From contig VGLK01000003.1 of NCBI GenBank assembly GCA_016866755.1, positions 1-64,000 of the forward strand: a stretch of DNA of 64,000 nt. Direction: 5' to 3'. This DNA is from Candidatus Saccharimonadota bacterium. GTDB taxonomy: Bacteria > Patescibacteriota > Saccharimonadia > Saccharimonadales > Saccharimonadaceae. Position numbers and translations under genes: made by a program. Below, piece by piece: positions 1-64,000 of the stretch. The notes under the pieces are model-generated. The model was not told where the DNA came from. It searched no databases and saw nothing but the letters and a program-made list of their open reading frames with translations. Within the stretch, counting starts at the first letter, position 1, and every line of letters begins with the position of its first letter.

Positions 1-6
1 ACAAGT

Positions 7-56
7 TGTGGGCCTCGTATGCGCCGGCATGTTTGGCTGGTAGCGCGGGGCCCACA
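7..56. other. GC-rich stem-loop upstream of small ORF
   Basis: TGTGGGCC at 7-14 pairs perfectly with GGCCCACA at 49-56. The interior contains a second GCGC/GCGC pairing (21-24 with 43-46). No U-tract follows closely, so it may be a leader structure of the ORF at 101 rather than a terminator of a gene outside the window. Confidence 0.45.
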
Positions 57-100
57 GCGTCCCACTTTTAGCTAATTCAACCAGAAGGGAAGTGGTCATC

Positions 101-268
101 GTGACCGCTGGCAATCAGGGCAACGCCTTCAAGGCGGCTGTCGACAACTACAACGACAACCCCAATCGCGACACCTGGAGCGAGGTCACCAGCACCCACT
201 CCAAGCTCAACCAGAGCATGTCGGCCGCCGGCCAGCGCAGCGTCTCCTTGCCCGCAAGGAAGCACTAG
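101..268 (+). CDS. Small GC-rich hypothetical protein (55 aa)
   Basis: A GTG-started ORF of 55 codons ending in TAG, with an AGAAGGGA ribosome-binding site at 83-90. Third codon positions are mostly C or G, unlike the AT-leaning genes that follow. The protein is hydrophilic, rich in Asn, Ser and Ala, and has no membrane segment or cysteine. I do not recognise a family. The strong codon bias and ribosome site support real coding, and the composition suggests acquisition from a high-GC organism. It stands alone between a hairpin and the dus promoter. Confidence 0.5.
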   Translation: MTAGNQGNAFKAAVDNYNDNPNRDTWSEVTSTHSKLNQSMSAAGQRSVSLPARKH

Positions 269-411
269 CGCCACGAACCGGTAGCAAAAAGTAGTTTTGC
301 TTGCTACATTCTGATGGTCGGGTACTTAGCAATATTCCTGTCCGTCAGCCAATTTTCAGTATTGAATTAACCGATAGTGAACGTTGACTGGCGAGCAAAG
401 TGCCACTACGG

Positions 412-428
412 TATAATTAAACACTATG
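412..428 (+). promoter_or_regulatory. -10 element for near-leaderless dus
   Basis: TATAAT at 412-417 ends 8 nt before the ATG at 426, so transcription would start within a few bases of the start codon. No Shine-Dalgarno site lies between. A TTGACT at 384-389 is too far upstream (22 nt spacer) to be a normal -35. Confidence 0.55.
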
Positions 429-1397
429 AGCGCATCTTTTTCTTGGCATAACGACTTACCGCGGCCGTTTTTTATTTTAGCCCCAATGGAGGCTGTTACA
501 GATGTAGTATTTCGACACGTAGTAGCACAGGCGGCACGTCCCGACGTATTTTTTTCAGAGTTTACTAACGCGACCGGCTGGGCAGCTGCGGGCGACAAAG
601 CTGTCGGCGGTCGCCTTGTAAAAACCGATGACGAATCGCCAATTATCGCTCAACTATGGGGCAGTAAACCAGAGGCAATGGCTAAAATGGCTATCCGTTG
701 CCGCGAGTTAGGGTTTGATGGCATAGATATAAACATGGGCTGCCCCGATTCATCTGCGGTAAAAAGCGGCGGGGGAGCGGGAATGATACGAACACCACAA
801 ACGGCAGCCGAAATTATTGCAAACGCAAAAACCAGTGGTCTTCCGGTAAGTGTTAAAACTCGGCTAGGTTTTAGCAGAGTAGATGAATGGCGCGAATGGC
901 TTACACACATTTTGCGTCAAGATGTCGTTAATCTAACTATTCATCTTCGTACCAAAAAAGAGATGAGCAAAGTTCCGGCTCACTACGAACTTATCCCAGA
1001 GATAAAAAAATTACGCGATGAGATTGCACCACACACACTACTTACCATTAACGGCGACATTCGCGACCGACAGCACGGTATGGAACTTTACGAAACTTAC
1101 GGCGTCGATGGCATTATGATAGGCCGAGGCATTTTTCATAATCCATTCGCATTTGAACGTAAAGTAACATCTCACACTAAACAAGAATTGCTTGAACTTC
1201 TTAATTTGCAACTTAACCTACACGAAAAGTACTCACGCGAGCTGGGTGAACGAAAATTTGATCCGCTTAAACGTTTCTTTAAAATATATGTTCGTGAGTT
1301 TGACGGTGCCAGTGAACTAAGAGATAGTTTAATGCGTGCTAAATCGGTGAGTGAAGTTCGCGAAATTTTAGTGGCGCATAATTTTAGTAAAGCGTAA
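426..1397 (+). CDS. dus: tRNA-dihydrouridine synthase
   Basis: This 323-residue protein belongs to the Dus family of FMN-dependent enzymes that reduce uridine to dihydrouridine in tRNA D-loops, using NADPH. The TIM-barrel FMN start (APMEAVTD, near residue 19) is present. The DINMGCP motif carries the catalytic Cys106, and a phosphate-binding GIMIGRG lies near residue 235. The length matches the family. After GCP the usual VxKxGxG stretch reads [11 protein letters not shown], a mild variation. The start is set by the -10 element ending 8 nt upstream. It is monocistronic. Confidence 0.93.
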
Positions 1398-1439
1398 GCA
1401 TTACTTGTACCAAAGCCGTGTGTGTTCTAAAATAACAAC

Positions 1440-2000
1440 ATGCACTCGGCACGTATTAACAGTTCTTACCGTGGTTTTACAATTGTAGAGCTGCTTATAG
1501 TTATTGTAGTTATTGCAATTTTAGCGTCTATTACAATCGTTGCCTACAATGGTATTCAAACGCGGGCTACCAATACTGCACGTTACAACGAGATAAAAGC
1601 TTGGCAAAAAAGCTTTGAACTATACAAGGCAACTTACGGCAATTACCCAGCGGTAGCCGATGGTGGGTATTGCCTTGGTTATAACTTTCCCTCGGGCACC
1701 GGTGGTGCGCAGCGCTGTAGAGATTTTAATACAAGCACCGGCGGTAATTCTTATCTTGAATCAGACAACACCGCGCTAATGAATGAGATACGAAAAATTA
1801 GCGACATTCCGTCTGGACCAAGAACCGCACCACGAGGTGGAGGCACTGTTGGCCCCTATGCAATTTATAATTCTTGGAACGTTATACTTTATACTGTCGT
1901 TGAAGGCGGTGATGCAAGCGCCTGCGAATCGGGAACTACACTCGCCTGGACAAATGGCAACCAGACTGCAATTTGCGGCATTACGCTAAGCCGAAGCTAG
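1440..2000 (+). CDS. Type IV pilin / pseudopilin-like protein
   Basis: A short basic leader ends in RGFTIVELL, a class III prepilin peptidase site (cleavage G/F, Glu at mature position 5). A hydrophobic helix of about 20 residues follows, and then a globular domain. The mature domain has two pairs of cysteines; the C-terminal pair may close a D-region loop as in major or minor pilins. Length 186 aa is typical. No assembly ATPase, prepilin peptidase or platform gene is next to it. A TAAAAT hexamer ends 6 nt before the ATG, suggesting a leaderless mRNA. Type IV pili are widespread in Saccharibacteria and drive twitching and host contact. Whether this is the major pilin is unknown. Confidence 0.85.
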   Translation: MHSARINSSYRGFTIVELLIVIVVIAILASITIVAYNGIQTRATNTARYNEIKAWQKSFELYKATYGNYPAVADGGYCLGYNFPSGTGGAQRCRDFNTSTGGNSYLESDNTALMNEIRKISDIPSGPRTAPRGGGTVGPYAIYNSWNVILYTVVEGGDASACESGTTLAWTNGNQTAICGITLSRS

Positions 2001-2016
2001 TCCATTATATTTATGC

Positions 2017-2031
2017 TATACTACCAGCATG
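2017..2031 (+). promoter_or_regulatory. Extended -10 for leaderless membrane protein gene
   Basis: TGC precedes TATACT at 2017-2022, which ends 6 nt before the ATG at 2029. A start 7 nt after the -10 would put the first transcribed base at or next to the A of ATG. Confidence 0.6.
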
Positions 2032-2877
2032 AAACCAGAAGATAACACGCCTCAAAAACCTGTAGCTGAAAACTCATCAGTACAGCAACCCGCAAAGCAG
2101 TACGCGAATAATCCATTTTTTATTACCGTAGATGGCATAAAGCGTGTATTTTCATACGCTCGATCAGTTGCAATTTTTATGCTAATACTCTCGGTAATAA
2201 GTGCAATTTTTAATCTTGTCGATAGCGCAACTCATCAAAACACCGACCTTGAGACATTAGATAGTACGGTTGCAGAAGTTACAGCCAACCCAACTGAAAC
2301 AGCTATTTTTCTAAGCGTTATTTTTATCTCTGCTACTATAATTATTCTCGCCAGTATATTTGTACGTGGAATTACCGACTATACAGCCTCGCGTACGGCA
2401 AAAGGTGAAAGCGTTACGCTAAAACAAGCTGCTGGTGAAGTGCTAAATAATTTTTGGCGCTACACAGTAGTACAGCTTTTAGTGTTTATAAAAACACTGG
2501 GCTGGACATTACTATTTATCGTGCCTGGCATATACTTTTATTACCGTTACTCGCTAGCCGGTGCGGCATTTTTCGATCAAAAACGGTCTGCACGGGAGTC
2601 GGTACAGCGCAGTCTTGAGCTCACTCGTGGCGCGTGGCTTACTACATTTGCGTCGTACGGAATTGTTAATGTACTTACTATTGGATCGGTACAATATCTT
2701 CTTAACACATCAACTACTAGCGAACTTTACAGTCGCTATAGCGCCGTATTAGACGAAGAATTACCGCACCCTAAAGTGCACTGGCTATCAATAGTCTTTT
2801 TAGCCGTCAGTATTCTGGTTATATTTTTGGCGTTAACATTACTCGCTACACTTGCGTTTGCTTTTTATAATGCGTAA
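2029..2877 (+). CDS. Multi-pass membrane protein of unknown function
   Basis: An acidic, Gln/Pro-rich cytoplasmic N-terminus of about 45 residues is followed by about five to six hydrophobic segments. The central segment contains a PGIYFYYRYS motif after an amphipathic stretch, followed by ARESVQRSLELTRG. That arrangement is common to DUF975-like and similar integral membrane proteins whose function is unknown. The gene follows the pilin by 28 nt but has its own promoter, so a functional link to pili is not established. It ends at a strong bidirectional terminator. Confidence 0.7.
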   Translation: MKPEDNTPQKPVAENSSVQQPAKQYANNPFFITVDGIKRVFSYARSVAIFMLILSVISAIFNLVDSATHQNTDLETLDSTVAEVTANPTETAIFLSVIFISATIIILASIFVRGITDYTASRTAKGESVTLKQAAGEVLNNFWRYTVVQLLVFIKTLGWTLLFIVPGIYFYYRYSLAGAAFFDQKRSARESVQRSLELTRGAWLTTFASYGIVNVLTIGSVQYLLNTSTTSELYSRYSAVLDEELPHPKVHWLSIVFLAVSILVIFLALTLLATLAFAFYNA

Positions 2878-2908
2878 ACCTACCACACACTTTAAATATA
2901 ATATTAAT

Positions 2909-2950
2909 AAAATTGGTCGCGCCTCTATTTAGTGCGACCAATTTTTTATT
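2909..2950. terminator. Bidirectional rho-independent terminator
   Basis: AAAATTGGTCGC (2909-2920) pairs with GCGACCAATTTT, followed by a T run on the plus strand and an equivalent run on the minus strand. It sits between converging genes ending at 2877 and 2951. Confidence 0.85.
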
Positions 2951-3991
2951 TTATACAGCGCGTGCATATGCAACAGGCAGACTGCCATCGGTAAGGGTAG
3001 CGGCAGTAGCAGCCGTACGAATAATAAAGTCGACAAACGCAACGTCGCAGGCTTGCTGATAGCGCTCGGCATCTTGCGCATGAGCAACGTGCAGCTTAGC
3101 GGCAGCGTCGGCATACATACGACCGCGCCACATATCAACTGCAAATACTTGAGCTGTACTATCAATGCCGCGCTCTTTCATAATTTCATCAAATTTACGC
3201 TGATCGAACGTTGTATCTTCTATTTCATTAAAAAATACATAATCTTCAAGATGGTTATCGCTTAATTGCTTAATAACCGCACCATCACTTTCAATGTAAT
3301 CCATAGTCACTTTGCCATTTGTGCCAGCAAAATAATCAGTCGAGCTAGCTAATGTTTTATATGACTCAAAAACAGCATTAACAAGCTTTGTTTTTTCACT
3401 TGATTTATCTGAATTATAAAATAACTCTACAACGTCTGTAATTTGCTGACGATAGGCAAGGGCGTTGGCTGTAATTAGCGGGTATTTATCAATTGCTCCA
3501 CAACCGCAATTATCACCATGCGCATGCGTATCAGTATGAGCGCCGTACAAAATTTTAAGTTCACGTAAATTAGAGGCCGAATTTTTATGGTCGCTAGCTA
3601 AGTTTGTAGGCTCAGCGCCATCAAGCACCTGCGCAACACTGCGCTGCATACTGGTAAATGCCACCAAACCACCGCCGAACACTTTAGCCCGACGCCTAGA
3701 TTTGTTAAAATATTTCCTTTCTCCGCCCTCTACGCAGTACACAGCCGCGGCCGGACGACCATCACCACAGCCGTCATCAACGGCATCGCTATCAATTGGC
3801 TGAACTACACGGTTATCATGCTGCAATATATCAAGCCCCGCGTTATATGCTTCTGGGCTAAGTTCACCAGACTTAAGTTGTGCACTGGCGCTAATTGAAC
3901 CCTCACCAAAACCTAAGCCGTTTGGCGCAATAATATCTATTTGAATCCTGTGTATTTGTTCGTGCGAAAATGTCATTTCGTTATTTTTCAT
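2951..3991 (-). CDS. Cadmium-carbonic-anhydrase-like protein
   Basis: This 346-residue soluble protein carries Cys75-Gly-Asp77-Gly-Arg79 and, later, His158-G-D-N-Cys162-G-Cys164-G. A Cys-x-Asp-x-Arg followed by a His...GCG pair is the metal and catalytic signature of cadmium-type (zeta) carbonic anhydrases and resembles the beta class. That would mean reversible CO2 hydration with Cys, His and Cys binding the metal. The flanking regions are not recognisable, so a related metal-binding protein without that activity is possible. There is no signal peptide. GAGGT lies 4-8 nt before the ATG. It is monocistronic. Confidence 0.55.
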   Translation of the reverse strand: MKNNEMTFSHEQIHRIQIDIIAPNGLGFGEGSISASAQLKSGELSPEAYNAGLDILQHDNRVVQPIDSDAVDDGCGDGRPAAAVYCVEGGERKYFNKSRRRAKVFGGGLVAFTSMQRSVAQVLDGAEPTNLASDHKNSASNLRELKILYGAHTDTHAHGDNCGCGAIDKYPLITANALAYRQQITDVVELFYNSDKSSEKTKLVNAVFESYKTLASSTDYFAGTNGKVTMDYIESDGAVIKQLSDNHLEDYVFFNEIEDTTFDQRKFDEIMKERGIDSTAQVFAVDMWRGRMYADAAAKLHVAHAQDAERYQQACDVAFVDFIIRTAATAATLTDGSLPVAYARAV

Positions 3992-4051
3992 AATACCTCG
4001 TATTTTTACCCTTAAACAGTTATAGGTTATACGCCGATATTAAACAAAAGT

Positions 4052-4084
4052 AAAGACACGACCAGCTAGATTGATCGTGTCTTT
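4052..4084 (-). terminator. Terminator of ATP synthase operon
   Basis: AAAGACACGA (4052-4061) pairs with TCGTGTCTTT (4075-4084), 10 bp with a 13-nt loop. It sits just after the atpC stop on the minus strand. Confidence 0.8.
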
Positions 4085-4104
4085 ATAAGGGGCTTAGAGC
4101 TATA

Positions 4105-4530
4105 TTAGCCGCGTCGCTTACGACGGCGAAGATCCGCCACCTTAAGCTGTGTGGTGTGTCGTGATATCAGCTGATGCGCCTTGTCGCGCTCAACAACGCT
4201 AGTTGCCGATTCACGCATCTCTCGCGCACGTTCTAGAGCTTGTTTTACGTCACTCTCTACAATTTCGTCGCTATGATCAGCCTCGTCAACTAGTACGCGA
4301 ACAAGGTTTGAAGATATTTCAATAACGCCGCCAGATATTGCAAAATACTCCATCTGGTCATCGCTATCTTCTTTATTTTGCCGAACCGCAATAGCTCCAG
4401 GAACCGCTACAGTAATGAGCGACTCGTGATCAGGGAATACAGCAATTTCACCCTCAACAGTTGGCAGAATCACCTCAAACACCGGCTTATCAAGCTTAAC
4501 ACCAGCTAGCGTTACCAGTTCGAGCCGCAT
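4105..4530 (-). CDS. atpC: ATP synthase F1 epsilon subunit
   Basis: This 141-residue protein has the N-terminal beta-sandwich of subunit epsilon (FPDHESLITVAVPGAIAVR, then AISGGVIEI) and a C-terminal helical hairpin starting near residue 88 (SDEIVESDVKQAL). Epsilon sits on the central stalk with gamma and can inhibit ATP hydrolysis through its C-terminal helices. It is the last gene of the operon, 3 nt after atpD. The C-terminus is basic (RRRKRRG), which is unusual but not disabling. Confidence 0.93.
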   Translation of the reverse strand: MRLELVTLAGVKLDKPVFEVILPTVEGEIAVFPDHESLITVAVPGAIAVRQNKEDSDDQMEYFAISGGVIEISSNLVRVLVDEADHSDEIVESDVKQALERAREMRESATSVVERDKAHQLISRHTTQLKVADLRRRKRRG

Positions 4531-4533
4531 AAA

Positions 4534-6826
<2,293 letters not shown>

Positions 6827-6837
6827 AAATTACCTAA

Positions 6838-8364
6838 TTAATCCTTAAAGCCTTTGCTTACGCTAGCTGCCGTCTCATCAATTGCAACCAACGTTTCATC
6901 GGATGGCTTATCACCTTTATTAAGGGTACGCATAGCCGTTTTGTGTTCTTTCCACAAAGTTGAGAGAAGTGAAGCCTGCGCATCTTTAATACGAGCCACC
7001 GACACTTCGTCAAACGCACCACTGGTAATTGCATGAATACTAACGTACTGCTCCCACACGCCCATTGGTTGATACTGTGACTGTTTAAGTAGCTCGGTTA
7101 AACGTTGTCCACGATCAATCTGCGCCTTTGTAGCACTATCAAGGTCGCTGCCAAATTGCGCAAAACTTGCAAGCTCGCGGTATTGTGAAAGACCAAGTTT
7201 TAAGTTTCCACCAACAGATTTAACGGCTTTGGTTTGTGCTGCACCACCAACACGGCTCACCGAAAGACCAGCTGAAATTGCCGGACGAATACCTTGATTA
7301 AAGAGATCGCTCTCAAGGAAGATTTGCCCATCGGTAATAGAAATAACGTTGGTTGGAATGTAGGCGGAAATATCTCCTGCCTGTGTTTCAATAATCGGAA
7401 GAGCGGTTAACGAACCAGCCCCGAGTGAGTCTGAAAGCTTAGCCGAACGCTCAAGAAGGCGAGAGTGAAGATAAAACACATCACCCGGATACGCTTCGCG
7501 TCCTGGTGGGCGGCGAAGAAGCAGTGACATTTGACGATATGCAACCGCATGTTTCGTTAAATCATCGTAAATCATCAGCGCGTGCTGGCTATTATCACGG
7601 AAATATTCACCCATCGCTGTTGCAGCATAAGGGGCAAGGTAAAGTAGAGAAGCGGGATCACTTGGGCTGGTAGCCACAATAATTGTCTGCTCCATTACGC
7701 CTTCTTCTTTTAGGCGCTCCACTAGTCGGGCAATTTTTGAACGCTTTTGCCCAATTGCCACGTATACATTAACTACGCCAGTTTTTTGGCGAGCTTGGTT
7801 GATCATTGTGTCAATTGCAATTGCAGTTTTACCAGTCTGTCGATCACCAATAATAAGCTCACGCTGACCACGGCCAATTGGGAACATGGCATCAATAGAT
7901 ACGATACCAGTCATAAGAGGTTCATGAACCGATTTTCGTCCCATCACACCAATTGCTGGCCGTTCTACAAGACCAGTTTGCCCCGTAGTGATTGCTGGTC
8001 CACCATCAAGTGCGCGTCCAAGTGGGTCTACTACGCGACCTAAAAGTTCTGGTCCAACCGGCACTTCAAGCTGCGTGCCTTTTAAGGTTACTTTAGCGCC
8101 GGCTTTTACGTCCACGTCTTCGCCAAGGAGTACGGCACCAATCTCATCTTCCATTAGGTTTAGTGCAAATGCCTCAACTGTGCCGTTATTCGACTCAATC
8201 TCTAGCATGTCGCTGTAAGCAGCTTTGCTAAGTCCATGAATCCACGCCACGCCGTCGCCCACACGGATAACAACGCCGGTATTTTCAAGACCAGAAGTTA
8301 CTTCAAGACGTGAGATGGCGTCGCGCAGAGACTGGGAAAGTTCTTTTACTGATACTTCTCTCAT
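6838..8364 (-). CDS. atpA: ATP synthase F1 alpha subunit
   Basis: The non-catalytic nucleotide-binding subunit, 508 residues. It has the beta-barrel N-domain, Walker A GDRQTGKT near residue 170, Walker [12 protein letters not shown] and the signature [17 protein letters not shown] near residue 365, where the conserved Ser-Arg projects into the catalytic site. Full family length. One base separates it from atpH, so translation is probably coupled. Confidence 0.96.
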
Positions 8365-8365
8365 G

Positions 8366-8761
8366 TTAATCCTTTATCTTTATATCTTTTAATTGGGTAA
8401 TTCGTCGCTGTAGGCTGCCATCAAGCTCGTCGAAAGGCGTTTTTACCTTTACGCCGCCAAGCAGGGCAGGGTCGATAGAAGTTCGCAGCTCGACAGTTTG
8501 TGCGCCATACGCGTTCGCCACAAAACTTTTTACAGTTCTCTCTAGTGCCTCACTTAAGCTGTCAGCACTCGTTACATCTACAACTACGAGTCCGCGCCTT
8601 GCAAACTCGGCTTCAATATCTCTTACAACAAGCTCGAGTTCATGCGTACGGTGTTCGGTTACAAGATAAGCTGCAATTTCATCAATTACAGTCTTTGAGC
8701 CTTTTTGCAGTTCGTTAACGGTATATTCGGCCAACTGGTATCGAGATATTTTTTTAGCCAT
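8366..8761 (-). CDS. atpH: ATP synthase F1 delta subunit (short form)
   Basis: At 131 residues this is clearly shorter than the usual 175-180. The C-terminal half is recognisable: a beta-strand and helix segment with the family-like [14 protein letters not shown] and a final [10 protein letters not shown]. The N-terminal six-helix domain that caps the alpha subunits appears reduced to a few helices. It is directly abutted by atpF (stop at 8762, start at 8761) and atpA. Position and C-terminal motif make the assignment secure. The shortened N-domain implies a reduced stator contact. Confidence 0.85.
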
Positions 8762-9304
8762 TTATTGTTTCGCCTCCGAAATTGCACGCTCAATCGTCTT
8801 TGTATCAAGCGCATTGCTAAATTCGTTTGAAACAACTTTTTGAGTCGCTAGAGCAACCAACTCAAGCGTTTCAGAGCGTAGTGCATCTTTTGCCGCCAGA
8901 ACATCTTTGTTAATTTGTTCGTGTGCCGCCGCAACAATTGCATCAGCTTTCATGCGAGATTTTTCTTCTGCCTGAGCTACTGCACTTGCAGCCTCATTGC
9001 GAGCCGTCGATACGATATCACTCGCTTCTTTACGAGCTGTAGAGAGTAGTTTTGCTACTTCATCTTCGGCATTTTCTGCCTTGCGCGCTGCCTCTTCGGC
9101 CATTTTTCGGCTTTCATGAATTTGCTTTTCGCGATCCTCAACTACCTTAAACAGTGCCGGAAACGCATAGCGCGACAATACAAACAATAGAATCAAAAAG
9201 GCAGCTAACTGCATGAACAATGTCATCCAGTCAATGCCAAGTTGACCCATCATGCCCGTCTCGTTAGAGGCTGTAGCGGCAAATTGTTGAAAAGTATTTA
9301 TCAT
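8762..9304 (-). CDS. atpF: ATP synthase F0 b subunit
   Basis: This 180-residue stator protein has an N-terminal stretch of about 25 residues, one membrane helix (MTLFMQLAAFLILLFVLSRY region) and a long charged Ala/Glu/Lys-rich coiled coil. The b-subunit signature VEDREKQI follows the membrane segment. It joins the a/c ring in the membrane to delta at the top of F1. It overlaps neither neighbour and lies 10 nt after atpE. Confidence 0.94.
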   Translation of the reverse strand: MINTFQQFAATASNETGMMGQLGIDWMTLFMQLAAFLILLFVLSRYAFPALFKVVEDREKQIHESRKMAEEAARKAENAEDEVAKLLSTARKEASDIVSTARNEAASAVAQAEEKSRMKADAIVAAAHEQINKDVLAAKDALRSETLELVALATQKVVSNEFSNALDTKTIERAISEAKQ

Positions 9305-9314
9305 TGGTCTCTAC

Positions 9315-9521
9315 TTAGCCGGCGATAAACGCAACAATAATACCAATAATTGCAAGCGAGTCGGCAAAGACAATAGCAAGAATCATCATGGTGCGAATAT
9401 CTTTTACTTTTTCTGGGTTGCGACCAAGTGCGTTAAGTGCGCTCATACCAATCATACCAACGGCAATTGCAGCACCAACTGCAGGTAGGGCGTAAGTTAG
9501 GCCAAATGCTAATGTTTCCAT
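9315..9521 (-). CDS. atpE: ATP synthase F0 c subunit
   Basis: A 68-residue, two-helix proteolipid. Helix 1 has the GAAIAVGMIG glycine motif, the polar loop is RNPEK, and helix 2 carries the ion-binding carboxylate in FADS. The carboxylate is Asp rather than the more common Glu. The helix-1 position where sodium-binding rings carry Gln is Val here (AVG), which favours protons, although the Ser after Asp is a feature of sodium sites. AAGGAG precedes the ATG, the strongest ribosome site in the operon, as expected for the most abundant subunit. Confidence 0.95.
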   Translation of the reverse strand: METLAFGLTYALPAVGAAIAVGMIGMSALNALGRNPEKVKDIRTMMILAIVFADSLAIIGIIVAFIAG

Positions 9522-9570
9522 AACGTGTATTTTCTCCTTGAATTAATTATTTACGTTAACGTATTCCATT

Positions 9571-10398
9571 TCACTCACGTGCCGGAATCTGGGTTAGATT
9601 ATCGGCAGATGAATGATGCGTAGGGGAGTCGTCGTGGTGTTCTTCGCCATGACCTTCTTGAGCAAGGGCGGTAAAGATGAGGGTTAGCATAAAAAACACG
9701 TAGGCCTGAATAAAGCCAATAAATAGCTCGAATACCATTACAACTGGCAAACTTAAGAAGGCGGCGTAGCCAGAAAGTACCGCAATAAGTACCAACAATA
9801 CCTCGCCGGCAAAAGTGTTACCAAACAATCGCAAACTTAACGCAACTAAACGAGAGAATTCACCTACAAGTTCCAAAATACCTTCAAATGCGCCAATCGG
9901 ATCTTTGAGAGGATTACGGAAGTAGCGCCCAGCATTCGAGAAAAAACCGTGCCTACGAATAGCATAAATTTGCACCGCCACCATGGTAATAATTGCCAAT
10001 GCAATTGTAAAGTTAAGGTCGGCCGTAAGGCTACGAAGCACTGGAATTCCGTCTATTGTAATAGGACCAACGCCAGGAATAATTCCTAGCCAGTAATTAA
10101 TAAGTACAAAAAAGAAGATTGCAATTGCAAGCGGAGCAATTTTTCTTGCTAGCTTCGCATCGCCAATAACATCGTTCACCTGAGAAAGAAGTGATTCAAA
10201 TCCCCACTGTACCAAGCCTACAAAGCGGTTAGTTTTACCACGCTTTACTTGTCGAGCGACGTAAAAAAATACCGCAAGTGTAATTATTGTACCAAGCAGA
10301 CCAGTTAACATAGAGTTTGTAACTTCAAAAGAACCAATACGCAGCACCGTTTCTGGGGCAAGGCTGATATGGATGTCTAGTGCGGCAAAATAATTCAT
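9571..10398 (-). CDS. atpB: ATP synthase F0 a subunit
   Basis: This 275-residue, about six-helix membrane protein has the essential Arg in the LSLRLFGN motif (in the stretch after GEFSRLVA) and a conserved C-terminal helix pair (FELFIGFIQAYVFFML). It forms the two half-channels that load and unload the c ring. A His/Asp/Glu-rich tail (EEHHDDSPTHHSS) follows the last helix and is not typical. This is one of the very few genes in the window that end in TGA. Confidence 0.95.
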   Translation of the reverse strand: MNYFAALDIHISLAPETVLRIGSFEVTNSMLTGLLGTIITLAVFFYVARQVKRGKTNRFVGLVQWGFESLLSQVNDVIGDAKLARKIAPLAIAIFFFVLINYWLGIIPGVGPITIDGIPVLRSLTADLNFTIALAIITMVAVQIYAIRRHGFFSNAGRYFRNPLKDPIGAFEGILELVGEFSRLVALSLRLFGNTFAGEVLLVLIAVLSGYAAFLSLPVVMVFELFIGFIQAYVFFMLTLIFTALAQEGHGEEHHDDSPTHHSSADNLTQIPARE

Positions 10399-10407
10399 TA
10401 CTTAAGG

Positions 10408-10653
10408 TTAATCCTGTGTTAGTTGTCGGTATATAAGTAGGGCAGCCAGTATAAACCCCACAGCAGCTCCAATTAATGTGTATAGCGGCTTGGTGGCAAA
10501 CTCTGCATCGAGCGCAGCGCCTAAAAGTGTAAAGCCGATTGTCGGCACAAACATTCGCATTGTGGTGCTAAATCCTGCAGCCAAAATGATTGAAATAGGT
10601 GTGTCGGTAGGCGGCACAGGCGTTTCTCCGGGTTGTTTAGGAGATTTGCTCAT
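10408..10653 (-). CDS. AtpZ/AtpI-like small membrane protein
   Basis: An 81-residue protein with a Pro/Thr-rich N-terminus and two hydrophobic helices separated by a short loop (LDAEFATKP). This matches the AtpZ/AtpI accessory family encoded first in many F0F1 operons and thought to help c-ring assembly or ion supply. It lies 9 nt upstream of atpB. A TATAAA on the minus strand (10659-10664) ends 5 nt before its ATG, so the operon transcript probably begins at or near its start codon. Confidence 0.75.
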   Translation of the reverse strand: MSKSPKQPGETPVPPTDTPISIILAAGFSTTMRMFVPTIGFTLLGAALDAEFATKPLYTLIGAAVGFILAALLIYRQLTQD

Positions 10654-10680
10654 CTACGTTTATACTTTAGCAGAGAAAGG
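10654..10680. promoter_or_regulatory. Shared bidirectional -10 between atp operon and small Zn-ribbon-like gene
   Basis: The sequence TTTATACT (10659-10666) contains TATAAA on the minus strand (10659-10664) and TATACT on the plus strand (10661-10666). The two -10 elements overlap. The minus start codon is at 10653. The plus gene begins at 10694 after a GAAAGG site. Confidence 0.45.
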
Positions 10681-10693
10681 TACTTTTGCCAAC

Positions 10694-10915
10694 ATGCCAC
10701 GACGACATAAAAACTCTCCTAACAAACAGCCGCTACAATCATTGTCAGCACTTTCTACCTGTGGAGGCAAAAAACGCTTTACCCAAGAATTTGCTGTTCA
10801 AGAAGCAATTTATATAACATCTCTTCAGCAGCCTTCGCTGCAGCTTAGTTATTATAAATGCCCAACATGCCGCGGCTGGCACCTTACTAGAAATTCAACA
10901 CTGGAACAATATTAG
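10694..10915 (+). CDS. Small Cys-containing protein (73 aa)
   Basis: A basic 73-residue protein that ends with a YYKCPTCRGWHLT segment. One CxxC pair followed by GWHLT is a recurring C-terminal motif in small bacterial and phage proteins of unknown function. A third Cys lies at about residue 23 (STCGGK). ATG at 10694 is chosen because it follows GAAAGG at 10675-10680 and the plus-strand -10 at 10661-10666. Its last 29 bases overlap the end of the converging pilin-RCC1 gene. Confidence 0.6.
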   Translation: MPRRHKNSPNKQPLQSLSALSTCGGKKRFTQEFAVQEAIYITSLQQPSLQLSYYKCPTCRGWHLTRNSTLEQY

Positions 10916-12722
10916 TTAAGCGGTTGGCTTTTGGCGTTGAGCTGTTGGTTGTGGTGCCGTCGCCAAGTTGGCCATGGCTGTTATTGCCAACAGTATAAAT
11001 CTTTTTGTCAGTTGAAAGAATAACAGTTGTACCGTAGCCAGCTTGTATTCGCTCTGCACGTACATTAACTCCATCAAATACCTGCATAGCCACAGGGGTT
11101 GAACGTGCAGTTGTTGTGCCATCGCCCAGCTGTCCATACATATTTCCTCCTGCACCATACACGCGACCATTGTCGCCAATAACAAAAACATTATTTGTAT
11201 CTGGATTACTGTCTCCGGTTGAAGTATTGTATACATCTACCGCTCGTACACCTGCAGGCAACCTAAACTTAACGGCACGAGTTTGGTGCCAAGTATTGCC
11301 GTTACCCAGTTGACCGCGACTATTCAGTCCTGCGCTACACACTTCTCCGGTATCTGTCAAAATACTGGCCGACCATTGATCTGTTGATACTTTAACGGCG
11401 CGCCCCGTGCAAGCCGATAAGTCCATGCGTGTCATTGTACGCACATCATTATACGTAGTAGTACCTAACCCTAATTGGCCATGCACATCTTCACCGGCCG
11501 ACCACGCAGTTCCATCTTGATCAATAATATAAAACGACACGCCATCGTACCCAATGTCTACCGCCTTGCGCGTGGTACCGTTCCACGATCCAATTACGAT
11601 TGGCGTATAGGCATCGGTGTAGCTATAGTTTGCTAACTGACCTTGATCGTTCATGCCCCAGCCATACACAGCGCCATTTGCACCTAAAACGTAACCGCCA
11701 ATTCTGTCTGCCGAAACTTTAACCGGCACAAAATTAGATGGAAAAACCATTTGCTGCGGCGTGCTAATAGACGTACACGAAGTTGGTCCAATTCCTAACT
11801 GCCCATTACCGCAGTGACCAGACGCATACATTGTGTCGTCAGACATTACAAAAAAAGTACTGTTATGCAGAGGAACTGCATACTTAATCTTACGCTGATT
11901 CGGTACTCCGGGAATTTTAATTGATTCAGGAGTTAAGATTGGAGAACTGGTACTGCGTCCAATTCCTAACTGGCCATTATTATTGCGACCAGTTGCATAA
12001 CCCATGCCGTCCTCTGTTATTGCATACATGTGAAAACCAATAGATAAAAAGCTTGCATAAGCAGCTGTTGCACGCTTTTGATCGGGCAAGATAAAGTCAC
12101 TCGGTTCAGCAGAAGAGGTGTTTGTACCATTTCCAAGCTGGCCGTCAGCGTTATAGCCAACCGTATACAATCGACCATTATCTCCGATAGCTGCAAAATA
12201 AGAGCCATTTAGGTTGTAGCCGAATGTAACGGTATTAAAGTTTACATCGGCACCTATTCGAGAGTTGAGCGAAACTTCCGTTCGATCGAGTACCGCATCA
12301 TCGCTCGCACGAATCTGTTCGGCATAACCCTTAACAGCAATTACTTGCGCCGAACCTAAACGAGTGGGCGCGTCTACCTCAAACCAGGTGCGCGTCGTAT
12401 CATCAGACATAACATAGCAGTTAGCAGTAGCACTATTTGTGCATGGACTGCCGCCGCTACACGCAGTATGCGCGTATAGTTTATTGGCGTTTGTCCACGC
12501 AGCAATGTAGCTACTATCACCTAAACACGCCAGGGCACGCGCCACGCCAGATTCGGCCGCCTCGCGGGCTTGCTGTGATTGCACAGAATCGCTTAAGGCA
12601 GAGCTTACTCCGCTAATACTTTGCGCCGCCAAAGCTAATAGCGCCATCAATACAACCGATGAAATTAATACTGTCGGTAAGGCAAACCCATTCAACTTGC
12701 GTGTGTTTTTCATTTTGCTCAT
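10887..12722 (-). CDS. PilX/GspK-like prepilin fused to an RCC1 beta-propeller
   Basis: The N-terminus (NGFALPTVLI, then about 20 hydrophobic residues) is a prepilin-type signal without Glu at mature position 5, as in tip-located GspK and some PilX proteins. The following 100 or so residues contain QQAREAAESGVARAL, typical of PilX-like minor pilins, and five cysteines. From about residue 170 come eight RCC1-type repeats, each with a [D/N]xGxxYxxGxNxxGQLGxG pattern, forming a seven- or eight-bladed propeller. In all, 611 residues. RCC1 domains mediate protein binding. The architecture suggests a propeller displayed on a type IV pilus, possibly at its tip. Function inferred. Confidence 0.8.
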   Translation of the reverse strand: MSKMKNTRKLNGFALPTVLISSVVLMALLALAAQSISGVSSALSDSVQSQQAREAAESGVARALACLGDSSYIAAWTNANKLYAHTACSGGSPCTNSATANCYVMSDDTTRTWFEVDAPTRLGSAQVIAVKGYAEQIRASDDAVLDRTEVSLNSRIGADVNFNTVTFGYNLNGSYFAAIGDNGRLYTVGYNADGQLGNGTNTSSAEPSDFILPDQKRATAAYASFLSIGFHMYAITEDGMGYATGRNNNGQLGIGRSTSSPILTPESIKIPGVPNQRKIKYAVPLHNSTFFVMSDDTMYASGHCGNGQLGIGPTSCTSISTPQQMVFPSNFVPVKVSADRIGGYVLGANGAVYGWGMNDQGQLANYSYTDAYTPIVIGSWNGTTRKAVDIGYDGVSFYIIDQDGTAWSAGEDVHGQLGLGTTTYNDVRTMTRMDLSACTGRAVKVSTDQWSASILTDTGEVCSAGLNSRGQLGNGNTWHQTRAVKFRLPAGVRAVDVYNTSTGDSNPDTNNVFVIGDNGRVYGAGGNMYGQLGDGTTTARSTPVAMQVFDGVNVRAERIQAGYGTTVILSTDKKIYTVGNNSHGQLGDGTTTNSSTPKANRLTNIVPVLNF

Positions 12723-12770
12723 GCTTTGTAGTTTTACTATACGCTGCTATACACACCTAAGGCAAGATGC

Positions 12771-12803
12771 TATACTGGAAGTACTAAAAGGAGGACATAG
12801 ATG
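12771..12803 (+). promoter_or_regulatory. Promoter and strong RBS of glutaredoxin gene
   Basis: TATACT at 12771-12776 preceded by TGC, then AAAGGAGG at 12787-12794 and ATG at 12801. This is a conventional leader with a near-perfect Shine-Dalgarno, in contrast to the leaderless pattern of many neighbours. Confidence 0.65.
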
Positions 12804-13085
12804 GCAGAAGACGTTATAACCGCACAGGTTACGGTTTATAGCACAAGTTGGTGCGCATTTTGCCACACCGAAATGGAATGGCTCAACAAACTTGGCATTC
12901 CGTTTGTAGCAAAAGACATTGAAGCCGATAAGGCCGCGTATGAAGAACTTATGGCTCGCATTGGCGGTAGCTTTCAGGGCGTGCCGGTAACCGCTATCGG
13001 CGACGAAACAATCCTAGGTTTCGATCGACCAAAAATTCAAGCCGCACTTGATGCAAACAACATTAAGCCTAACGAAAAAAATTAG
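12801..13085 (+). CDS. Glutaredoxin-like thiol oxidoreductase
   Basis: This 94-residue thioredoxin-fold protein has the redox motif Cys18-Ala-Phe-Cys21 after a VYSTSW strand. It also has a cis-Pro in GVPVTAIG and a C-terminal GFDRPKIQAAL helix, which fits the NrdH/YruB-like glutaredoxin group. It probably reduces protein disulfides, or ribonucleotide reductase, in the cytoplasm. The partner reductase is not visible here. It has a strong Shine-Dalgarno and ends at a terminator. Confidence 0.85.
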   Translation: MAEDVITAQVTVYSTSWCAFCHTEMEWLNKLGIPFVAKDIEADKAAYEELMARIGGSFQGVPVTAIGDETILGFDRPKIQAALDANNIKPNEKN

Positions 13086-13102
13086 TTAGCCTTTAAGTAG
13101 GT

Positions 13103-13135
13103 AACCTCGGCAATTAATGCCGAGGTTATTTTATT
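13103..13135 (+). terminator. Terminator after glutaredoxin gene
   Basis: AACCTCGGCA (13103-13112) pairs perfectly with TGCCGAGGTT (13118-13127), with a 5-nt loop and a following ATTTTATT. It may also serve the converging ABC-F gene. Confidence 0.85.
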
Positions 13136-13145
13136 GCTTTAAAAT

Positions 13146-14795
13146 TTAACCAATCGTGATTACTTGGCCGCCAAGTGCCGACTGAAAATACGCATCGTGC
13201 GAAACATACAATACTGCGCCGCTATAGCGAGATAATGCCGATTCTAGCTCTTCAATACTAGGAAGATCGAGGTGGTTAGTTGGCTCATCGAGCACTAATA
13301 GTTGCGGGTCGTTGGCGAGCATAGCAATAATTTGAAAACGGGCTTTCTGACCACCACTTAAACGCGAAAGCGGTGTTTGACGATCGCCATCGGTGAATAA
13401 ATAATCACTTAATAAGCGTCGAATCTTGGTGTCGCCAATGCTTAAGTCTCTATCTAAATACATTTTTTCAATCGCGTCTTCGAGTGGCAACGAAAGGTAT
13501 GTTGAAGCAATCTCTTGCTCGTACACGCCAACACGCGTGTGCGGCTCAATGGCTGCCTCGCCGCTAAATCGCGTACTAGCGGTCGCTGCTTCACCCTGCA
13601 ATAAATAGGCAAGAAGAGTGGTTTTACCGGCACCATTTCGACCACGCAGCTCAAGTGCTTCGCCTTCACGTAACTCAAAGTGAACACCCTTAAACAGGGG
13701 AGAGGCTTCGTAACCAAGGCTTATATCTACCGCCCGCACCAACACACGCGAGGTTTCGCTCTCATAATCTTTTACCTGCAAACGAATATTTTTTGCCTTT
13801 AATTTATCGTAGTTAGCGGCCGACTTATAATCAAGCTGCGCCACAGAATCTTTGTCTATCCAAAATGTCGGTTTTTCTTTACGCTCAAGCTCAGCCAGCT
13901 CGGCTCGTGAAGTTTGCTCAAGGCGTTTAAACTTTTGAATAGTACCAGGGTTGCGCGACTTTTCTTTTAGTCGCTGATAATCAATAATTTTTTGTTTTAA
14001 ATTCGTTTTACGCTTTTCGGTATTTTCAAAATCATTCATGCCAGCAGCAGTTGTGTGCGCATTTTGCTTTAGGTACGCATCATAGTTGCCATCAAATGTC
14101 ATCGACGTACCGTCATCTTTCAGCTCTACAATTTTATCAACCTCTTTTAATACATCGCGGTCGTGGGTAACAATTAACATGGCCTGACGATGGGCCGATT
14201 TAACCCAGCTAATAAATTGTTCTTTAGCTACAAAATCCATATGGTTGGTCGGCTCGTCTATTAACGCCAAATCAGCATCGGCGTGCATAACTTTTACAAT
14301 CTCAACTAGACGTTTTTGCCCACCCGATAGCGAACCGATTGCCCGATCGTTCATATTTAGCAGCCCAAAACGTTTTAGCTCTTCAGCTACGCGCTCTTCA
14401 ATTTCGTAAAAACCTTTGTCGTCAAAGCGTTCAAGCGCCTGTGTATATTTATCAATTTGGCGCATGTCGTCGCCCATTGTAAGTGGCAGAGTATCAATTT
14501 GATCTTTTAAATTTTTATATTCAGGTAGCCCCTCTAGTATGTAGGCTAGCACCGAACGCTCGTGCACGTCGTGGTGTTCCTGAGCAGTAGCCAAGACACT
14601 TGCACCGCGCTTAAAGTTAATGTCGCCAGTAAAATCGGTGTCGGTGCCAGCGAGTACGCTAAAAAGCGTGGATTTTCCAACGCCATTTCGGCCAATTATG
14701 CCAATTTTATCGCCATCGTTCACCCAAAAACGAACGTCTTTCATAAGCGTTTTAGAGCCGAAACTTTTTTCGGTAATGTGTACGTCAGCAATCAT
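13146..14795 (-). CDS. ABC-F family ATPase
   Basis: This 549-residue protein has two ABC ATPase domains and no membrane segment. Domain 1 has Walker A GRNGVGKST near residue 36, signature LSGGQ and Walker B ALIDEPTNHMD. A charged linker follows, and domain 2 has GRNGAGKTT, LSGGQ and LLVLDEPTNHLD. ABC-F proteins act on the ribosome, in translation rescue, stalling relief or antibiotic resistance. The subtype (Uup, EttA or Vga-like) cannot be set from this. TACACT ends 8 nt before the ATG. Confidence 0.92.
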   Translation of the reverse strand: MIADVHITEKSFGSKTLMKDVRFWVNDGDKIGIIGRNGVGKSTLFSVLAGTDTDFTGDINFKRGASVLATAQEHHDVHERSVLAYILEGLPEYKNLKDQIDTLPLTMGDDMRQIDKYTQALERFDDKGFYEIEERVAEELKRFGLLNMNDRAIGSLSGGQKRLVEIVKVMHADADLALIDEPTNHMDFVAKEQFISWVKSAHRQAMLIVTHDRDVLKEVDKIVELKDDGTSMTFDGNYDAYLKQNAHTTAAGMNDFENTEKRKTNLKQKIIDYQRLKEKSRNPGTIQKFKRLEQTSRAELAELERKEKPTFWIDKDSVAQLDYKSAANYDKLKAKNIRLQVKDYESETSRVLVRAVDISLGYEASPLFKGVHFELREGEALELRGRNGAGKTTLLAYLLQGEAATASTRFSGEAAIEPHTRVGVYEQEIASTYLSLPLEDAIEKMYLDRDLSIGDTKIRRLLSDYLFTDGDRQTPLSRLSGGQKARFQIIAMLANDPQLLVLDEPTNHLDLPSIEELESALSRYSGAVLYVSHDAYFQSALGGQVITIG

Positions 14796-14853
14796 TATCT
14801 CTTAGTGTAGCATTTCTAACAGATGAGAACTACACCCTAAGCTCTTAGGCTGC

Positions 14854-14872
14854 TATACTTACAAGCACAATG
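14854..14872 (+). promoter_or_regulatory. Extended -10 of hydrolase gene
   Basis: TGC plus TATACT at 14854-14859, ending 10 nt before the ATG at 14870. No Shine-Dalgarno between. Confidence 0.55.
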
Positions 14873-15712
14873 AACCTCACTCAGCACACAGCAATATTAT
14901 CTAGCGGCACCACGGTTTACTATGCCAACTACACAAAGCCTCGTGCGCCGCTAGTGGTGTTTATACACGGCTTTCGCGGCACGCACCACGGCTTATTGCC
15001 AATTGCCGAAGAGTTGGATTACGATATTGTATTGCCAGATTTGCCGGGCTTTGGTGAAAGTCAGCCACTAAAAAACGATCACACCATTACCGATTACGTT
15101 TTATGGTTGTACGAATTTATTTCAAAAATAGGCGCATCGCGACCGATTATTCTTGTTGGACATTCGTTTGGTAGTATTGTTGTCAGCCATTTTGCAGCCA
15201 AGCACGGCACACTTATAACAAAGCTTGTTCTTATAAATCCTATATCTGCACCTGCGCTAGAAGGACCAAAAGCGCTTCTTACGCCGCTTGCCGCGCTTTA
15301 CTATACAATTGGCGGCCGCCTGCCAGAACGCGCCGGACGCGCCTGGTTGAGTCTTAAGCCGGTAACTAAACTTACCTCAATCGCAATGCGAACATCTAAA
15401 AACTCTACTACAAAACGCTATATCGACAGCCAACACTACAGCTATTTTAGCCGTTTTTACTCCGCTAAAATTTTATCAGATATCTATTCTACATCGATAT
15501 CGCACCATGTAGGGCAGGTTGCCCGCGCTATTACCACGCCCACGCTATTTATTGTTGCCGAGAATGATCAGATTACCGATATTGCAACCCAGCACGCCGT
15601 TGCTAAAGATTTTTCATCAGCCACCATTAGGGTAATTCCTATAGTAGGCCACCTTGTTCACTACGAAACGCCAAAGCAAGCCGCAAATTATATTCGCGAA
15701 TTTATTTCATAA
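14870..15712 (+). CDS. Alpha/beta hydrolase
   Basis: This 280-residue protein has an HGFRG oxyanion segment, the nucleophile elbow GHSFGS near residue 103, a likely catalytic Asp in AENDQITD and a final His in GHLVHYE. The catalytic triad is therefore complete. The substrate is unknown; such enzymes include esterases, lipases and thioesterases. There is no signal peptide. Its end overlaps the end of the converging glycosyltransferase by 11 nt. Confidence 0.85.
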   Translation: MNLTQHTAILSSGTTVYYANYTKPRAPLVVFIHGFRGTHHGLLPIAEELDYDIVLPDLPGFGESQPLKNDHTITDYVLWLYEFISKIGASRPIILVGHSFGSIVVSHFAAKHGTLITKLVLINPISAPALEGPKALLTPLAALYYTIGGRLPERAGRAWLSLKPVTKLTSIAMRTSKNSTTKRYIDSQHYSYFSRFYSAKILSDIYSTSISHHVGQVARAITTPTLFIVAENDQITDIATQHAVAKDFSSATIRVIPIVGHLVHYETPKQAANYIREFIS

Positions 15713-16859
15713 TTTCGTCGTAGAGTGCTTCAAATTCATTGAGCGTGTATTCAATGTCATGCGTTTTAGCAATCGCTAAACTTTCTGCGGCCATACGATC
15801 GCGCAAGCTACTATCAGATAAGATTTTTTCTAAACCGTCCGCCATCTGATCGATATTATCTTTGTCGCACAAGATTCCATTACGCTCGTGCTGACAAAGC
15901 TCGGCTAATGCTCCAGCTTTTACTGCTACAATTGGCTGGCCACTCGCCATAGCTTCGAGCGTTGCAATACTTTGCAGCTCGGCAGGAGAGGGCATAGCAA
16001 ACACTGTACCAATCTGCTGCAGCTGACGAATCTCTTCGTCGGTTACGCGGCCGGTAAAAGTTACGTAGCGAGTTAATTTCATTCTGTGAACAAGCGTGTT
16101 CAACGCATCTGAATCTGTACCAGCACCAACAAGCACAAGGTGAGCGCCAGTTTTTTTATAAATTTTTGCGAACGCTTTTACCAGCACCCATAGGTGTTTT
16201 TCGGCGTCAAGCCGACCAACATAGGTAACAAGTGGTTTTTTTCGTGGAATTTTAAATTTGGTATAGAGTTTTGCCGGCGCTTTACCAGGAGTAAAACATG
16301 AAAGGTTAATTCCGTTTGAGATTGCGCGCATAGGCCGTGGCAGCGAAACATTAAACATCTCAATTGCCGACTCGGTTGGCATAGTCACAGCGTCCGACTT
16401 AGAGTGAAAACGTCGCCCATACTGCTTAAGCATATAATTAACAGGGCGCGCCACCGGAGCCAGTAACTTTAAATTATCCATCAGGTTTTCAGGCATGGCA
16501 TGGTTGGTGCTGACAATTGGAATACCGTATCTGTTGCCGTAGCGCATAGCAGCCTGACCAATCCACATTAACATTTGAATATGAATGACATCAGGTTCAA
16601 AATCTTCAATTATTTTTTTAACTTCGCGCTGAGGCATGGTTGAGATGCGAAAGTTTTGATAAAACGGAAACGGCACCGAGCGCGTGCGATAAATGACGTA
16701 ATTGCCGTCAACCTCTTTGTATCTGCGACCAGTTTGACTAGGCGCAATTACAATAACTTCGTGTCCGCGATCTGCAAGACCTTTTGCTAGCGTGCGACTA
16801 AAAGTTGCTACACCATTAATTGTTGGCCAATGCAGATCCGAGGGGATCAGAATTTTCAT
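15702..16859 (-). CDS. GT4-family glycosyltransferase
   Basis: A GT-B fold enzyme of about 385 residues. The N-terminal Rossmann domain has PTINGVATFSRTLAKGLADRG-type spacing and HEVIVIAP. The C-terminal domain has VTYVGRLDAEKHLW, VLVGAGTD and the family-1 nucleotide-sugar site (PSPAELQSIATLEAMASG). It resembles the alpha-mannosyl and glucosyl transferases of Gram-positive lipoglycan or glycolipid synthesis. I place the start at 16859 (MKILIP): TATAAT ends 10 nt before it, while the longer frame upstream reads through that promoter. Confidence 0.88.
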   Translation of the reverse strand: MKILIPSDLHWPTINGVATFSRTLAKGLADRGHEVIVIAPSQTGRRYKEVDGNYVIYRTRSVPFPFYQNFRISTMPQREVKKIIEDFEPDVIHIQMLMWIGQAAMRYGNRYGIPIVSTNHAMPENLMDNLKLLAPVARPVNYMLKQYGRRFHSKSDAVTMPTESAIEMFNVSLPRPMRAISNGINLSCFTPGKAPAKLYTKFKIPRKKPLVTYVGRLDAEKHLWVLVKAFAKIYKKTGAHLVLVGAGTDSDALNTLVHRMKLTRYVTFTGRVTDEEIRQLQQIGTVFAMPSPAELQSIATLEAMASGQPIVAVKAGALAELCQHERNGILCDKDNIDQMADGLEKILSDSSLRDRMAAESLAIAKTHDIEYTLNEFEALYDEIMK

Positions 16860-16919
16860 AACTAGTGCCATTATAGCAGACTTTTTGCATTTGGCGACGG
16901 CAAGGGTAGAATAGCAGAT

Positions 16920-17915
16920 ATGAAAGAAGCTGCGCCCCAAGCTGAGCACAACAAAAATATGCACGACTATAGCCGCCGACGTTTTCTTCGCGGAGCTGCC
17001 CATGCAGTTACTTTGGCTTCGCTAATGGGTGTGGCTGGTAAATCACTCGATATGGGCTACGACGCACTACGCGCCGACACAACATTTTCGCTAGAAAAAA
17101 TTTCAGACCCTTCGGCTGAACGGCTTCACCCGCATACCGCTTGGGTTATGGTGCCAGGTTTTAATATGGCGTGGAAAGACAGTCGTGAAATGGCCGAAGC
17201 CCTGCAACCGGGCTTTTCACCGTATGCCCAAACTTTTTGGCTAGGATATCAAAATAGTGATTTTTCACCACGCAATATGATTTGCAAGACGATTGATAAT
17301 TTGCATACGAATAAAATTACCGCCACTTATTTATACGGGCATAGCTTTGGTGGCATGTTAGCACTCGAACTTGCTAACGCACTGGTTGAAGATGGCATTC
17401 GTGTGCCGGGGATCATCCTCGACTCTACCCCCTCATCGTACAAACATGTTCAGGTGCCCGAGCCAATACTTCGTGCGGTAGCAGGCGGCGCGCTAACAAA
17501 CGGCGTACGAATGGTAGCCGAAACAGCTTCAATTCACCAAATGGATTTTAAGGCTTCATTGCAGGCAACTACCGCAGCTACAAACGCTACGCGCGCCTCT
17601 AACGAACTTCTCAGAGAATCAGCTGCATACATTATGCAATTTTTACCACACAATCTTGCAACTACAAATTTATACAACACCGATATTGCCTACATTGGCA
17701 GTACTAACGATGAATTTGTAAATACTAGCTACTCGCGTAATGCATGGAGCGAATCTTTGCATAAGGCAAAAACATTTAACTTTTACGATTCCTCGCCGGC
17801 GTCTCATGCTAGCCCACGCGGCGACACCAGTATATACCTTGCTACTATAGAAAAGTTTATGAATCGTTACGATCCACCAGTTTTACGGCGACCACTCGAC
17901 TGGCGAATGCACTAG
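16920..17915 (+). CDS. Tat-exported alpha/beta hydrolase-like protein
   Basis: The N-terminus has a twin-arginine motif (SRRRFLRG, residues about 18-25) followed by a moderately hydrophobic stretch, so export of a folded protein through Tat is likely. The body has a GHSFGG nucleophile elbow near residue 143 and a late Asp (STNDEFV) and His (SPASHAS), giving a plausible triad. No TatA or TatC gene is in the window. TAGAAT ends 7 nt before the ATG. Substrate unknown. Confidence 0.75.
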   Translation: MKEAAPQAEHNKNMHDYSRRRFLRGAAHAVTLASLMGVAGKSLDMGYDALRADTTFSLEKISDPSAERLHPHTAWVMVPGFNMAWKDSREMAEALQPGFSPYAQTFWLGYQNSDFSPRNMICKTIDNLHTNKITATYLYGHSFGGMLALELANALVEDGIRVPGIILDSTPSSYKHVQVPEPILRAVAGGALTNGVRMVAETASIHQMDFKASLQATTAATNATRASNELLRESAAYIMQFLPHNLATTNLYNTDIAYIGSTNDEFVNTSYSRNAWSESLHKAKTFNFYDSSPASHASPRGDTSIYLATIEKFMNRYDPPVLRRPLDWRMH

Positions 17916-17920
17916 AGTGC

Positions 17921-17938
17921 TATACTTTAATAGCAATG
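17921..17938 (+). promoter_or_regulatory. -10 element of second glycosyltransferase
   Basis: TGC plus TATACT at 17921-17926, ending 9 nt before the ATG at 17936, and beginning only a few bases after the upstream stop. Confidence 0.55.
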
Positions 17939-19039
17939 AAAATATTATTCGACGCACGCTACATTCGCACCGATCATCACGATGGCATTAGTCGCTATAG
18001 CCTTGAATTAGCACGTGCGCTTTTCAAACTTGTACACACAACAGACGACGAGCTTGTTTTTTTAATCCACACGAGCGCTCAGCAAAAAATTTTGCCTAAA
18101 AGCGCCTCCGTAATTAATTTTCACGCGCCAACTTCTTTTAAAGAGCCGTTAAGCGCGCTACTTTTAAACCGTTACAAGTTTGATGTGGTATTTTCGCCTA
18201 TGCAAACAATAGGCAGCATTGGTAAAAAATTTTCTCTTGTACTTACTATTCACGATCTCATTTATTACCGACACCCCACGCCGCCACACCAGCTAGCGTG
18301 GCCAATTAGGCTTGGCTGGAGATTATATCATGTAAGTTTTTTACCCCAGCGGCTACTGCTTAAGGGCGCCACACAAATTGTCACCGTGTCGCACACTACG
18401 CGCATGCAGCTTACAGATAAGATTGGCAACACTACACCAATAAAAGTAGTACATAACGCTGCCGCGCATTTTAAATCTAAAAGTATTGTAGCGCCATCGT
18501 TATCTTCGCAGGTAAACCTTATTTACATGGGCTCGTTTATGCCGTATAAAAATGTAGAAACTCTTATAGATTCACTTAAATTTTTACCCCAGTCTACCAC
18601 GCTTCACCTGCTAAGTCGCATTCACCCTGATCGCGAAAAGAGACTGCGCATCCGTGCAGGAGCGTGCAGTAATCGCCTTGTGTTTCACCACGGTGTAAGC
18701 GATAGGGAATATGCCAATTTGCTTGCCGACCAAGCACTTTTAGTAAGCGCCAGCCTAGACGAAGGCTATGGCATTCCGCTTGCTGAAGCACACACACTTG
18801 GAGTTCCGGTGGTGTGCAGCAATATTGCTATTTTTAATGAAGTTGCTGGTGCCGGTGCCGAATATTTTAACCCCAAAGACCCATTAGACATAGCCGAAAA
18901 AGTTATTAGTGCCGCAAACCCAGATCGATATCGCGAACTGAGCGCACAAGCTAAGCTGCAGTCGCAAAAGTTTTCGTGGCAAAAATCGGCAGGCGAACTT
19001 TACCGCTGCTTAAAAGCGGCTGCAGAATCACACCGTTAG
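17936..19039 (+). CDS. GT4-family glycosyltransferase
   Basis: A GT-B fold enzyme of 367 residues. It has the N-terminal ISRYSLELARAL helix, LTIHDLIYY, and VVHNAA before the C-terminal domain. It also has IYMGSFMPYKNVETLI and a nucleotide-sugar site SASLDEGYGIPLAEAH, the ExG...E pattern of retaining GT4 enzymes (mannosyltransferase-like). It probably acts in surface polysaccharide or glycolipid synthesis with the enzyme at 15.7 kb, although the two are on opposite strands. Confidence 0.88.
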   Translation: MKILFDARYIRTDHHDGISRYSLELARALFKLVHTTDDELVFLIHTSAQQKILPKSASVINFHAPTSFKEPLSALLLNRYKFDVVFSPMQTIGSIGKKFSLVLTIHDLIYYRHPTPPHQLAWPIRLGWRLYHVSFLPQRLLLKGATQIVTVSHTTRMQLTDKIGNTTPIKVVHNAAAHFKSKSIVAPSLSSQVNLIYMGSFMPYKNVETLIDSLKFLPQSTTLHLLSRIHPDREKRLRIRAGACSNRLVFHHGVSDREYANLLADQALLVSASLDEGYGIPLAEAHTLGVPVVCSNIAIFNEVAGAGAEYFNPKDPLDIAEKVISAANPDRYRELSAQAKLQSQKFSWQKSAGELYRCLKAAAESHR

Positions 19040-19045
19040 TAATGC

Positions 19046-19061
19046 TATACTAATGTTTATG
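19046..19061 (+). promoter_or_regulatory. Leaderless promoter of smpB
   Basis: TGC plus TATACT at 19046-19051, 7 nt before ATG 19059. The ATG at 19053 lies too close to the -10 to be transcribed reliably, so 19059 is the better start. Confidence 0.6.
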
Positions 19062-19538
19062 AGTAAAAAACGTAAAGCCACACATAGTTCGGGGGTGATT
19101 CTTAATCGCCGCGCTCGTTACGATTACGAGTTGGCCGATGAACTTGAGGTAGGAATTGTACTTTCTGGCCAAGAAACTCGTGCCGCTCGAGATGGTCATG
19201 TGCAGCTTAGAGGTGCATTTGTAACTATTCGCGACAACCAACTGTGGCTTAATAACGCCAGTTTTAGCATTGCACTACACGAACGAGGCCAAGCAGGCGC
19301 GCGCAGCATTGATACTTCGCCCCGGAAACTTTTGGCTCATCGCCGCGAAATTAATGCGTTAATGGCTCATAAAACCAGTGGCAAAACTATAGTGCCAGTT
19401 AGGTTAAAAAACGCCAGTAAATACATGAAGCTAATTATTGCAACCGGTAAAGGTAAAAAGAACTACGACAAAAGAGAGACACTTAAGCGCCGCGATCAAG
19501 AGCGAGATGCCCATAAAGAATTGGCGCGCTACAAGTAA
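19059..19538 (+). CDS. smpB: SsrA-binding protein SmpB
   Basis: This 159-residue OB-fold protein binds tmRNA in trans-translation rescue of stalled ribosomes. Hallmarks include NRRARYDYELADELEVGIVLSGQE, the KLLAHRREI segment, and a basic, helical C-terminal tail ending in KRRDQERDAHKELARYK-like charge. The start at 19059 fits the promoter. The tmRNA gene itself is not seen in this window. It is followed after 16 nt by xth. Confidence 0.95.
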   Translation: MSKKRKATHSSGVILNRRARYDYELADELEVGIVLSGQETRAARDGHVQLRGAFVTIRDNQLWLNNASFSIALHERGQAGARSIDTSPRKLLAHRREINALMAHKTSGKTIVPVRLKNASKYMKLIIATGKGKKNYDKRETLKRRDQERDAHKELARYK

Positions 19539-19554
19539 GTAAAGGCAACCCAAA

Positions 19555-20355
19555 ATGACAAAATTATTCTCATGGAACGTAAATGGTATTCGCGCAGTTA
19601 TTAACAAGGGTGAGTTTGAAAAATTTCTTTCTACATATAACCCCGATATTATTTGCCTGCAAGAGATAAAAGCCAAAAAAGAACAGGTAGAAATTAATCT
19701 GCCAAATTACGTTGAATATTGGTACAGTGCCGACAAGGCTGGCTACAGCGGCACTGCGCTTTTTTCTAAGCAAAAGCCAATCTCGGTAGCATTTGGTTTT
19801 CCAGAAGAAATTATTGATAGATTTAATCTTACCGGCGACACCTATGGCGACCCCAACAAAGAGGGAAGAGTAATTGTAGCCGAATTTGAAGCTTTTTATG
19901 TAGCAACGGTTTACACACCAAACAGCAAAGGCGACTTAAGTCGGCTAACTTTGCGCCATAAACATTGGGACAAGGCTTGGCTTGCCTACATGAAGCAGCT
20001 TGATAGCAAAAAGCCGGTTCTTTTTAGCGGCGACTTAAACGTAGCTCACACCGAAATTGATCTAGCTAACCCTAAGCAAAACATTGGCAAACACGGTTTT
20101 ACAAATGAAGAACGAGAGGGTTTTTCGAATTTTCTCGCAGCCGGTTTTGTAGATACTTTTCGCATGTTTATTAAAGATGGCGGGCATTACAGCTGGTGGA
20201 CGCACTGGGCTAATTCGCGCGCACGAAATGTTGGTTGGCGGATTGATTATTGGCTTGCGAGCGAGCGTTTCGCTTCGCACATCACCCATGCCGCTATTCA
20301 TCCAGAACAATTTGGCTCAGACCATTGCCCAGTTAGCATAACTATTGATTTATAA
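19555..20355 (+). CDS. xth: Exodeoxyribonuclease III family AP endonuclease
   Basis: This 266-residue enzyme cuts DNA at abasic sites. Visible motifs: SWNVNGIRA at the N-terminus, LQEIKA (metal-binding Glu near residue 42), GDLNVAHTEIDL (catalytic Asp and Asn), GWRIDYWLAS, and SDHCPV with the final catalytic His. Full family length. It closely follows smpB and is probably co-transcribed with it. No separate -10 element is evident. Confidence 0.95.
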   Translation: MTKLFSWNVNGIRAVINKGEFEKFLSTYNPDIICLQEIKAKKEQVEINLPNYVEYWYSADKAGYSGTALFSKQKPISVAFGFPEEIIDRFNLTGDTYGDPNKEGRVIVAEFEAFYVATVYTPNSKGDLSRLTLRHKHWDKAWLAYMKQLDSKKPVLFSGDLNVAHTEIDLANPKQNIGKHGFTNEEREGFSNFLAAGFVDTFRMFIKDGGHYSWWTHWANSRARNVGWRIDYWLASERFASHITHAAIHPEQFGSDHCPVSITIDL

Positions 20356-20422
20356 CGTAAATTGTGGTATAAAAATACTACGCATGTTCGTTTACAAACA
20401 GTAGAGCAGAGAGTAGGCTATC

Positions 20423-21031
20423 ATGGCTCGCAAAGCACGTAAAGACCTCGTTACCGGCTTCCATGCCAACCCCGGCGGAAAGCTGGTTGAGTACCAGGCG
20501 AAAGACCCAAGCAAAGTGCTGATTCAAAAAGGCGTCACGCTCGGTAAGGGCGTCGTTTTTCTGGGCAGCTGCAATATTCTTGCAGGGGTTCACATTGGCG
20601 ACAACTGTAACTTCAGTGACAAAACGGCAATTCAACCCAACGCACGCATTGGCAACCTTGTGACTGTGATGTCTGGCACGCTGATTGGACGCAATAGCTC
20701 CATCGAAACCGGTACCGAAATTGGCCAGAACGTGGTTATTGATACCGACGCACACATCGGCCGCAACGTTCGCATCGGCGATCGGTGCACTATTTCGCAG
20801 CACACCCACATTGCTAACGGTGTAGATACCGGTCAACACGTTACCATTGGTGTTGGCGCCGAAGTTGGCGAACGAGCCCGTCTGAAAGATTGGGTGAAAA
20901 TTGGCGATAACGCCATTGTCGGGCGTATGTGCGTCATGTGGCACGCGTCGTCCCTTCAGGAATACACCAAACTTCCTGCCACCAACGGCGTTAAGGCTGG
21001 TGACACCTACAGGGGAGATCGCAGCCAGTAG
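20423..21031 (+). CDS. Left-handed beta-helix (hexapeptide-repeat) protein
   Basis: This 202-residue protein is made of roughly twenty imperfect hexapeptide turns ([IVL]GxxxxI), for example IGDNCNF, IGRNSSI, IGQNVVI, IGRNVRI and IGDRCTI. That is the parallel beta-helix of acyltransferases and gamma-carbonic anhydrases. The acyltransferase catalytic His loop and the CA three-His set are not clear; scattered His residues occur in QHTHI and MWHAS. GC content and C-ending codons exceed the neighbours. A leader with a GAGAG ribosome site precedes it. Function unknown; a structural or scaffold role is possible. Confidence 0.75.
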   Translation: MARKARKDLVTGFHANPGGKLVEYQAKDPSKVLIQKGVTLGKGVVFLGSCNILAGVHIGDNCNFSDKTAIQPNARIGNLVTVMSGTLIGRNSSIETGTEIGQNVVIDTDAHIGRNVRIGDRCTISQHTHIANGVDTGQHVTIGVGAEVGERARLKDWVKIGDNAIVGRMCVMWHASSLQEYTKLPATNGVKAGDTYRGDRSQ

Positions 21032-21065
21032 TCGCTGTTTTGCTCTCGCATGCCATAGCACTCCA

Positions 21066-21172
21066 CACGCCATAATAGCGTGCCCTTCTAGACGAAAGGA
21101 TTTCTTATTAAGGAACTACACCCTCTCTACAGACAGCGGCGCCTGTATGCTGCGCAATTGTGGGGTGTTTTT
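21066..21172 (+). terminator. Structured 3-prime region with probable terminator
   Basis: A small hairpin CACGC/GCGTG (21066-21082) is followed by a larger stem in which ACACCC (21118-21123) pairs with GGGTGT (21163-21168) and runs into a T tract. An inner CAGC/GCTG pairing is present. It probably terminates the beta-helix gene just before the next promoter. Confidence 0.5.
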
Positions 21173-21191
21173 CCTTTTGCAAATATGGTAC

Positions 21192-21207
21192 TATACTAAT
21201 CCCTATG
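21192..21207 (+). promoter_or_regulatory. Leaderless promoter of HAD gene
   Basis: TATACT at 21192-21197 ends 7 nt before ATG 21205. The longer frame from 21160 crosses the terminator and promoter and is rejected. Confidence 0.6.
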
Positions 21208-21939
21208 AAACAAAAGCTAGCAGCATTCGATATTGACGGCACACTTTTTAGAAGCGGACTATACCGAGAGGTATTTTACGAACTAACTAAAATGGGCGCC
21301 ATTCCCGACGAGCATGTTGAAGAGACCACCCGTTTACACCGCAAATGGCGCGATAGATTACATGGCAATGCATTTGAAGAGTTTGAAAAGTACATGGTTC
21401 AAATGCTCGACGTGCACATTACTTCGTTAAAAATTGCCGATTACGAACAGGCAGCTCAGCGCGTACTCGAAAAAAAGGCCGAAAACGTGTATGTATACAC
21501 CCGAAACCTCATGCGTTCATTAAAGGAGCAGGGTTACTTTCTTGTCGCCATATCTGGTTCTCAGCTTGATTTAGTAGAGCCATTCGCAGTTAAATACGGT
21601 TTTGACGCGTGGGTGGGGCAAGAATGGGAAAAGGGTCAAGAGTACTTTACTGGCAACATTACCAAAACCCATACTGGCAAAGATGTAATATTGCAAGGTA
21701 TTATAGATAAGCACAGCCTCACTTTGCAAAATAGCTACGCGGTAGGTGATAGCAATGGCGACGTAGGTATGCTAAGTATGGTCGAGCACCCCATTGCTTT
21801 TAACCCAACTCACGAGCTTTACGAAAAAGCTATCTCGCGCGGCTGGGACATTGTAGTAGAGAGAAAAAACGTAAGTTACACCTTAAAGAAAGATCTTCAT
21901 TCTGACGCATTCATATTGGCTGAAGCAAAATTCTGCTAA
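21205..21939 (+). CDS. HAD-superfamily (IB-like) phosphatase
   Basis: This 244-residue protein has motif I DIDGTLF with both catalytic Asp residues, motif II SGSQ, a motif III Lys region before it (TGKDVILQGI), and motif IV GDSNGDVGML. A helical cap of about 80 residues after motif I places it in the SerB-like IB group. It is a cytoplasmic phosphomonoesterase of unknown substrate. The start is set by the leaderless promoter. Its 3-prime end overlaps the likely true start of the next gene. Confidence 0.85.
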   Translation: MKQKLAAFDIDGTLFRSGLYREVFYELTKMGAIPDEHVEETTRLHRKWRDRLHGNAFEEFEKYMVQMLDVHITSLKIADYEQAAQRVLEKKAENVYVYTRNLMRSLKEQGYFLVAISGSQLDLVEPFAVKYGFDAWVGQEWEKGQEYFTGNITKTHTGKDVILQGIIDKHSLTLQNSYAVGDSNGDVGMLSMVEHPIAFNPTHELYEKAISRGWDIVVERKNVSYTLKKDLHSDAFILAEAKFC

Positions 21940-21973
21940 ACCACTCTTTCCAGATATAGAGTGGAATAAGCCC

Positions 21974-22696
21974 TTGCAAAAAAATTTAGCGGGCAATTTA
22001 GCGATTATTGGCGGTAATAAGCTTGGGTTTGCTGGCGTGGCAGCGGCCTATAGCGCAGCACTCGATGCGGGTGTAGGACAGGTACGATTACTTCTTCCTG
22101 ATAGTCTTAAAAAAACCGTACCACGAACCATGAATGAGGCATTGTTTGGTGCCTCTACGCCATCTGGCGGTTTATCTAAAGAGGCGCGCCCAGAACTGCT
22201 TGCACTCTGCTCGTGGGCTCAGCATGTGCTTCTTATTGGCGATGCTGGTCGCAACAGCGAAACGGCTATAGCGTATGAAGATTTTATTCAAAACTACAGT
22301 GGACCGCTCACCATTACCCGCGATGCCGTCGATTTAGTAAAAAATAATCCAACACTCATTGCCGAACGGCCATACACAACCCTCGTCGTATCATTCTCGC
22401 AACTGCAAAAGCTGTTTCAAGCCCTTTATTACCCAAAAGTTCTTACGTTTTCTATGCAGCTAGCCTACCTTGTTGAAGCACTTCATAAGTTTACTTTAAC
22501 CTTTCCGGTGCAGCTGTGCGTGCTTCATAAAGATACACTATTAGTTGCTTATGAAGGCCAAGTAGTCTCTCAAAGATGGGACGCACCCATGAAAATTTGG
22601 CGGGGTGACGTGGCAGCCAAAGTAGCAGCGTATCAAACATTTTCACCAGCTACACAACATTTCGAGGCAACGGTAAGTAGCATTTACACACAATAA
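21974..22696 (+). CDS. NAD(P)H-hydrate dehydratase-like ribokinase-fold protein
   Basis: A CARKD/YjeF-C-like protein: AIIGGNKLGFAGVAAAYSAALDAG is the opening of that family (glycine-rich strand, then an Ala-rich helix), and GDAGRN and PLTITRDAVDL follow. The canonical enzyme repairs damaged NAD(P)HX. The late catalytic NGPGD-type loop is not clearly conserved, so activity is uncertain. TTG at 21974 is the first ordinary start, but coding character extends upstream in frame (PLFPDIEWNKP at about 21938-21973). The real start may be ATC, ATT or CTG at 21893-21902, inside the HAD gene. Confidence 0.6.
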   Translation: MQKNLAGNLAIIGGNKLGFAGVAAAYSAALDAGVGQVRLLLPDSLKKTVPRTMNEALFGASTPSGGLSKEARPELLALCSWAQHVLLIGDAGRNSETAIAYEDFIQNYSGPLTITRDAVDLVKNNPTLIAERPYTTLVVSFSQLQKLFQALYYPKVLTFSMQLAYLVEALHKFTLTFPVQLCVLHKDTLLVAYEGQVVSQRWDAPMKIWRGDVAAKVAAYQTFSPATQHFEATVSSIYTQ

Positions 22697-22732
22697 CAGA
22701 TAGACGATATTGAATTTTAATTATATTTGTTT

Positions 22733-22749
22733 TATAATATGTGGTAATG
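22733..22749 (+). promoter_or_regulatory. -10 element of unknown gene at 22747
   Basis: TATAAT at 22733-22738 ends 8 nt before ATG 22747, again favouring a leaderless message and excluding the GTG at 22741. Confidence 0.55.
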
Positions 22750-23637
22750 AGTGAGTTTGTAGCACGCGACTACGCGTTACCTGTTCCTTCGTACGGCTCA
22801 AAATCACGCGAGTTATACGAATTTCTTCACAACGAAGGTAGATTTGAAGGTCTCAAAACATCTTTACAGATTGATACTGCAATTGACCAATTGCGCGAGC
22901 GTTTAATGGCGCCACTTTACTTAAAAGATGAGCTTGAAGCCGCTAATGATTTACCGGAAATTCATAGTGAAATTACGGCAATGGGCGATAACATACGTCA
23001 GCATGTCGCAGATTTAGCGTATGATCCGCGCGAAAATTGGCAATCGGCATTTGCTCCACAAATTAGGGCAGCCTATTTTGAACCCCTAGTAACTGCGCCT
23101 TATACGATCAGCAAGCTCGATCACATGCCAACGAAAAATTACCATATGCGTCAAATGCGCGACCATCTCTATGGGGTTTCTGGAGAGTTGCTACAGGTAG
23201 CACTAGAGGAGTTTGACGCACCTAATTATAGCGCCGAAGATAGGGCAGGCATACTAGGAGTTATTAACGAATTGACTGCCGCAAGCCTTTTAAATCGCTA
23301 TCCAAATAGTGAACGAGTTACTTTGCCAGCGCCTACAATTGCCGATGCAGAAGAGGGAACCGACTTGGTTTTTTATGCGTACGTAAAGCGAACATGTTAT
23401 ACAAAGAATTTGCAAATAAAATCGAGCTCGTTTGGTAGCATGCGCCATGCAAGCCGATTTCCCGACGTGCAAGTAATACACATGAATGATACCCACGACA
23501 TAAATTCTAATCTTCATATTGCACGCCTTATTGTGCAAGAGCTTGATGGCTGGCCCGGCTTAAGCGCCGCTAACACTGCCGAACTAGACAATGCCATGCA
23601 AAATATTCAAGATGTGGCCATGCAAAATATAAATTAA
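22747..23637 (+). CDS. Hypothetical protein with possible PD-(D/E)xK nuclease core
   Basis: A 296-residue soluble protein I cannot assign. The C-terminal third contains a helix with Glu (INELTAASLLNRYP), then EGTDLVFYAYV and KNLQIKSSS. The order Glu-helix, Asp-strand and x-Ile-Lys-strand is the layout of PD-(D/E)xK nucleases and of restriction-like folds. The N-terminal two thirds are helical and charged, without known motifs. No methylase or other defence gene is beside it. Function inferred weakly. Confidence 0.55.
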   Translation: MSEFVARDYALPVPSYGSKSRELYEFLHNEGRFEGLKTSLQIDTAIDQLRERLMAPLYLKDELEAANDLPEIHSEITAMGDNIRQHVADLAYDPRENWQSAFAPQIRAAYFEPLVTAPYTISKLDHMPTKNYHMRQMRDHLYGVSGELLQVALEEFDAPNYSAEDRAGILGVINELTAASLLNRYPNSERVTLPAPTIADAEEGTDLVFYAYVKRTCYTKNLQIKSSSFGSMRHASRFPDVQVIHMNDTHDINSNLHIARLIVQELDGWPGLSAANTAELDNAMQNIQDVAMQNIN

Positions 23638-23644
23638 AACAAAA

Positions 23645-23673
23645 AGACACTACATTTATTAAAAGCAGTGTCT
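23645..23673 (-). terminator. Terminator of tRNA-Leu
   Basis: AGACACT (23645-23651) pairs with AGTGTCT (23667-23673). On the minus strand the stem is followed by TTTTTG, directly downstream of the tRNA. Confidence 0.7.
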
Positions 23674-23682
23674 CGATATTCT

Positions 23683-23769
23683 TGGTACCGCGAGCCGGAC
23701 TTGAACCGGCACGAGCTAATGCTCATCAGATTTTGAGTCTAACGTGTCTACCAATTCCACCATCGCGGC
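23683..23769 (-). tRNA. tRNA-Leu (anticodon CAA)
   Basis: Read on the minus strand, this 87-nt cloverleaf has acceptor GCCGCGA pairing with TCGCGGT, discriminator A and an encoded CCA. The T-loop is GGTTCAAGTCC and the long variable arm is typical of Leu. The anticodon loop CTCAAAA gives anticodon CAA, which reads UUG codons. Confidence 0.95.
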
Positions 23770-23827
23770 ATATGTGGCTAGAAGATCGTATAAGACTATT
23801 GTACAATAGAATAGATTAGGAATCTAT

Positions 23828-25171
23828 ATGCAACCAGACGAAGATAAAGATAAACGAGTGGGCACGTTACCTGTATCTGCTAATCGCAGCGATATTGCGA
23901 CACGTGCAGTAGTGCCAGAGCGGAACGTTCAACTCCAAAATGAACGAGCGGCAGCAGCAAATGTTGTACGCGGTCATTTGCATTCTATATATGATGGCAA
24001 CTCTGGACAAAACACTCCGCACACTACACCCGTAGAATCTACACAACCTCAAACTGCCACAGCCTCACAGCAGACACGCTATGGCGCACAGCCGGTTGCT
24101 AAACAAGTCGAAACGCAAGAGGAGACAAATCCTTACGACCGCACCTATAATCAGGCGGTGCCGTCGCAAGCTTCGCAAGATCAAGCGGCAAAGCAGTGGG
24201 AGCATTACCATAGCGCGTGGCAACAATATTATCAGCAATACTATGAACGCTACTACGTAGGCGAGGTTCAGCGTGCTCAATCTGTTTTACAGGAGCAAAT
24301 TACCAAGCAGCAGTCGCAAACTTCATCTCATCAGCCAGCCGCAGTAACGCCAGCTTACGAAGATGATGTATTTTCTAAAAATCAAGCGCTCGCCGAAATT
24401 AGGGGTTCTATTCAGCAAAAAATTGCTACTGCCGGAAAAAAAGTTCGGGGTAGTCGCCACTTTATTCCTATTTCTGCGGCAGTAGTTGTGTTAATGTTAT
24501 TTGGATTTTTACAGTACAATCGGCTTATTTTTGGCACAGTTGCCGCATACGTAAGTCCGGGTAATATCAACCCACAAAACATTATTGCCGATCCTACACT
24601 TGATACCACTGTCGAAGACCCATCATCAAAGCTTATTATTCCTAAAATTAATGTTGAATCACCAATCTTGCTTGGCGTTGGAACCGATCACGACTCGCAA
24701 ATGAAAGCCATGGAGAATGGTGTGGCGCAATTTGCAATTCCTGGCGCAAATGCTAATCCGGGTGAGGCAGGTAACTTTGTAGTGTCTGGCCACTCAAGTA
24801 ACGACGCTTTTGCACCGGGTGATTATAAATTTATTTTTGCTCAAAATGAAAAACTTACTCAGGGCGACACCATTTACGTAAACCATCAAAATACGCGCTA
24901 CACATATTCTATTACCGACATGAAAGTAGTACTACCATCAGAGGTAAGTGCAGTGCAAATTGCTACCGACAAACCAATGCTCACCCTTATTAGTTGCGTG
25001 CCGCTTGGCACTGCCGATAAGCGCCTACTTATTTTTGCCGAACAAGTAAGCCCATCACCAAACCAAGCTTCTCAGAGTGAACAGCCATCAGCTGAACCTA
25101 TCGAGCAACCAGACGCAAATATCCCTGGCAGCCCGTCGCCAACTTTCTTTGAAAGACTATTTGGCGCATAA
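23828..25171 (+). CDS. Sortase (class D/E-like) with long N-terminal extension
   Basis: This 447-residue transpeptidase anchors LPXTG proteins to cell-surface acceptors. The first 210 residues are a disordered Gln/Thr/Ser-rich cytoplasmic region with an acidic helix. One membrane helix follows near residues 215-235, and then the sortase beta-barrel. The catalytic triad is His322 (SGHSS), Cys390 (LISCVPLG) and Arg399 (ADKR). A Ser/Pro-rich tail ends the protein. Its likely substrate in this window is the LPKTG protein at 40.2-41.5 kb. The N-terminal extension is much longer than in Firmicutes sortases. Confidence 0.92.
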   Translation: MQPDEDKDKRVGTLPVSANRSDIATRAVVPERNVQLQNERAAAANVVRGHLHSIYDGNSGQNTPHTTPVESTQPQTATASQQTRYGAQPVAKQVETQEETNPYDRTYNQAVPSQASQDQAAKQWEHYHSAWQQYYQQYYERYYVGEVQRAQSVLQEQITKQQSQTSSHQPAAVTPAYEDDVFSKNQALAEIRGSIQQKIATAGKKVRGSRHFIPISAAVVVLMLFGFLQYNRLIFGTVAAYVSPGNINPQNIIADPTLDTTVEDPSSKLIIPKINVESPILLGVGTDHDSQMKAMENGVAQFAIPGANANPGEAGNFVVSGHSSNDAFAPGDYKFIFAQNEKLTQGDTIYVNHQNTRYTYSITDMKVVLPSEVSAVQIATDKPMLTLISCVPLGTADKRLLIFAEQVSPSPNQASQSEQPSAEPIEQPDANIPGSPSPTFFERLFGA

Positions 25172-25184
25172 AACGCCTTGTAGA

Positions 25185-26690
25185 TTATTCCTCAACTAAT
25201 AGCGATGTTCGCTGTAAAACTCGACCACTTTCGCCGTCTGCTACGCTATAAATATAATCTTCGCTACGGCTTAAACTGGCATCAAATTCTGCTTCATTAC
25301 TGTTGCCCATAGCAACCGTAAGCGCATGTACGTTCGCGCCATCAAACTCACGCACGTACAGCTGGCCATTACTCACATTCCACAACATATAACTATCAAT
25401 CCATTCAACAGCACCATTTACTGGCTCGTTAAAATTAGCTGTTTCACTCAACCGATCTAGTTCAAGATCATAGCTCATAAAACCGTCTTTATTTTGAAAA
25501 ATGATAAAGCGGCCGTTGTTGCTAAATTGTAACCACTCAACCGCAAAGGGAAGTGTTAAAGCGTGAACCGTAGGAAACGCAGCAAGCTCACCTTTTTCAC
25601 TGCGGGCCGCCAAGGCTGAGCGTGGATATTCACCCTCATAAACTCTCATCTCATTGCCAGACGTAATGGTTACGTAATCTTTTCGATAATATTCAGCCGC
25701 CTGAATGCGCACCGGCGCCTCATCTTTATTAAACTCGTGTAACACTACCGCATCGGCGTCTTCGCCAGCAATTATTCCAGCCTGAATCACACCCCGATCA
25801 TCTGCACGAGTACTATAAGTAAGCGTGTTTTCGCCATACAGGTTAAATTGCTCAACATCTCGGGCGTACGGCCTAGATATACTGCCGTCGTCTAGCGTCA
25901 CGCGACGCACATCTCCGTCGTTTTGCAATATATACACTGCACGGCCACTTGCGCCAGAAATTACCATAGAAGAAATCGGCAAGTTAATAAGTGCAGATAC
26001 GTTTACCGTACCGCCCTCAAAATCTTCTCTATCAACCAAAAGCCATTCGTTAGCTGAATCGGTTGTTGCGTTTACTGCGACGTAGCGGCCATTTTGACTC
26101 CACTCTTTTACGTTAAATCGCACATTAGGATTATCACGCAACCCGTCGCTTAGTTTACTGCGAATATCAAGCGTTGCACTTGTTACTGCTGTATCATCTT
26201 CAAGGTCAATTAGTTGTAGTGTGTACCGCGATTCTTGCTGAACTTCACCAATTGCAAACCGACCGTCTGGCGAAAACGACAGCGAACTAGCGTCGCCAAG
26301 TTCTAAGACACTTTCGGTGGTACGTTCTTTAGGTAGCAGCCGTACATAATCAATCCACGTTAATTCGCCAGCAGTAATTGGCACGGTTTTACGCCATGTT
26401 TCATAGCCTTCTTGCCACATCACAAATTCATGGTCGCCTTCGTAAAGCGATATTTTACTGTTCGTTTTCTTTGCAATCTGTATGCCGTCAATCTCTATAT
26501 TTGCACCGGTCGGCTGACTTCCAAGCTGTGCAACGCCGGTTTGCTCTACCGATCCGGTGGAGCGATTAAATCGGTAACCAACCATCAACAAAATCATAAC
26601 CGTTACAATCCCTAAAACGGCTAAAATCATAATTCCATAAATAAATATTCGTGTGCGGAGCTCTCGTTGTCGCTTGTGCTGCTTATTCAT
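25185..26690 (-). CDS. Membrane-anchored PEGA-domain and beta-propeller protein
   Basis: A 501-residue protein with a basic cytoplasmic start, one membrane helix (about residues 14-36), then a PEGA domain. PEGA hallmarks are QPTGANIEIDG and HEFVMWQEGYETW (residues 55-110). The rest is a WD40/TolB-like propeller with repeats such as SLSFSPDGRFAIG and EWLQFSNNGRFIIF. PEGA domains occur in S-layer-like and surface proteins, and the propeller may bind protein or sugar. It converges on the sortase gene with 13 nt between them. Function unknown. Confidence 0.75.
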   Translation of the reverse strand: MNKQHKRQRELRTRIFIYGIMILAVLGIVTVMILLMVGYRFNRSTGSVEQTGVAQLGSQPTGANIEIDGIQIAKKTNSKISLYEGDHEFVMWQEGYETWRKTVPITAGELTWIDYVRLLPKERTTESVLELGDASSLSFSPDGRFAIGEVQQESRYTLQLIDLEDDTAVTSATLDIRSKLSDGLRDNPNVRFNVKEWSQNGRYVAVNATTDSANEWLLVDREDFEGGTVNVSALINLPISSMVISGASGRAVYILQNDGDVRRVTLDDGSISRPYARDVEQFNLYGENTLTYSTRADDRGVIQAGIIAGEDADAVVLHEFNKDEAPVRIQAAEYYRKDYVTITSGNEMRVYEGEYPRSALAARSEKGELAAFPTVHALTLPFAVEWLQFSNNGRFIIFQNKDGFMSYDLELDRLSETANFNEPVNGAVEWIDSYMLWNVSNGQLYVREFDGANVHALTVAMGNSNEAEFDASLSRSEDYIYSVADGESGRVLQRTSLLVEE

Positions 26691-26835
26691 ACTTATACTA
26701 TTGTAACAAAATTCACATTTTTACCGTTAATTTGCTTGCATAAGCATATTTGAATCGTTACTATATACATATTGAAGGCGTGCACTACAAAAAAATAATG
26801 TTTGGCAAAGCCTTAAATGGAGAGAATAGGGGATT

Positions 26836-27966
26836 ATGAACGACACAAACACGGTTGTAATAAACGGCCGGCACTACGACGCAAAAACTGGCATGCCAGT
26901 TGATGTTGAGCAATTAAATTTAGAATCATCGGCACTAGCTGCACCAGCGCCATCTCGCGCCGCTACACCATCAGTACACGCGCCATTGCAGCAGCGCTCA
27001 CAGACACTTCGTCGTCGCCATGTACAAAAACCTGCAGCAGCGCAGGCACCAGCTAAAGTAACTGAAATTCAAAAAGACACGCCGGTTCAAAAGAGTCCAC
27101 ACATTCAGCGATTTGCACCGCACACTCCCGTCTCTCAACCAACTCCACAACACGTCGCGCCGTCGTCACCAACACCTAAACCGCATACTACCCAGCAAGT
27201 TTCTCTCAAAAATTCTAAGCAAACATCACCACAGTCCGCTAAGCAAGCGCTTTTTGCCCAGCAAGCTCGCGCTCGTGCCGTTGCACAACTAAAAGCTCAA
27301 CAGCGCGCACACGCCGAACAACTTGCGGCACGTCAGTCTCAAACAAGTAAAACTGCCACCGCCGTACCTATAGCTACAGCTCCGCAGCCACAGCGAAACC
27401 TCAAACCATCAGATGTTCTTAAAAAAGAGGCAATCGAGACCGCGACCGCTTCAATGCAAAAACCAGCTACCCGTTCGCATCGCCAAAAAAAGCACAAAAC
27501 GCGCAGCTCACTGTTCGCTCGTATTAGTGGCTTTGCTGCAGCCAGCGCCGCAGTATTAGTATTAGGCGGGTATTTCACCTATCTTAATATGCCCAATCTC
27601 TCTACTCGTGTGGCAGCTTCGCAGGCAGGAATAGACGCCTCATACCCAGGCTATCGCCCAGATGGGTACAGTCTAAACGGACCGGTTGCATTTACCGATG
27701 GCAGTGTAAGTATGAAATTTAGCGCCAACGGCAGCCCGGCCTCATACGTACTTACACAAAAGCGTAGTAACTGGGATACACTTGCCGTGGCTGATCATAT
27801 TAAATCTACCGCTGATACTGACGCTTCAGTTACAAAGATAGATGGCCTTACGCTCTACACCTACGGAAACAGTGCCGCTTGGGTAAATAAAGGCATTTTA
27901 CACACCATAGAGGGCGACGCACCGCTCTCCGGTAGCCAAATTCAGCGCATCGCCACCAGTCTTTAA
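26836..27966 (+). CDS. Membrane-anchored protein with low-complexity linker and DUF4367-like domain
   Basis: This 376-residue protein starts with a short conserved-looking segment (VVINGRHYDAKTGMPV). About 190 residues rich in Pro, Ala, Gln and Ser follow, with a basic patch before one membrane helix (about 228-250). The C-terminal domain of about 120 residues resembles DUF4367 (YPGYRPDGYSLNGPV, SYVLTQKRSNWD, WVNKGILHTIEG). It would lie outside the membrane with a long cytoplasmic tail. Function unknown. The gene ends at a hairpin. Confidence 0.65.
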   Translation: MNDTNTVVINGRHYDAKTGMPVDVEQLNLESSALAAPAPSRAATPSVHAPLQQRSQTLRRRHVQKPAAAQAPAKVTEIQKDTPVQKSPHIQRFAPHTPVSQPTPQHVAPSSPTPKPHTTQQVSLKNSKQTSPQSAKQALFAQQARARAVAQLKAQQRAHAEQLAARQSQTSKTATAVPIATAPQPQRNLKPSDVLKKEAIETATASMQKPATRSHRQKKHKTRSSLFARISGFAAASAAVLVLGGYFTYLNMPNLSTRVAASQAGIDASYPGYRPDGYSLNGPVAFTDGSVSMKFSANGSPASYVLTQKRSNWDTLAVADHIKSTADTDASVTKIDGLTLYTYGNSAAWVNKGILHTIEGDAPLSGSQIQRIATSL

Positions 27967-27986
27967 TCCATACACTTGTACGCTAT

Positions 27987-28013
27987 TCGCACTCGAGAAA
28001 TTGAGTGCGATTT
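27987..28013 (+). terminator. Terminator before gltX
   Basis: TCGCACTC (27987-27994) pairs perfectly with GAGTGCGA (28003-28010), followed by TTT. It ends the DUF4367-like gene immediately before the gltX -10. Confidence 0.65.
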
Positions 28014-28015
28014 GC

Positions 28016-28032
28016 TATACTACAACCATATG
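28016..28032 (+). promoter_or_regulatory. Leaderless promoter of gltX
   Basis: TGC plus TATACT at 28016-28021, 8 nt before ATG 28030. The upstream in-frame ATG at 27976 lies before the terminator and promoter. Confidence 0.6.
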
Positions 28033-29460
28033 ACAGCACTTCGAACCCGATTCGCCCCAAGCCCAACCGGTTACATTCACGTTGGCAATATTCGCGCAGC
28101 ACTTTTTCCGTGGCTACTCGCTAAACAAAAAAATGGCGCTTTTATTGTACGAATAGAAGACACCGACCAGGCTCGTTTTGTTGAAGGTGCAACCGATTTA
28201 ATTCTTGAAACTCTCTCGTGGCTTGGCCTTGATTGGGACGAAGGTCCGCAAAAAGGTGGCAACTACGGACCATACTTTCAAACCGAACGCCGTGAAATTT
28301 ATGCCGCTTGGGCCCAAAAGCTTATAGATAAAGGCCTCGCGTATGCCGATCCGTACACCCAAGAAGAGGTACAGGCTTTCCGTGAAGAGGCTAAGGCGTT
28401 AAAAAAACCGTTTCTTTACCGCGACTACCGACCAGAAAATCCGCCAACATGGGACGGAACACAGCCGCTACGATTTAAGGCGACAAACATTATTCGCCAC
28501 ACATGGCACGACCCTGTAATGGGTGAGCTTTCGGCCGGACCAGAGGCGTTAGACGACTTTATTCTTATTAAGGCCGATGGCTTACCAACCTACAATTTTG
28601 CCCACATTGTAGATGACGCTGAAATGAAAATTACGCACGTTATTCGCGGGCTAGAATATATATCTTCGATTCCACGCTATCTTTCGCTCTACGATGCACT
28701 GGACCTCTCTCCACCGACACTGGTATGCCTTCCACATATTATGCACCCAGACGGCAAAAAGAAGCTTGGTAAACGCGATGGTGCTAAAAGCGTTAGTGAC
28801 TACCGAACCGATGGCATATTACCAGAGGCCATGCTAAATTTTCTTGCCAGCATGGGTTGGAACGACGGCACAGAACAAGAATTATTCTCTAAAGACGAAT
28901 TAATTGCTAAATTTAGCCTAGAGAGGGTACAGCGTAGTGGTGCCCGATTCGACGAGCAGCGTCTACTATGGATGAACGGGCAGTGGATTCGCCGCCTTAC
29001 GCTCGACGATCTTTACAGTCGTGTGCGTGCATACTGGCCAGCTTCTGCTAAAAATTCAGACGAAACCTACAAACGCGCCGTACTTGCGCTTGTACAGGAT
29101 CGGCTTAAAACCCTAGCAGAACTCCCACTAATGACTAAATATTTTTTTGAAAAGCCGATTGTAAATCTTACGCTAATAACCGATAATAAACAGCTTAAAA
29201 AATTAACGGCAGCTGAATCGAAGAACTTGTTAGGCGAAGCTCGTACAGCACTAGAAGAGTGCGAATGGAGTGCTGAGTCAATTCAGTTTTGCTTAAACAA
29301 TTTGCTACAGACTACTGGCCAAAAACCTGGCACGCTCTTTAGTCTTATTCGGGTTGCCACCACGTGGGCGCCATTTAGCCCAGCCTTACACGACACGCTT
29401 GCTCTACTCGGCAGAGACCGCGTGTTAGCTCGGCTTGATACCGCACTTTTAGCCTTGTAA
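28030..29460 (+). CDS. gltX: Glutamyl-tRNA synthetase
   Basis: This 476-residue class I aminoacyl-tRNA synthetase charges tRNA-Glu, and in many bacteria tRNA-Gln for later amidation. The HIGH motif is PSPTGYIHVGNIRAALF near residue 10 and the KMSKS-like motif is KKLGKRDGAKSV near residue 245. The alpha-helical anticodon-binding domain follows. Full family length. The tRNA-Glu gene lies 3 kb downstream but in a separate unit. Confidence 0.95.
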   Translation: MTALRTRFAPSPTGYIHVGNIRAALFPWLLAKQKNGAFIVRIEDTDQARFVEGATDLILETLSWLGLDWDEGPQKGGNYGPYFQTERREIYAAWAQKLIDKGLAYADPYTQEEVQAFREEAKALKKPFLYRDYRPENPPTWDGTQPLRFKATNIIRHTWHDPVMGELSAGPEALDDFILIKADGLPTYNFAHIVDDAEMKITHVIRGLEYISSIPRYLSLYDALDLSPPTLVCLPHIMHPDGKKKLGKRDGAKSVSDYRTDGILPEAMLNFLASMGWNDGTEQELFSKDELIAKFSLERVQRSGARFDEQRLLWMNGQWIRRLTLDDLYSRVRAYWPASAKNSDETYKRAVLALVQDRLKTLAELPLMTKYFFEKPIVNLTLITDNKQLKKLTAAESKNLLGEARTALEECEWSAESIQFCLNNLLQTTGQKPGTLFSLIRVATTWAPFSPALHDTLALLGRDRVLARLDTALLAL

Positions 29461-29499
29461 ACACGCATAGTTAAATGTTTTCTCTTTGTTAAAAAATGG

Positions 29500-29518
29500 T
29501 ATACTAGCCATAAGCATG
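29500..29518 (+). promoter_or_regulatory. Extended -10 of DUF3048 gene
   Basis: TGG plus TATACT at 29500-29505, ending 10 nt before ATG 29516. Confidence 0.5.
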
Positions 29519-30616
29519 AAAGTAACACAAAAAAAATCGTTTAAAAATACTAAAATTTTTCAGGCGCTGAGTAGACACAGAGTAGTAGTTTTGCTTATTT
29601 TTGGCGCGCTACTAATTTCAGGGGCACTTATTACAGCATTCCATTTGTTGCAGCCATCTATCTCTAGTAGCGGTGAAATTACTTTTTCACCAAAAGCAGC
29701 CGAGAAACACTACTCGTTACTTACCGGCGTTGAAGTTGCAGACGAGGAATCTATCACTAAACCAACTACCGTTGTAGTGCTAGAAAACAGCCCCGAAGCT
29801 CGGCCACAATCTGGCCTCAAGCAAGCCGAAGTAGTCTACGAGGCAATTGCTGAAGGTGGAATAACCCGATTTCTAGCAATTTATCAGCAAAATACACCAG
29901 GACTAGTAGGGCCAGTGCGCAGTTTACGCATGTACTATGTTGACTGGCTTGCCCCATACGACGCATCGGTAGCTCATGTGGGCGGAAGCGCCAGCGCTCT
30001 AAATGAAATTCGCAACGGCAACTACCGCGACATAGATCAGATGAGTAATCCAAATGCCTACTGGCGCGCCAGCGACCGCTATGCGCCACATAATGTATAT
30101 ACTAGTTTTGAGCGCATAGCCGCACTTAATAGCGAAAAAGGCTACACTCAATCTAACTTTGAAGGCTTTAGGCGTAAAACATCAAGTAAAACACAACCAG
30201 TGAGTGAATCTCAGCCGACTGCTGCTACAAATGTGCAAATAAATTTTGGGTCGCAGCCTACCTACAACACCCGCTACGAATACAACGCCGAGTCAAAAAC
30301 CTACAACCGTTTTCAAGCGGATGCACCGCACCTTGATAGAGAAGAAGGCGCTCTTTCGCCATCAGTGGTAATTGCGCTCGACGTACAAATGTCACGAGTA
30401 CAAGAAGATGGCTACCGCGAATCTATAACAACCACCGGCCAGGGAACTGCTAGGGTATTTCAGAATGGGGAAGTAATTGAGGGTATTTGGCGAAAAGATA
30501 GCCGCCAAGATCAGTTAAAATTTTTTACAGCCGATGGCGCCGAATTACCGCTTGAAGCAGGCCAAACATGGATAGCTGCTGTGCCACAAAACGGAGGCTC
30601 GGTCTCGTGGCAATAG
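29516..30616 (+). CDS. DUF3048 (YerB-like) membrane-anchored protein
   Basis: This 366-residue protein has one N-terminal membrane helix (about 22-45) and the DUF3048 signatures ARPQSGLKQAEVVYEAIAEGG, ITRFLAIYQ and GPVRSLRMYYVDW. A C-terminal DUF3048_C-like half follows (QDQLKFFTADGAELPLEAGQTW). The family is extracytoplasmic and of unknown function; YerB is a lipoprotein in Bacillus, whereas here a membrane helix replaces the lipobox. Its last 10 bases overlap the start of the next kinase gene, suggesting an operon and a possible sensory link. Confidence 0.85.
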   Translation: MKVTQKKSFKNTKIFQALSRHRVVVLLIFGALLISGALITAFHLLQPSISSSGEITFSPKAAEKHYSLLTGVEVADEESITKPTTVVVLENSPEARPQSGLKQAEVVYEAIAEGGITRFLAIYQQNTPGLVGPVRSLRMYYVDWLAPYDASVAHVGGSASALNEIRNGNYRDIDQMSNPNAYWRASDRYAPHNVYTSFERIAALNSEKGYTQSNFEGFRRKTSSKTQPVSESQPTAATNVQINFGSQPTYNTRYEYNAESKTYNRFQADAPHLDREEGALSPSVVIALDVQMSRVQEDGYRESITTTGQGTARVFQNGEVIEGIWRKDSRQDQLKFFTADGAELPLEAGQTWIAAVPQNGGSVSWQ

Positions 30617-32145
30617 ATAAGTCACTTAAAAACCAGTATCCGGTAAGAAACTACTGGCGTCACTTTATGCACCGCGTACTTTTTGGCGTGTTAATTGCGG
30701 CCATATTTGGCTTAAGTATTAGTTACCTTTTTTTAGGCTTATTGCCCGTACAGAGTATTTTGCTATCTATTAGCGTTACAACAATTATTATTACGGCGTG
30801 CGTGTTTGGCGTGTTACTACTTATGATGCGGCCAATTCATCTAATTATGCGTGCAATTACCATGCGCTCGGGCGAACCAACCGTGCAAACTCCCCCTAAT
30901 CCAAATGTAAGCAGTCTTATCTCTGGCAATCTTAAACCGGTACTTGATACTATTTATGGAAGTTCACCAATGACACCAGCAGTAGGTTTTTCGGCCACAC
31001 AAGCAGTAACTACAGCTACGCCAGCACTGTCGCTACTTGAGCACGCCTTAGAGCAAACTTCGTGCGGCATTATTGCTCTGAATGCCGAGCGTAAGGTTAT
31101 CGCTCATAATGTTCACGCGCCAATTAAAGAAGGTGCTGACAAACAGCCAGAGATTGAATTAGAGTTTATTAACATGGAATCCCTCGACGAATGGCTTGAT
31201 TCGCTTTCGAACACGGCCGTACACGCAGAAAAGACTTGGCAGCGGGTTTCTAACAAGCTTGCAGGCGAAGAGGGCAGACGAATGTTTGACATAATCGCCA
31301 CCTATGAACGGGGGAGCCAGACCGAAACTGTTATTGCATGTTACGAACGCACATTACAATACATGCCCGAAGAAGATGATTTAGATTTTATTGCATTTGC
31401 CGCCCACGAGTTGCGTGGACCAATTACTGTTATACGCGGCTATCTAGATGTACTAGGCATGGAGCTTGAAGATAGTTTAGATGATGACCAGAGAGAGCTT
31501 TTAAAGCGATTGGTTGTTTCTTCTAACAGATTAAGCGGCTACATAAATAATATTCTTAATGCCTCTCGCTTTGATCGTCGGCATTTAAAAGTGCACCTAA
31601 AAGAAGAGACGATTGAAAAAATTTACGACACCATTAGCGACGACATGACCATGCGCGCTACCGCCCAAAACAGAATACTATCAGTTAAGTTTGATCATAA
31701 TTTGCCAACTATAGCAGCCGACAAGGGCAGCATTGGCGAGGTGTTGGGTAACCTTATTGATAACGCTATAAAATACAGCAACGAAGGCGGGATAATATCG
31801 GTGTACGCCGAAATTGAAGGTGACTTTTTGAAAGTAAGCGTTGCCGATCGTGGTATTGGCATGCCAAGTAACGTAATCGAAAATCTGTTTAAAAAATTTT
31901 ATCGTTCGCACCGCTCCCGCGAAACAGTAGCAGGAACTGGCATTGGCTTATACATTTGCAAGGCATTTATCGAATCTCATGGCGGTTTTATTAGCGTACG
32001 CTCACAAGAAGGCGTAGGATCAATATTTAGTTTTACGCTACCAATTTACTCAACCGTTAAGCAACAGCTTCTTGAAGGCGACAATTTAACACTAATTCGC
32101 CAGCAGCACGGCTGGATAAAGAATCACTCAAGCTTTAGGGGATAA
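30607..32145 (+). CDS. Sensor histidine kinase
   Basis: This 512-residue kinase has two membrane helices in the first 85 residues with almost no external loop. A cytoplasmic PAS-like region follows (about 140-250). HisKA comes next with phospho-acceptor His267 (FAAHELRGPIT), then HATPase motifs NLIDNAIKYS, DRGIGM and GTGIGLYIC. I choose GTG 30607 because GGAGG lies just upstream and the gene then overlaps DUF3048 by 10 nt. It is followed after 6 nt by a response regulator, so the three genes probably form one operon. Confidence 0.9.
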   Translation: MAIDKSLKNQYPVRNYWRHFMHRVLFGVLIAAIFGLSISYLFLGLLPVQSILLSISVTTIIITACVFGVLLLMMRPIHLIMRAITMRSGEPTVQTPPNPNVSSLISGNLKPVLDTIYGSSPMTPAVGFSATQAVTTATPALSLLEHALEQTSCGIIALNAERKVIAHNVHAPIKEGADKQPEIELEFINMESLDEWLDSLSNTAVHAEKTWQRVSNKLAGEEGRRMFDIIATYERGSQTETVIACYERTLQYMPEEDDLDFIAFAAHELRGPITVIRGYLDVLGMELEDSLDDDQRELLKRLVVSSNRLSGYINNILNASRFDRRHLKVHLKEETIEKIYDTISDDMTMRATAQNRILSVKFDHNLPTIAADKGSIGEVLGNLIDNAIKYSNEGGIISVYAEIEGDFLKVSVADRGIGMPSNVIENLFKKFYRSHRSRETVAGTGIGLYICKAFIESHGGFISVRSQEGVGSIFSFTLPIYSTVKQQLLEGDNLTLIRQQHGWIKNHSSFRG

Positions 32146-32151
32146 TTATAT

Positions 32152-32541
32152 ATGGCAATTCACACAGTATTAGTAATAGAAGATGACCGATTTATTGGAG
32201 AAATGTACGTACGCAGCCTTAGTAAATCGGGCTACGAAGTAGATTGGATGGTAGACGGTAATGACGGACTTGTGGCAGCGCGTAACAAAGCATACGATCT
32301 TATAATTCTTGATATTATGTTGCCCGAGCGGCGCGGCAATGAAATTTTAGACGCACTCCGTAACGACACAGAAGATCTTATTCCAAACTCTAAAGTGCTT
32401 ATTATGACAAATTTTGAGCAAGACGATGAATCGCGCATGGCAATGCAATATCGTGCCGACGGTTATCTTATAAAGGCAGAAATTACACCGCGAAAATTAC
32501 TAGAAATAATTGCCGAGCTTGACGCTGTAAGTGCCAAATAG
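32152..32541 (+). CDS. Single-domain response regulator
   Basis: A CheY-like receiver of 129 residues and nothing else. Acidic pocket Glu10-Asp11-Asp12, phospho-acceptor Asp54 (LDIMLPERRG), switch Thr in LIMTNFEQ and Lys in LIKAE. There is no DNA-binding or enzymatic output domain, so the output must come through protein contact, for example with a motor or another kinase. AGGGGA lies 8 nt before the ATG. It pairs with the upstream kinase. Confidence 0.92.
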   Translation: MAIHTVLVIEDDRFIGEMYVRSLSKSGYEVDWMVDGNDGLVAARNKAYDLIILDIMLPERRGNEILDALRNDTEDLIPNSKVLIMTNFEQDDESRMAMQYRADGYLIKAEITPRKLLEIIAELDAVSAK

Positions 32542-32592
32542 ATCTACTAGACAAACCCCTGTAATATTGCTACAATGAAGCAGAATAATTTT

Positions 32593-32667
32593 GGCCCTAT
32601 CGTCTAGCGGTTAGGACACCAGGTTCTCATCCTGGCAACCCGGGTTCGATTCCCGGTAGGGTCACCA
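32593..32667 (+). tRNA. tRNA-Glu (anticodon CTC)
   Basis: A 75-nt cloverleaf: acceptor GGCCCTA pairs with TAGGGTC (one G-T), D-arm TCTAGCGGTTAGGA as in Glu tRNAs, anticodon loop TTCTCAT giving CTC, and T-loop GGTTCGATTCC. Discriminator A is followed by an encoded CCA. Confidence 0.96.
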
Positions 32668-32674
32668 AGAAAAC

Positions 32675-32705
32675 AACCTTAGCTTACATGCTTGGGTTTT
32701 TTTCT
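32675..32705 (+). terminator. Probable terminator of tRNA-Glu
   Basis: An imperfect hairpin (AACC at 32675-32678 with GGTT at 32695-32698, and AGC with GCT nearer the loop) is followed by seven T residues. Confidence 0.6.
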
Positions 32706-32757
32706 TTATGTGCGTATACTTACCTGTACGCAACTACTTTAGATAAAGGGAATTTAA

Positions 32758-33357
32758 GTGAACACCGAAATAGAAGTAAAATTTCTTAATAGTAATCATC
32801 AAGAAATTCGCGAAAAACTTATTAGGCTTGGGGCGGTTTGCAAGCAGCCCATGCGGCTCATGCGCCGCGCCATAATAGATTACCCAGACAGACGTCTTCA
32901 GACTGGCGATCCTTGGAGCTTTATTCGCGTGCGCGACGAAGGCGATAAAGTTACGCTCACCTATAAGCAGTTAGATCGCGAAGCCTCTTTAAGCGGTGCA
33001 CGAGAAATTGAAACCGTCGTTAAGGATTTTACAGCCACAGTCGCGCTTTTTGAAGCCGTTGGTTTTAGGTGTTTTTCGGTGCAAGAGACGAAGCGCGAAA
33101 CATGGCAATACGGATTATGCGAAATAGTTTTAGATGAATGGCCGTGGGTTGCACCGTACATTGAAATTGAAGGTGACAGTGAAGAGGCGGTAAAAGAGTG
33201 CGCGGGTGCGCTTAGGCTAGATTGGCGCGATGCAGTATTTGGCGATGCTATGAGCGTGTATCGTGCCCAATATCCTCATCTTACAACACAAGACACTTTA
33301 GCCACGATTGATAACATTGCATTTGATACGCCTTTACCAGAATTACTAAAGCCATAA
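32758..33357 (+). CDS. CYTH-domain protein (class IV adenylate cyclase / triphosphatase family)
   Basis: This 199-residue protein begins with the family hallmark NTEIEVKFL (ExExK). It has the tunnel residues RxR in SFIRVRDEG, TYKQ, and EIETVV and YIEIEGDSEEAV later. CYTH enzymes bind triphosphates, including thiamine triphosphate, inorganic triphosphate and ATP for cAMP synthesis. The sequence fits the CyaB-like branch common in anaerobes and CPR. GTG start, with AAAGGG upstream. The substrate cannot be told from sequence. Confidence 0.88.
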   Translation: MNTEIEVKFLNSNHQEIREKLIRLGAVCKQPMRLMRRAIIDYPDRRLQTGDPWSFIRVRDEGDKVTLTYKQLDREASLSGAREIETVVKDFTATVALFEAVGFRCFSVQETKRETWQYGLCEIVLDEWPWVAPYIEIEGDSEEAVKECAGALRLDWRDAVFGDAMSVYRAQYPHLTTQDTLATIDNIAFDTPLPELLKP

Positions 33358-33366
33358 AGAGAGAAA

Positions 33367-33403
33367 CCCCCGTTCTGCGACACACTATGAAGCAGAACGG
33401 GGG
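33367..33403 (-). terminator. Strong hairpin terminator between CYTH gene and orphan gene
   Basis: CCCCCGTTCTGC (33367-33378) pairs perfectly with GCAGAACGGGGG (33392-33403). On the minus strand it is followed by TTTCTCTC. It ends the gene at 33428 and may also stop the CYTH transcript. Confidence 0.75.
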
Positions 33404-33427
33404 CTCCCTAATTGCACACCACCTTTT

Positions 33428-34153
33428 TTATATCGCAACAACCGGCAGGCCGTTACGCGAGTTAAACTCTACACTTTCGAAAAAGTGCAGGTCGATACAC
33501 GCCGGCTGAGTGCAGCATTCATTTTCGGGTCTCAACTCGGCAAGAACGTTGCTGCATGGCGGCAATTGGCATAAACCAATGCTTGTATCACTCGCTAGTA
33601 AATTGCCGTACGCAGTACGTGCTAGCACCGAATGCTTTGAACGGCAGCATTCAATATAGAGTTGTCGCACGACTAGCCGCCCGTCATCATCTTGTTGATA
33701 GGCAGGAATGACGGTCCATACGTGTCGCACGTCGAGTTTAATAGCGTCAGAGAACGACGATACCAATGCGCCGTCAGACTGGCGCCAAACCGGTCGAATC
33801 TCGCACCGCTGAGACACTTCGCGCAATGACTCTGCAAGAAATCGCGGCTTATCGATGTTCGCCCCCCATACATACGGCAAGCCTAAGCTATAACTCAGCA
33901 TAAACTTTAGCTCATCGGTTAGGTAAGGGCGATAAATAGGTCGCTCGTTTACACAACACACCTCAGCGCGAAGTAACGCCATAATCACCGCCCGACGATG
34001 CCACCCGCCATGCACTGCACTACTAAAGTAGTAACTCAGTTCTCCTCGAGCTAGATTGATTACATCGCACATTGTGATTGTATCGCTGCCGAGCCATGCG
34101 TGTAGCTCGCGTTCGCGACGGGTAAGTGTAACCGGTAAAACTGATGTTGCCAT
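33428..34153 (-). CDS. Orphan Cys-rich hypothetical protein
   Basis: A 241-residue soluble protein I do not recognise. The N-terminal 60 residues look helical and DNA-binding-like (TLTRRERELHAWLGSDTITMCDVINLARGE, quoted as separate stretches RRERELHAWL and MCDVINLARGE). The C-terminal third is cysteine-rich: ECCRSKH, LCQLPPCS and ENECCTQPACID, which may bind metal. GC content is higher than in neighbours. It has AAGGAG before the ATG and a long leader with a terminator-like hairpin. It stands alone between hairpins. Confidence 0.6.
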   Translation of the reverse strand: MATSVLPVTLTRRERELHAWLGSDTITMCDVINLARGELSYYFSSAVHGGWHRRAVIMALLRAEVCCVNERPIYRPYLTDELKFMLSYSLGLPYVWGANIDKPRFLAESLREVSQRCEIRPVWRQSDGALVSSFSDAIKLDVRHVWTVIPAYQQDDDGRLVVRQLYIECCRSKHSVLARTAYGNLLASDTSIGLCQLPPCSNVLAELRPENECCTQPACIDLHFFESVEFNSRNGLPVVAI

Positions 34154-34185
34154 GAAAAACTCACTCCTTACATAAAAAGAGGATA

Positions 34186-34230
34186 CAAAAAGGGCAAAAC
34201 ACCACGTGCTGCCTTATGGCATATACGTGG
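34186..34230 (-). promoter_or_regulatory. Terminator-like hairpin in the leader of the orphan gene
   Basis: Read on the minus strand, CCACGT (34225-34230) and ACGTGG (34202-34207) form the outer stem, and TGCC and GGCA the inner stem with an ATAA-type loop. Then come T-rich TGTTTTGCCCTTTTTG and, 30 nt on, the start codon. No minus-strand gene lies upstream, so an attenuator or a short RNA is possible. Confidence 0.45.
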
Positions 34231-34342
34231 CGCTCCAAATAATACAATACTACTTAACCATGTAATGTCAATACACCAATAAAAGTTTTTGCTTGATTTT
34301 AATAACCATGAGCGCCATACTTATAACAAGTATTATGATAGG

Positions 34343-34357
34343 TAAAATATAACCATG
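34343..34357 (+). promoter_or_regulatory. -10 and operator-like repeat of second kinase gene
   Basis: TAAAAT at 34343-34348 ends 6 nt before ATG 34355. Just upstream, ATACTT and AAGTAT form an inverted repeat with a 5-nt spacer (about 34317-34333), a candidate operator. Confidence 0.45.
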
Positions 34358-36478
34358 AAAGCGCAACTTAAAACACGCTTTTGGCAACGCCGTTTATGTG
34401 AAGTAATGTTTGTTGTGTCTCTGGTTATTGTTGGTTTTTATCTGTGGGCAGCGTTTGGCCCAAATGGCACAACACTTGGAGTAGGACTGATGTTGCCAGA
34501 CATAAGCCTCTTTATTGCCATAGCAGGTGCCCTTATTAGCTTTATATTATACCTATGGACACCCAAAAAAGCTTCATCAACCGTTATCTACGCACTATTT
34601 GGACTGTCACTCCTCTTAGCGGCTTCTGTCATACTCCCAACTGGTGGTATACACTCGCCATTTTTAGCACTATGGATAGTGATCGGATTTATGGCAGGTT
34701 TATTTGGCACCAAGGCACTTCTTACTATGCTCATTTTAAGCGCACTCTATATTTTATACGCTTACACCTTATCAAGCAGCCCGCTTTCGCGCGATGAGTT
34801 ACTTGGCGTGCTTCTTGCAACAAATATACCTTTGCTGCTTAGCTATTTAGTATGGTTACATGCACCTAAAAGCCACTCAACGCGCGACGACCTAAGCCTA
34901 CACGATCTCGCGCATCGGCTTAGTCAAGAAACCGGTAAGTCTGATATTGTGATTGAGGCTATTACCGACGGTGTTATTGCTATCAATCCGCAAAATCACA
35001 TTGAGCTTATAAACCCAGCCGCGCAAGATTTGATTGGCTGGAACAAGGGTGACGCACTAGGTCTTGATTACGAGCTTGTACTTAAATTAGTCGATGCGAA
35101 AGACGAACCGCTTACGCCAGTAACTAATCCGGTAGAAATTGCTAAAAACAGCCATAAACCGGTACATTCAGATGAACTTTCGCTTGTAACCAGTAGCGAC
35201 AAACGCCGCCTTATATCTATGACGGTCACCCCAATGATGAGCGGCGGTGGCATGATTATTGTTTTTAGAGACGTGTCGAAAGAAAAAGCTGAAGAGCGCC
35301 AGCAAGCAGAATTTATATCAACTGCTAGTCACGAAATGCGCACGCCCGTTGCCGCTATCGAAGGCTACCTTGGTCTCGCACTTAATCCAGCTACGGCACA
35401 AATTGATGACAAGGCACGTGAATACATAACTAAGGCGCATGAATCGGCTGAACATTTGGGACGTTTGTTTCAAGACTTACTTGATGTAAGTCGTGCTGAA
35501 GACGGAAGACTAAAAAATGATCCAAAAGTAGTTGATGTTTCAGCTCTTGTTCACGACACGTTCGACGGCTTACGGCAAAAAGCAGCCGACAAGCAGTTAC
35601 GTTATGTGTTTAAGCCAGCGCCCGACGATAACGATACAAGCGAAGGCCGTCGTCTCTCTCCAGTGTTCTATAGCGAGGTTGACCAAGATCATTTACGCGA
35701 GGTAGTAGGAAATCTTATTGAAAACGCAATTAAATACACACCGCGCGGTGAAGTGGTCGTAGACGTAACGGGCGACCAAAAAAGTGTTACCATTAGTATC
35801 ACCGATAGCGGACTTGGCATTCCAGCCGAAGATTTACCGCACTTATTTCAAAAATTTTATCGCGTTGACAGTTCAGACACGCGCGAAATTGGCGGCACTG
35901 GATTAGGTTTATATTTGAGTCGTCGCTTAGTCGAAGCTATGTCAGGGAATATTTGGGTAGAGAGCATCTATAAGTCTGGTAGTACGTTTTTTGTAAAACT
36001 TCCGCGCATAAGCCATGAAGAAGCGCAGCAAAAACTTGACGCTGCACTTGATGAAACTACTCAGCAGGCGGGTATTCCTGTTATTTCTCAGGTAACTAGC
36101 ACGCCACTATCGTTCGCTCAACCCCAACAAACACCACAAGCTTCACCGCAATATCAACAACCGCCACAACCCTATACTCAACCGCAAACTCCGTCGCAAC
36201 CTCAACCGAGTCAGTTTGTTCAAAATCGTCCCGCACCAGTTGGTTTCACGCCTTATGTTCCACCCGGTGCAGCACCGCCGACCATGTCAACGCAACCACA
36301 ATTTCAAACCCAATTCCAACCCCAGCAACAGCCGTCAGCACCTTACCAACAACCCACTGCCTATTCAGCGCCAACCCTAGAGCAAATTTCTGCCAACCCG
36401 TCCGTATATCAAAACCGCCAAGCTCAAACACCAGCTGTTCCACCACGAGATACTAGGCAACTATACAATAAGCCGTAA
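34355..36478 (+). CDS. Sensor histidine kinase with Pro/Gln-rich tail
   Basis: This 707-residue protein has about six membrane helices (residues 15-170) forming a membrane sensor. A PAS domain follows (about 195-310, with VIAINPQNHIELINPAAQDLIG spacing), then HisKA with His326 (TASHEMRTPVA). The HATPase has NLIENAIKYT, DSGLGIP and GTGLGLYLSRR. From about residue 565 comes a tail of 140 residues dominated by Pro, Gln, Ala and Thr. The response regulator 46 nt downstream has a tail of the same composition, so the two form a pair. Confidence 0.9.
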   Translation: MKAQLKTRFWQRRLCEVMFVVSLVIVGFYLWAAFGPNGTTLGVGLMLPDISLFIAIAGALISFILYLWTPKKASSTVIYALFGLSLLLAASVILPTGGIHSPFLALWIVIGFMAGLFGTKALLTMLILSALYILYAYTLSSSPLSRDELLGVLLATNIPLLLSYLVWLHAPKSHSTRDDLSLHDLAHRLSQETGKSDIVIEAITDGVIAINPQNHIELINPAAQDLIGWNKGDALGLDYELVLKLVDAKDEPLTPVTNPVEIAKNSHKPVHSDELSLVTSSDKRRLISMTVTPMMSGGGMIIVFRDVSKEKAEERQQAEFISTASHEMRTPVAAIEGYLGLALNPATAQIDDKAREYITKAHESAEHLGRLFQDLLDVSRAEDGRLKNDPKVVDVSALVHDTFDGLRQKAADKQLRYVFKPAPDDNDTSEGRRLSPVFYSEVDQDHLREVVGNLIENAIKYTPRGEVVVDVTGDQKSVTISITDSGLGIPAEDLPHLFQKFYRVDSSDTREIGGTGLGLYLSRRLVEAMSGNIWVESIYKSGSTFFVKLPRISHEEAQQKLDAALDETTQQAGIPVISQVTSTPLSFAQPQQTPQASPQYQQPPQPYTQPQTPSQPQPSQFVQNRPAPVGFTPYVPPGAAPPTMSTQPQFQTQFQPQQQPSAPYQQPTAYSAPTLEQISANPSVYQNRQAQTPAVPPRDTRQLYNKP

Positions 36479-36524
36479 GCAATATAGATTTTTTGAATAA
36501 ATACACGTACAATGGGGAATATAT

Positions 36525-37418
36525 ATGACAAAAATATTACTAGTAGAAGATGACAAGAGCCTTCGCGAAATCTACGGAGTTCGTTTGTATGCAGAAGGCT
36601 ACGATATTGTAACGGCAGGCGATGGGGAAGAGGCTCTTGCAATGGCCATTAAAGAACGACCAGCGCTTATTATTAGCGACGTAATGATGCCAAAAATTAG
36701 CGGTTTTGATATGCTTGATATTCTTCGCTCAACCACCGAGACGCGCGACATTAAGGTAATTATGATGACCGCACTTTCAAGCGAAGACCAGCGCACGCGT
36801 GGCGAACAGCTTGGCGCTGATCGTTATCTTGTGAAATCTCAGGTTGGCATTGAAGATGTAGTACGGACAGTGCACGATATTCTTCAAGACGGAAATTCTA
36901 TTCCTTCGCAGCAATTTTCACAGCAGCAGCCACAACAACAGCAAGCGCCACAACGACCGCCATCACAGTACCCTCAACAACAACAACAACAACAATCTAC
37001 ACCTCAGCCTCAGCCACAGTCGGGCTTACCTCAGCCAACTGCACCATTCTCTTCTCCGCGTCCAGCCAATTTAGGTGATCGGGTTATTCAGCCGCTCTCT
37101 CGTGATACCTCGGCAACAAACGACGTTGCGTCTCTTATTGAGCAAGAATTAAATCAACACGAACAACCATCGGTTCCGTTTCAGCAGCCACAACAACCGC
37201 AATCATCGCAAGATGAAGCAGCATTAAGTGCGCATTTACAGCAAGCAGTCTCTTCTCAGACTAACAATCCGCCAACACCACCTCAGCCTCAGCAGCCACA
37301 GCCTTCGCAGCCACCTCAGCCCCAACAGCAGCCCGGTTATCAAAATCCACCAACTCCGCCGGCCTATCAGCAAACATCCGATTTCGGTCCGCGCCCATTT
37401 CAACCTCCGCAGCGCTAA
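36525..37418 (+). CDS. Response regulator with Pro/Gln-rich tail
   Basis: Residues 1-122 are a receiver domain: Glu8-Asp9-Asp10, phospho-acceptor Asp52 (ISDVMMPKISG), Thr in MMTALSSEDQ and Lys in YLVKSQ. The remaining 175 residues are low-complexity Gln/Pro with poly-Gln runs of up to seven. They are interrupted by one ordered-looking segment (NDVASLIEQELNQH, near residue 205). There is no DNA-binding domain. The gene probably shares a transcript with the kinase upstream. Output could be through multivalent contacts or self-association of the tails. Confidence 0.88.
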   Translation: MTKILLVEDDKSLREIYGVRLYAEGYDIVTAGDGEEALAMAIKERPALIISDVMMPKISGFDMLDILRSTTETRDIKVIMMTALSSEDQRTRGEQLGADRYLVKSQVGIEDVVRTVHDILQDGNSIPSQQFSQQQPQQQQAPQRPPSQYPQQQQQQQSTPQPQPQSGLPQPTAPFSSPRPANLGDRVIQPLSRDTSATNDVASLIEQELNQHEQPSVPFQQPQQPQSSQDEAALSAHLQQAVSSQTNNPPTPPQPQQPQPSQPPQPQQQPGYQNPPTPPAYQQTSDFGPRPFQPPQR

Positions 37419-37427
37419 TTGCCAGCC

Positions 37428-38129
37428 ATGAATACACCTCTAAATGACACACCCCTCGAGCGGCTCAATAAATTTTTAGCGCTTCAACTTGGTGTGTCTC
37501 GCAGAGAAGCTGACGAATACATTGCTGCCGGCCGTGTACATGTAAATAATAAACAGGCACAGCTTGGTGCCCGTATTGATACCAGTCATGACACCTTATC
37601 GCTTGATGGTAAACCGCTTTCAGCCAAGGCTCGAAGCAAGCAAACAATTCTGTTTCACAAACCCGTTGGTTACGTATGCTCACGTAAAGCACAAGGCGAT
37701 GCTCCAACTATTTTTTCACTTTTGCCTCAAAATTTTCAGCATTTACAGGCCGTTGGCCGCCTCGATAAACTTAGTTCCGGCCTATTGCTTCTTTCAAATG
37801 ACGGCGATCTCGCATTTCGTCTTACGCACCCTAAATTTAGTAAGCGAAAAGTTTATCGGGTACGACTTAGGGAAGAACTAGCGCCGCTGCATCAACAAAT
37901 GATTAGCGACTACGGCGTACAGCTTGAAGACGGAATAAGTAAACTTACACTTACGCGCTTAGATGATAATCATCGCTACGGTTGGCAAGTAGAGATGAGC
38001 GAAGGTCGCAATCGTCAAATTAGACGCACCTTTGAGGCACTTGGCTATAGCGTCGTTAAGCTTCATCGTATCGAATTTGGTAATTATCATCTTGGTGAGC
38101 TTAAGCGTGGCGAGTGGAGAGAGCTTTAA
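37428..38129 (+). CDS. RsuA/RluB-family pseudouridine synthase
   Basis: This 233-residue enzyme has an N-terminal S4 RNA-binding domain (RLNKFLALQLGVSRREADEYI), then the catalytic domain with Asp in GRLDKLSSGLLLLSNDG and the late motif EGRNRQIRRTFEALGY. It isomerises uridine in 16S or 23S rRNA. The exact site cannot be told, but RluB/RsuA type is clear. ATG at 37428 is 9 nt after the response-regulator stop; an in-frame TTG at 37419 is an alternative start. Confidence 0.9.
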   Translation: MNTPLNDTPLERLNKFLALQLGVSRREADEYIAAGRVHVNNKQAQLGARIDTSHDTLSLDGKPLSAKARSKQTILFHKPVGYVCSRKAQGDAPTIFSLLPQNFQHLQAVGRLDKLSSGLLLLSNDGDLAFRLTHPKFSKRKVYRVRLREELAPLHQQMISDYGVQLEDGISKLTLTRLDDNHRYGWQVEMSEGRNRQIRRTFEALGYSVVKLHRIEFGNYHLGELKRGEWREL

Positions 38130-38175
38130 GCACTCACACAAATCGCTCATGCTCGATAAATCCGGCGACCTCTGG

Positions 38176-38195
38176 TATAATTACAAGTACTTATG
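38176..38195 (+). promoter_or_regulatory. -10 element of der
   Basis: TATAAT at 38176-38181 ends 11 nt before ATG 38193, with no Shine-Dalgarno site between. Confidence 0.5.
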
Positions 38196-39608
38196 GCATC
38201 AAAACTCCCTACTGTAGCAATTATTGGCCAGGCGAACGTTGGAAAAAGTTCGCTTTTTAACCGTCTGGTGCGCTCGCAACAGGCAATCGTCGCCCGCGAA
38301 GCCGGTACCACACGCGATAACGTGCTGGGTAAGGTCGAATTTCAAGGGCATCAATTTTGGCTAGTTGATACCGCCGGACTAAAAGATCCAGACGATGATT
38401 TCGAGGCATCTATTCAAGAGCAAATTAGCGAAGCAACTGTTGCAGCCGACGTAATTATTGTAGTAGTCGATAGTACACTTTATCTTTCCGACCACGACCG
38501 CACCGTTGCTAAAAAGGCTCTTAAAAGTAAAAAGCCGGTTATTTTAGTGCTTAACAAGACCGATTTAAAAGGTAGCCTTTCGCCAGACAACTTTGTGAAG
38601 CTTGGTATTAAAACAGTTGTTCAAACCTCTGCCGAGCACAACCGCGGCACCCACAGTCTCCTATCTTCAATTGTAGAGCACATTCCAGCTAAGTACGAGG
38701 AAGAAGATGACGACACCCTACGCGTGGCGCTAATAGGTAGACCAAATGTTGGTAAAAGCAACTTGTTCAATCGTCTTGCTGGTAAGCAACAGGCGCTCGT
38801 TGCAAATATCGCCGGTACCACGCGTGATGTTAACCGAGTGAAAATTCGTTACAACAACCGGCCGATCGAGCTTCTTGATACCGCCGGTATGCGCAAACCC
38901 GGTAAGCAAGAGGTAGGAATTGAGAAATTCTCCGTGCTACGTACATTGCAGGCAATCGAAGAGGCCGACGTATGCTTTTTACTTATGGACGTAAATGAAT
39001 TAAATACTCAGCTCGACCAACGCTTGGCTGGTATTATTGACGAAGCGGGCAAAGGTCTTGTTATTGTAGTGAGTAAATGGGACAGCATTGAAGACAAAGA
39101 TGCCTACACCCACGACAGTTTAACGCCTAAAATTGCTCACACTTTTAATTTTGTACCCTGGGCGCCGCTCATTTTCACCAGCAGCGTAACCGGACAAAAT
39201 GTCACAAAGCTTTTTGATCTAGCACAAGACATAGACGAGCGCCGTAAACAGCCAACAAAAACCCGCGTTCTTAACGATATGTTACAAAAAGCAATTCAAA
39301 AACACCCGCCGGCTGGATTAAAAAATACACACCCTAAATTGCGCTACATGGTACAAACCGACACCACGCCGCCATGGTTTGTAATTCACGGATCTAACTT
39401 AAAATTTGTACACTGGAGCTACAAGCGCTACCTTGAGCGTTTAATTCGCGAGACTTATCACTACGAAGGAACGCCAATTAAACTGTCATTTCGAGACGAG
39501 AAACAAATTAAGGCTAACAAAGAGCGCGTAAAAGAAGGTAAAGCCCCAGTAACTAAGGCCTATAAACGCCAAAAAGAAACCGAGCGCGAACAAGAGACTC
39601 AGTCGTAG
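38193..39608 (+). CDS. der: Ribosome-assembly GTPase Der (EngA)
   Basis: This 471-residue protein has two tandem GTPase domains. Domain 1 has G1 GQANVGKSS, G3 DTAG and G4 NKTD. Domain 2 has G1 GRPNVGKSN, G3 DTAGM and G4 SKWD. A KH-like C-terminal domain and a Lys/Arg/Glu-rich tail follow. Der is essential in most bacteria for assembly of the 50S subunit. The tandem arrangement is unique to this family. Confidence 0.96.
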   Translation: MASKLPTVAIIGQANVGKSSLFNRLVRSQQAIVAREAGTTRDNVLGKVEFQGHQFWLVDTAGLKDPDDDFEASIQEQISEATVAADVIIVVVDSTLYLSDHDRTVAKKALKSKKPVILVLNKTDLKGSLSPDNFVKLGIKTVVQTSAEHNRGTHSLLSSIVEHIPAKYEEEDDDTLRVALIGRPNVGKSNLFNRLAGKQQALVANIAGTTRDVNRVKIRYNNRPIELLDTAGMRKPGKQEVGIEKFSVLRTLQAIEEADVCFLLMDVNELNTQLDQRLAGIIDEAGKGLVIVVSKWDSIEDKDAYTHDSLTPKIAHTFNFVPWAPLIFTSSVTGQNVTKLFDLAQDIDERRKQPTKTRVLNDMLQKAIQKHPPAGLKNTHPKLRYMVQTDTTPPWFVIHGSNLKFVHWSYKRYLERLIRETYHYEGTPIKLSFRDEKQIKANKERVKEGKAPVTKAYKRQKETEREQETQS

Positions 39609-39660
39609 CAAATATTAAAATCTAATTTCTACTGCACTATAATAAAAAAGACATGACAAA

Positions 39661-39688
39661 ACCCCGGACACGCACACGCGGCCGGGGT
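39661..39688 (-). terminator. Terminator of small membrane protein gene
   Basis: ACCCCGG (39661-39667) pairs with CCGGGGT (39682-39688). On the minus strand it continues into TTTTG. It may also serve der on the plus strand. Confidence 0.65.
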
Positions 39689-39705
39689 ATTTTGCCACCT
39701 TTCTC

Positions 39706-40107
39706 TTATTCAACCGGCTCGAGCACTCTCATTGGGTCGTAGGTTGCAGCGCGATTTTCAGCCAAAAGCAAACTCAGCGCCAACAACCCACACAGTAGGC
39801 AGACGACACCCGATGCCGCTGCGAACAACAGCAAAGCAGGGAGGTCGTGGTCGTAAGCTCCAATTACAAAATACAGACAGAACCCGGCAGCCAGTGCCGC
39901 CGTCAAGTAGTATGCAATCCAGCGGTAGCTTATGCTTGCAAAGCTACCCGGGTGCAACTGGTGCCGCATACGCTGATGAAAAACAACAAAAGGGACCACC
40001 GCCAGCAACAGTAGTGCAACTGCAGCCCCAACGGCAATGGAATTGCCGCGCAAACCGGGCTCAAGTAGCACCGAGCTTGCCAATTGCACCTCATGCCTTA
40101 GTAGCAT
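39706..40107 (-). CDS. Small four-helix membrane protein
   Basis: A 133-residue protein with hydrophobic segments at about 25-45, 62-82 and 90-115 and a weaker one at the N-terminus. A basic loop (HQRMRHQLHPG) lies between the first two strong helices. No family recognised. It is more GC-rich than der. AAAGAGG lies 5 nt before the ATG, so it has a normal ribosome site. It stands alone between hairpins. Confidence 0.6.
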   Translation of the reverse strand: MLLRHEVQLASSVLLEPGLRGNSIAVGAAVALLLLAVVPFVVFHQRMRHQLHPGSFASISYRWIAYYLTAALAAGFCLYFVIGAYDHDLPALLLFAAASGVVCLLCGLLALSLLLAENRAATYDPMRVLEPVE

Positions 40108-40174
40108 CGCGACCTCTTTTCAGGTTGGTAAACAAAGGTGACAAATCATACTATATTATATATTTGTATAAATA

Positions 40175-40205
40175 GCAAAGACCTCAGTCATGCTGAGGTC
40201 TTTGC
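40175..40205 (-). terminator. Terminator of LPKTG surface protein gene
   Basis: GCAAAGACCTCAG (40175-40187) pairs perfectly with CTGAGGTCTTTGC (40193-40205), a 13-bp stem with a 5-nt loop. Confidence 0.8.
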
Positions 40206-40222
40206 TTATTAGGCGCAGCTAC

Positions 40223-41524
40223 TTATCGGTCAAGTAGAGAACCAAGGAGTGATCGGCGGCTTGCTGCGTAATAAAGCGCGGCAGTGAAAAGTGAGCCAAT
40301 ACCTAGTGCAGCTGAAAGTCCATCTGCAATACCAGTTTTAGGTAGCTCTGCCGGAGTTTCAGGCTCTACCGGAGGAGTAACCGGAGTCTCTTCACACTGA
40401 GAGAAATCAGTTGTGTACTTAGCGTCGTCCATTTCGTTTCGAGAAATAGTTACTCGATTTTTTGTGGCAATTTCACACACTTCAATTTTCTCACACTTAG
40501 TAAGATCAGTGGTGTAACGCTCATTATTCATATCAGACTTTTTAATTGTAACGATGTTACCAGTTGTAGTGTCGCATACTTTTACGTCTTTACAGTCGTC
40601 AAAATCCTTTGAGTGCTTAGAGGTGTTGAATTCAGTTTCTTTAATAGTAATCGACTTGCCAGTTTTAATTTCACATACTGGAATATTTTTTACAGGAGGC
40701 TGCTCAACAGTAAATGTTTTTTCGCAGTTTGCTGAATCCTTTGTTCCAGCAGTTGTAAGTACGCTTACTTTAACCTTGTAGGTGCCAGGAGCAAGATCGG
40801 CTGATTCAGTGTAGCCCGTTAACGATGACGTAGTTACAGTACGGTCTGAAACAACTGAGCCATTCGAGGTAATTACGTATTTGTGTCCAGTTACCTTTGC
40901 GCCGTTGCTTACAGAAGCTGTAACATTCATGCGTACCTTAGTACGGCTAATTTTGGTTATTGTTACTGCTTCACAAGCTGCGGCTGGCTTTGGCTGTGGC
41001 TTTTTAGGCTCTTCAACATAGGCGATGTTACCACAGTAAAGCATAAGTGCAAACCATTTACCATCCACTGAACGCTTACCAATTAATGCTTCAAAGCTGT
41101 AACCGGGAGTACGGTTTGCGCCGCCCAAAAATTCACCAGAATATACAGTTGTATTTGTACCCTGAACTTTTACTGGGTAACGATTTGGATCGTTATGATT
41201 AAGTCGGCCTAACACTTTTAATTTGCCATTAAAGTCGGTTGTTTTAAACGAACCGTGCGATGCTGCAGCGATATCTTCACGCGTTACACCAAACTGGTTG
41301 TAAATTGCACGAATTTCACTTTTAGAATCGTACACAGAAAGTGCATGATTTTTATCTTTAATACCACCGTGAACAATATTGTCTGGATCGTTACGGTTAA
41401 AGGCTAACGCCTGGTTGCTGTCACCCGGTAAGGCAACACCTGAAAATAATTGCACAAATAAGGCAAGGGCAGCAAAACCAAGCGCCGCTCGCTTACTTAC
41501 ACGTTTTACTATTGATGTTCTCAC
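40223..41524 (-). CDS. LPKTG-anchored surface protein with Cys repeats
   Basis: This 433-residue protein has a Sec signal peptide (basic start, ALGFAALALFVQLFSGVAL). A domain of about 130 residues follows (residues 40-180), then a fibronectin/immunoglobulin-like domain (VTASVSNGAKVTGHKY, LAPGTYKVKV). Three tandem repeats of about 31 residues come next, each of the pattern VC-[ED]-x-x-T-x(3)-VTI-x(3)-[DE]M-x(4)-YT-x-D-x(3)-C. At the end are LPKTG (394-398), a membrane helix and a basic tail. It is a classic sortase substrate, probably for the enzyme at 23.8 kb. GTG start with AGGAGGTG just upstream. Confidence 0.88.
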   Translation of the reverse strand: MRTSIVKRVSKRAALGFAALALFVQLFSGVALPGDSNQALAFNRNDPDNIVHGGIKDKNHALSVYDSKSEIRAIYNQFGVTREDIAAASHGSFKTTDFNGKLKVLGRLNHNDPNRYPVKVQGTNTTVYSGEFLGGANRTPGYSFEALIGKRSVDGKWFALMLYCGNIAYVEEPKKPQPKPAAACEAVTITKISRTKVRMNVTASVSNGAKVTGHKYVITSNGSVVSDRTVTTSSLTGYTESADLAPGTYKVKVSVLTTAGTKDSANCEKTFTVEQPPVKNIPVCEIKTGKSITIKETEFNTSKHSKDFDDCKDVKVCDTTTGNIVTIKKSDMNNERYTTDLTKCEKIEVCEIATKNRVTISRNEMDDAKYTTDFSQCEETPVTPPVEPETPAELPKTGIADGLSAALGIGSLFTAALYYAASRRSLLGSLLDR

Positions 41525-41652
41525 TTTTCACCTCCTCTAGCATTATCGCTATTAGTAATATATACATTAGCATATAATTTATTTAAAAGCAATAGTATTG
41601 TTTAATATTGCTTATGTTTGCACAGGGCTAGCTCCACCCGACCACTATGCGG

Positions 41653-41671
41653 TACACTGTGTATAAGTATG
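41653..41671 (+). promoter_or_regulatory. -10 element of pth
   Basis: TACACT at 41653-41658 ends 10 nt before ATG 41669. Confidence 0.4.
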
Positions 41672-42244
41672 AAACTTATTATCGCACAAGGCAACCCCGG
41701 TTCAGAATATAAAAAGACTCGCCACAATATTGGCTGGCTGGCTCTCGATGCGATAGCTAACGAACTGAATGCGGACGACTGGCAACAGAAAACTAAATTT
41801 CATGGATTTGTAGCGCCCGTAACCTTTAATGACAGCAAAGCACTCTTACTTAAGCCAACAACCTTTTACAACGACACGGGAAGGGCAGTGCGAACAGTCA
41901 CCGATTTTTACAACCTACAACCCTCCGACATACTAGTACTACACGATGAGCTAGCGTTACCGCGCGGAAGTGTACGAGTGCGGCCGAGTGGCTCGAGTGC
42001 TGGTAATAACGGTATCAAATCAATTTCTTCTCATCTTGGGAGCGAAGAGTATTGGCGATTACGTATTGGCATTAAACCTAACCACCAGGTCGCAAACAGT
42101 TCTCAGTATGTCTTAAATCCACTCTCATCGTCCGATCAAGAGGCTTTAAAGCAGCTACAACCAACGCTTATTTTATACGTAAAAAAATTTTTAAACGGTT
42201 CACTTAAAGCGCATTCTTTTTCGTTACCCGAAACAAAAGCTTAA
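41669..42244 (+). CDS. pth: Peptidyl-tRNA hydrolase
   Basis: This 191-residue enzyme recycles peptidyl-tRNA dropped from ribosomes. It has the start QGNPGSEYKKTRHNIGW with catalytic His19, KPTTFYNDTG (Asn), the lid motif LVLHDELALPRGSVRVRPSGSSAGNNG (read as HDELALPRG and GSSAGNNGIKS), and WRLRIGI. Normal family length, which supports the start at 41669 over the upstream in-frame start. Its stop overlaps the end of the converging ZIP gene by 4 nt. Confidence 0.95.
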   Translation: MKLIIAQGNPGSEYKKTRHNIGWLALDAIANELNADDWQQKTKFHGFVAPVTFNDSKALLLKPTTFYNDTGRAVRTVTDFYNLQPSDILVLHDELALPRGSVRVRPSGSSAGNNGIKSISSHLGSEEYWRLRIGIKPNHQVANSSQYVLNPLSSSDQEALKQLQPTLILYVKKFLNGSLKAHSFSLPETKA

Positions 42245-43023
42245 TGCGCGTGACCGCCAGTAGCATGAACGGCACTTACGAGTAGTGCATATATTAACAC
42301 ACTGGCAACAAGCACACAGGCCTGTATAACACCGCGGCGACGCGGTTGTTCGTGAATGTCGGGAATAATATCGCTGGCCGCGATATACATAAAAAAGCCA
42401 GCAGTAACCGCAATAAGCGGTGCGATGGCATGTTCATATTCACCGGCTAACCAAAAGGTAATTAACGCCGCAACAACCGTTCCTACGGCTGTAAATATAT
42501 TTGCCAAAATAACTGTTTTATCTCGCCACCCCTTAGATAGCAAAATGCCGAACGTACCAAGTTCTTTAGGAATTTCGTGTAGCGATACCGCCACAATAGC
42601 TGCAATACCAGTTGGCACACTAACTAAAAATGCCGCACCAATCGCAATACCATCTATTATATTATGGAGTAAATCGCCGGCAACCATAAATCCGCCATTA
42701 GCTTGCGATGTGCGAGTGGATACAGGAACTTCGGTTGAAATATGTTCGTGATGATGATGAAAACCGCGCACAAACCGCTCAAGCATAAATAATGCAAGAA
42801 AACCTATTGCAAAATAGGGCACTACATCGTGTGCATCGGAATGCTCAATTGCACTTGGTAGCAAATCAAACAATGCCGCACCAAGGAGTGCGCCAGCGCC
42901 AAGCGGCAAGGTGATTGCGAGTGCAGTGGTGCGAGATTTTTTTGTAAAAAATAGCAGCGAGGCTAACCCTAAAGATAGCGCGCTTCCTAAAATTATTCCT
43001 AGTATTATATATAGTTCATTCAT
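42241..43023 (-). CDS. ZIP-family metal transporter
   Basis: A 260-residue protein with about eight membrane helices. The metal-site motifs are in helix IV (GDLLHNIIDGIAIG) and helix V (SLHEIPKELGTFGIL). A His-rich loop (FHHHHEHIS) lies between helices III and IV, and the C-terminus is GGHAH. ZIPs import zinc, iron or manganese. TATAAT on the minus strand (43034-43039) ends 10 nt before ATG 43023, so I prefer this start over 43035. The nearby Fur-family gene suggests metal control. Confidence 0.9.
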   Translation of the reverse strand: MNELYIILGIILGSALSLGLASLLFFTKKSRTTALAITLPLGAGALLGAALFDLLPSAIEHSDAHDVVPYFAIGFLALFMLERFVRGFHHHHEHISTEVPVSTRTSQANGGFMVAGDLLHNIIDGIAIGAAFLVSVPTGIAAIVAVSLHEIPKELGTFGILLSKGWRDKTVILANIFTAVGTVVAALITFWLAGEYEHAIAPLIAVTAGFFMYIAASDIIPDIHEQPRRRGVIQACVLVASVLIYALLVSAVHATGGHAH

Positions 43024-43063
43024 AATATAGCTCATTATAGTTTGTATTCAGATGAAAGTGTAC

Positions 43064-43098
43064 CCGTGTGGTGCAACATACAGCGTTGCACCACACGG
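43064..43098. promoter_or_regulatory. Perfect 14-bp palindrome upstream of ZIP gene
   Basis: CCGTGTGGTGCAAC (43064-43077) pairs with GTTGCACCACACGG (43085-43098), with a 7-nt loop. No U-tract follows on either strand, so it is not a canonical terminator. It lies about 40-75 bp upstream of the predicted ZIP start and contains TGCAAC/GTTGCA half-sites like those at the Fur-family gene. Confidence 0.5.
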
Positions 43099-43126
43099 AT
43101 GTTGTTGAGTCTCCTCTAACAAAGAC

Positions 43127-43927
43127 TCAGCAGTCGGGTGTTCGCTGGGATCGCCACTGAATGTCGAACAGCTGCTCATCATCAGGTTTGCGCAGGTGCG
43201 AACCCGGCTTGGTGTTCTCGGTGGGGAACATGCAACAGTTGATAGCAGCGCCACGCACCGAGTAGGTGCGCATCAGCCACTCGTTCAAATACTTCTTAAG
43301 CGGCGTTGACCAGCAAAACATTAGCTGAAACACCCGCTGCCCCCAGCGCTCATAGCCACCGTCTACTTCTGGATTGATCGAGAAGGGAAGATACCCCTCG
43401 ATGGAGCGCCGGTGCGTTGCCTGTGCCGAGCGCTCCATCATATCCACCGCCAGCGGCATGTCCGTGCGGACTGCCGCCACAATTTGGTTGAGGTCTGCAT
43501 TCGAAATTTCGGTGGCATAGATAGCACGATGTCCAAGCCTATCAACCTCCTTCACAAACGTAGGCGCGTACGCCTCCAAGCCTTCCCAGCCAAACTTAAT
43601 AGCCGTGATGCCCGGGCGGCTTATGCGAGCAACCTCAAGCATGATTCCGCCAAACGGCGTTGCCAACAGTCGAACGGCGTTTTTGAAGACCAACGGATCG
43701 GAAGAGAAATCATCGAGCCGAAGATGCGCCGCACCACATTCGCACGTTTGGCTCTCGAGCGAAGCGGCACCAATCTTGGCCACCACATCACCCAAATCTT
43801 GCTGCAAGCAGTCTTGAGCGAACAACAACCGTTCACGATGAAGATCGGAGTCGATAGCCAGTTGCCTCGGCGACTTCGCTTCAGGGCCCAGCGATGAAAT
43901 GTACGCGGCAGTAATGGGCATGGTCAT
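43127..43927 (-). CDS. Orphan hypothetical protein (266 aa)
   Basis: A soluble 266-residue protein I do not recognise. Visible features: CECGAAHLRLDDF near residue 62, a middle part with mixed alpha/beta character (ATPFGGIMLEVARISRPGITAIKFGWEGLEAY, quoted as GGIMLEVARI and GITAIKFGWEGL), and cysteines near the end (INCCMF and a terminal TPDC). GC content is above that of the neighbours. A GAAAGG site precedes the ATG and the gene ends in TGA, rare here. It stands alone and its composition suggests transfer. Confidence 0.55.
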   Translation of the reverse strand: MTMPITAAYISSLGPEAKSPRQLAIDSDLHRERLLFAQDCLQQDLGDVVAKIGAASLESQTCECGAAHLRLDDFSSDPLVFKNAVRLLATPFGGIMLEVARISRPGITAIKFGWEGLEAYAPTFVKEVDRLGHRAIYATEISNADLNQIVAAVRTDMPLAVDMMERSAQATHRRSIEGYLPFSINPEVDGGYERWGQRVFQLMFCWSTPLKKYLNEWLMRTYSVRGAAINCCMFPTENTKPGSHLRKPDDEQLFDIQWRSQRTPDC

Positions 43928-44006
43928 AATAATCGACCAACCTTTCGTTAGAAGAGATTCTGCTGACAGATATTGCCAGCCCTAGCTACACACCACTTAA
44001 TGTAAC

Positions 44007-44951
44007 TTAGGCTAACAATATTTTTTGAGCAGCAGCTTTTAGCGAAAAACTTTTATCTACTTGTCGCAACGCCTCACTGCCGGCCCATGTATTACATGCT
44101 TTTACGTGCATAGCTACTGCACGCTGCTGAACCAAATTCCAGTCACGATTAACCGCCAAAAGTGTATCGCATAAAGCGTCGAATGCTGCGGTTATTTCGT
44201 GTATTTGTAGCGCTGCACGTAATTCTGTCTGGCCTTTTTCAAATTTTCGTATAGCTGATTGCAGTCCAATCTCGGCAACCACTGCTAAAACTTCACTCTC
44301 AATAAAAGCACGGTCATCAGCATCTTCTACTTTATTTGCCACAACAAAAAGGGGAATGTCATATTCTTTGCAACGAGATGTAAACTGGTGATATACATCA
44401 AGCGATTTACGCGTTGGTTCTACAACTACCACTAGCGCATCTGGTTTAGTAAATAAGCCCGATGAAAACGCGTCCGCACCGGCTGTCATATCAACAATTA
44501 CAGCGTCGTCGGGCGCATCAATCATATGACTCAGCACTAACTCCACTGCGCCATTCAACCCATGATAGCAACGCACGCCAATGTTACTGTCCGGAATGTA
44601 ACCCGCACCCGCCACGCGTACACCGTACGATTCTGACGTGAACTCGTTAATAAACCAATCGTCCCCGTCTAAAGAAACAAGTTTTGAACCTGTGCCAGGC
44701 GGAGTGGTTTTAAGCATAGCCCGACCGCCAGATAATAACGGGTTCGATCCAGCTAAATACGATTTTATATCTGCCATATCCGCTCCCATACTACGCGGAT
44801 ATGCAGGCGCGCCAATTGCTGCTGTCGCATGCTGATTAATATCGGCATCGAGCAAAAGTGTTCGCCGCCCACATTGCGCCATATAAAGACTAAACAACGA
44901 ACTTATGGTTGTTTTACCGCTGCCGCCTTTGCCAGTAAATGCTACTTTCAT
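44007..44951 (-). CDS. ParA/CooC/MipZ-like P-loop ATPase
   Basis: This 314-residue protein has a deviant Walker A (KGGSGKTT, residues 8-15), LLLDADINQH (A-prime motif), VIVDMTAGADAF (Walker B region) and VVVVEPTRKSLDVY with NKVEDADD. That is the SIMIBI class, near CooC (metal-cofactor maturation) and MinD/ParA. There is no partner ParB or CODH. Divergent pairing with a Fur-family gene and proximity to a ZIP transporter lean towards metal handling, but this is inference. TATTCT on the minus strand ends 6 nt before its ATG. Confidence 0.8.
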   Translation of the reverse strand: MKVAFTGKGGSGKTTISSLFSLYMAQCGRRTLLLDADINQHATAAIGAPAYPRSMGADMADIKSYLAGSNPLLSGGRAMLKTTPPGTGSKLVSLDGDDWFINEFTSESYGVRVAGAGYIPDSNIGVRCYHGLNGAVELVLSHMIDAPDDAVIVDMTAGADAFSSGLFTKPDALVVVVEPTRKSLDVYHQFTSRCKEYDIPLFVVANKVEDADDRAFIESEVLAVVAEIGLQSAIRKFEKGQTELRAALQIHEITAAFDALCDTLLAVNRDWNLVQQRAVAMHVKACNTWAGSEALRQVDKSFSLKAAAQKILLA

Positions 44952-44981
44952 CTCCTAAGAATAGTAGAGCATTGCAGCTAC

Positions 44982-45016
44982 TGCAACTTTGTTGCAATAG
45001 TGTGCTATACTGCAAC
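44982..45016. promoter_or_regulatory. Palindromic operator in the divergent Fur-family promoter
   Basis: TGCAAC-TTT-GTTGCA is a perfect palindrome at 44982-44996. A second arrangement GTTGCA-N14-TGCAAC spans 44991-45016 and covers the -10 TATACT (45006-45011) of the Fur-family gene. The first site lies around -31 to -65 of the divergent ATPase gene. The site also reads TGCAA-N5-TTGCA, similar to the TTGCAA-N5-TTGCAA box I recall for nickel-responsive Nur. Confidence 0.65.
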
Positions 45017-45018
45017 AC

Positions 45019-45441
45019 ATGCAAGCCTATCACCAGCTTGAAGCTGAATTTAAAAGCCGCAACATTCGGTTCACAAAACCTCGTCGCGCCATATTTAAAT
45101 GCCTACAAACGGCCACTTATCCGCTATCAATTCGCGATATTTACACATCGCTACCTAATATTGATCGCACCTCAATTTATCGAACACTCGAACTTTATCT
45201 TTCGCTTGGTGTAGTACAAATTATACCAATTGGTTGGAAACAAAAATATGAGCTAGCTGAGCCTTATGCACCGCATCATCACCATTTTATATGCCTAAAA
45301 TGTGGCAGCCACACCGATATTAATCCGCCCGGACTGGAAGATTTACTACGTCACTACGAGCGAACGGCTGGAGTTATAATCACCGCTCACACTTTTGAAC
45401 TCAGCGGCGTTTGTGCGGCGTGCCAGCAGGGCATACAATAA
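45019..45441 (+). CDS. Fur-family metal-responsive repressor
   Basis: This 140-residue protein has the Fur winged helix (RFTKPRRAIFKCL, IRDIYTSL, DRTSIYRTLELYLSLGVV) and a dimer/metal domain with HHHHFICLKCG. Structural zinc cysteines are CLKC and CAAC. Family members include Fur, Zur, PerR and Nur; the metal cannot be set from sequence. TATACT ends 7 nt before the ATG, inside a palindromic operator, so it is probably autoregulated and leaderless. Confidence 0.92.
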   Translation: MQAYHQLEAEFKSRNIRFTKPRRAIFKCLQTATYPLSIRDIYTSLPNIDRTSIYRTLELYLSLGVVQIIPIGWKQKYELAEPYAPHHHHFICLKCGSHTDINPPGLEDLLRHYERTAGVIITAHTFELSGVCAACQQGIQ

Positions 45442-45543
45442 TACATCGTTCAATCTTATTTATATTGGCATAGGTAATTTGTGTATTAAAATAATCAAAA
45501 TTTGCACAAGCAGACTAAACCCGTCAAGCAGATTGGAAGTTCA

Positions 45544-45940
45544 ATGTCGAACGACCACAGTGCCCTCAGCGCGGCGCCGACGAGCGTGTAGCTCACCGAC
45601 CTCAAGCTGGCCGCCGAGGATCCGAGCGGGCACTACAGCCCGTCGCCCCTCGTGGACATCGGCTGGCACACGTTCATCCTGTACACCCGCTCCTACGGCG
45701 AGCTGTGCCGGAGGATCACCGGGGGTAGGTTCATCTATTACGAGCCGACCGACGAGACCGATACGCTCAACCCCAGTAGGGGCTCGTACGAGACGATGAA
45801 GGCCATGAAGATGGCCGGCATCACCGTCGACGAGCCCCTGTGGGCCTGCCTGTGCAAGGCGGACCACTCCGAGGCCAAACGGCGACTGCAGCAACTGCAA
45901 CGGCGGCCAGGGCTGCCAGTGCGGAGCCTGCATCTACTGA
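45544..45940 (+). pseudogene. Broken high-GC actinobacterial-type gene
   Basis: From ATG 45544 (GGAAG site at 45535-45539) the frame meets TAG at 45589-45591, then continues open with SPSPLVDIGWHTFILYTRSYGE, best read as PSPLVDIGWHTFILYTR. GGRFIYYEPTDE and AGITVDEPLWA follow. After GCC-AAA-C near 45874-45880 a one-base shift into another frame gives a Cys-rich end (GDCSNCNGGQGCQCGACIY) and TGA at 45938. I recall this VDIGWHTF layout from streptomycete proteins labelled glycine-rich-domain-containing. GC is far above the neighbours. The amber codon and one extra A break it, unless they are sequence errors. Confidence 0.65.
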
Positions 45941-46013
45941 TCAGACTTCGGTCAGGTCATCGTGTCCAGTATTCTTCCGCAAGGAGGCGTGCTGGGCACG
46001 CTTAAATTTTATG

Positions 46014-46029
46014 TATACTATTATTTATG
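46014..46029 (+). promoter_or_regulatory. Leaderless promoter of methyltransferase gene
   Basis: TATACT at 46014-46019, 7 nt before ATG 46027. Confidence 0.55.
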
Positions 46030-46578
46030 AGCACTCCGCAACAACAATGGAATAGCGCCTACACTGCCAAACGAGATTTTACATGGCTGAAAACTAATGA
46101 TCTAAATTTTATCTTGAGTAGTTGTAATATTGCACCAAAATCTTGGTGTTTAGATATTGGTTGTGGCACCGGACAAGTAGCACGTGATATATTTCATCGG
46201 GGAAACTTTGTCGTGGGAATTGATATTTCTGAAGTTGCCGTAAATATTGCTAAATCAAGTACTGTTTACGAAGGTAAGGGGATTGAGTTTAAAATTTTAA
46301 ACATTGAAAGCCAACGGCTTGATCAAAAATTCGATCTTATTACGTGCAAATATGTATTACCGCTCCTATCAGATGCTCGTACGGCTTTGAATAATGTTCA
46401 GTCAATGCTAAATAAACAGGGTTATCTTGTAATTATCAATCCAAACCCACTGCAAACGCCTCCAGCCAAAAAACACATATCAATACCTAGAACCGTTACT
46501 ATGTCATTACTACAATCTACCTTTAAAAATGTTCAGTTTGTAGAGCGTGGCCAAGACGATTACTACTTCTGCTCCTAA
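46027..46578 (+). CDS. Class I SAM-dependent methyltransferase
   Basis: This 183-residue protein has the SAM-binding motif I LDIGCGTGQVARD, the acidic end of strand 2 (VGIDISEVAV), and FDLITCKYVLPLL as motif IV. It is shorter than usual, with a small C-terminal region. Resembles TehB/UbiE-like small-molecule methyltransferases. Substrate unknown. Composition returns to the AT-leaning norm here, so it was not acquired together with the pseudogene before it. Confidence 0.85.
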   Translation: MSTPQQQWNSAYTAKRDFTWLKTNDLNFILSSCNIAPKSWCLDIGCGTGQVARDIFHRGNFVVGIDISEVAVNIAKSSTVYEGKGIEFKILNIESQRLDQKFDLITCKYVLPLLSDARTALNNVQSMLNKQGYLVIINPNPLQTPPAKKHISIPRTVTMSLLQSTFKNVQFVERGQDDYYFCS

Positions 46579-46594
46579 TTTTTGGCACTAAAAA

Positions 46595-46774
46595 AGCGCC
46601 GAGCAAGGGTGGGCATCGCTCGACGCTTGTTTAGCCCTTCAACCCACCCAGACAGGGCATAGCGTGACCCACCTCACAAATATGGAGGTCCGCCGGTTAA
46701 AGGGATTAGTATGTATGCAATGTTTTTGTAGCACAAAGTGGAGGGTAGATTACTTTAAATGCTCATTGCATACA
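46595..46774 (-). ncRNA. Candidate structured RNA with terminator
   Basis: On the minus strand AGCGTCGAGC (46618-46627) pairs with GCTCGGCGCT (46595-46604) and is followed by six T residues, a terminator shape. Upstream on the same strand TGTATGCAATG (46764-46774) pairs perfectly with CATTGCATACA (46712-46722). CCCACCC/GGGTGGG and ACCTC/GAGGT pairings lie between. There is no ORF on this strand. It could be a short RNA or simply the methyltransferase terminator plus repeats. Confidence 0.4.
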
Positions 46775-46810
46775 ACCTAACATAAGTTAGAATAGGGGGT
46801 ATAAGGTGCG

Positions 46811-46886
46811 TTTGATCACACTCGCAACGTGATCAATCATCTACGATATTAGCACGTATTTGACACTATGTCAACACATTTTGACA
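46811..46886. promoter_or_regulatory. Inverted repeats upstream of dprA
   Basis: TTTGATCAC (46811-46819) and GTGATCAAT (46829-46837) form an inverted repeat with a 9-nt spacer. TTGACA-CTA-TGTCAA is a perfect palindrome at 46860-46874, and a third TTGACA half-site lies at 46881-46886, 21 bp from the first. They are operator candidates around the dprA start. Confidence 0.45.
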
Positions 46887-47755
46887 CAATTATGGTAAAA
46901 ATCAATAAAGCCTCACCTCAAGACAACGCGTTTCTTAACCCGTTATGCTTTGTTGCAAAACAACCAAATTCATTACATTATATAGGAACACTACCTGCAG
47001 AGCGACACCTAACAATAGCGATTGTTGGCACCCGCAAACCAAGCAGCTACGGAAAAGAGGTGACGAAAGCATTAGCTGAAGGGCTAGCACGGCGTGGCGT
47101 AGTAATAGTAAGTGGCCTTGCGCTTGGTATTGATGCAATCGCGCATTCTGCCGCACTTGACGCTAAAGGAACTACAATTGCCGTTTTAGCAAATGGGTTA
47201 CCTAACATATATCCAGCGACCAACCGCCAACTGGGCGAGAAAATGGTAGCCAGCGGTGGCGCGATCATATCAGAATATGAGCCCCATTCTTCAGCTAAAG
47301 CTTACCAATTTTTAGCCAGAAACCGCCTTGTAAGCGGCCTTAGCGATGCGGTAATTATTACTGAAGCAGCAGCACGGAGTGGTACGCTCAATACTGCAGC
47401 GCATGCATTAGAGCAAGGAAAAGATGTGTACGTAGTACCAGGCAATATTACTAGTCCGTTGTCGGCTGGGTGCAATGCCCTAATTGCGCAGGGCGCAACG
47501 CCAATCACCTCGGTTGACGAGTTTATCGCCCAATTTGTGCCCACCAGTATGCCAGCATCAAGTCAACTGACACTATTTGCCGCCAATCCCGAGGAAGAGC
47601 GCATTATATTGCTGCTTAATAAGGGCATTCGTGATGGCGATGAACTTCAGGCGGCTTCAGGCCTAGACGCCCAAACCTTTTCTCTTACCCTTACTATGCT
47701 AGAACTAAACGGCCACATACAAAACCATGGCGCCAATATGTGGTCGCTAAAATAG
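46868..47755 (+). CDS. dprA: DNA-processing protein DprA
   Basis: This 295-residue protein loads RecA onto incoming single-stranded DNA in natural transformation. It has the Rossmann-like core: IAIVGTRKPSSYG, VIVSGLALGIDAIAH, TIAVLANGLPNIYP, ISEYEP, RNRLVSGLSDAVIITEAAARSGTL and VYVVPGNITSPLSAGCNALI (each a family block). The C-terminal winged helix is present (residues 230-295). The N-terminal SAM domain is absent, which is common. The start could also be ATG 46892. With type IV pilins in the window it supports competence. Confidence 0.93.
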   Translation: MSTHFDTIMVKINKASPQDNAFLNPLCFVAKQPNSLHYIGTLPAERHLTIAIVGTRKPSSYGKEVTKALAEGLARRGVVIVSGLALGIDAIAHSAALDAKGTTIAVLANGLPNIYPATNRQLGEKMVASGGAIISEYEPHSSAKAYQFLARNRLVSGLSDAVIITEAAARSGTLNTAAHALEQGKDVYVVPGNITSPLSAGCNALIAQGATPITSVDEFIAQFVPTSMPASSQLTLFAANPEEERIILLLNKGIRDGDELQAASGLDAQTFSLTLTMLELNGHIQNHGANMWSLK

Positions 47756-47787
47756 ACTGAGGCATAGACGTCGAGACACTCAGCGCT

Positions 47788-47804
47788 TATACTAATAATA
47801 TATG
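47788..47804 (+). promoter_or_regulatory. Leaderless promoter of pyrH
   Basis: TATACT at 47788-47793 ends 8 nt before ATG 47802. Confidence 0.55.
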
Positions 47805-48509
47805 TATACACGCACACTCTTAAAAATTTCTGGCGAACAATTAAAAGGTAAATTTGATGGCGGTTTTGACGCCGAGCGAGCCACTTGGATTGCTCACGAA
47901 ATTAAGCAGGCTACCGACACCGGAGCTTCGATTGTTTTAATGGTAGGAGGAGGCAATTATGCCCGTGGCGCTCAATTAACAGGTAACGGCATAGGTAGAG
48001 TGACCGCTGATAATATCGGTATGCTCGCCACGCTTATGAACGGCTTAGCACTTGCCGATGTAATGAACGCCTGTGGCGTACCAACACGGGTGCTCTCGAA
48101 TATTAAAACCGACCAAATCGTCGATCAATTTACTCATCGTCGAGCCATCTCTCATCTTTCTAAGGGACGGGTTGTTATTGTGGCCGGCGGGATAGGCCGC
48201 CCATACCTTACCACCGACACCGCTGCCGTAAGTCTGGCACTAGAACTAGAATGCGACGCCGTTATCAAAGCCACAAAAGTAGATGGCGTTTACGATAAAG
48301 ACCCGTCCGCTCACAGCGATGCAGCACGTTACGACCGACTTACCTTACAGCAAGCCGTCGAACGCCCTGACATTCGCGTAATGGACAGAGCCGCAATTGC
48401 ACTCGCCGCCGATCATCAACAATCTATTTTAGTATGCGAACTGCTAAAATCTGGAAACATTGCCGCAGCCATTGCCGGCAATCAGGTTGGTACAACCATT
48501 AGCGCTTAA
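47802..48509 (+). CDS. pyrH: Uridylate kinase
   Basis: This 235-residue hexameric kinase of the amino-acid-kinase fold makes UDP from UMP and ATP. The motifs are LLKISGEQLKG, LMVGGGNYARG, ADNIGMLATLMNGLAL, VAGGIGRPYLTTDTAAV, KATKVDGVYDKDP and VMDRAAIALA. Full length. It is not next to frr or tsf as in many bacteria. It shows that pyrimidine nucleotides are at least interconverted. Confidence 0.95.
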   Translation: MYTRTLLKISGEQLKGKFDGGFDAERATWIAHEIKQATDTGASIVLMVGGGNYARGAQLTGNGIGRVTADNIGMLATLMNGLALADVMNACGVPTRVLSNIKTDQIVDQFTHRRAISHLSKGRVVIVAGGIGRPYLTTDTAAVSLALELECDAVIKATKVDGVYDKDPSAHSDAARYDRLTLQQAVERPDIRVMDRAAIALAADHQQSILVCELLKSGNIAAAIAGNQVGTTISA

Positions 48510-48607
48510 TTAGCCTAAAAAACTTGACGCGTAGGCGTTTGGTGCGTATAAATTAAGCTTGTGCTGTTAAATAAGCACCTATAATAAGAGAAAATTTAGA
48601 ATTATAT

Positions 48608-50914
48608 ATGAGCAAGCAGTTAGTTATCGTAGAGAGTCCAGCTAAAGCCAAAACTATCGAAAAATATCTTGGCAAGGATTTTAGCGTACTCTCGAGTGTC
48701 GGCCACATCCGCTCAATCGCCAAAAAAACTAAAGACGGTACGCCACCAATTGATGTAGACAACGATTTTGCAACAACCTACGAAGTTGATCCCGACAAAA
48801 AAAAGGTGATAACTGAGCTAAAAAAAGCCGTTAAAGCCGCTAGCGACGTTTGGCTGGCAACCGATGAAGACCGCGAAGGCGAGGCGATTGCATGGCATTT
48901 ATGCGAGGTATTAGGTCTCGACCCTAAAAAAACTAAGCGCATTGTCTTTCACGAAATTACAAAATCTGCAATCGAAGAGGCCATTAAAACACCGCGCTTT
49001 GTTGATATGGATTTAGTGCGCGCCCAGCAGGCACGGCAAATTCTTGATCGGCTTGTAGGGTTTGAACTCAGCCCAGTTGTGTGGAAAAAAGTGCCTGGTG
49101 GAAAATCAGCCGGACGTGTGCAAAGCCCGGCCGTACGACTACTCGTGGAACGCGAACGTGAAATATCGCAGTTTGAAAGCTCATTTCAATTTAAGATTAC
49201 GGCTGAATTCATTTACAATAATCAACCTATTAAAGCTGAACTACCAAAGAGATTTGCCCTTGAAGAAGATGCCCAGACTTTCCTTGAAAGTTTACAGGGC
49301 GCAACCTTTAGCGTAGGCCAGATCGCCACAAGTCCAAGCTCTCGCAACCCAGCCGCACCATTTACTACCAGCACCCTACAGCAAGACGCCAACGCCAAGC
49401 TAGGTTTTGGCAGTAAGGCTACTATGGCGGCGGCGCAAAAACTGTATCAAGAGGGTAAAATTACCTACATGCGAACCGACTCAGTTAACCTGTCTTCACA
49501 GGCAGTTGCTCAGGCGGCTGAATTTATTACTTCAGCCTTTGGCAAAGAATATTCGCAAGTACGCAAGTTTAAAACTAAAAGCTCGAGCGCGCAAGAAGCC
49601 CATGAAGCGATTCGCCCAACTAATATTGCACAAGAAATTGCTAGTTCAAATACGTACGACCAAAAACTGTACGATCTTATTCGGCGACGCACACTTGCAA
49701 GTCAAATGTCACCAGCAAAACTAGAGCGTACAACTGTAACCGTGGATATCTCAACTTCAGATAGCCACCACTTTGAAGCAAAAGGCGAAGTTATTTTGTT
49801 TGATGGCTTTATGAAAGTATATGGCGGCAGCAAAAAAGAAGCTGATCTCTTACCGGCGTTAACTTCGGGTGATCAGCTGGCGCTTATTCTCGCTCAAGCT
49901 CGACAGACTTTTTCCCGTCCGCCAGCCCGCTACACCGAAGGTAGTTTAGTTAAAAAACTCGAGGAGCTTGGTATTGGTCGCCCGAGCACCTATGCAACTA
50001 TTATTAATACTGTGCAAGAGCGCGGGTATGCCGAAAAGGGAGAGGCGGAGGGAACACCGCGCGAAGTAGTGGTGTTAAAACTCGAAAATAACGAAGTTGC
50101 GCGCACTATTGATAGCGAAAAAACTGGCTCAGATAGAGGCAAGCTTATACCGACACCAAGTGGCGAATTAATTAGTGATTTCTTAAGTGACCACTTTGAT
50201 CAAATTGTGGATTACGACTTTACCGCAAACGTCGAAGAATTTTTTGATCAAATTGCCGAGGCCAAACTTGATCGTACCACCATGCTAAAAGAATTCTACA
50301 AACCGTTTCATCAGCTTATTGTTGAATCTGGCGGCATTGACAGGACTGCCGTTGCTAAAGCCCGAGAGATTGGTACCGACCCTAAAACAGGTAAGACTAT
50401 TTTAGCGCGCTTTGGTCGCTTTGGACCAATGCTTCAACTGGGCACCGGCGAAAACGAAGACAAGCCACAATTTGCCCCCATGCCAAATGGTAAAAAAATT
50501 GATACCATTACGCTTGAAGAAGCCTTACACGCATTTAAATTACCTCGACTGGTTGGCCAAACGGATGATGGGCAAGATATTAAAGCCAACATCGGACGAT
50601 TTGGCCCGTACATTCAAATTGGCAAGCTTTATGTAAGCATTAAGCCACACGATCCTCACGAGATATCACTTGAAGATGCGAAAAATCTTTACGCACAAAA
50701 ACTTAAAGCAGAAGCAGAAAAAAATATTGCGGATTTTGGTGATGGCATAAAGGTGCTAAATGGTCGCTATGGACCATATGTAACCGATGGCAAAAAGAAC
50801 GCTAAAATTGACAAGAAAACTGATCCAAAAACTATTAGCCACGAACAGGCTAAAGAACTTTTAGCAGGTGCTGTTGCTAAAAAACCACGTCGTCGTGTAT
50901 CTAAAAAGAAGTAG
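48608..50914 (+). CDS. topA: DNA topoisomerase I
   Basis: This 768-residue type IA enzyme relaxes negative supercoils. The Toprim domain has IVESPAKAKTI and DEDREGEAIAWHL. The active-site Tyr287 is in TYMRTDSVNLS, and HEAIRPT follows. The C-terminal part (after about residue 590) has two or more topoisomerase C-terminal repeats (LARFGRFGPMLQLG, NIGRFGPYIQIG, LNGRYGPYVTDG) instead of zinc fingers, and ends in a Lys/Arg tail that would bind DNA. Confidence 0.96.
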   Translation: MSKQLVIVESPAKAKTIEKYLGKDFSVLSSVGHIRSIAKKTKDGTPPIDVDNDFATTYEVDPDKKKVITELKKAVKAASDVWLATDEDREGEAIAWHLCEVLGLDPKKTKRIVFHEITKSAIEEAIKTPRFVDMDLVRAQQARQILDRLVGFELSPVVWKKVPGGKSAGRVQSPAVRLLVEREREISQFESSFQFKITAEFIYNNQPIKAELPKRFALEEDAQTFLESLQGATFSVGQIATSPSSRNPAAPFTTSTLQQDANAKLGFGSKATMAAAQKLYQEGKITYMRTDSVNLSSQAVAQAAEFITSAFGKEYSQVRKFKTKSSSAQEAHEAIRPTNIAQEIASSNTYDQKLYDLIRRRTLASQMSPAKLERTTVTVDISTSDSHHFEAKGEVILFDGFMKVYGGSKKEADLLPALTSGDQLALILAQARQTFSRPPARYTEGSLVKKLEELGIGRPSTYATIINTVQERGYAEKGEAEGTPREVVVLKLENNEVARTIDSEKTGSDRGKLIPTPSGELISDFLSDHFDQIVDYDFTANVEEFFDQIAEAKLDRTTMLKEFYKPFHQLIVESGGIDRTAVAKAREIGTDPKTGKTILARFGRFGPMLQLGTGENEDKPQFAPMPNGKKIDTITLEEALHAFKLPRLVGQTDDGQDIKANIGRFGPYIQIGKLYVSIKPHDPHEISLEDAKNLYAQKLKAEAEKNIADFGDGIKVLNGRYGPYVTDGKKNAKIDKKTDPKTISHEQAKELLAGAVAKKPRRRVSKKK

Positions 50915-51027
50915 TAGTTTTTATACTTCTTATGTTATGTAATGAACGTATGCATTTAAAAGTCTCACAAAAGTATTTTATAATCTCGTCCACTCTATGC
51001 TATAATTAGCATAACTAAAGAATATAT

Positions 51028-51056
51028 TTGACATATGTAAATATATGTTTTATAGT
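51028..51056 (+). promoter_or_regulatory. Near-consensus sigma-70 promoter
   Basis: TTGACA (51028-51033), a 17-nt spacer and TATAGT (51051-51056), with GGAAAGG about 13 nt before the ATG at 51113. The spacer holds an ACATAT/ATATGT inverted repeat. It is the best -35/-10 pair I found in the window. Confidence 0.75.
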
Positions 51057-51112
51057 GTAAATTAGTATTCAAAACAGCTTGAAAAAAGAGACGGAAAGGT
51101 ACATTCTGACAC

Positions 51113-52174
51113 ATGAGCGATGCCGCTGACACACAAAAATCCCTCGACATCCCCGAGATTGTTGCTCAAATACTATCAACCATCGATCAAGAGCGCGAAA
51201 AAGAAATTATCACTCGACGCTTTGGGCTCTACGATCGCAAAGAAACCTTAGAGCAAATTGGTGAGCTACTTGGCATTACTCGCGAACGCGTTCGCCAACT
51301 CGAAAAATCTATTCTTATTCGTCTTAAAATTGCCGCCGAAGAGGGCAGAATTCCTGCAATTGGCACCACCGAAAAGCAGTTTGTCCGAACCTTAGCAGAA
51401 CTTGGCCGCGCTGCACGTGTTAGCGAACTTTCTAGCCACTTTCCGCAAACCGGTACTACACCAGAGCTTCAACAAGCACACATCGCATTTGTTGCCGAGC
51501 TAGCGCCACACCTATCTACCGTCAGTGAAAATGACAATTATCATCAAGCGGTAGCTATTGCCGACTACGGTAACGAAAAAGAAATTAAAGCTCGGGTAGA
51601 TGAGTTAGTAAAAATTATTCGCAAGCATGGCGAACCTCTTACTGTTCACCAACTTGACGAAATGTTAAATTATGAACACCCATCTCAGATTAGAGCAATT
51701 GCGTCAATAAGTAAAAAACTTGCGCACCTTAAAGATAACTGGGGTCTAGCTAAGTGGCCAACCGTAAACCCTAAAAATATTCGCGACAAAATTTATGTTA
51801 TTTTAGCTGATGCGGCAAAACCTCTTCATTTTTCTGAAATTGCCGAGGCCATTAAAGACAGCAGTTTTAAACGTAAAAATGTCACCACCCAAGCTATTCA
51901 TAATGAACTTATTAAAGATAAGCGCTTTGTACTGATTGGTCGCGGGATTTACGCACTTGATAGTTGGGGATTCTCTAAGGGAACGGTAGCCGATATTATT
52001 ACCGATGTACTTAAGCAGGCAACCGAACCATTGCATCGCGATGAAATTGTAAAACGCGTACTAAAAAGCCGACAGGTAAAAGAAACGACAATTTTGCTTA
52101 ATTTACAATCTAAACCTCAGTTTAAGCGAGTTGCAAAAGCTACCTATTCGCTTGAAGAAAGCGTAGGCGCCTAA
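51113..52174 (+). CDS. Sigma-70 region 4 / HARE-HTH fusion protein
   Basis: This 353-residue protein begins with a sigma-70 region-4 module (about residues 15-75: REKEIITRRFGLYD, EQIGELLGITRERVRQLEKS). That is the -35-recognition helix-turn-helix of housekeeping sigma factors. There is no region 2, so it cannot melt a promoter alone. A HARE-HTH domain follows (about 215-285, IRDKIYVILADAAKPLHFSEI) and then another winged-helix-like segment. HARE-HTH domains occur in RNA polymerase delta subunits. It is probably a polymerase-associated regulator. Confidence 0.8.
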   Translation: MSDAADTQKSLDIPEIVAQILSTIDQEREKEIITRRFGLYDRKETLEQIGELLGITRERVRQLEKSILIRLKIAAEEGRIPAIGTTEKQFVRTLAELGRAARVSELSSHFPQTGTTPELQQAHIAFVAELAPHLSTVSENDNYHQAVAIADYGNEKEIKARVDELVKIIRKHGEPLTVHQLDEMLNYEHPSQIRAIASISKKLAHLKDNWGLAKWPTVNPKNIRDKIYVILADAAKPLHFSEIAEAIKDSSFKRKNVTTQAIHNELIKDKRFVLIGRGIYALDSWGFSKGTVADIITDVLKQATEPLHRDEIVKRVLKSRQVKETTILLNLQSKPQFKRVAKATYSLEESVGA

Positions 52175-52250
52175 CAAGCGCTAATCGTACTAATTTCGTT
52201 CGTAAGGCGGCATTGCGGCGGGCGGTTATTAGTGCAATAATAGAGGTACG

Positions 52251-55151
52251 ATGGGCGCTCTCTCATTATTTATTTCTACACTGTTTCAATGGTATGTATG
52301 GATGCCAATTGTTGGCGTGTTAATTTACTTAACATGGAGAAATAATCGTCAAGAAGAAATCATTAAAACCACCGAGAGCGTATTATTAATCCTTGAAATT
52401 CCGCGTACAAACGACAAGTCGGAGTTAGCAGCCGAGCAGCTATTTGCTAGCTTGCATGGGATTTTACGAGATAAAGAAGAGTTAAAAAGTAATCGCGGTA
52501 TTCAGGAGCATCTTAGTTTTGAAATCGCCTCGGTAAATGGCCAAATTCGATTTTACGTGTGGGTGCCAAAAACCCTGCAAAGTTTTGTAGAAGGTCAGAT
52601 TTATTCGCAGTATCCAACTGTGCAAATTAGAGAAGCTGAGGAAGATTATGTATCGCATGAACGCAGCCATAGCGTTACGTTTACTTCTGAATTAACCACA
52701 ACCGGTAATCAATTTTTACCGCTAAGAACGTTTCAAAGTTTTGAGGTTGACCCGTTAGCCGGTATTACAGGTACACTGGCTAAATTAGAAGACAGCGGAG
52801 AAGAGCTGTGGATTCAAATTTTGGTTCGACCAATTTCAGACACTTGGCAGCGGCAATCCGACCGCTACATTAATAGCCTAAAAGGTAAGGGCGGCGGTTT
52901 TGGCGGCGGCAGTGCGTTGTCTTGGATTGGTGGATTATTTGAAGCACTATGGAAACCGCCAGAGCAAGGCGGGGCAGGGAGTAGTGATCCCGAAATATCC
53001 GATCGCGATAAAACTCGTATTACTGAAGCCCAGAATAAAGCTACAAAACTTGGTTACGAAGTAAAAATTCGCCTTGCATATCTTGGAGAGAGTCAATCGA
53101 ACGCCAAACTTCGCATGCAAGCACTGGTTGGTACATTTAAGCAGTATAATAGTACAAACTTGAATGGGCTAAAAATGACTGGCGCGTCTTTCTCTAAAGA
53201 AAACTTGGCAAAATATCGAGCCCGTCTATTTATGGATAAGGGATTTATTCTTAACATCGAGGAGCTAGCTTCAGTCTATCACTTGCCACACACTAACGTG
53301 GAAACACCAAATATTGTTTGGGCGAGCAGTAAAACCGCCGAACCACCAGCAAAGTTACCAATGATTACCGGTAAAGATGAGGTAGACGACAATATTAGCG
53401 CGTTTGGATTAACTAACTTTCGCGGTATTAATCATCAATTCGGCATGTTGCGCTATGATCGCTCACGACACGTCTACATAATTGGTCAAACTGGTGCAGG
53501 TAAATCTGGTTTGCTTGAACTATTTGCGCTGAGCGATGTATTCCATAACCAAGGTTACGCTATTATCGATCCACACGGTGACTTCGCTGTTAATAATATG
53601 AAATTTGTGCCGGGTAGTCGCATTCAAGATGTCGTCTACTTCAATCCAGCCGACACCAGCTTTCCACTCGGATTTAACCCACTAGAGGTGACCGACCCAA
53701 ATCAAAAAAGTAATATATCATCTGAGGTAATTGGCGTGTTAAAACGTATGTTCGGCGATAGCTGGGGGCCTCGATTAGAGTATATTCTTCGCTATACTAT
53801 TCTTGCACTTCTTGATCGCCCATCTACGACTATGCTAGACATTACTCGTATGCTCACCGACAAAAAGTTCCGTAAAGAAACGCTTAGTTACTGTAAAGAT
53901 ACTGTAGTGTTGCAGTTTTGGAATATTGAATTTGCCAGCTGGACAGACAAATTTCAAGCGGAAGCAATTGCGCCGGTACTTAACAAAGTTGGCGCCTTTA
54001 CAGCTAACCCCGTAATTCGCAACATCATTGGACAGCCGACGTCTACATTTAATATTCGCGAGCTTATGGACAGCGGAAAAATTTTAATTGTTAATCTTTC
54101 TAAAGGTTTAATCGGCGAAGATAACGCCAGCATTCTTGGCTCATTCTTAGTAACAAAAATCCAATTGGCGGCCATGAGTCGTTCAGACATTGCTGACGTA
54201 AAGGATCGTCGGCCGTTTTATCTGTACGTAGACGAGTTTCAAAACTTTGCCACCGATTCATTCGCCACGATTCTATCTGAAGCTCGAAAATACGGCCTAA
54301 ACCTTACGGTCGCTAACCAGTACACCGCGCAAATGTCCGACACAGTACGCGACGCCGTGTTTGGCAATGTCGGCACAATGATTTCATTTCGCGTCTCGCC
54401 AGATGATGCGACAATCCTTGCCAAACAGTTTGAACCAAATTTTGAATCGGTAGATTTACTACAAATGCATAATCGCAACTTTGTTATTAACATGGTAATT
54501 AATGGCGAAAAGTCTCCAGCATTTAGCGCGCGAACGCTCGAATTACCGCCAGTTCAGTATGATAACAGCGACTTAATTATTGATAACTCACGGCGTCGCT
54601 ATAGCCGCAGTCGAGCTGATATTGAAGCTGAAATTTCTGCACTGGTAGAACCGCCAACATCTGTACAAAAACCGTCTAGCCCTGTAAAGAAACCTAAACT
54701 CGTCCCACCCGTTTCTAAAGAAGTTGTCGCACAATCGGCTGCCGCACAAGCGGTCATGTCGGCTATTTCGTCGCCAGTTAATGCCAATGACTCTGCACCT
54801 TTACTACCCGACATTAAGATTACTGAAGCTACAGCAAAAGAGCAGGGGGGTGAAAATAGCACTATTCAACCTCAATCACCTGCTTCTCAAAGCGAAATGA
54901 GCGACACACCAAAAAAGAAGCGTAACCGCCGTCGTCGCAAAAAAAAGTCAGACGTATCGCCAGATTTACAGAATTCTACCACAGAGAGCGATCCAGTAGT
55001 GAATAAAGCAGGGAAGGAGCAGCCAGATTCTGCCATTGACCAGCAGTTAAAATCTGCTGCTACCCCTACTCTCAATCTTAATGAAAAATCGTCTATTAAA
55101 ACCACCGTATCGTCAAGCGAGCCAAGCGAGAAAATTATCTCTCTGCGCTAA
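52251..55151 (+). CDS. VirD4/TraG-like P-loop ATPase with membrane anchor
   Basis: This 966-residue protein has one N-terminal membrane helix (about 8-28). A 350-residue domain follows with a Gly-rich insert (KGKGGGFGGGSAL). The ATPase has Walker A GQTGAGKSG (near 411), DPHGDFAV, and Walker B YLYVDEFQNF (near 657) followed by LSEARKYGLNLTVANQY. From about residue 780 the tail is Ser/Pro-rich with a strongly basic patch (KKKRNRRRRKKK). It matches the conjugative coupling-protein/HerA superfamily. No other secretion gene adjoins it. It could move DNA or protein across the membrane. Confidence 0.85.
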   Translation: MGALSLFISTLFQWYVWMPIVGVLIYLTWRNNRQEEIIKTTESVLLILEIPRTNDKSELAAEQLFASLHGILRDKEELKSNRGIQEHLSFEIASVNGQIRFYVWVPKTLQSFVEGQIYSQYPTVQIREAEEDYVSHERSHSVTFTSELTTTGNQFLPLRTFQSFEVDPLAGITGTLAKLEDSGEELWIQILVRPISDTWQRQSDRYINSLKGKGGGFGGGSALSWIGGLFEALWKPPEQGGAGSSDPEISDRDKTRITEAQNKATKLGYEVKIRLAYLGESQSNAKLRMQALVGTFKQYNSTNLNGLKMTGASFSKENLAKYRARLFMDKGFILNIEELASVYHLPHTNVETPNIVWASSKTAEPPAKLPMITGKDEVDDNISAFGLTNFRGINHQFGMLRYDRSRHVYIIGQTGAGKSGLLELFALSDVFHNQGYAIIDPHGDFAVNNMKFVPGSRIQDVVYFNPADTSFPLGFNPLEVTDPNQKSNISSEVIGVLKRMFGDSWGPRLEYILRYTILALLDRPSTTMLDITRMLTDKKFRKETLSYCKDTVVLQFWNIEFASWTDKFQAEAIAPVLNKVGAFTANPVIRNIIGQPTSTFNIRELMDSGKILIVNLSKGLIGEDNASILGSFLVTKIQLAAMSRSDIADVKDRRPFYLYVDEFQNFATDSFATILSEARKYGLNLTVANQYTAQMSDTVRDAVFGNVGTMISFRVSPDDATILAKQFEPNFESVDLLQMHNRNFVINMVINGEKSPAFSARTLELPPVQYDNSDLIIDNSRRRYSRSRADIEAEISALVEPPTSVQKPSSPVKKPKLVPPVSKEVVAQSAAAQAVMSAISSPVNANDSAPLLPDIKITEATAKEQGGENSTIQPQSPASQSEMSDTPKKKRNRRRRKKKSDVSPDLQNSTTESDPVVNKAGKEQPDSAIDQQLKSAATPTLNLNEKSSIKTTVSSSEPSEKIISLR

Positions 55152-55860
55152 ATAATTTAATTCGCTAGTCCTGCATGAGGCATTATTAAAATATTATAGA
55201 ACACTGAACACGCAACTACACATAGCGACATTTACGCACAACATGCGGCTAGCGATGAGTGTATAAGTAAATTTAGTATCATCACAAAAGAACAGTAAGC
55301 CTAGCTAAATAAATATACTATTTTATACTGAAGTTTATAAATAGGGCACTGCTAAAGGCGTATAAGCAATCATAAACGTAATATATAGTTTGTGTCGCAC
55401 AATATATCTTTTACGACTTAATGTAAACAGTGCTTATGTGGTAAGTATATGTGCTTAATATCGCTACCAAATTTTACTTCCTGTATTCTTAGACTAAACA
55501 CTCTAGCAATTACTATCTATGACTGCCAGTACAACACTTAATCTTACTCATGCCTTAGCAACAGTTATACATCTATCGACTCTTTACTATAAATACAGGT
55601 AGGGGGCTTTTATATTTAAAAAAATATTTTTGCGGTAAGTTGTTAGTTTTTGTTTAATAAAATTTAATTGTAAGTGTTTATATAATTAGCATGCAACTAC
55701 TTAACGACGCATTAGTTAAAGTTTTCCACAATAATGTATACGTTTGACTTTTTGTATAATTTATTGCCCTACTACCCCACTCTTTCAACTATCGTGAAAC
55801 TTTGACTTTTTTGTTAAAAATGTTTTAATATATATTTATAATTGAAACCTAGTCGAACTA
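55152..55860. other. AT-rich gene-free region at a convergence point
   Basis: No plausible ORF, tRNA or strong terminator is visible in these 709 bases. Plus-strand genes end on the left and minus-strand genes on the right. It contains DnaA-box-like sequences (TTTTCCACA, near 55723; GTTATACATC, near 55565). Two copies of TTTGACTTTTT with following A/T-rich -10-like sequences lie near 55744 and 55801. An ACTTCCT-led stretch at 55476 faintly resembles a dif arm. None is decisive. Confidence 0.6.
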
Positions 55861-56790
55861 CTACCTATAAAACACTCGCCCACTCACCCGCACGTCAACG
55901 TACTGCACTTCCTCGCCCTGCCTATCAATAAACGCCACCGCCTTAGATAGCGCCTCGGCCTGTTCTGCTGGGCCACGATCGATAAGTAATTTTGCATAAT
56001 ACGACTTTCCCTCTAGCGTTGCGTTGATTTGCCGAGTAGCTCCTTCCGGTATAATTACTTCTTGAATAGAAAGGCCATAGCTATCGCTCACCGAGACAAG
56101 TTGCCCAATATAACGCATAAATTGATCGGTCGTTACCGCGCCATCGGCACTAACTGGTAAGCCACTGTCATCACGCACGGTTACAGAGGGCTCATTAAAA
56201 TCATTCTGCTGAAAACTGACCCCTTTAGAATCGACATAGTAGGGCGCTCCATCTATCGTCCATTTTGCCACAGGAACACGAGGTGTAATTTGAACCGTCG
56301 AGCGCACAAAACCACTCGCACCGCTCTCTACGTTAGCCGTCTCTACCTCTGGAAATGCTTGCTGAAGGTGCCGAGTAAGGCTATCGTTGTTTAATAATAG
56401 GCGAAATCGCTCAATTGGATGCATACTTAAGTAAGCTTCGGTACGATCAGTGTATTCGTTGCGACGCTGAGACGACAGCGATTCGTTAGCGTTAGAGGTT
56501 ATTTGTACCGAAAGCGTAAACTGATACAGGGCAAATAAGACCGTAATCATAACTACGCCGGCGCTTATAGCAGATATTTGTAACCGGCGCTTTTTATAAT
56601 AAAGTTCATGGGCTACAACTCTATCAGACTTTAATTGACCCCGAGATTCAACAGCACTGGTTACGCGAGACGAGCGACTACCGCTTATGACGCTGTTGCG
56701 ATGGAACGTCCGCGACTCGTCCCTAAGCTGAGCTTGCCGACGCGCAACTCTGTCGTGACGATCAGATGATTGATTTAATGTTTTGCCCAC
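55861..56790 (-). CDS. ftsQ: Cell-division protein FtsQ/DivIB
   Basis: A 309-residue bitopic protein. It has a basic cytoplasmic region of about 75 residues, one membrane helix (about 76-97) and a POTRA-like domain (EAYLSMHPIERFRLLL, SGFVRSTVQITPRVPVAKW, APYYVDSKGVSF). FtsQ joins early and late divisome proteins through FtsL and FtsB. Position as the last dcw gene supports it. ftsA and ftsZ, which often follow, are not here; a 709-bp gap follows instead. Confidence 0.88.
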   Translation of the reverse strand: MGKTLNQSSDRHDRVARRQAQLRDESRTFHRNSVISGSRSSRVTSAVESRGQLKSDRVVAHELYYKKRRLQISAISAGVVMITVLFALYQFTLSVQITSNANESLSSQRRNEYTDRTEAYLSMHPIERFRLLLNNDSLTRHLQQAFPEVETANVESGASGFVRSTVQITPRVPVAKWTIDGAPYYVDSKGVSFQQNDFNEPSVTVRDDSGLPVSADGAVTTDQFMRYIGQLVSVSDSYGLSIQEVIIPEGATRQINATLEGKSYYAKLLIDRGPAEQAEALSKAVAFIDRQGEEVQYVDVRVSGRVFYR

Positions 56791-56811
56791 AGTTCTTACT
56801 TAATTTTACCA

Positions 56812-57978
56812 CTAATGCTTTATTTTAGCTGCGTCTATAATCATCTCTGCAACATCTTGTGCCGCCTGTGGACGGGCAAATTTATAAAAGCGTTCACCCA
56901 TTGCCTGACGTTCAGACAGACTCATATTTAATACCCCTTCCACAGCATGAACAAGCACACCTTCGTCGCTTATCATTTCAGCTTCATCTACAACAATTGC
57001 CGCCTGTGCGTCAACATATACTTGAGCATTTTTTAGTTGATGACCACCGGTTAGTAAGGCATTTGGCACAATAATTGACGGCTTTTTTAGTGCTGCAAGC
57101 TCTAAAAGTGTCGTAGCGCCCGCTCGCGCAATCACAGCATCAGCGGCATTTAAAAGTTCAGCCATGCCTCCAGACACAAATTCCAGTAGTACAAAATTAT
57201 CTGCACCACCCTCCTCTGTAAGTTGCTGAGAAAGCTCGTTATATTGCGCCTTTCCAGAAATAAGTACAATAGATGATTTTTTAAGTAACCTATTACGAGC
57301 CCGCATAATGGCATTGTTAATATTGCGTGCGCCTAAGCCACCGCCAGTAATAACCACAAGCGGTGCGTCTACCGGTAATTTATATTTTTGCTTTACAGCA
57401 GCCACTTGATCTGGTTGCTCTTTAAACGCCGCATCAACTGGTATGCCAACGTATCGGCTTTTTTTAACGGGATAATTGTAATATTTTAGTGGCGAACCCG
57501 TTGCAATTGCCGTCGCGTACGGCGCTAGTAATCTATTTGTTAAGCCTGGGTGTGCGTCGGAGTCGTGAATAACTAACGGAATTTTAAGCAGGGCGGCAGC
57601 ATAGCCTACGGGAAGACATACAAATCCACCCTTAGTAAATACTACGTCTGGTCGGTATTTAAAAAGTAAAAACAAACTTTGAATAAATCCAATACCAACA
57701 AAAAAACCGTCGCGTAAATTTGGCCATAGTATAGTCGGCTCTACAATATGGCGCCATAACGGTAAGGTATTATAACGCCGAAGTTTACCTGAGGTAATAG
57801 TTTTTACAGGGATAGCTGCGTCGTATTCGGCTAAGATTTTTTTAGCTTGCTGAGAAAATTTTTTATCGCACCAAAACTCAAACTCTACAGCCGGGCGCTG
57901 ACGAGCTATTTCACGAATAACGGCGACGACCGGAGTGACGTGTCCGCCCGACCCCCCGCCGACTGCTAATACTTTCAT
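56812..57978 (-). CDS. murG: Lipid II synthase MurG
   Basis: A 388-residue GT-B glycosyltransferase that adds GlcNAc to lipid I. It has the N-terminal VGGGSGGHVTPVVAV, VFTKGGFVCLPVGYAA and VIHDSDAHPGLTNRLL. The C-terminal domain has VITGGGLGARNIN and AVIARAGATTLLELAALKKPSIIVP. The start at 57978 (MKVLAVGG) follows AAGGGG. It begins 68 nt before ftsW ends, so translation of the two is probably coupled. Confidence 0.95.
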   Translation of the reverse strand: MKVLAVGGGSGGHVTPVVAVIREIARQRPAVEFEFWCDKKFSQQAKKILAEYDAAIPVKTITSGKLRRYNTLPLWRHIVEPTILWPNLRDGFFVGIGFIQSLFLLFKYRPDVVFTKGGFVCLPVGYAAALLKIPLVIHDSDAHPGLTNRLLAPYATAIATGSPLKYYNYPVKKSRYVGIPVDAAFKEQPDQVAAVKQKYKLPVDAPLVVITGGGLGARNINNAIMRARNRLLKKSSIVLISGKAQYNELSQQLTEEGGADNFVLLEFVSGGMAELLNAADAVIARAGATTLLELAALKKPSIIVPNALLTGGHQLKNAQVYVDAQAAIVVDEAEMISDEGVLVHAVEGVLNMSLSERQAMGERFYKFARPQAAQDVAEMIIDAAKIKH

Positions 57979-59218
57979 ATGCATTCCCCTTCTCTGTTGT
58001 ATTATACACCGTGTAACGCGACAAATGGAACACAAGCCCAAGTGCAGCAGCAATAAAGAGCATACTGGTACCGCCGTAACTAAGCAGAGGTAACGGAATG
58101 CCAGTTAGCGGCGCTAAACCTGTCATGGCAGTAATATTAAGCACTATATGTGAACCAATCCAGCCAAACACGCCAGCAACAAGTAATTTGTGTCTCATAT
58201 CAGCCAGCGCATCCATTACGCGCAGCACTCGCCACAAAAGCACCGCATAAAGACTAATAATTGCCACTAAACCAACGAATCCAAACATCTCGCCCATAAC
58301 CGCAAAAATAGAGTCGTTGGTAGCTTCTGGCAAATAGCCAGTAGACTGTACACTCTTGCCAATACCAAGACCCGTTGGACCACCAGTGCCAATTGCGATA
58401 TGCGCTTGACGAATATGATAGCTATTGTCATCGGCAAGCTGCGTATGATCATTACCGGCTAAAAATGTCACCATACGTTCAACACGGTGTGGTGCGGTAA
58501 CAATCGACAAAATTCCAATTATTGCAAGTGTCCCAACAATCAAGCCAAGTCGTCGCCAACTCATACCCGACACAAACAACATAGCAAGCACAATCGACAC
58601 AATTGCAATGCCCGTACCAAGGTCTTTTTGCAGCAGCACAACTATAAATAACGCCACGCCCATTACTATAGCTAGTGGCGCAAGAACTTTATCTTTATCG
58701 TTAACATAACCTTGCCTTACCCGCATACCTAAAAAGCCACCCATAAAAAACAATACGCCAAATTTTAACATTTCAGAAGGTTGAAATGTTCCGAGCGGTC
58801 CGAGTGAATACCACCTATAGGCACCGAGCGTCTCTGGCGCTATAGATTCAAGCCCCAGCACCCGCCCGGCAATTACAAGAAACAAACAAGCCGACAAACC
58901 AATTAATAACAGCGGTTTGGCGTAACGGCTAAAAATTTTTAAAGGTACAAGCGCCATTGCGGTAAATGCAAATAACGCAGCCGCGACACTTGTTAATTGT
59001 TTAATGAAAAAGTAGCTATCAGAGTAGCTGGCACCGTAGGCGGCGTTCATAACTTGCGCACGCTGAGGTCCAATTGCATACATTACAATAAGGCCAAGTA
59101 AAATAAGTAGGCCCATATATAATAAAATTTGATAATCTGGACGATGCCGTCGCACTCCACTTACATCAACACCAAAATATGTACCATCGGTGTTGGCTGG
59201 CTGTGCAGCGGTTGCCAT
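57911..59218 (-). CDS. ftsW: Peptidoglycan glycosyltransferase FtsW
   Basis: A 435-residue SEDS-family polymerase with ten membrane helices. Family hallmarks: SLGPLGTFQPSEMLKFG, LLQKDLGTGIAIV, the SYHIRQAHIAIGTGGPTGLGIGKSVQ region, PEATNDSIFAVMGEMFG and the C-terminal PLLSYGGTSML. It polymerises glycan strands at the septum together with the PBP encoded two genes upstream. The C-terminus is a basic tail that overlaps murG by 68 nt. Confidence 0.94.
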   Translation of the reverse strand: MATAAQPANTDGTYFGVDVSGVRRHRPDYQILLYMGLLILLGLIVMYAIGPQRAQVMNAAYGASYSDSYFFIKQLTSVAAALFAFTAMALVPLKIFSRYAKPLLLIGLSACLFLVIAGRVLGLESIAPETLGAYRWYSLGPLGTFQPSEMLKFGVLFFMGGFLGMRVRQGYVNDKDKVLAPLAIVMGVALFIVVLLQKDLGTGIAIVSIVLAMLFVSGMSWRRLGLIVGTLAIIGILSIVTAPHRVERMVTFLAGNDHTQLADDNSYHIRQAHIAIGTGGPTGLGIGKSVQSTGYLPEATNDSIFAVMGEMFGFVGLVAIISLYAVLLWRVLRVMDALADMRHKLLVAGVFGWIGSHIVLNITAMTGLAPLTGIPLPLLSYGGTSMLFIAAALGLVFHLSRYTVYNTTEKGNAYESISSRRGVGRTRHSGRRRYS

Positions 59219-59219
59219 T

Positions 59220-60260
59220 TTAAATGTGACCTCCGCTCACTGCCATCCAAAAACCAATTGCGCCACATACGGCCGCAATTACCCAAAAGCGCATAGTTAC
59301 CTTAGTTTCTGGCCAGCCAATTGCCTCTAAATGATGATGAATCGGTGCAGAGATGAACACTTTTTTACCCCGCAATTTTTTAGATGTAATTTGAATAAGA
59401 CTTGAGCCAGCCTCCACCACAAACAGTAAACCAATAATTGGCAAAAGAAACAGTGTGTCGGTTAACATAGCCACAACCCCAAGAGCCACACCATAGGCAA
59501 AACTGCCTACGTCTCCCATAAAAAAACGTGCCGGATAAATATTAAACCACAAATAACTTAACAGCGCACCAGACACAGAGAAGCAAAAGGCCGCCAAAGC
59601 AAACTGTGACTGAAATAGTGCTATTGCGCCAAATGTTACAAAACTAATTGCCAACAATCCACCCGCTAACCCGTCGAGACCATCGGTAATATTTACCGCG
59701 TTTCCAGTAGCCACAACCGCGAAGGTGAATAGCGGAATAATCCACCAGCCAAGCGTAAGATCACCGACGTATGGAATATGCACTGATGTGTAGCCAAGTT
59801 TTACATAAAATAACCAGCCTAGTACTGCTCCAATTAGTGTAATAAGTAGAAATTTTACACTTGTGCGCATACCAGCTGTTCCCGTGCCTGTGCCACGAAG
59901 GTTGATTACATCGTCAATTAATCCTACAATTGCACCACCCACTAAGGCCGCAAGAGGCAGCCAAGTTTCGGCTCTATCAAGATTAAAAAGCAGTGTCGTA
60001 ACAGTAATAGCTACCACGCCAATAATTCCAGCCATAGTTGGAATGTGGCGTTTAAATTTATTAGCGTGCAGCTTATTAAAAACGGTTAGTTTCTCGCCAG
60101 TTGTTGATGAAGAACGTTGTTTTTTCCAAAATTTATATTTGTACGCAAAGTACGTATACATGGGCGTTAAAAACATTGCCAGCAAAAACGTTACTACGCT
60201 TAAAAATAGCATATGGCTAGTTTCGGCCGTTACATCTGCAGCAAGAAGCATTTCTGTCAT
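59220..60260 (-). CDS. mraY: Phospho-MurNAc-pentapeptide translocase
   Basis: A 346-residue, ten-helix membrane enzyme that attaches UDP-MurNAc-pentapeptide to undecaprenyl phosphate to make lipid I. Visible motifs: IPTMAGIIG, VGLIDDVINL (catalytic Asp pair), GNAVNITDGLDGLAGG, FMGDVGSFAYG and the late APIHHHLEAIGWPE. It is separated by one base from ftsW and two bases from ftsI. Confidence 0.95.
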   Translation of the reverse strand: MTEMLLAADVTAETSHMLFLSVVTFLLAMFLTPMYTYFAYKYKFWKKQRSSSTTGEKLTVFNKLHANKFKRHIPTMAGIIGVVAITVTTLLFNLDRAETWLPLAALVGGAIVGLIDDVINLRGTGTGTAGMRTSVKFLLITLIGAVLGWLFYVKLGYTSVHIPYVGDLTLGWWIIPLFTFAVVATGNAVNITDGLDGLAGGLLAISFVTFGAIALFQSQFALAAFCFSVSGALLSYLWFNIYPARFFMGDVGSFAYGVALGVVAMLTDTLFLLPIIGLLFVVEAGSSLIQITSKKLRGKKVFISAPIHHHLEAIGWPETKVTMRFWVIAAVCGAIGFWMAVSGGHI

Positions 60261-60262
60261 AG

Positions 60263-62020
60263 TTATTGGTCACCTTGTTTAGGATGAAGTCGTAAATAAT
60301 CAATCATCCAGTTTGATATTTCTGTGAAAATTGGCGAGGCGTGCGCACCACCTTCCATTTTTTTACCAGGTGCAGCAACCCGAACCATAATTACATATTC
60401 AGGTTTTGTTGCGCCGCCAAAACCAAGATACGTGCCGATTGTTTCTGAGAAAATATAGCGGTTATTTTCTACAACTTGCGACGTACCGGTTTTCCCTCCT
60501 ATAGTATACCCTGTTTTATCGCCATTCGTGCCACCCATAAGATTACCGCGACCTACAGCCGACATTTCGCGCATAGCCCTCGAGGTATCGTTCGACACAA
60601 CACGCTCACCCACTCCTTCGGCGGCGCGTCCGCTGTAATCACCATCGGCATCAATTACACCTTTTACAATATGTGGTCGCTGATATGTACCGCCATTAAT
60701 AATAGATGAGTAACCACTCGCCACCTGTAGCATAGTCACGTCCATTCCTTGGCCAAATGTCATGTTGGAATAGCGCACCGCGTTTCCCTGCTCTTCCTCT
60801 GGAGATATAATTGAACCAGCCGCCTCGCCCGCAACTTCTATCCCGGTCAATTGTCCCATTTTAAATCGATCATGGTAATACTGATACATTATATCCCGCG
60901 CAGGTCGATTAAGCTGCCCGCCACCTAGCTGCTGAGCGGCATACACCGATCCAGTATTGAGCGACCAATCATAGGCCTCTTGCATGGTACGCGTACCGGT
61001 AATCCCTGTGTAGGCATTTCGAATTGTGGCATCATCAATCTTTACCGAATCGGAATTATAAAAAGTACTTGAAGGCGTAATTTTACCCTGATCAATCGCC
61101 GCCGCAAAAATAAACGATTTAATTACCGATGCTGGTTCGTACGGAACAGATACTACGCTATTTGTAAATTGCGCCGCATCTTGCACTTTAAAATACTCGT
61201 TTGGGTTATACGTTGGATAATTTGCCATGGCAAGAATGTCGCCATTATTCGGGTTCATCACCACTACGCTTCCATCCGACGCGCCGGCACGCTCTAAGCC
61301 CTTTTGCAGCGCCTCTTCGGCATACGACTGCACATTTCTATCTATTGTTAATACAAGATTCTCGCCGTCAACCGGCTCACGACGCAAATTGTCACTTCCA
61401 ATTGTAAGCGGCACGTTTCGCACATCGGTAACGGTTCTAAGCTCACCATCAACACCATTTAACCGCTCGTTAAAGTACTGTTCAATGCCATATTGACCTT
61501 TTCCTTCAGCGTTCACAAATCCAAGCGTTTGTGCGGCTAAGCGTCCTTCTGGATAGGTTCGTCGGCTACCCTCAATAAAACCAATGCCCGCATATTTTTT
61601 ATCTTTTAATAATTGCGCTTGAGTTCGGGTAATGTCGCGAGCTACAACTTGGTAACGACTGTTTTCTTTAGTCAGTTTGTCACGCACCTCATCAACTGTT
61701 TCGGCTCCTGCAATCTCGTTAAGCGAGGAGATAATTTCACCAAGCTCGTCTCGATCAACCGTTTCGGGATCAGCAAATACCGTATAAACCGTCTCGTTCA
61801 TGGCTATTTTCACCGGCTCACCATTATCAAGCGCATATAGTTCGCCGCGCGAAGCCGGTAGCGTCAGTTGCTTTTGCTGTTCAGCCCGAGCAATATCGGT
61901 ATATACACCGTGTTGAATTATTTGCAAATAAAATAACCGCAAAATAATAATCACCAAAGCGGCAGCAAATAACAAGCCAAGCTGCTTTATGCGCTGATTA
62001 TTGATTGTGGTTATGTTCAT
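60263..62020 (-). CDS. ftsI: Class B penicillin-binding protein (FtsI/PBP2-like)
   Basis: This 585-residue transpeptidase crosslinks septal peptidoglycan. It has one N-terminal membrane helix, then the dimerisation domain (ASRGELYALDNGEPV, YPEGRLAAQTLGFV). The transpeptidase domain carries catalytic Ser298-x-x-Lys301 (PASVIK), Ser353-Leu-Asn355 and Lys510-Thr-Gly. No PASTA domains are seen. Adjacent FtsW is its partner polymerase. The start is 2 nt after ftsL. Confidence 0.95.
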   Translation of the reverse strand: MNITTINNQRIKQLGLLFAAALVIIILRLFYLQIIQHGVYTDIARAEQQKQLTLPASRGELYALDNGEPVKIAMNETVYTVFADPETVDRDELGEIISSLNEIAGAETVDEVRDKLTKENSRYQVVARDITRTQAQLLKDKKYAGIGFIEGSRRTYPEGRLAAQTLGFVNAEGKGQYGIEQYFNERLNGVDGELRTVTDVRNVPLTIGSDNLRREPVDGENLVLTIDRNVQSYAEEALQKGLERAGASDGSVVVMNPNNGDILAMANYPTYNPNEYFKVQDAAQFTNSVVSVPYEPASVIKSFIFAAAIDQGKITPSSTFYNSDSVKIDDATIRNAYTGITGTRTMQEAYDWSLNTGSVYAAQQLGGGQLNRPARDIMYQYYHDRFKMGQLTGIEVAGEAAGSIISPEEEQGNAVRYSNMTFGQGMDVTMLQVASGYSSIINGGTYQRPHIVKGVIDADGDYSGRAAEGVGERVVSNDTSRAMREMSAVGRGNLMGGTNGDKTGYTIGGKTGTSQVVENNRYIFSETIGTYLGFGGATKPEYVIMVRVAAPGKKMEGGAHASPIFTEISNWMIDYLRLHPKQGDQ

Positions 62021-62022
62021 CT

Positions 62023-62376
62023 CTATTCAGTATACGACACATCGCTTGGTTGTGTCATAGCTTTTGCTACATTGCTAGCTTTCACCGTTTCAAGCGCAGT
62101 TAGACGTGCATTTTGTACTTCCATTTCAGACTTTCGCGCATCAAGTTCTGCAATTTTAGCATCAAGTTCACTCGCTTGGTAATCATAGCTTGTGGCCTTT
62201 GTTGCCTGCGTAAGATATATCAAGCCAAGCACTGTAATCATAAGTGCAACAATCACTGTATGTGCCACAGGGCCAAGTTTGACAGACGATTTAAATTGAG
62301 CTGTATTCTGGTTTCGATTCCAGTTTTGGCTGGCGCGTCGAGTTGCAGAATAGGTTGGAGTGCGTTGATAAGCCAT
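62023..62376 (-). CDS. FtsL-like division protein
   Basis: This 117-residue bitopic protein has a basic, Asn/Arg-rich cytoplasmic N-terminus (about 38 residues). One membrane helix follows (VAHTVIVALMITVLGLIYLTQ), then an external coiled coil with heptad-like Leu/Ala (SELDAKIAELDARKSEMEVQ). Size, topology and place between rsmH and ftsI match FtsL, which links FtsQ and FtsB to FtsW/FtsI. Sequence conservation of FtsL is weak in general. Confidence 0.8.
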   Translation of the reverse strand: MAYQRTPTYSATRRASQNWNRNQNTAQFKSSVKLGPVAHTVIVALMITVLGLIYLTQATKATSYDYQASELDAKIAELDARKSEMEVQNARLTALETVKASNVAKAMTQPSDVSYTE

Positions 62377-62420
62377 AAATTCTCTGTGTCTTTTTATTTT
62401 TTATTTTTTGGTGATTTGTT

Positions 62421-62454
62421 AAGTACCCGCTTCTAGTAGAGAGAAGCGAGTACT
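62421..62454 (-). terminator. Hairpin between the micro-ORF and ftsL
   Basis: AAGTACCCGCTTCT (62421-62434) pairs with AGAAGCGAGTACTT (one mismatch), ending in T-rich sequence towards ftsL on the minus strand. It would terminate or attenuate transcription from rsmH into ftsL. Confidence 0.6.
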
Positions 62455-62486
62455 TACAAAAATTAATTTTACGTAGTATCTACGTA

Positions 62487-62558
62487 TTATCCGCGACGTA
62501 CTGCAACGTTTTCTGCTGCGTCTTGGTCTTGGAATTGTACTTGGATGTGGATTGGCAT
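62487..62558 (-). CDS. 23-residue micro-ORF in the dcw cluster
   Basis: ATG at 62558 opens a 23-codon frame ending in TAA, preceded by AGGAAAGGG (62568-62576), one of the better ribosome sites in the region. The peptide reads MPIHIQVQFQDQ and then DAAENVAVRRG: beta-strand-like alternating residues and a basic end, with no membrane segment. It lies between rsmH and ftsL and is followed by a hairpin. It could be a leader peptide controlling the ftsL-ftsQ genes or a small functional protein. No homolog is known to me. Confidence 0.55.
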   Translation of the reverse strand: MPIHIQVQFQDQDAAENVAVRRG

Positions 62559-62582
62559 AATTTTGTGCCCTTTCCTGTTTTT

Positions 62583-63503
62583 TTATTTTTTCACTGCGGC
62601 GCGTAACTTTGCGCTACGCGATCGCGGATTGTGAACGTCGTAAGTTGCACCATCGAGCGGCTTTTTGGTTAATATCTGAAGTTCTGCCTCGTAGCCGGAA
62701 TCTGCCTGCTCTTTAAAGTATTGTTTAATCAATCTATCCTCAAGACTATGAAAACTTATAATCCCCACTCTTCCGCCTTTGTTTAAAAGCTTTGGAATAA
62801 GTGGCAATAAATTTTCTACCTGCTGAAGTTCCTGATTAACCTCAATACGTAGTGCTTGAAAGGTGCGGGTTGCCGGGTGTTTCTTTTTACCGCGTCGTCC
62901 ACCAAGGCTTTGCTCAATTGCTGTCGCCAAAGTTTCGGTAGTTGAATACGGCCGTCCTGCCAGTATGCCATCAACAATTCGTTTAGCCACACTAGGCGAT
63001 TCCTCTCCGTAGCGAACGATAATCTTTTTTAATGCATCGGCGCTGTAGGTATTAACTACCTTGGCGGCGGTAACATCAAGTCGACTATCCATTCGCATGT
63101 CGAGTGGACCGTTTCGTAAAAAGGAAAACCCTCTTTCGCTCTTATCGAGCTGTGGTGATGACACCCCCAAATCAGCGAGAATAATATCAAATGCTGCCCC
63201 TTCGCTCACCAACTGCTTTGCTGCTTGAGCAAAATCAGTATGAAGCAACCGGACCGGCCAATCGTATGATTGACGTAAATACGTTATAGCATTTATGTCA
63301 CGATCAACCAGCACACTTGTTGTATATTCCTGTGTTGCGCTAAGTACCCGTGATGCGTGTCCGCCATACCCTGCGGTCAAATCTAAGTAAGACTCGCCGG
63401 GTTTAGGCTTTAAGGCAGTTAATGTACTTTGCAGCAAAACTGGTATATGTAGCGTAGAACTGTCGTTATTATTCGACTGTGGTGGATGTTCTTTAATACT
63501 CAT
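62583..63503 (-). CDS. rsmH: 16S rRNA m4C1402 methyltransferase RsmH (MraW)
   Basis: This 306-residue SAM enzyme methylates N4 of C1402 in 16S rRNA. Hallmarks: HIPVLLQST, YLDLTAGYGGHASRVL, DIILADLGVSSPQLDKSERGFSF, GPLDMRMD, ATRTFQALRIEVNQEL and GRVGIISFHSLEDRLIK. It stands second in the cluster behind mraZ. TATAGT on the minus strand (63513-63518) ends 9 nt before the ATG, giving an internal promoter. Confidence 0.96.
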   Translation of the reverse strand: MSIKEHPPQSNNNDSSTLHIPVLLQSTLTALKPKPGESYLDLTAGYGGHASRVLSATQEYTTSVLVDRDINAITYLRQSYDWPVRLLHTDFAQAAKQLVSEGAAFDIILADLGVSSPQLDKSERGFSFLRNGPLDMRMDSRLDVTAAKVVNTYSADALKKIIVRYGEESPSVAKRIVDGILAGRPYSTTETLATAIEQSLGGRRGKKKHPATRTFQALRIEVNQELQQVENLLPLIPKLLNKGGRVGIISFHSLEDRLIKQYFKEQADSGYEAELQILTKKPLDGATYDVHNPRSRSAKLRAAVKK

Positions 63504-63841
63504 CTTTCATCTACTATACCACGAGTGGCAGAGATGAAAGCTCGAGATCACCTAATCGGCAGAGAGGCGATATTTGTGTTTTTTGAAATGTGTTTGTTTT
63601 TGTAATAAGTATGAAAAGCTAAAATAGATGAGCGCGAAACGCGAAACTCATACAGGCTTTTCATGAGAGACTTATATGTGTGTGAGGTGGAGTTTTTGGG
63701 AGGTGTGTATGTGAAAGCAAGGTACGGTACCCTTTTTTACGTAGCGGCAATAAATACTACGTGCCTCACTACCGAATAGTTGATCTCGAGAGTTTTCGTC
63801 AAATTATTAAAGTACGTTTTGTAGCAGCGTCGCAGTGCGTA
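63504..63841. other. 338-bp spacer between mraZ and rsmH with hairpin structure
   Basis: There is no gene here. ATGAAAAGC (63611-63619) pairs perfectly with GCTTTTCAT (63656-63664), enclosing ATGAG/CTCAT and a CGCG-AAA-CGCG loop. The plus strand also has GAGGTGGAG-TTTTT-GGGAGGTG near 63684-63706. The rsmH -10 lies at 63513-63518. The spacer is unusually long between two genes that normally abut. Confidence 0.5.
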
Positions 63842-64000
63842 CTACCCTGTCTCGTTGGCGTCAGCGGATTGTATTCGAAAATATGCTCCTGCCCTAACCG
63901 CAACAAGATCTTTTGTGATACCTGCGTAGTCGAGTAAGTGCTGCTCTATTGTAACGCGACCTTGTTTTTGGTCGAGTCCAGCTGCAGTTTTACCTCGGCG
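63842..64000 (-). CDS. mraZ: Transcriptional regulator MraZ (C-terminal part, runs off the window)
   Basis: The last 52 codons and the TAG stop are present. Residues DQKQGRVTIEQHL-LDYAGITKDLVAVRAGAYFRI match the second SpoVT/AbrB-like repeat of MraZ (DxxGRV...YAG...V.VGA...FEIW). MraZ binds repeats upstream of its own gene and controls the dcw cluster; that region lies outside the window. The C-terminus stops 8 residues after FRIQ, shorter than in many relatives. The 5-prime part is missing because the window ends. Confidence 0.85.
   Translation of the reverse strand, partial: RRGKTAAGLDQKQGRVTIEQHLLDYAGITKDLVAVRAGAYFRIQSADANETG

Follow-up and report, generated by a model that had tools for sequence, protein, structure and literature searches.

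A probable type IV pilus tip subunit with an RCC1-propeller head, encoded beside the ATP synthase operon of an episymbiotic Saccharibacterium

The window analysed here, a stretch of 64,000 nucleotides from a saccharibacterial genome, carries on its minus strand an open reading frame of 611 residues, which occupies exactly the interval in the first row of Table 1 and probably encodes a type IV pilus (T4P) tip subunit of an episymbiotic Saccharibacterium with an RCC1-propeller head. On one side the gene directly precedes the ATP synthase operon; on the other it is flanked by a glutaredoxin gene and an ABC-F gene. Its base composition showed no sign of recent acquisition, and a recent acquisition of the gene therefore finds no support there. 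Elsewhere in the window, another small prepilin-like gene with an N_methyl match is present at 1440-2000, and a block of 62-64% GC with unusual ORFs and no E. coli match lies at 45500-46000 inside a region of about 40-45% GC.

Table 1. Features of the tip pilin gene and its flanks (positions in the window)
Feature	Position	Strand	Basis
Modular tip pilin (PilX2-type, probable) with RCC1 propeller, whole gene, 611 aa	10887..12722	-	ORF, Pfam, AF2
Leader peptide (MSKMKNTRKLNG, residues 1-12), with the prepilin peptidase predicted to cut behind Gly12	12687..12722	-	homologue conservation
Pilin alpha-1 helix, residues 13-69, Thr replacing Glu at +5	12516..12686	-	AF2 helix 15-69; conserved residues
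Small pilin head, residues 70-157 (W76, C88, beta strands 110-156)	12252..12515	-	AF2; L085 homologous head; stalk profile A1
RCC1 propeller, residues 162-600, eight repeats x four strands	10923..12239	-	Pfam, AF2, Foldseek, repeat count
Loop, residues about 420-438; Ricin-B lectin insertion site in most close relatives, none here	11409..11465	-	relative comparison
ATP synthase operon, conserved downstream flank of slot, not pilus part	4105..10653	-	synteny
Glutaredoxin-like gene, conserved upstream flank of slot	12801..13085	+	synteny
ABC-F ATPase gene, conserved upstream flank of slot	13146..14795	-	synteny

Eight stretches of the protein matched the Pfam RCC1 model PF00415 above the curated cut-off (158 bits), the RCC1-like domain model PF25390 scored 203 bits, and a sequence search of the PDB returned UVR8, HERC2, RPGR and RCC1. 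The AlphaFold2 model built from a 13-sequence input (pLDDT 83, pTM 0.72) showed a helix running without interruption from residue 15 to residue 69, head strands at 110-156, and then an RCC1-type propeller region, residues 162-600, in which 32 strands make up eight sets of four. Foldseek matched UVR8, RCC1, RPGR and HERC2, with E-values down to 2e-29 and an rmsd of about 4 A, UVR8 and RCC1 being the best. The first-pass annotation had claimed a pilin-like stem lacking Glu5 joined to eight RCC1 repeats and had proposed a structural model as a check; both the layout and the helix are borne out by the ORF, Pfam, AlphaFold2 and the count of sites in 63 stalks given below.

The RCC1-like domains of UVR8, RCC1, HERC2 and RPGR have seven blades, and the window protein shares the repeat and the blade fold with these intracellular, eukaryotic proteins but has eight repeats. 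Exactly eight repeats were also found in 15 relatives, nearly all with Ricin-B, and this count suggests that the head is an eight-bladed propeller. The other RCC1 tips of the slot or of pilin operons mostly have 7, 14 or 21 repeats (21 in TM7i and L096), and a few distant ones have 6, 9, 11 or 13. Blade number is known to be variable among propellers (PMC8458387, PMC9218822). The source genome encodes a second RCC1 protein of 802 aa (L009:6382-8790), which lacks a pilin stalk and bears an ordinary Sec-like signal.

The N-terminus reads MSKMKNTRKLNG^FALPT, the caret marking the predicted cut, with Thr and not Glu at position +5; it continues as MSKMKNTRKLNG^FALPTVLISSVVLMALLALAAQ...AREAAESG (in a longer rendering, MSKMKNTRKLNG^FALPTVLISSVV...). 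This is the arrangement of a prepilin peptidase site, a basic leader ending in Gly or Ala before a hydrophobic segment that starts with Phe or Met. Among 63 homologous stalks, in a position search that demanded Leu at +3, position -1 was Gly in 55 and Ala in 8, +1 was Phe in 63/63, +4 was Pro in 60, and +5 was Thr in 53 and Glu in 0, as in pilins of the GspK/PilX type. Homologues lacking the peptidase site, which had been named beforehand as grounds for doubt, did not turn up, since G/A^F was present in all 63. Conservation of the stalk (F13, L15, V18, I20, G59, A63, C66, L67, W76, L82, C88 and G90) extends beyond the hydrophobic segment. The window protein and the L085 homologue share a long alpha-1 helix with a small beta-sheet head behind it; the L085 model has a helix at residues 13-67 and a pLDDT mostly of 92-98 over residues 41-150, lower in the N-terminal part of the helix and poor in the tip.

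The stalk was not matched by the Pfam models N_methyl (PF07963), PilX_N or T2SSK, and searches against Pfam, NCBIfam, PDB sequences and Foldseek linked it to no known pilin family; the stalk and head of the L085 model, with its low-confidence tip, likewise gave no significant Foldseek match to a solved pilin. Because the Pfam pilin models are silent, the pilin identity rests on the site, the helix, the head and the genomic context. A gene for the A24 peptidase PilD is present in the source genome. The stalk subfamily is nearly restricted to Saccharimonadaceae, and its named members are Saccharibacteria MAGs and the cultured TM7i.

Both flanks of the slot are conserved for 37 of the 63 unique stalk pilins; of these 37, RCC1 tips account for 18, glycine-rich tips for 15 and other tips for 4. 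According to Pfam, the same stalk, at the slot or elsewhere, carries RCC1 repeats, RCC1 repeats with an inserted Ricin-B lectin, Gly_rich_2 tips (some with a weak, sub-threshold PA14, others with fibrinogen C), phage tail collar and Gp10_C baseplate domains (L085:6010-6948, L111:5974-8754), a lactonase-type propeller (L092) or a sub-threshold Ig-like domain (L134). In several glycine-rich versions the pilin head is interrupted by the insert at profile position 99. Mapped onto the stalk tree, the tip types require 14 changes against a shuffled mean of 26, and the RCC1 tips of L096, L136 and L149 are nested in a mostly glycine-rich group; the exact numbers of tip changes are uncertain because the trees are built on few columns and have many unresolved forks. 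The window stalk clusters (support 99/88) with L141 and L147, which have RCC1 and Ricin-B at the same slot, and the window protein (P0001), which lacks the Ricin-B insert, is 61% identical to that of L147 across the last 189 residues. The survey of Saccharibacteria proposed in the first-pass annotation thus found the same fusion to be common. A relocated PilX2 peculiar to the source genome was ruled out, as many relatives have the atp slot too, and so was a single orthologous propeller at this slot, as the tips differ between relatives. At this slot the cultured TM7i encodes a tip pilin of 1330 aa containing 21 RCC1 repeats (L091:5959-9948), which is a practical experimental target.

Two T4P systems are encoded in the source genome. 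T4P-1 (L064) consists of PilB, PilC, PilT, PilD and minor pilins, and the T4P-2 machinery (L066) of PilB2, PilC2 and PilM2, with a separate pilin locus (L065:7580-12904) composed of murB, three minor pilins, two PilA2 and glyA. No tip pilin lies between murB and glyA at this locus, and 19 other genomes examined likewise have a murB-glyA locus without a tip pilin, the latter being placed elsewhere. The murB-glyA T4P-2 locus includes an RCC1 tip pilin in G121, G133 and G089 and a tail-collar tip pilin in L085. Among high-quality genomes of the family, one per genus, the stalk was present in 24/29 with two PilC and in 0/12 with one PilC (Fisher p = 8e-7, a test that ignores phylogeny), which agrees with the co-occurrence with a pilus system anticipated earlier. 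As the presence of the stalk tracks the second T4P system, the protein most likely serves T4P-2. The stalk was not detected in five two-PilC genomes, which may use a more divergent one.

Further pilin genes were observed in the same genomes. Across 848 kb, N_methyl matches number about 40 in the source genome, whose T4P-2 minor pilin beside pilA2 (L065:9578-10372) is 264 aa long here and about 500-720 aa in most relatives. A run of 15 tandem pilin genes at L067:7063-15609 (C5:22063-30609 of the source genome), in which identity averages 96% over the first 32 residues counted from the prepilin site but 21% over the remainders, resembles a variable pilin array. RCC1-like repeats are joined to a canonical Glu5 pilin N-terminus (GFTIVELL) at L072:8359-9951, apparently an independent pilin-RCC1 fusion, and the second tandem RCC1 pilin of G145 (L068:12656-14911) has an in-frame stop separating stalk from propeller.

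The closest known system is PilX2 of Nanosynbacter lyticus TM7x, a minor pilin with a seven-bladed RCC1 beta-propeller that its authors proposed as the T4P-2 adhesin, and whose deletion lowered host binding from 10.6% to 4.6% with thin pili retained (PMC12206443, 2025). Like the window protein, it is a saccharibacterial minor pilin with a C-terminal RCC1 propeller and a noncanonical leader, a candidate T4P-2 adhesin in a genome with two T4P systems. The two differ, as far as a comparison by description goes, in that PilX2 is seven-bladed and encoded in the T4P-2 pilin locus, whereas the window protein has eight repeats and its gene stands alone beside the ATP synthase operon, outside the source genome's T4P-2 pilin locus. 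An RCC1-tipped saccharibacterial pilin is therefore already known. The first-pass annotation had proposed a host-recognition adhesin on a pilus, which is plausible because the deletion of the analogous TM7x PilX2 cuts host binding; its statement that there was no described example does not hold, given that publication.

Modular type IV pilins have already been described as a general class (PMC8179133); in PilB and PilC of Streptococcus sanguinis, a binding module that acts in adhesion is grafted onto a small pilin part and is expected to lie at the tip. PilB differs there in keeping Glu5 and the standard N_methyl motif and in carrying a vWA module, and the main-text passages mention neither RCC1 nor tip exchange at the same locus (PMC8179133). 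PilY1/PilC of diderm T4aP also place a beta-propeller at the tip, with roles in adhesion and assembly (PMC12206443, and the relevant passages of PMC8179133), but PilY1 itself is no pilin, and the propeller it carries belongs to a different family.

In view of the computed architecture, stalk homology, slot, tip exchange and T4P-2 co-occurrence, the window protein is likely to be a tip adhesin of T4P-2, processed by PilD, that binds the host surface with its propeller; cleavage after Gly12, incorporation into pili, tip position, ligand and host binding are predictions. PilD would cut the leader after Gly12, and the helix would enter the pilus via the inner-membrane platform PilC2. A place at the tip, alongside the T4P-2 minor pilins, is probable because Glu5 is lacking and the head is bulky. 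The filament would then present the RCC1 propeller at its far end, where the face or the loops of the propeller may bind a molecule of the host cell surface and so hold the episymbiont in place. Within this lineage, the gene would have moved out of the T4P-2 pilin operon into the slot on the upstream side of the ATP synthase operon, and the binding module on the conserved stalk would have been swapped repeatedly in evolution, as expected if host surfaces change. Against this reading stand the absence of a link between the stalk and known pilin families in Pfam, PDB-sequence and Foldseek searches, the 'ALAAQ' at residues 30-34, in principle a signal peptidase I site, the resemblance to TM7x PilX2, which is one of description and not of sequence, and the fact that TM7x PilX2 itself has no predicted PilD site (PMC12206443).

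The protein might instead be a priming or structural minor pilin that starts T4P-2 assembly, its tip being tolerated bulk or serving surface sensing and not host recognition. Pilins of the GspK/PilX type without Glu5 prime pilus assembly, and the tips are so varied that a shared function could reside in the stalk. The pilX2 deletion in TM7x altered the diameter and length of thick pili, yet the mutant keeps thin pili while its host binding is halved (PMC12206443), and the tip modules time and again belong to folds known for binding (Ricin-B, fibrinogen C, PA14-like, phage tail collar), so that we regard this explanation as unlikely. An ordinary Sec-exported or membrane-anchored RCC1 surface protein outside the pilus, with the hydrophobic N-terminus as signal peptide or anchor, is likewise unlikely: the missing Pfam pilin match, the ALA-AQ after the hydrophobic segment and the Sec-like signal on the genome's other RCC1 protein speak for it, but the G/A^F-x-L-P-T core kept in nearly all 63 homologues is unlike a Sec signal, the helix is unbroken to residue 69 with conservation beyond its hydrophobic part, homologues sit within T4P-2 pilin operons, and the stalk is tied to two-PilC genomes.

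Returning to the tip adhesin, we tentatively suggest, as a possibility somewhat short of even, that the slot is a host-range cassette of Saccharibacteria, in which RCC1 (7/8/14/21 repeats), Ricin-B, fibrinogen-C, PA14-like, glycine-rich and phage tail collar modules are swapped on a constant stalk as lineages change hosts, the window version being an eight-bladed RCC1 propeller; such swapping may be likened to the tip exchange of phage tail fibres. Neither the repeated exchange of tips at a fixed locus nor the eight-repeat propeller appears to have been described: a search of the open-access literature, with subscription papers and preprints outside its scope, returned no description of the displacement to a fixed slot with repeated exchange or of the eight-repeat propeller, and nothing on saccharibacterial pilins that are glycine-rich or exchange their tips.

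Little is known of how episymbiotic Patescibacteria recognize particular host bacteria. A tip adhesin encoded by one gene, with a constant stalk and at a locus that synteny reveals in many genomes of the family, would make host-recognition modules readable from sequence, and such modules would be testable singly, including in the cultured TM7i.
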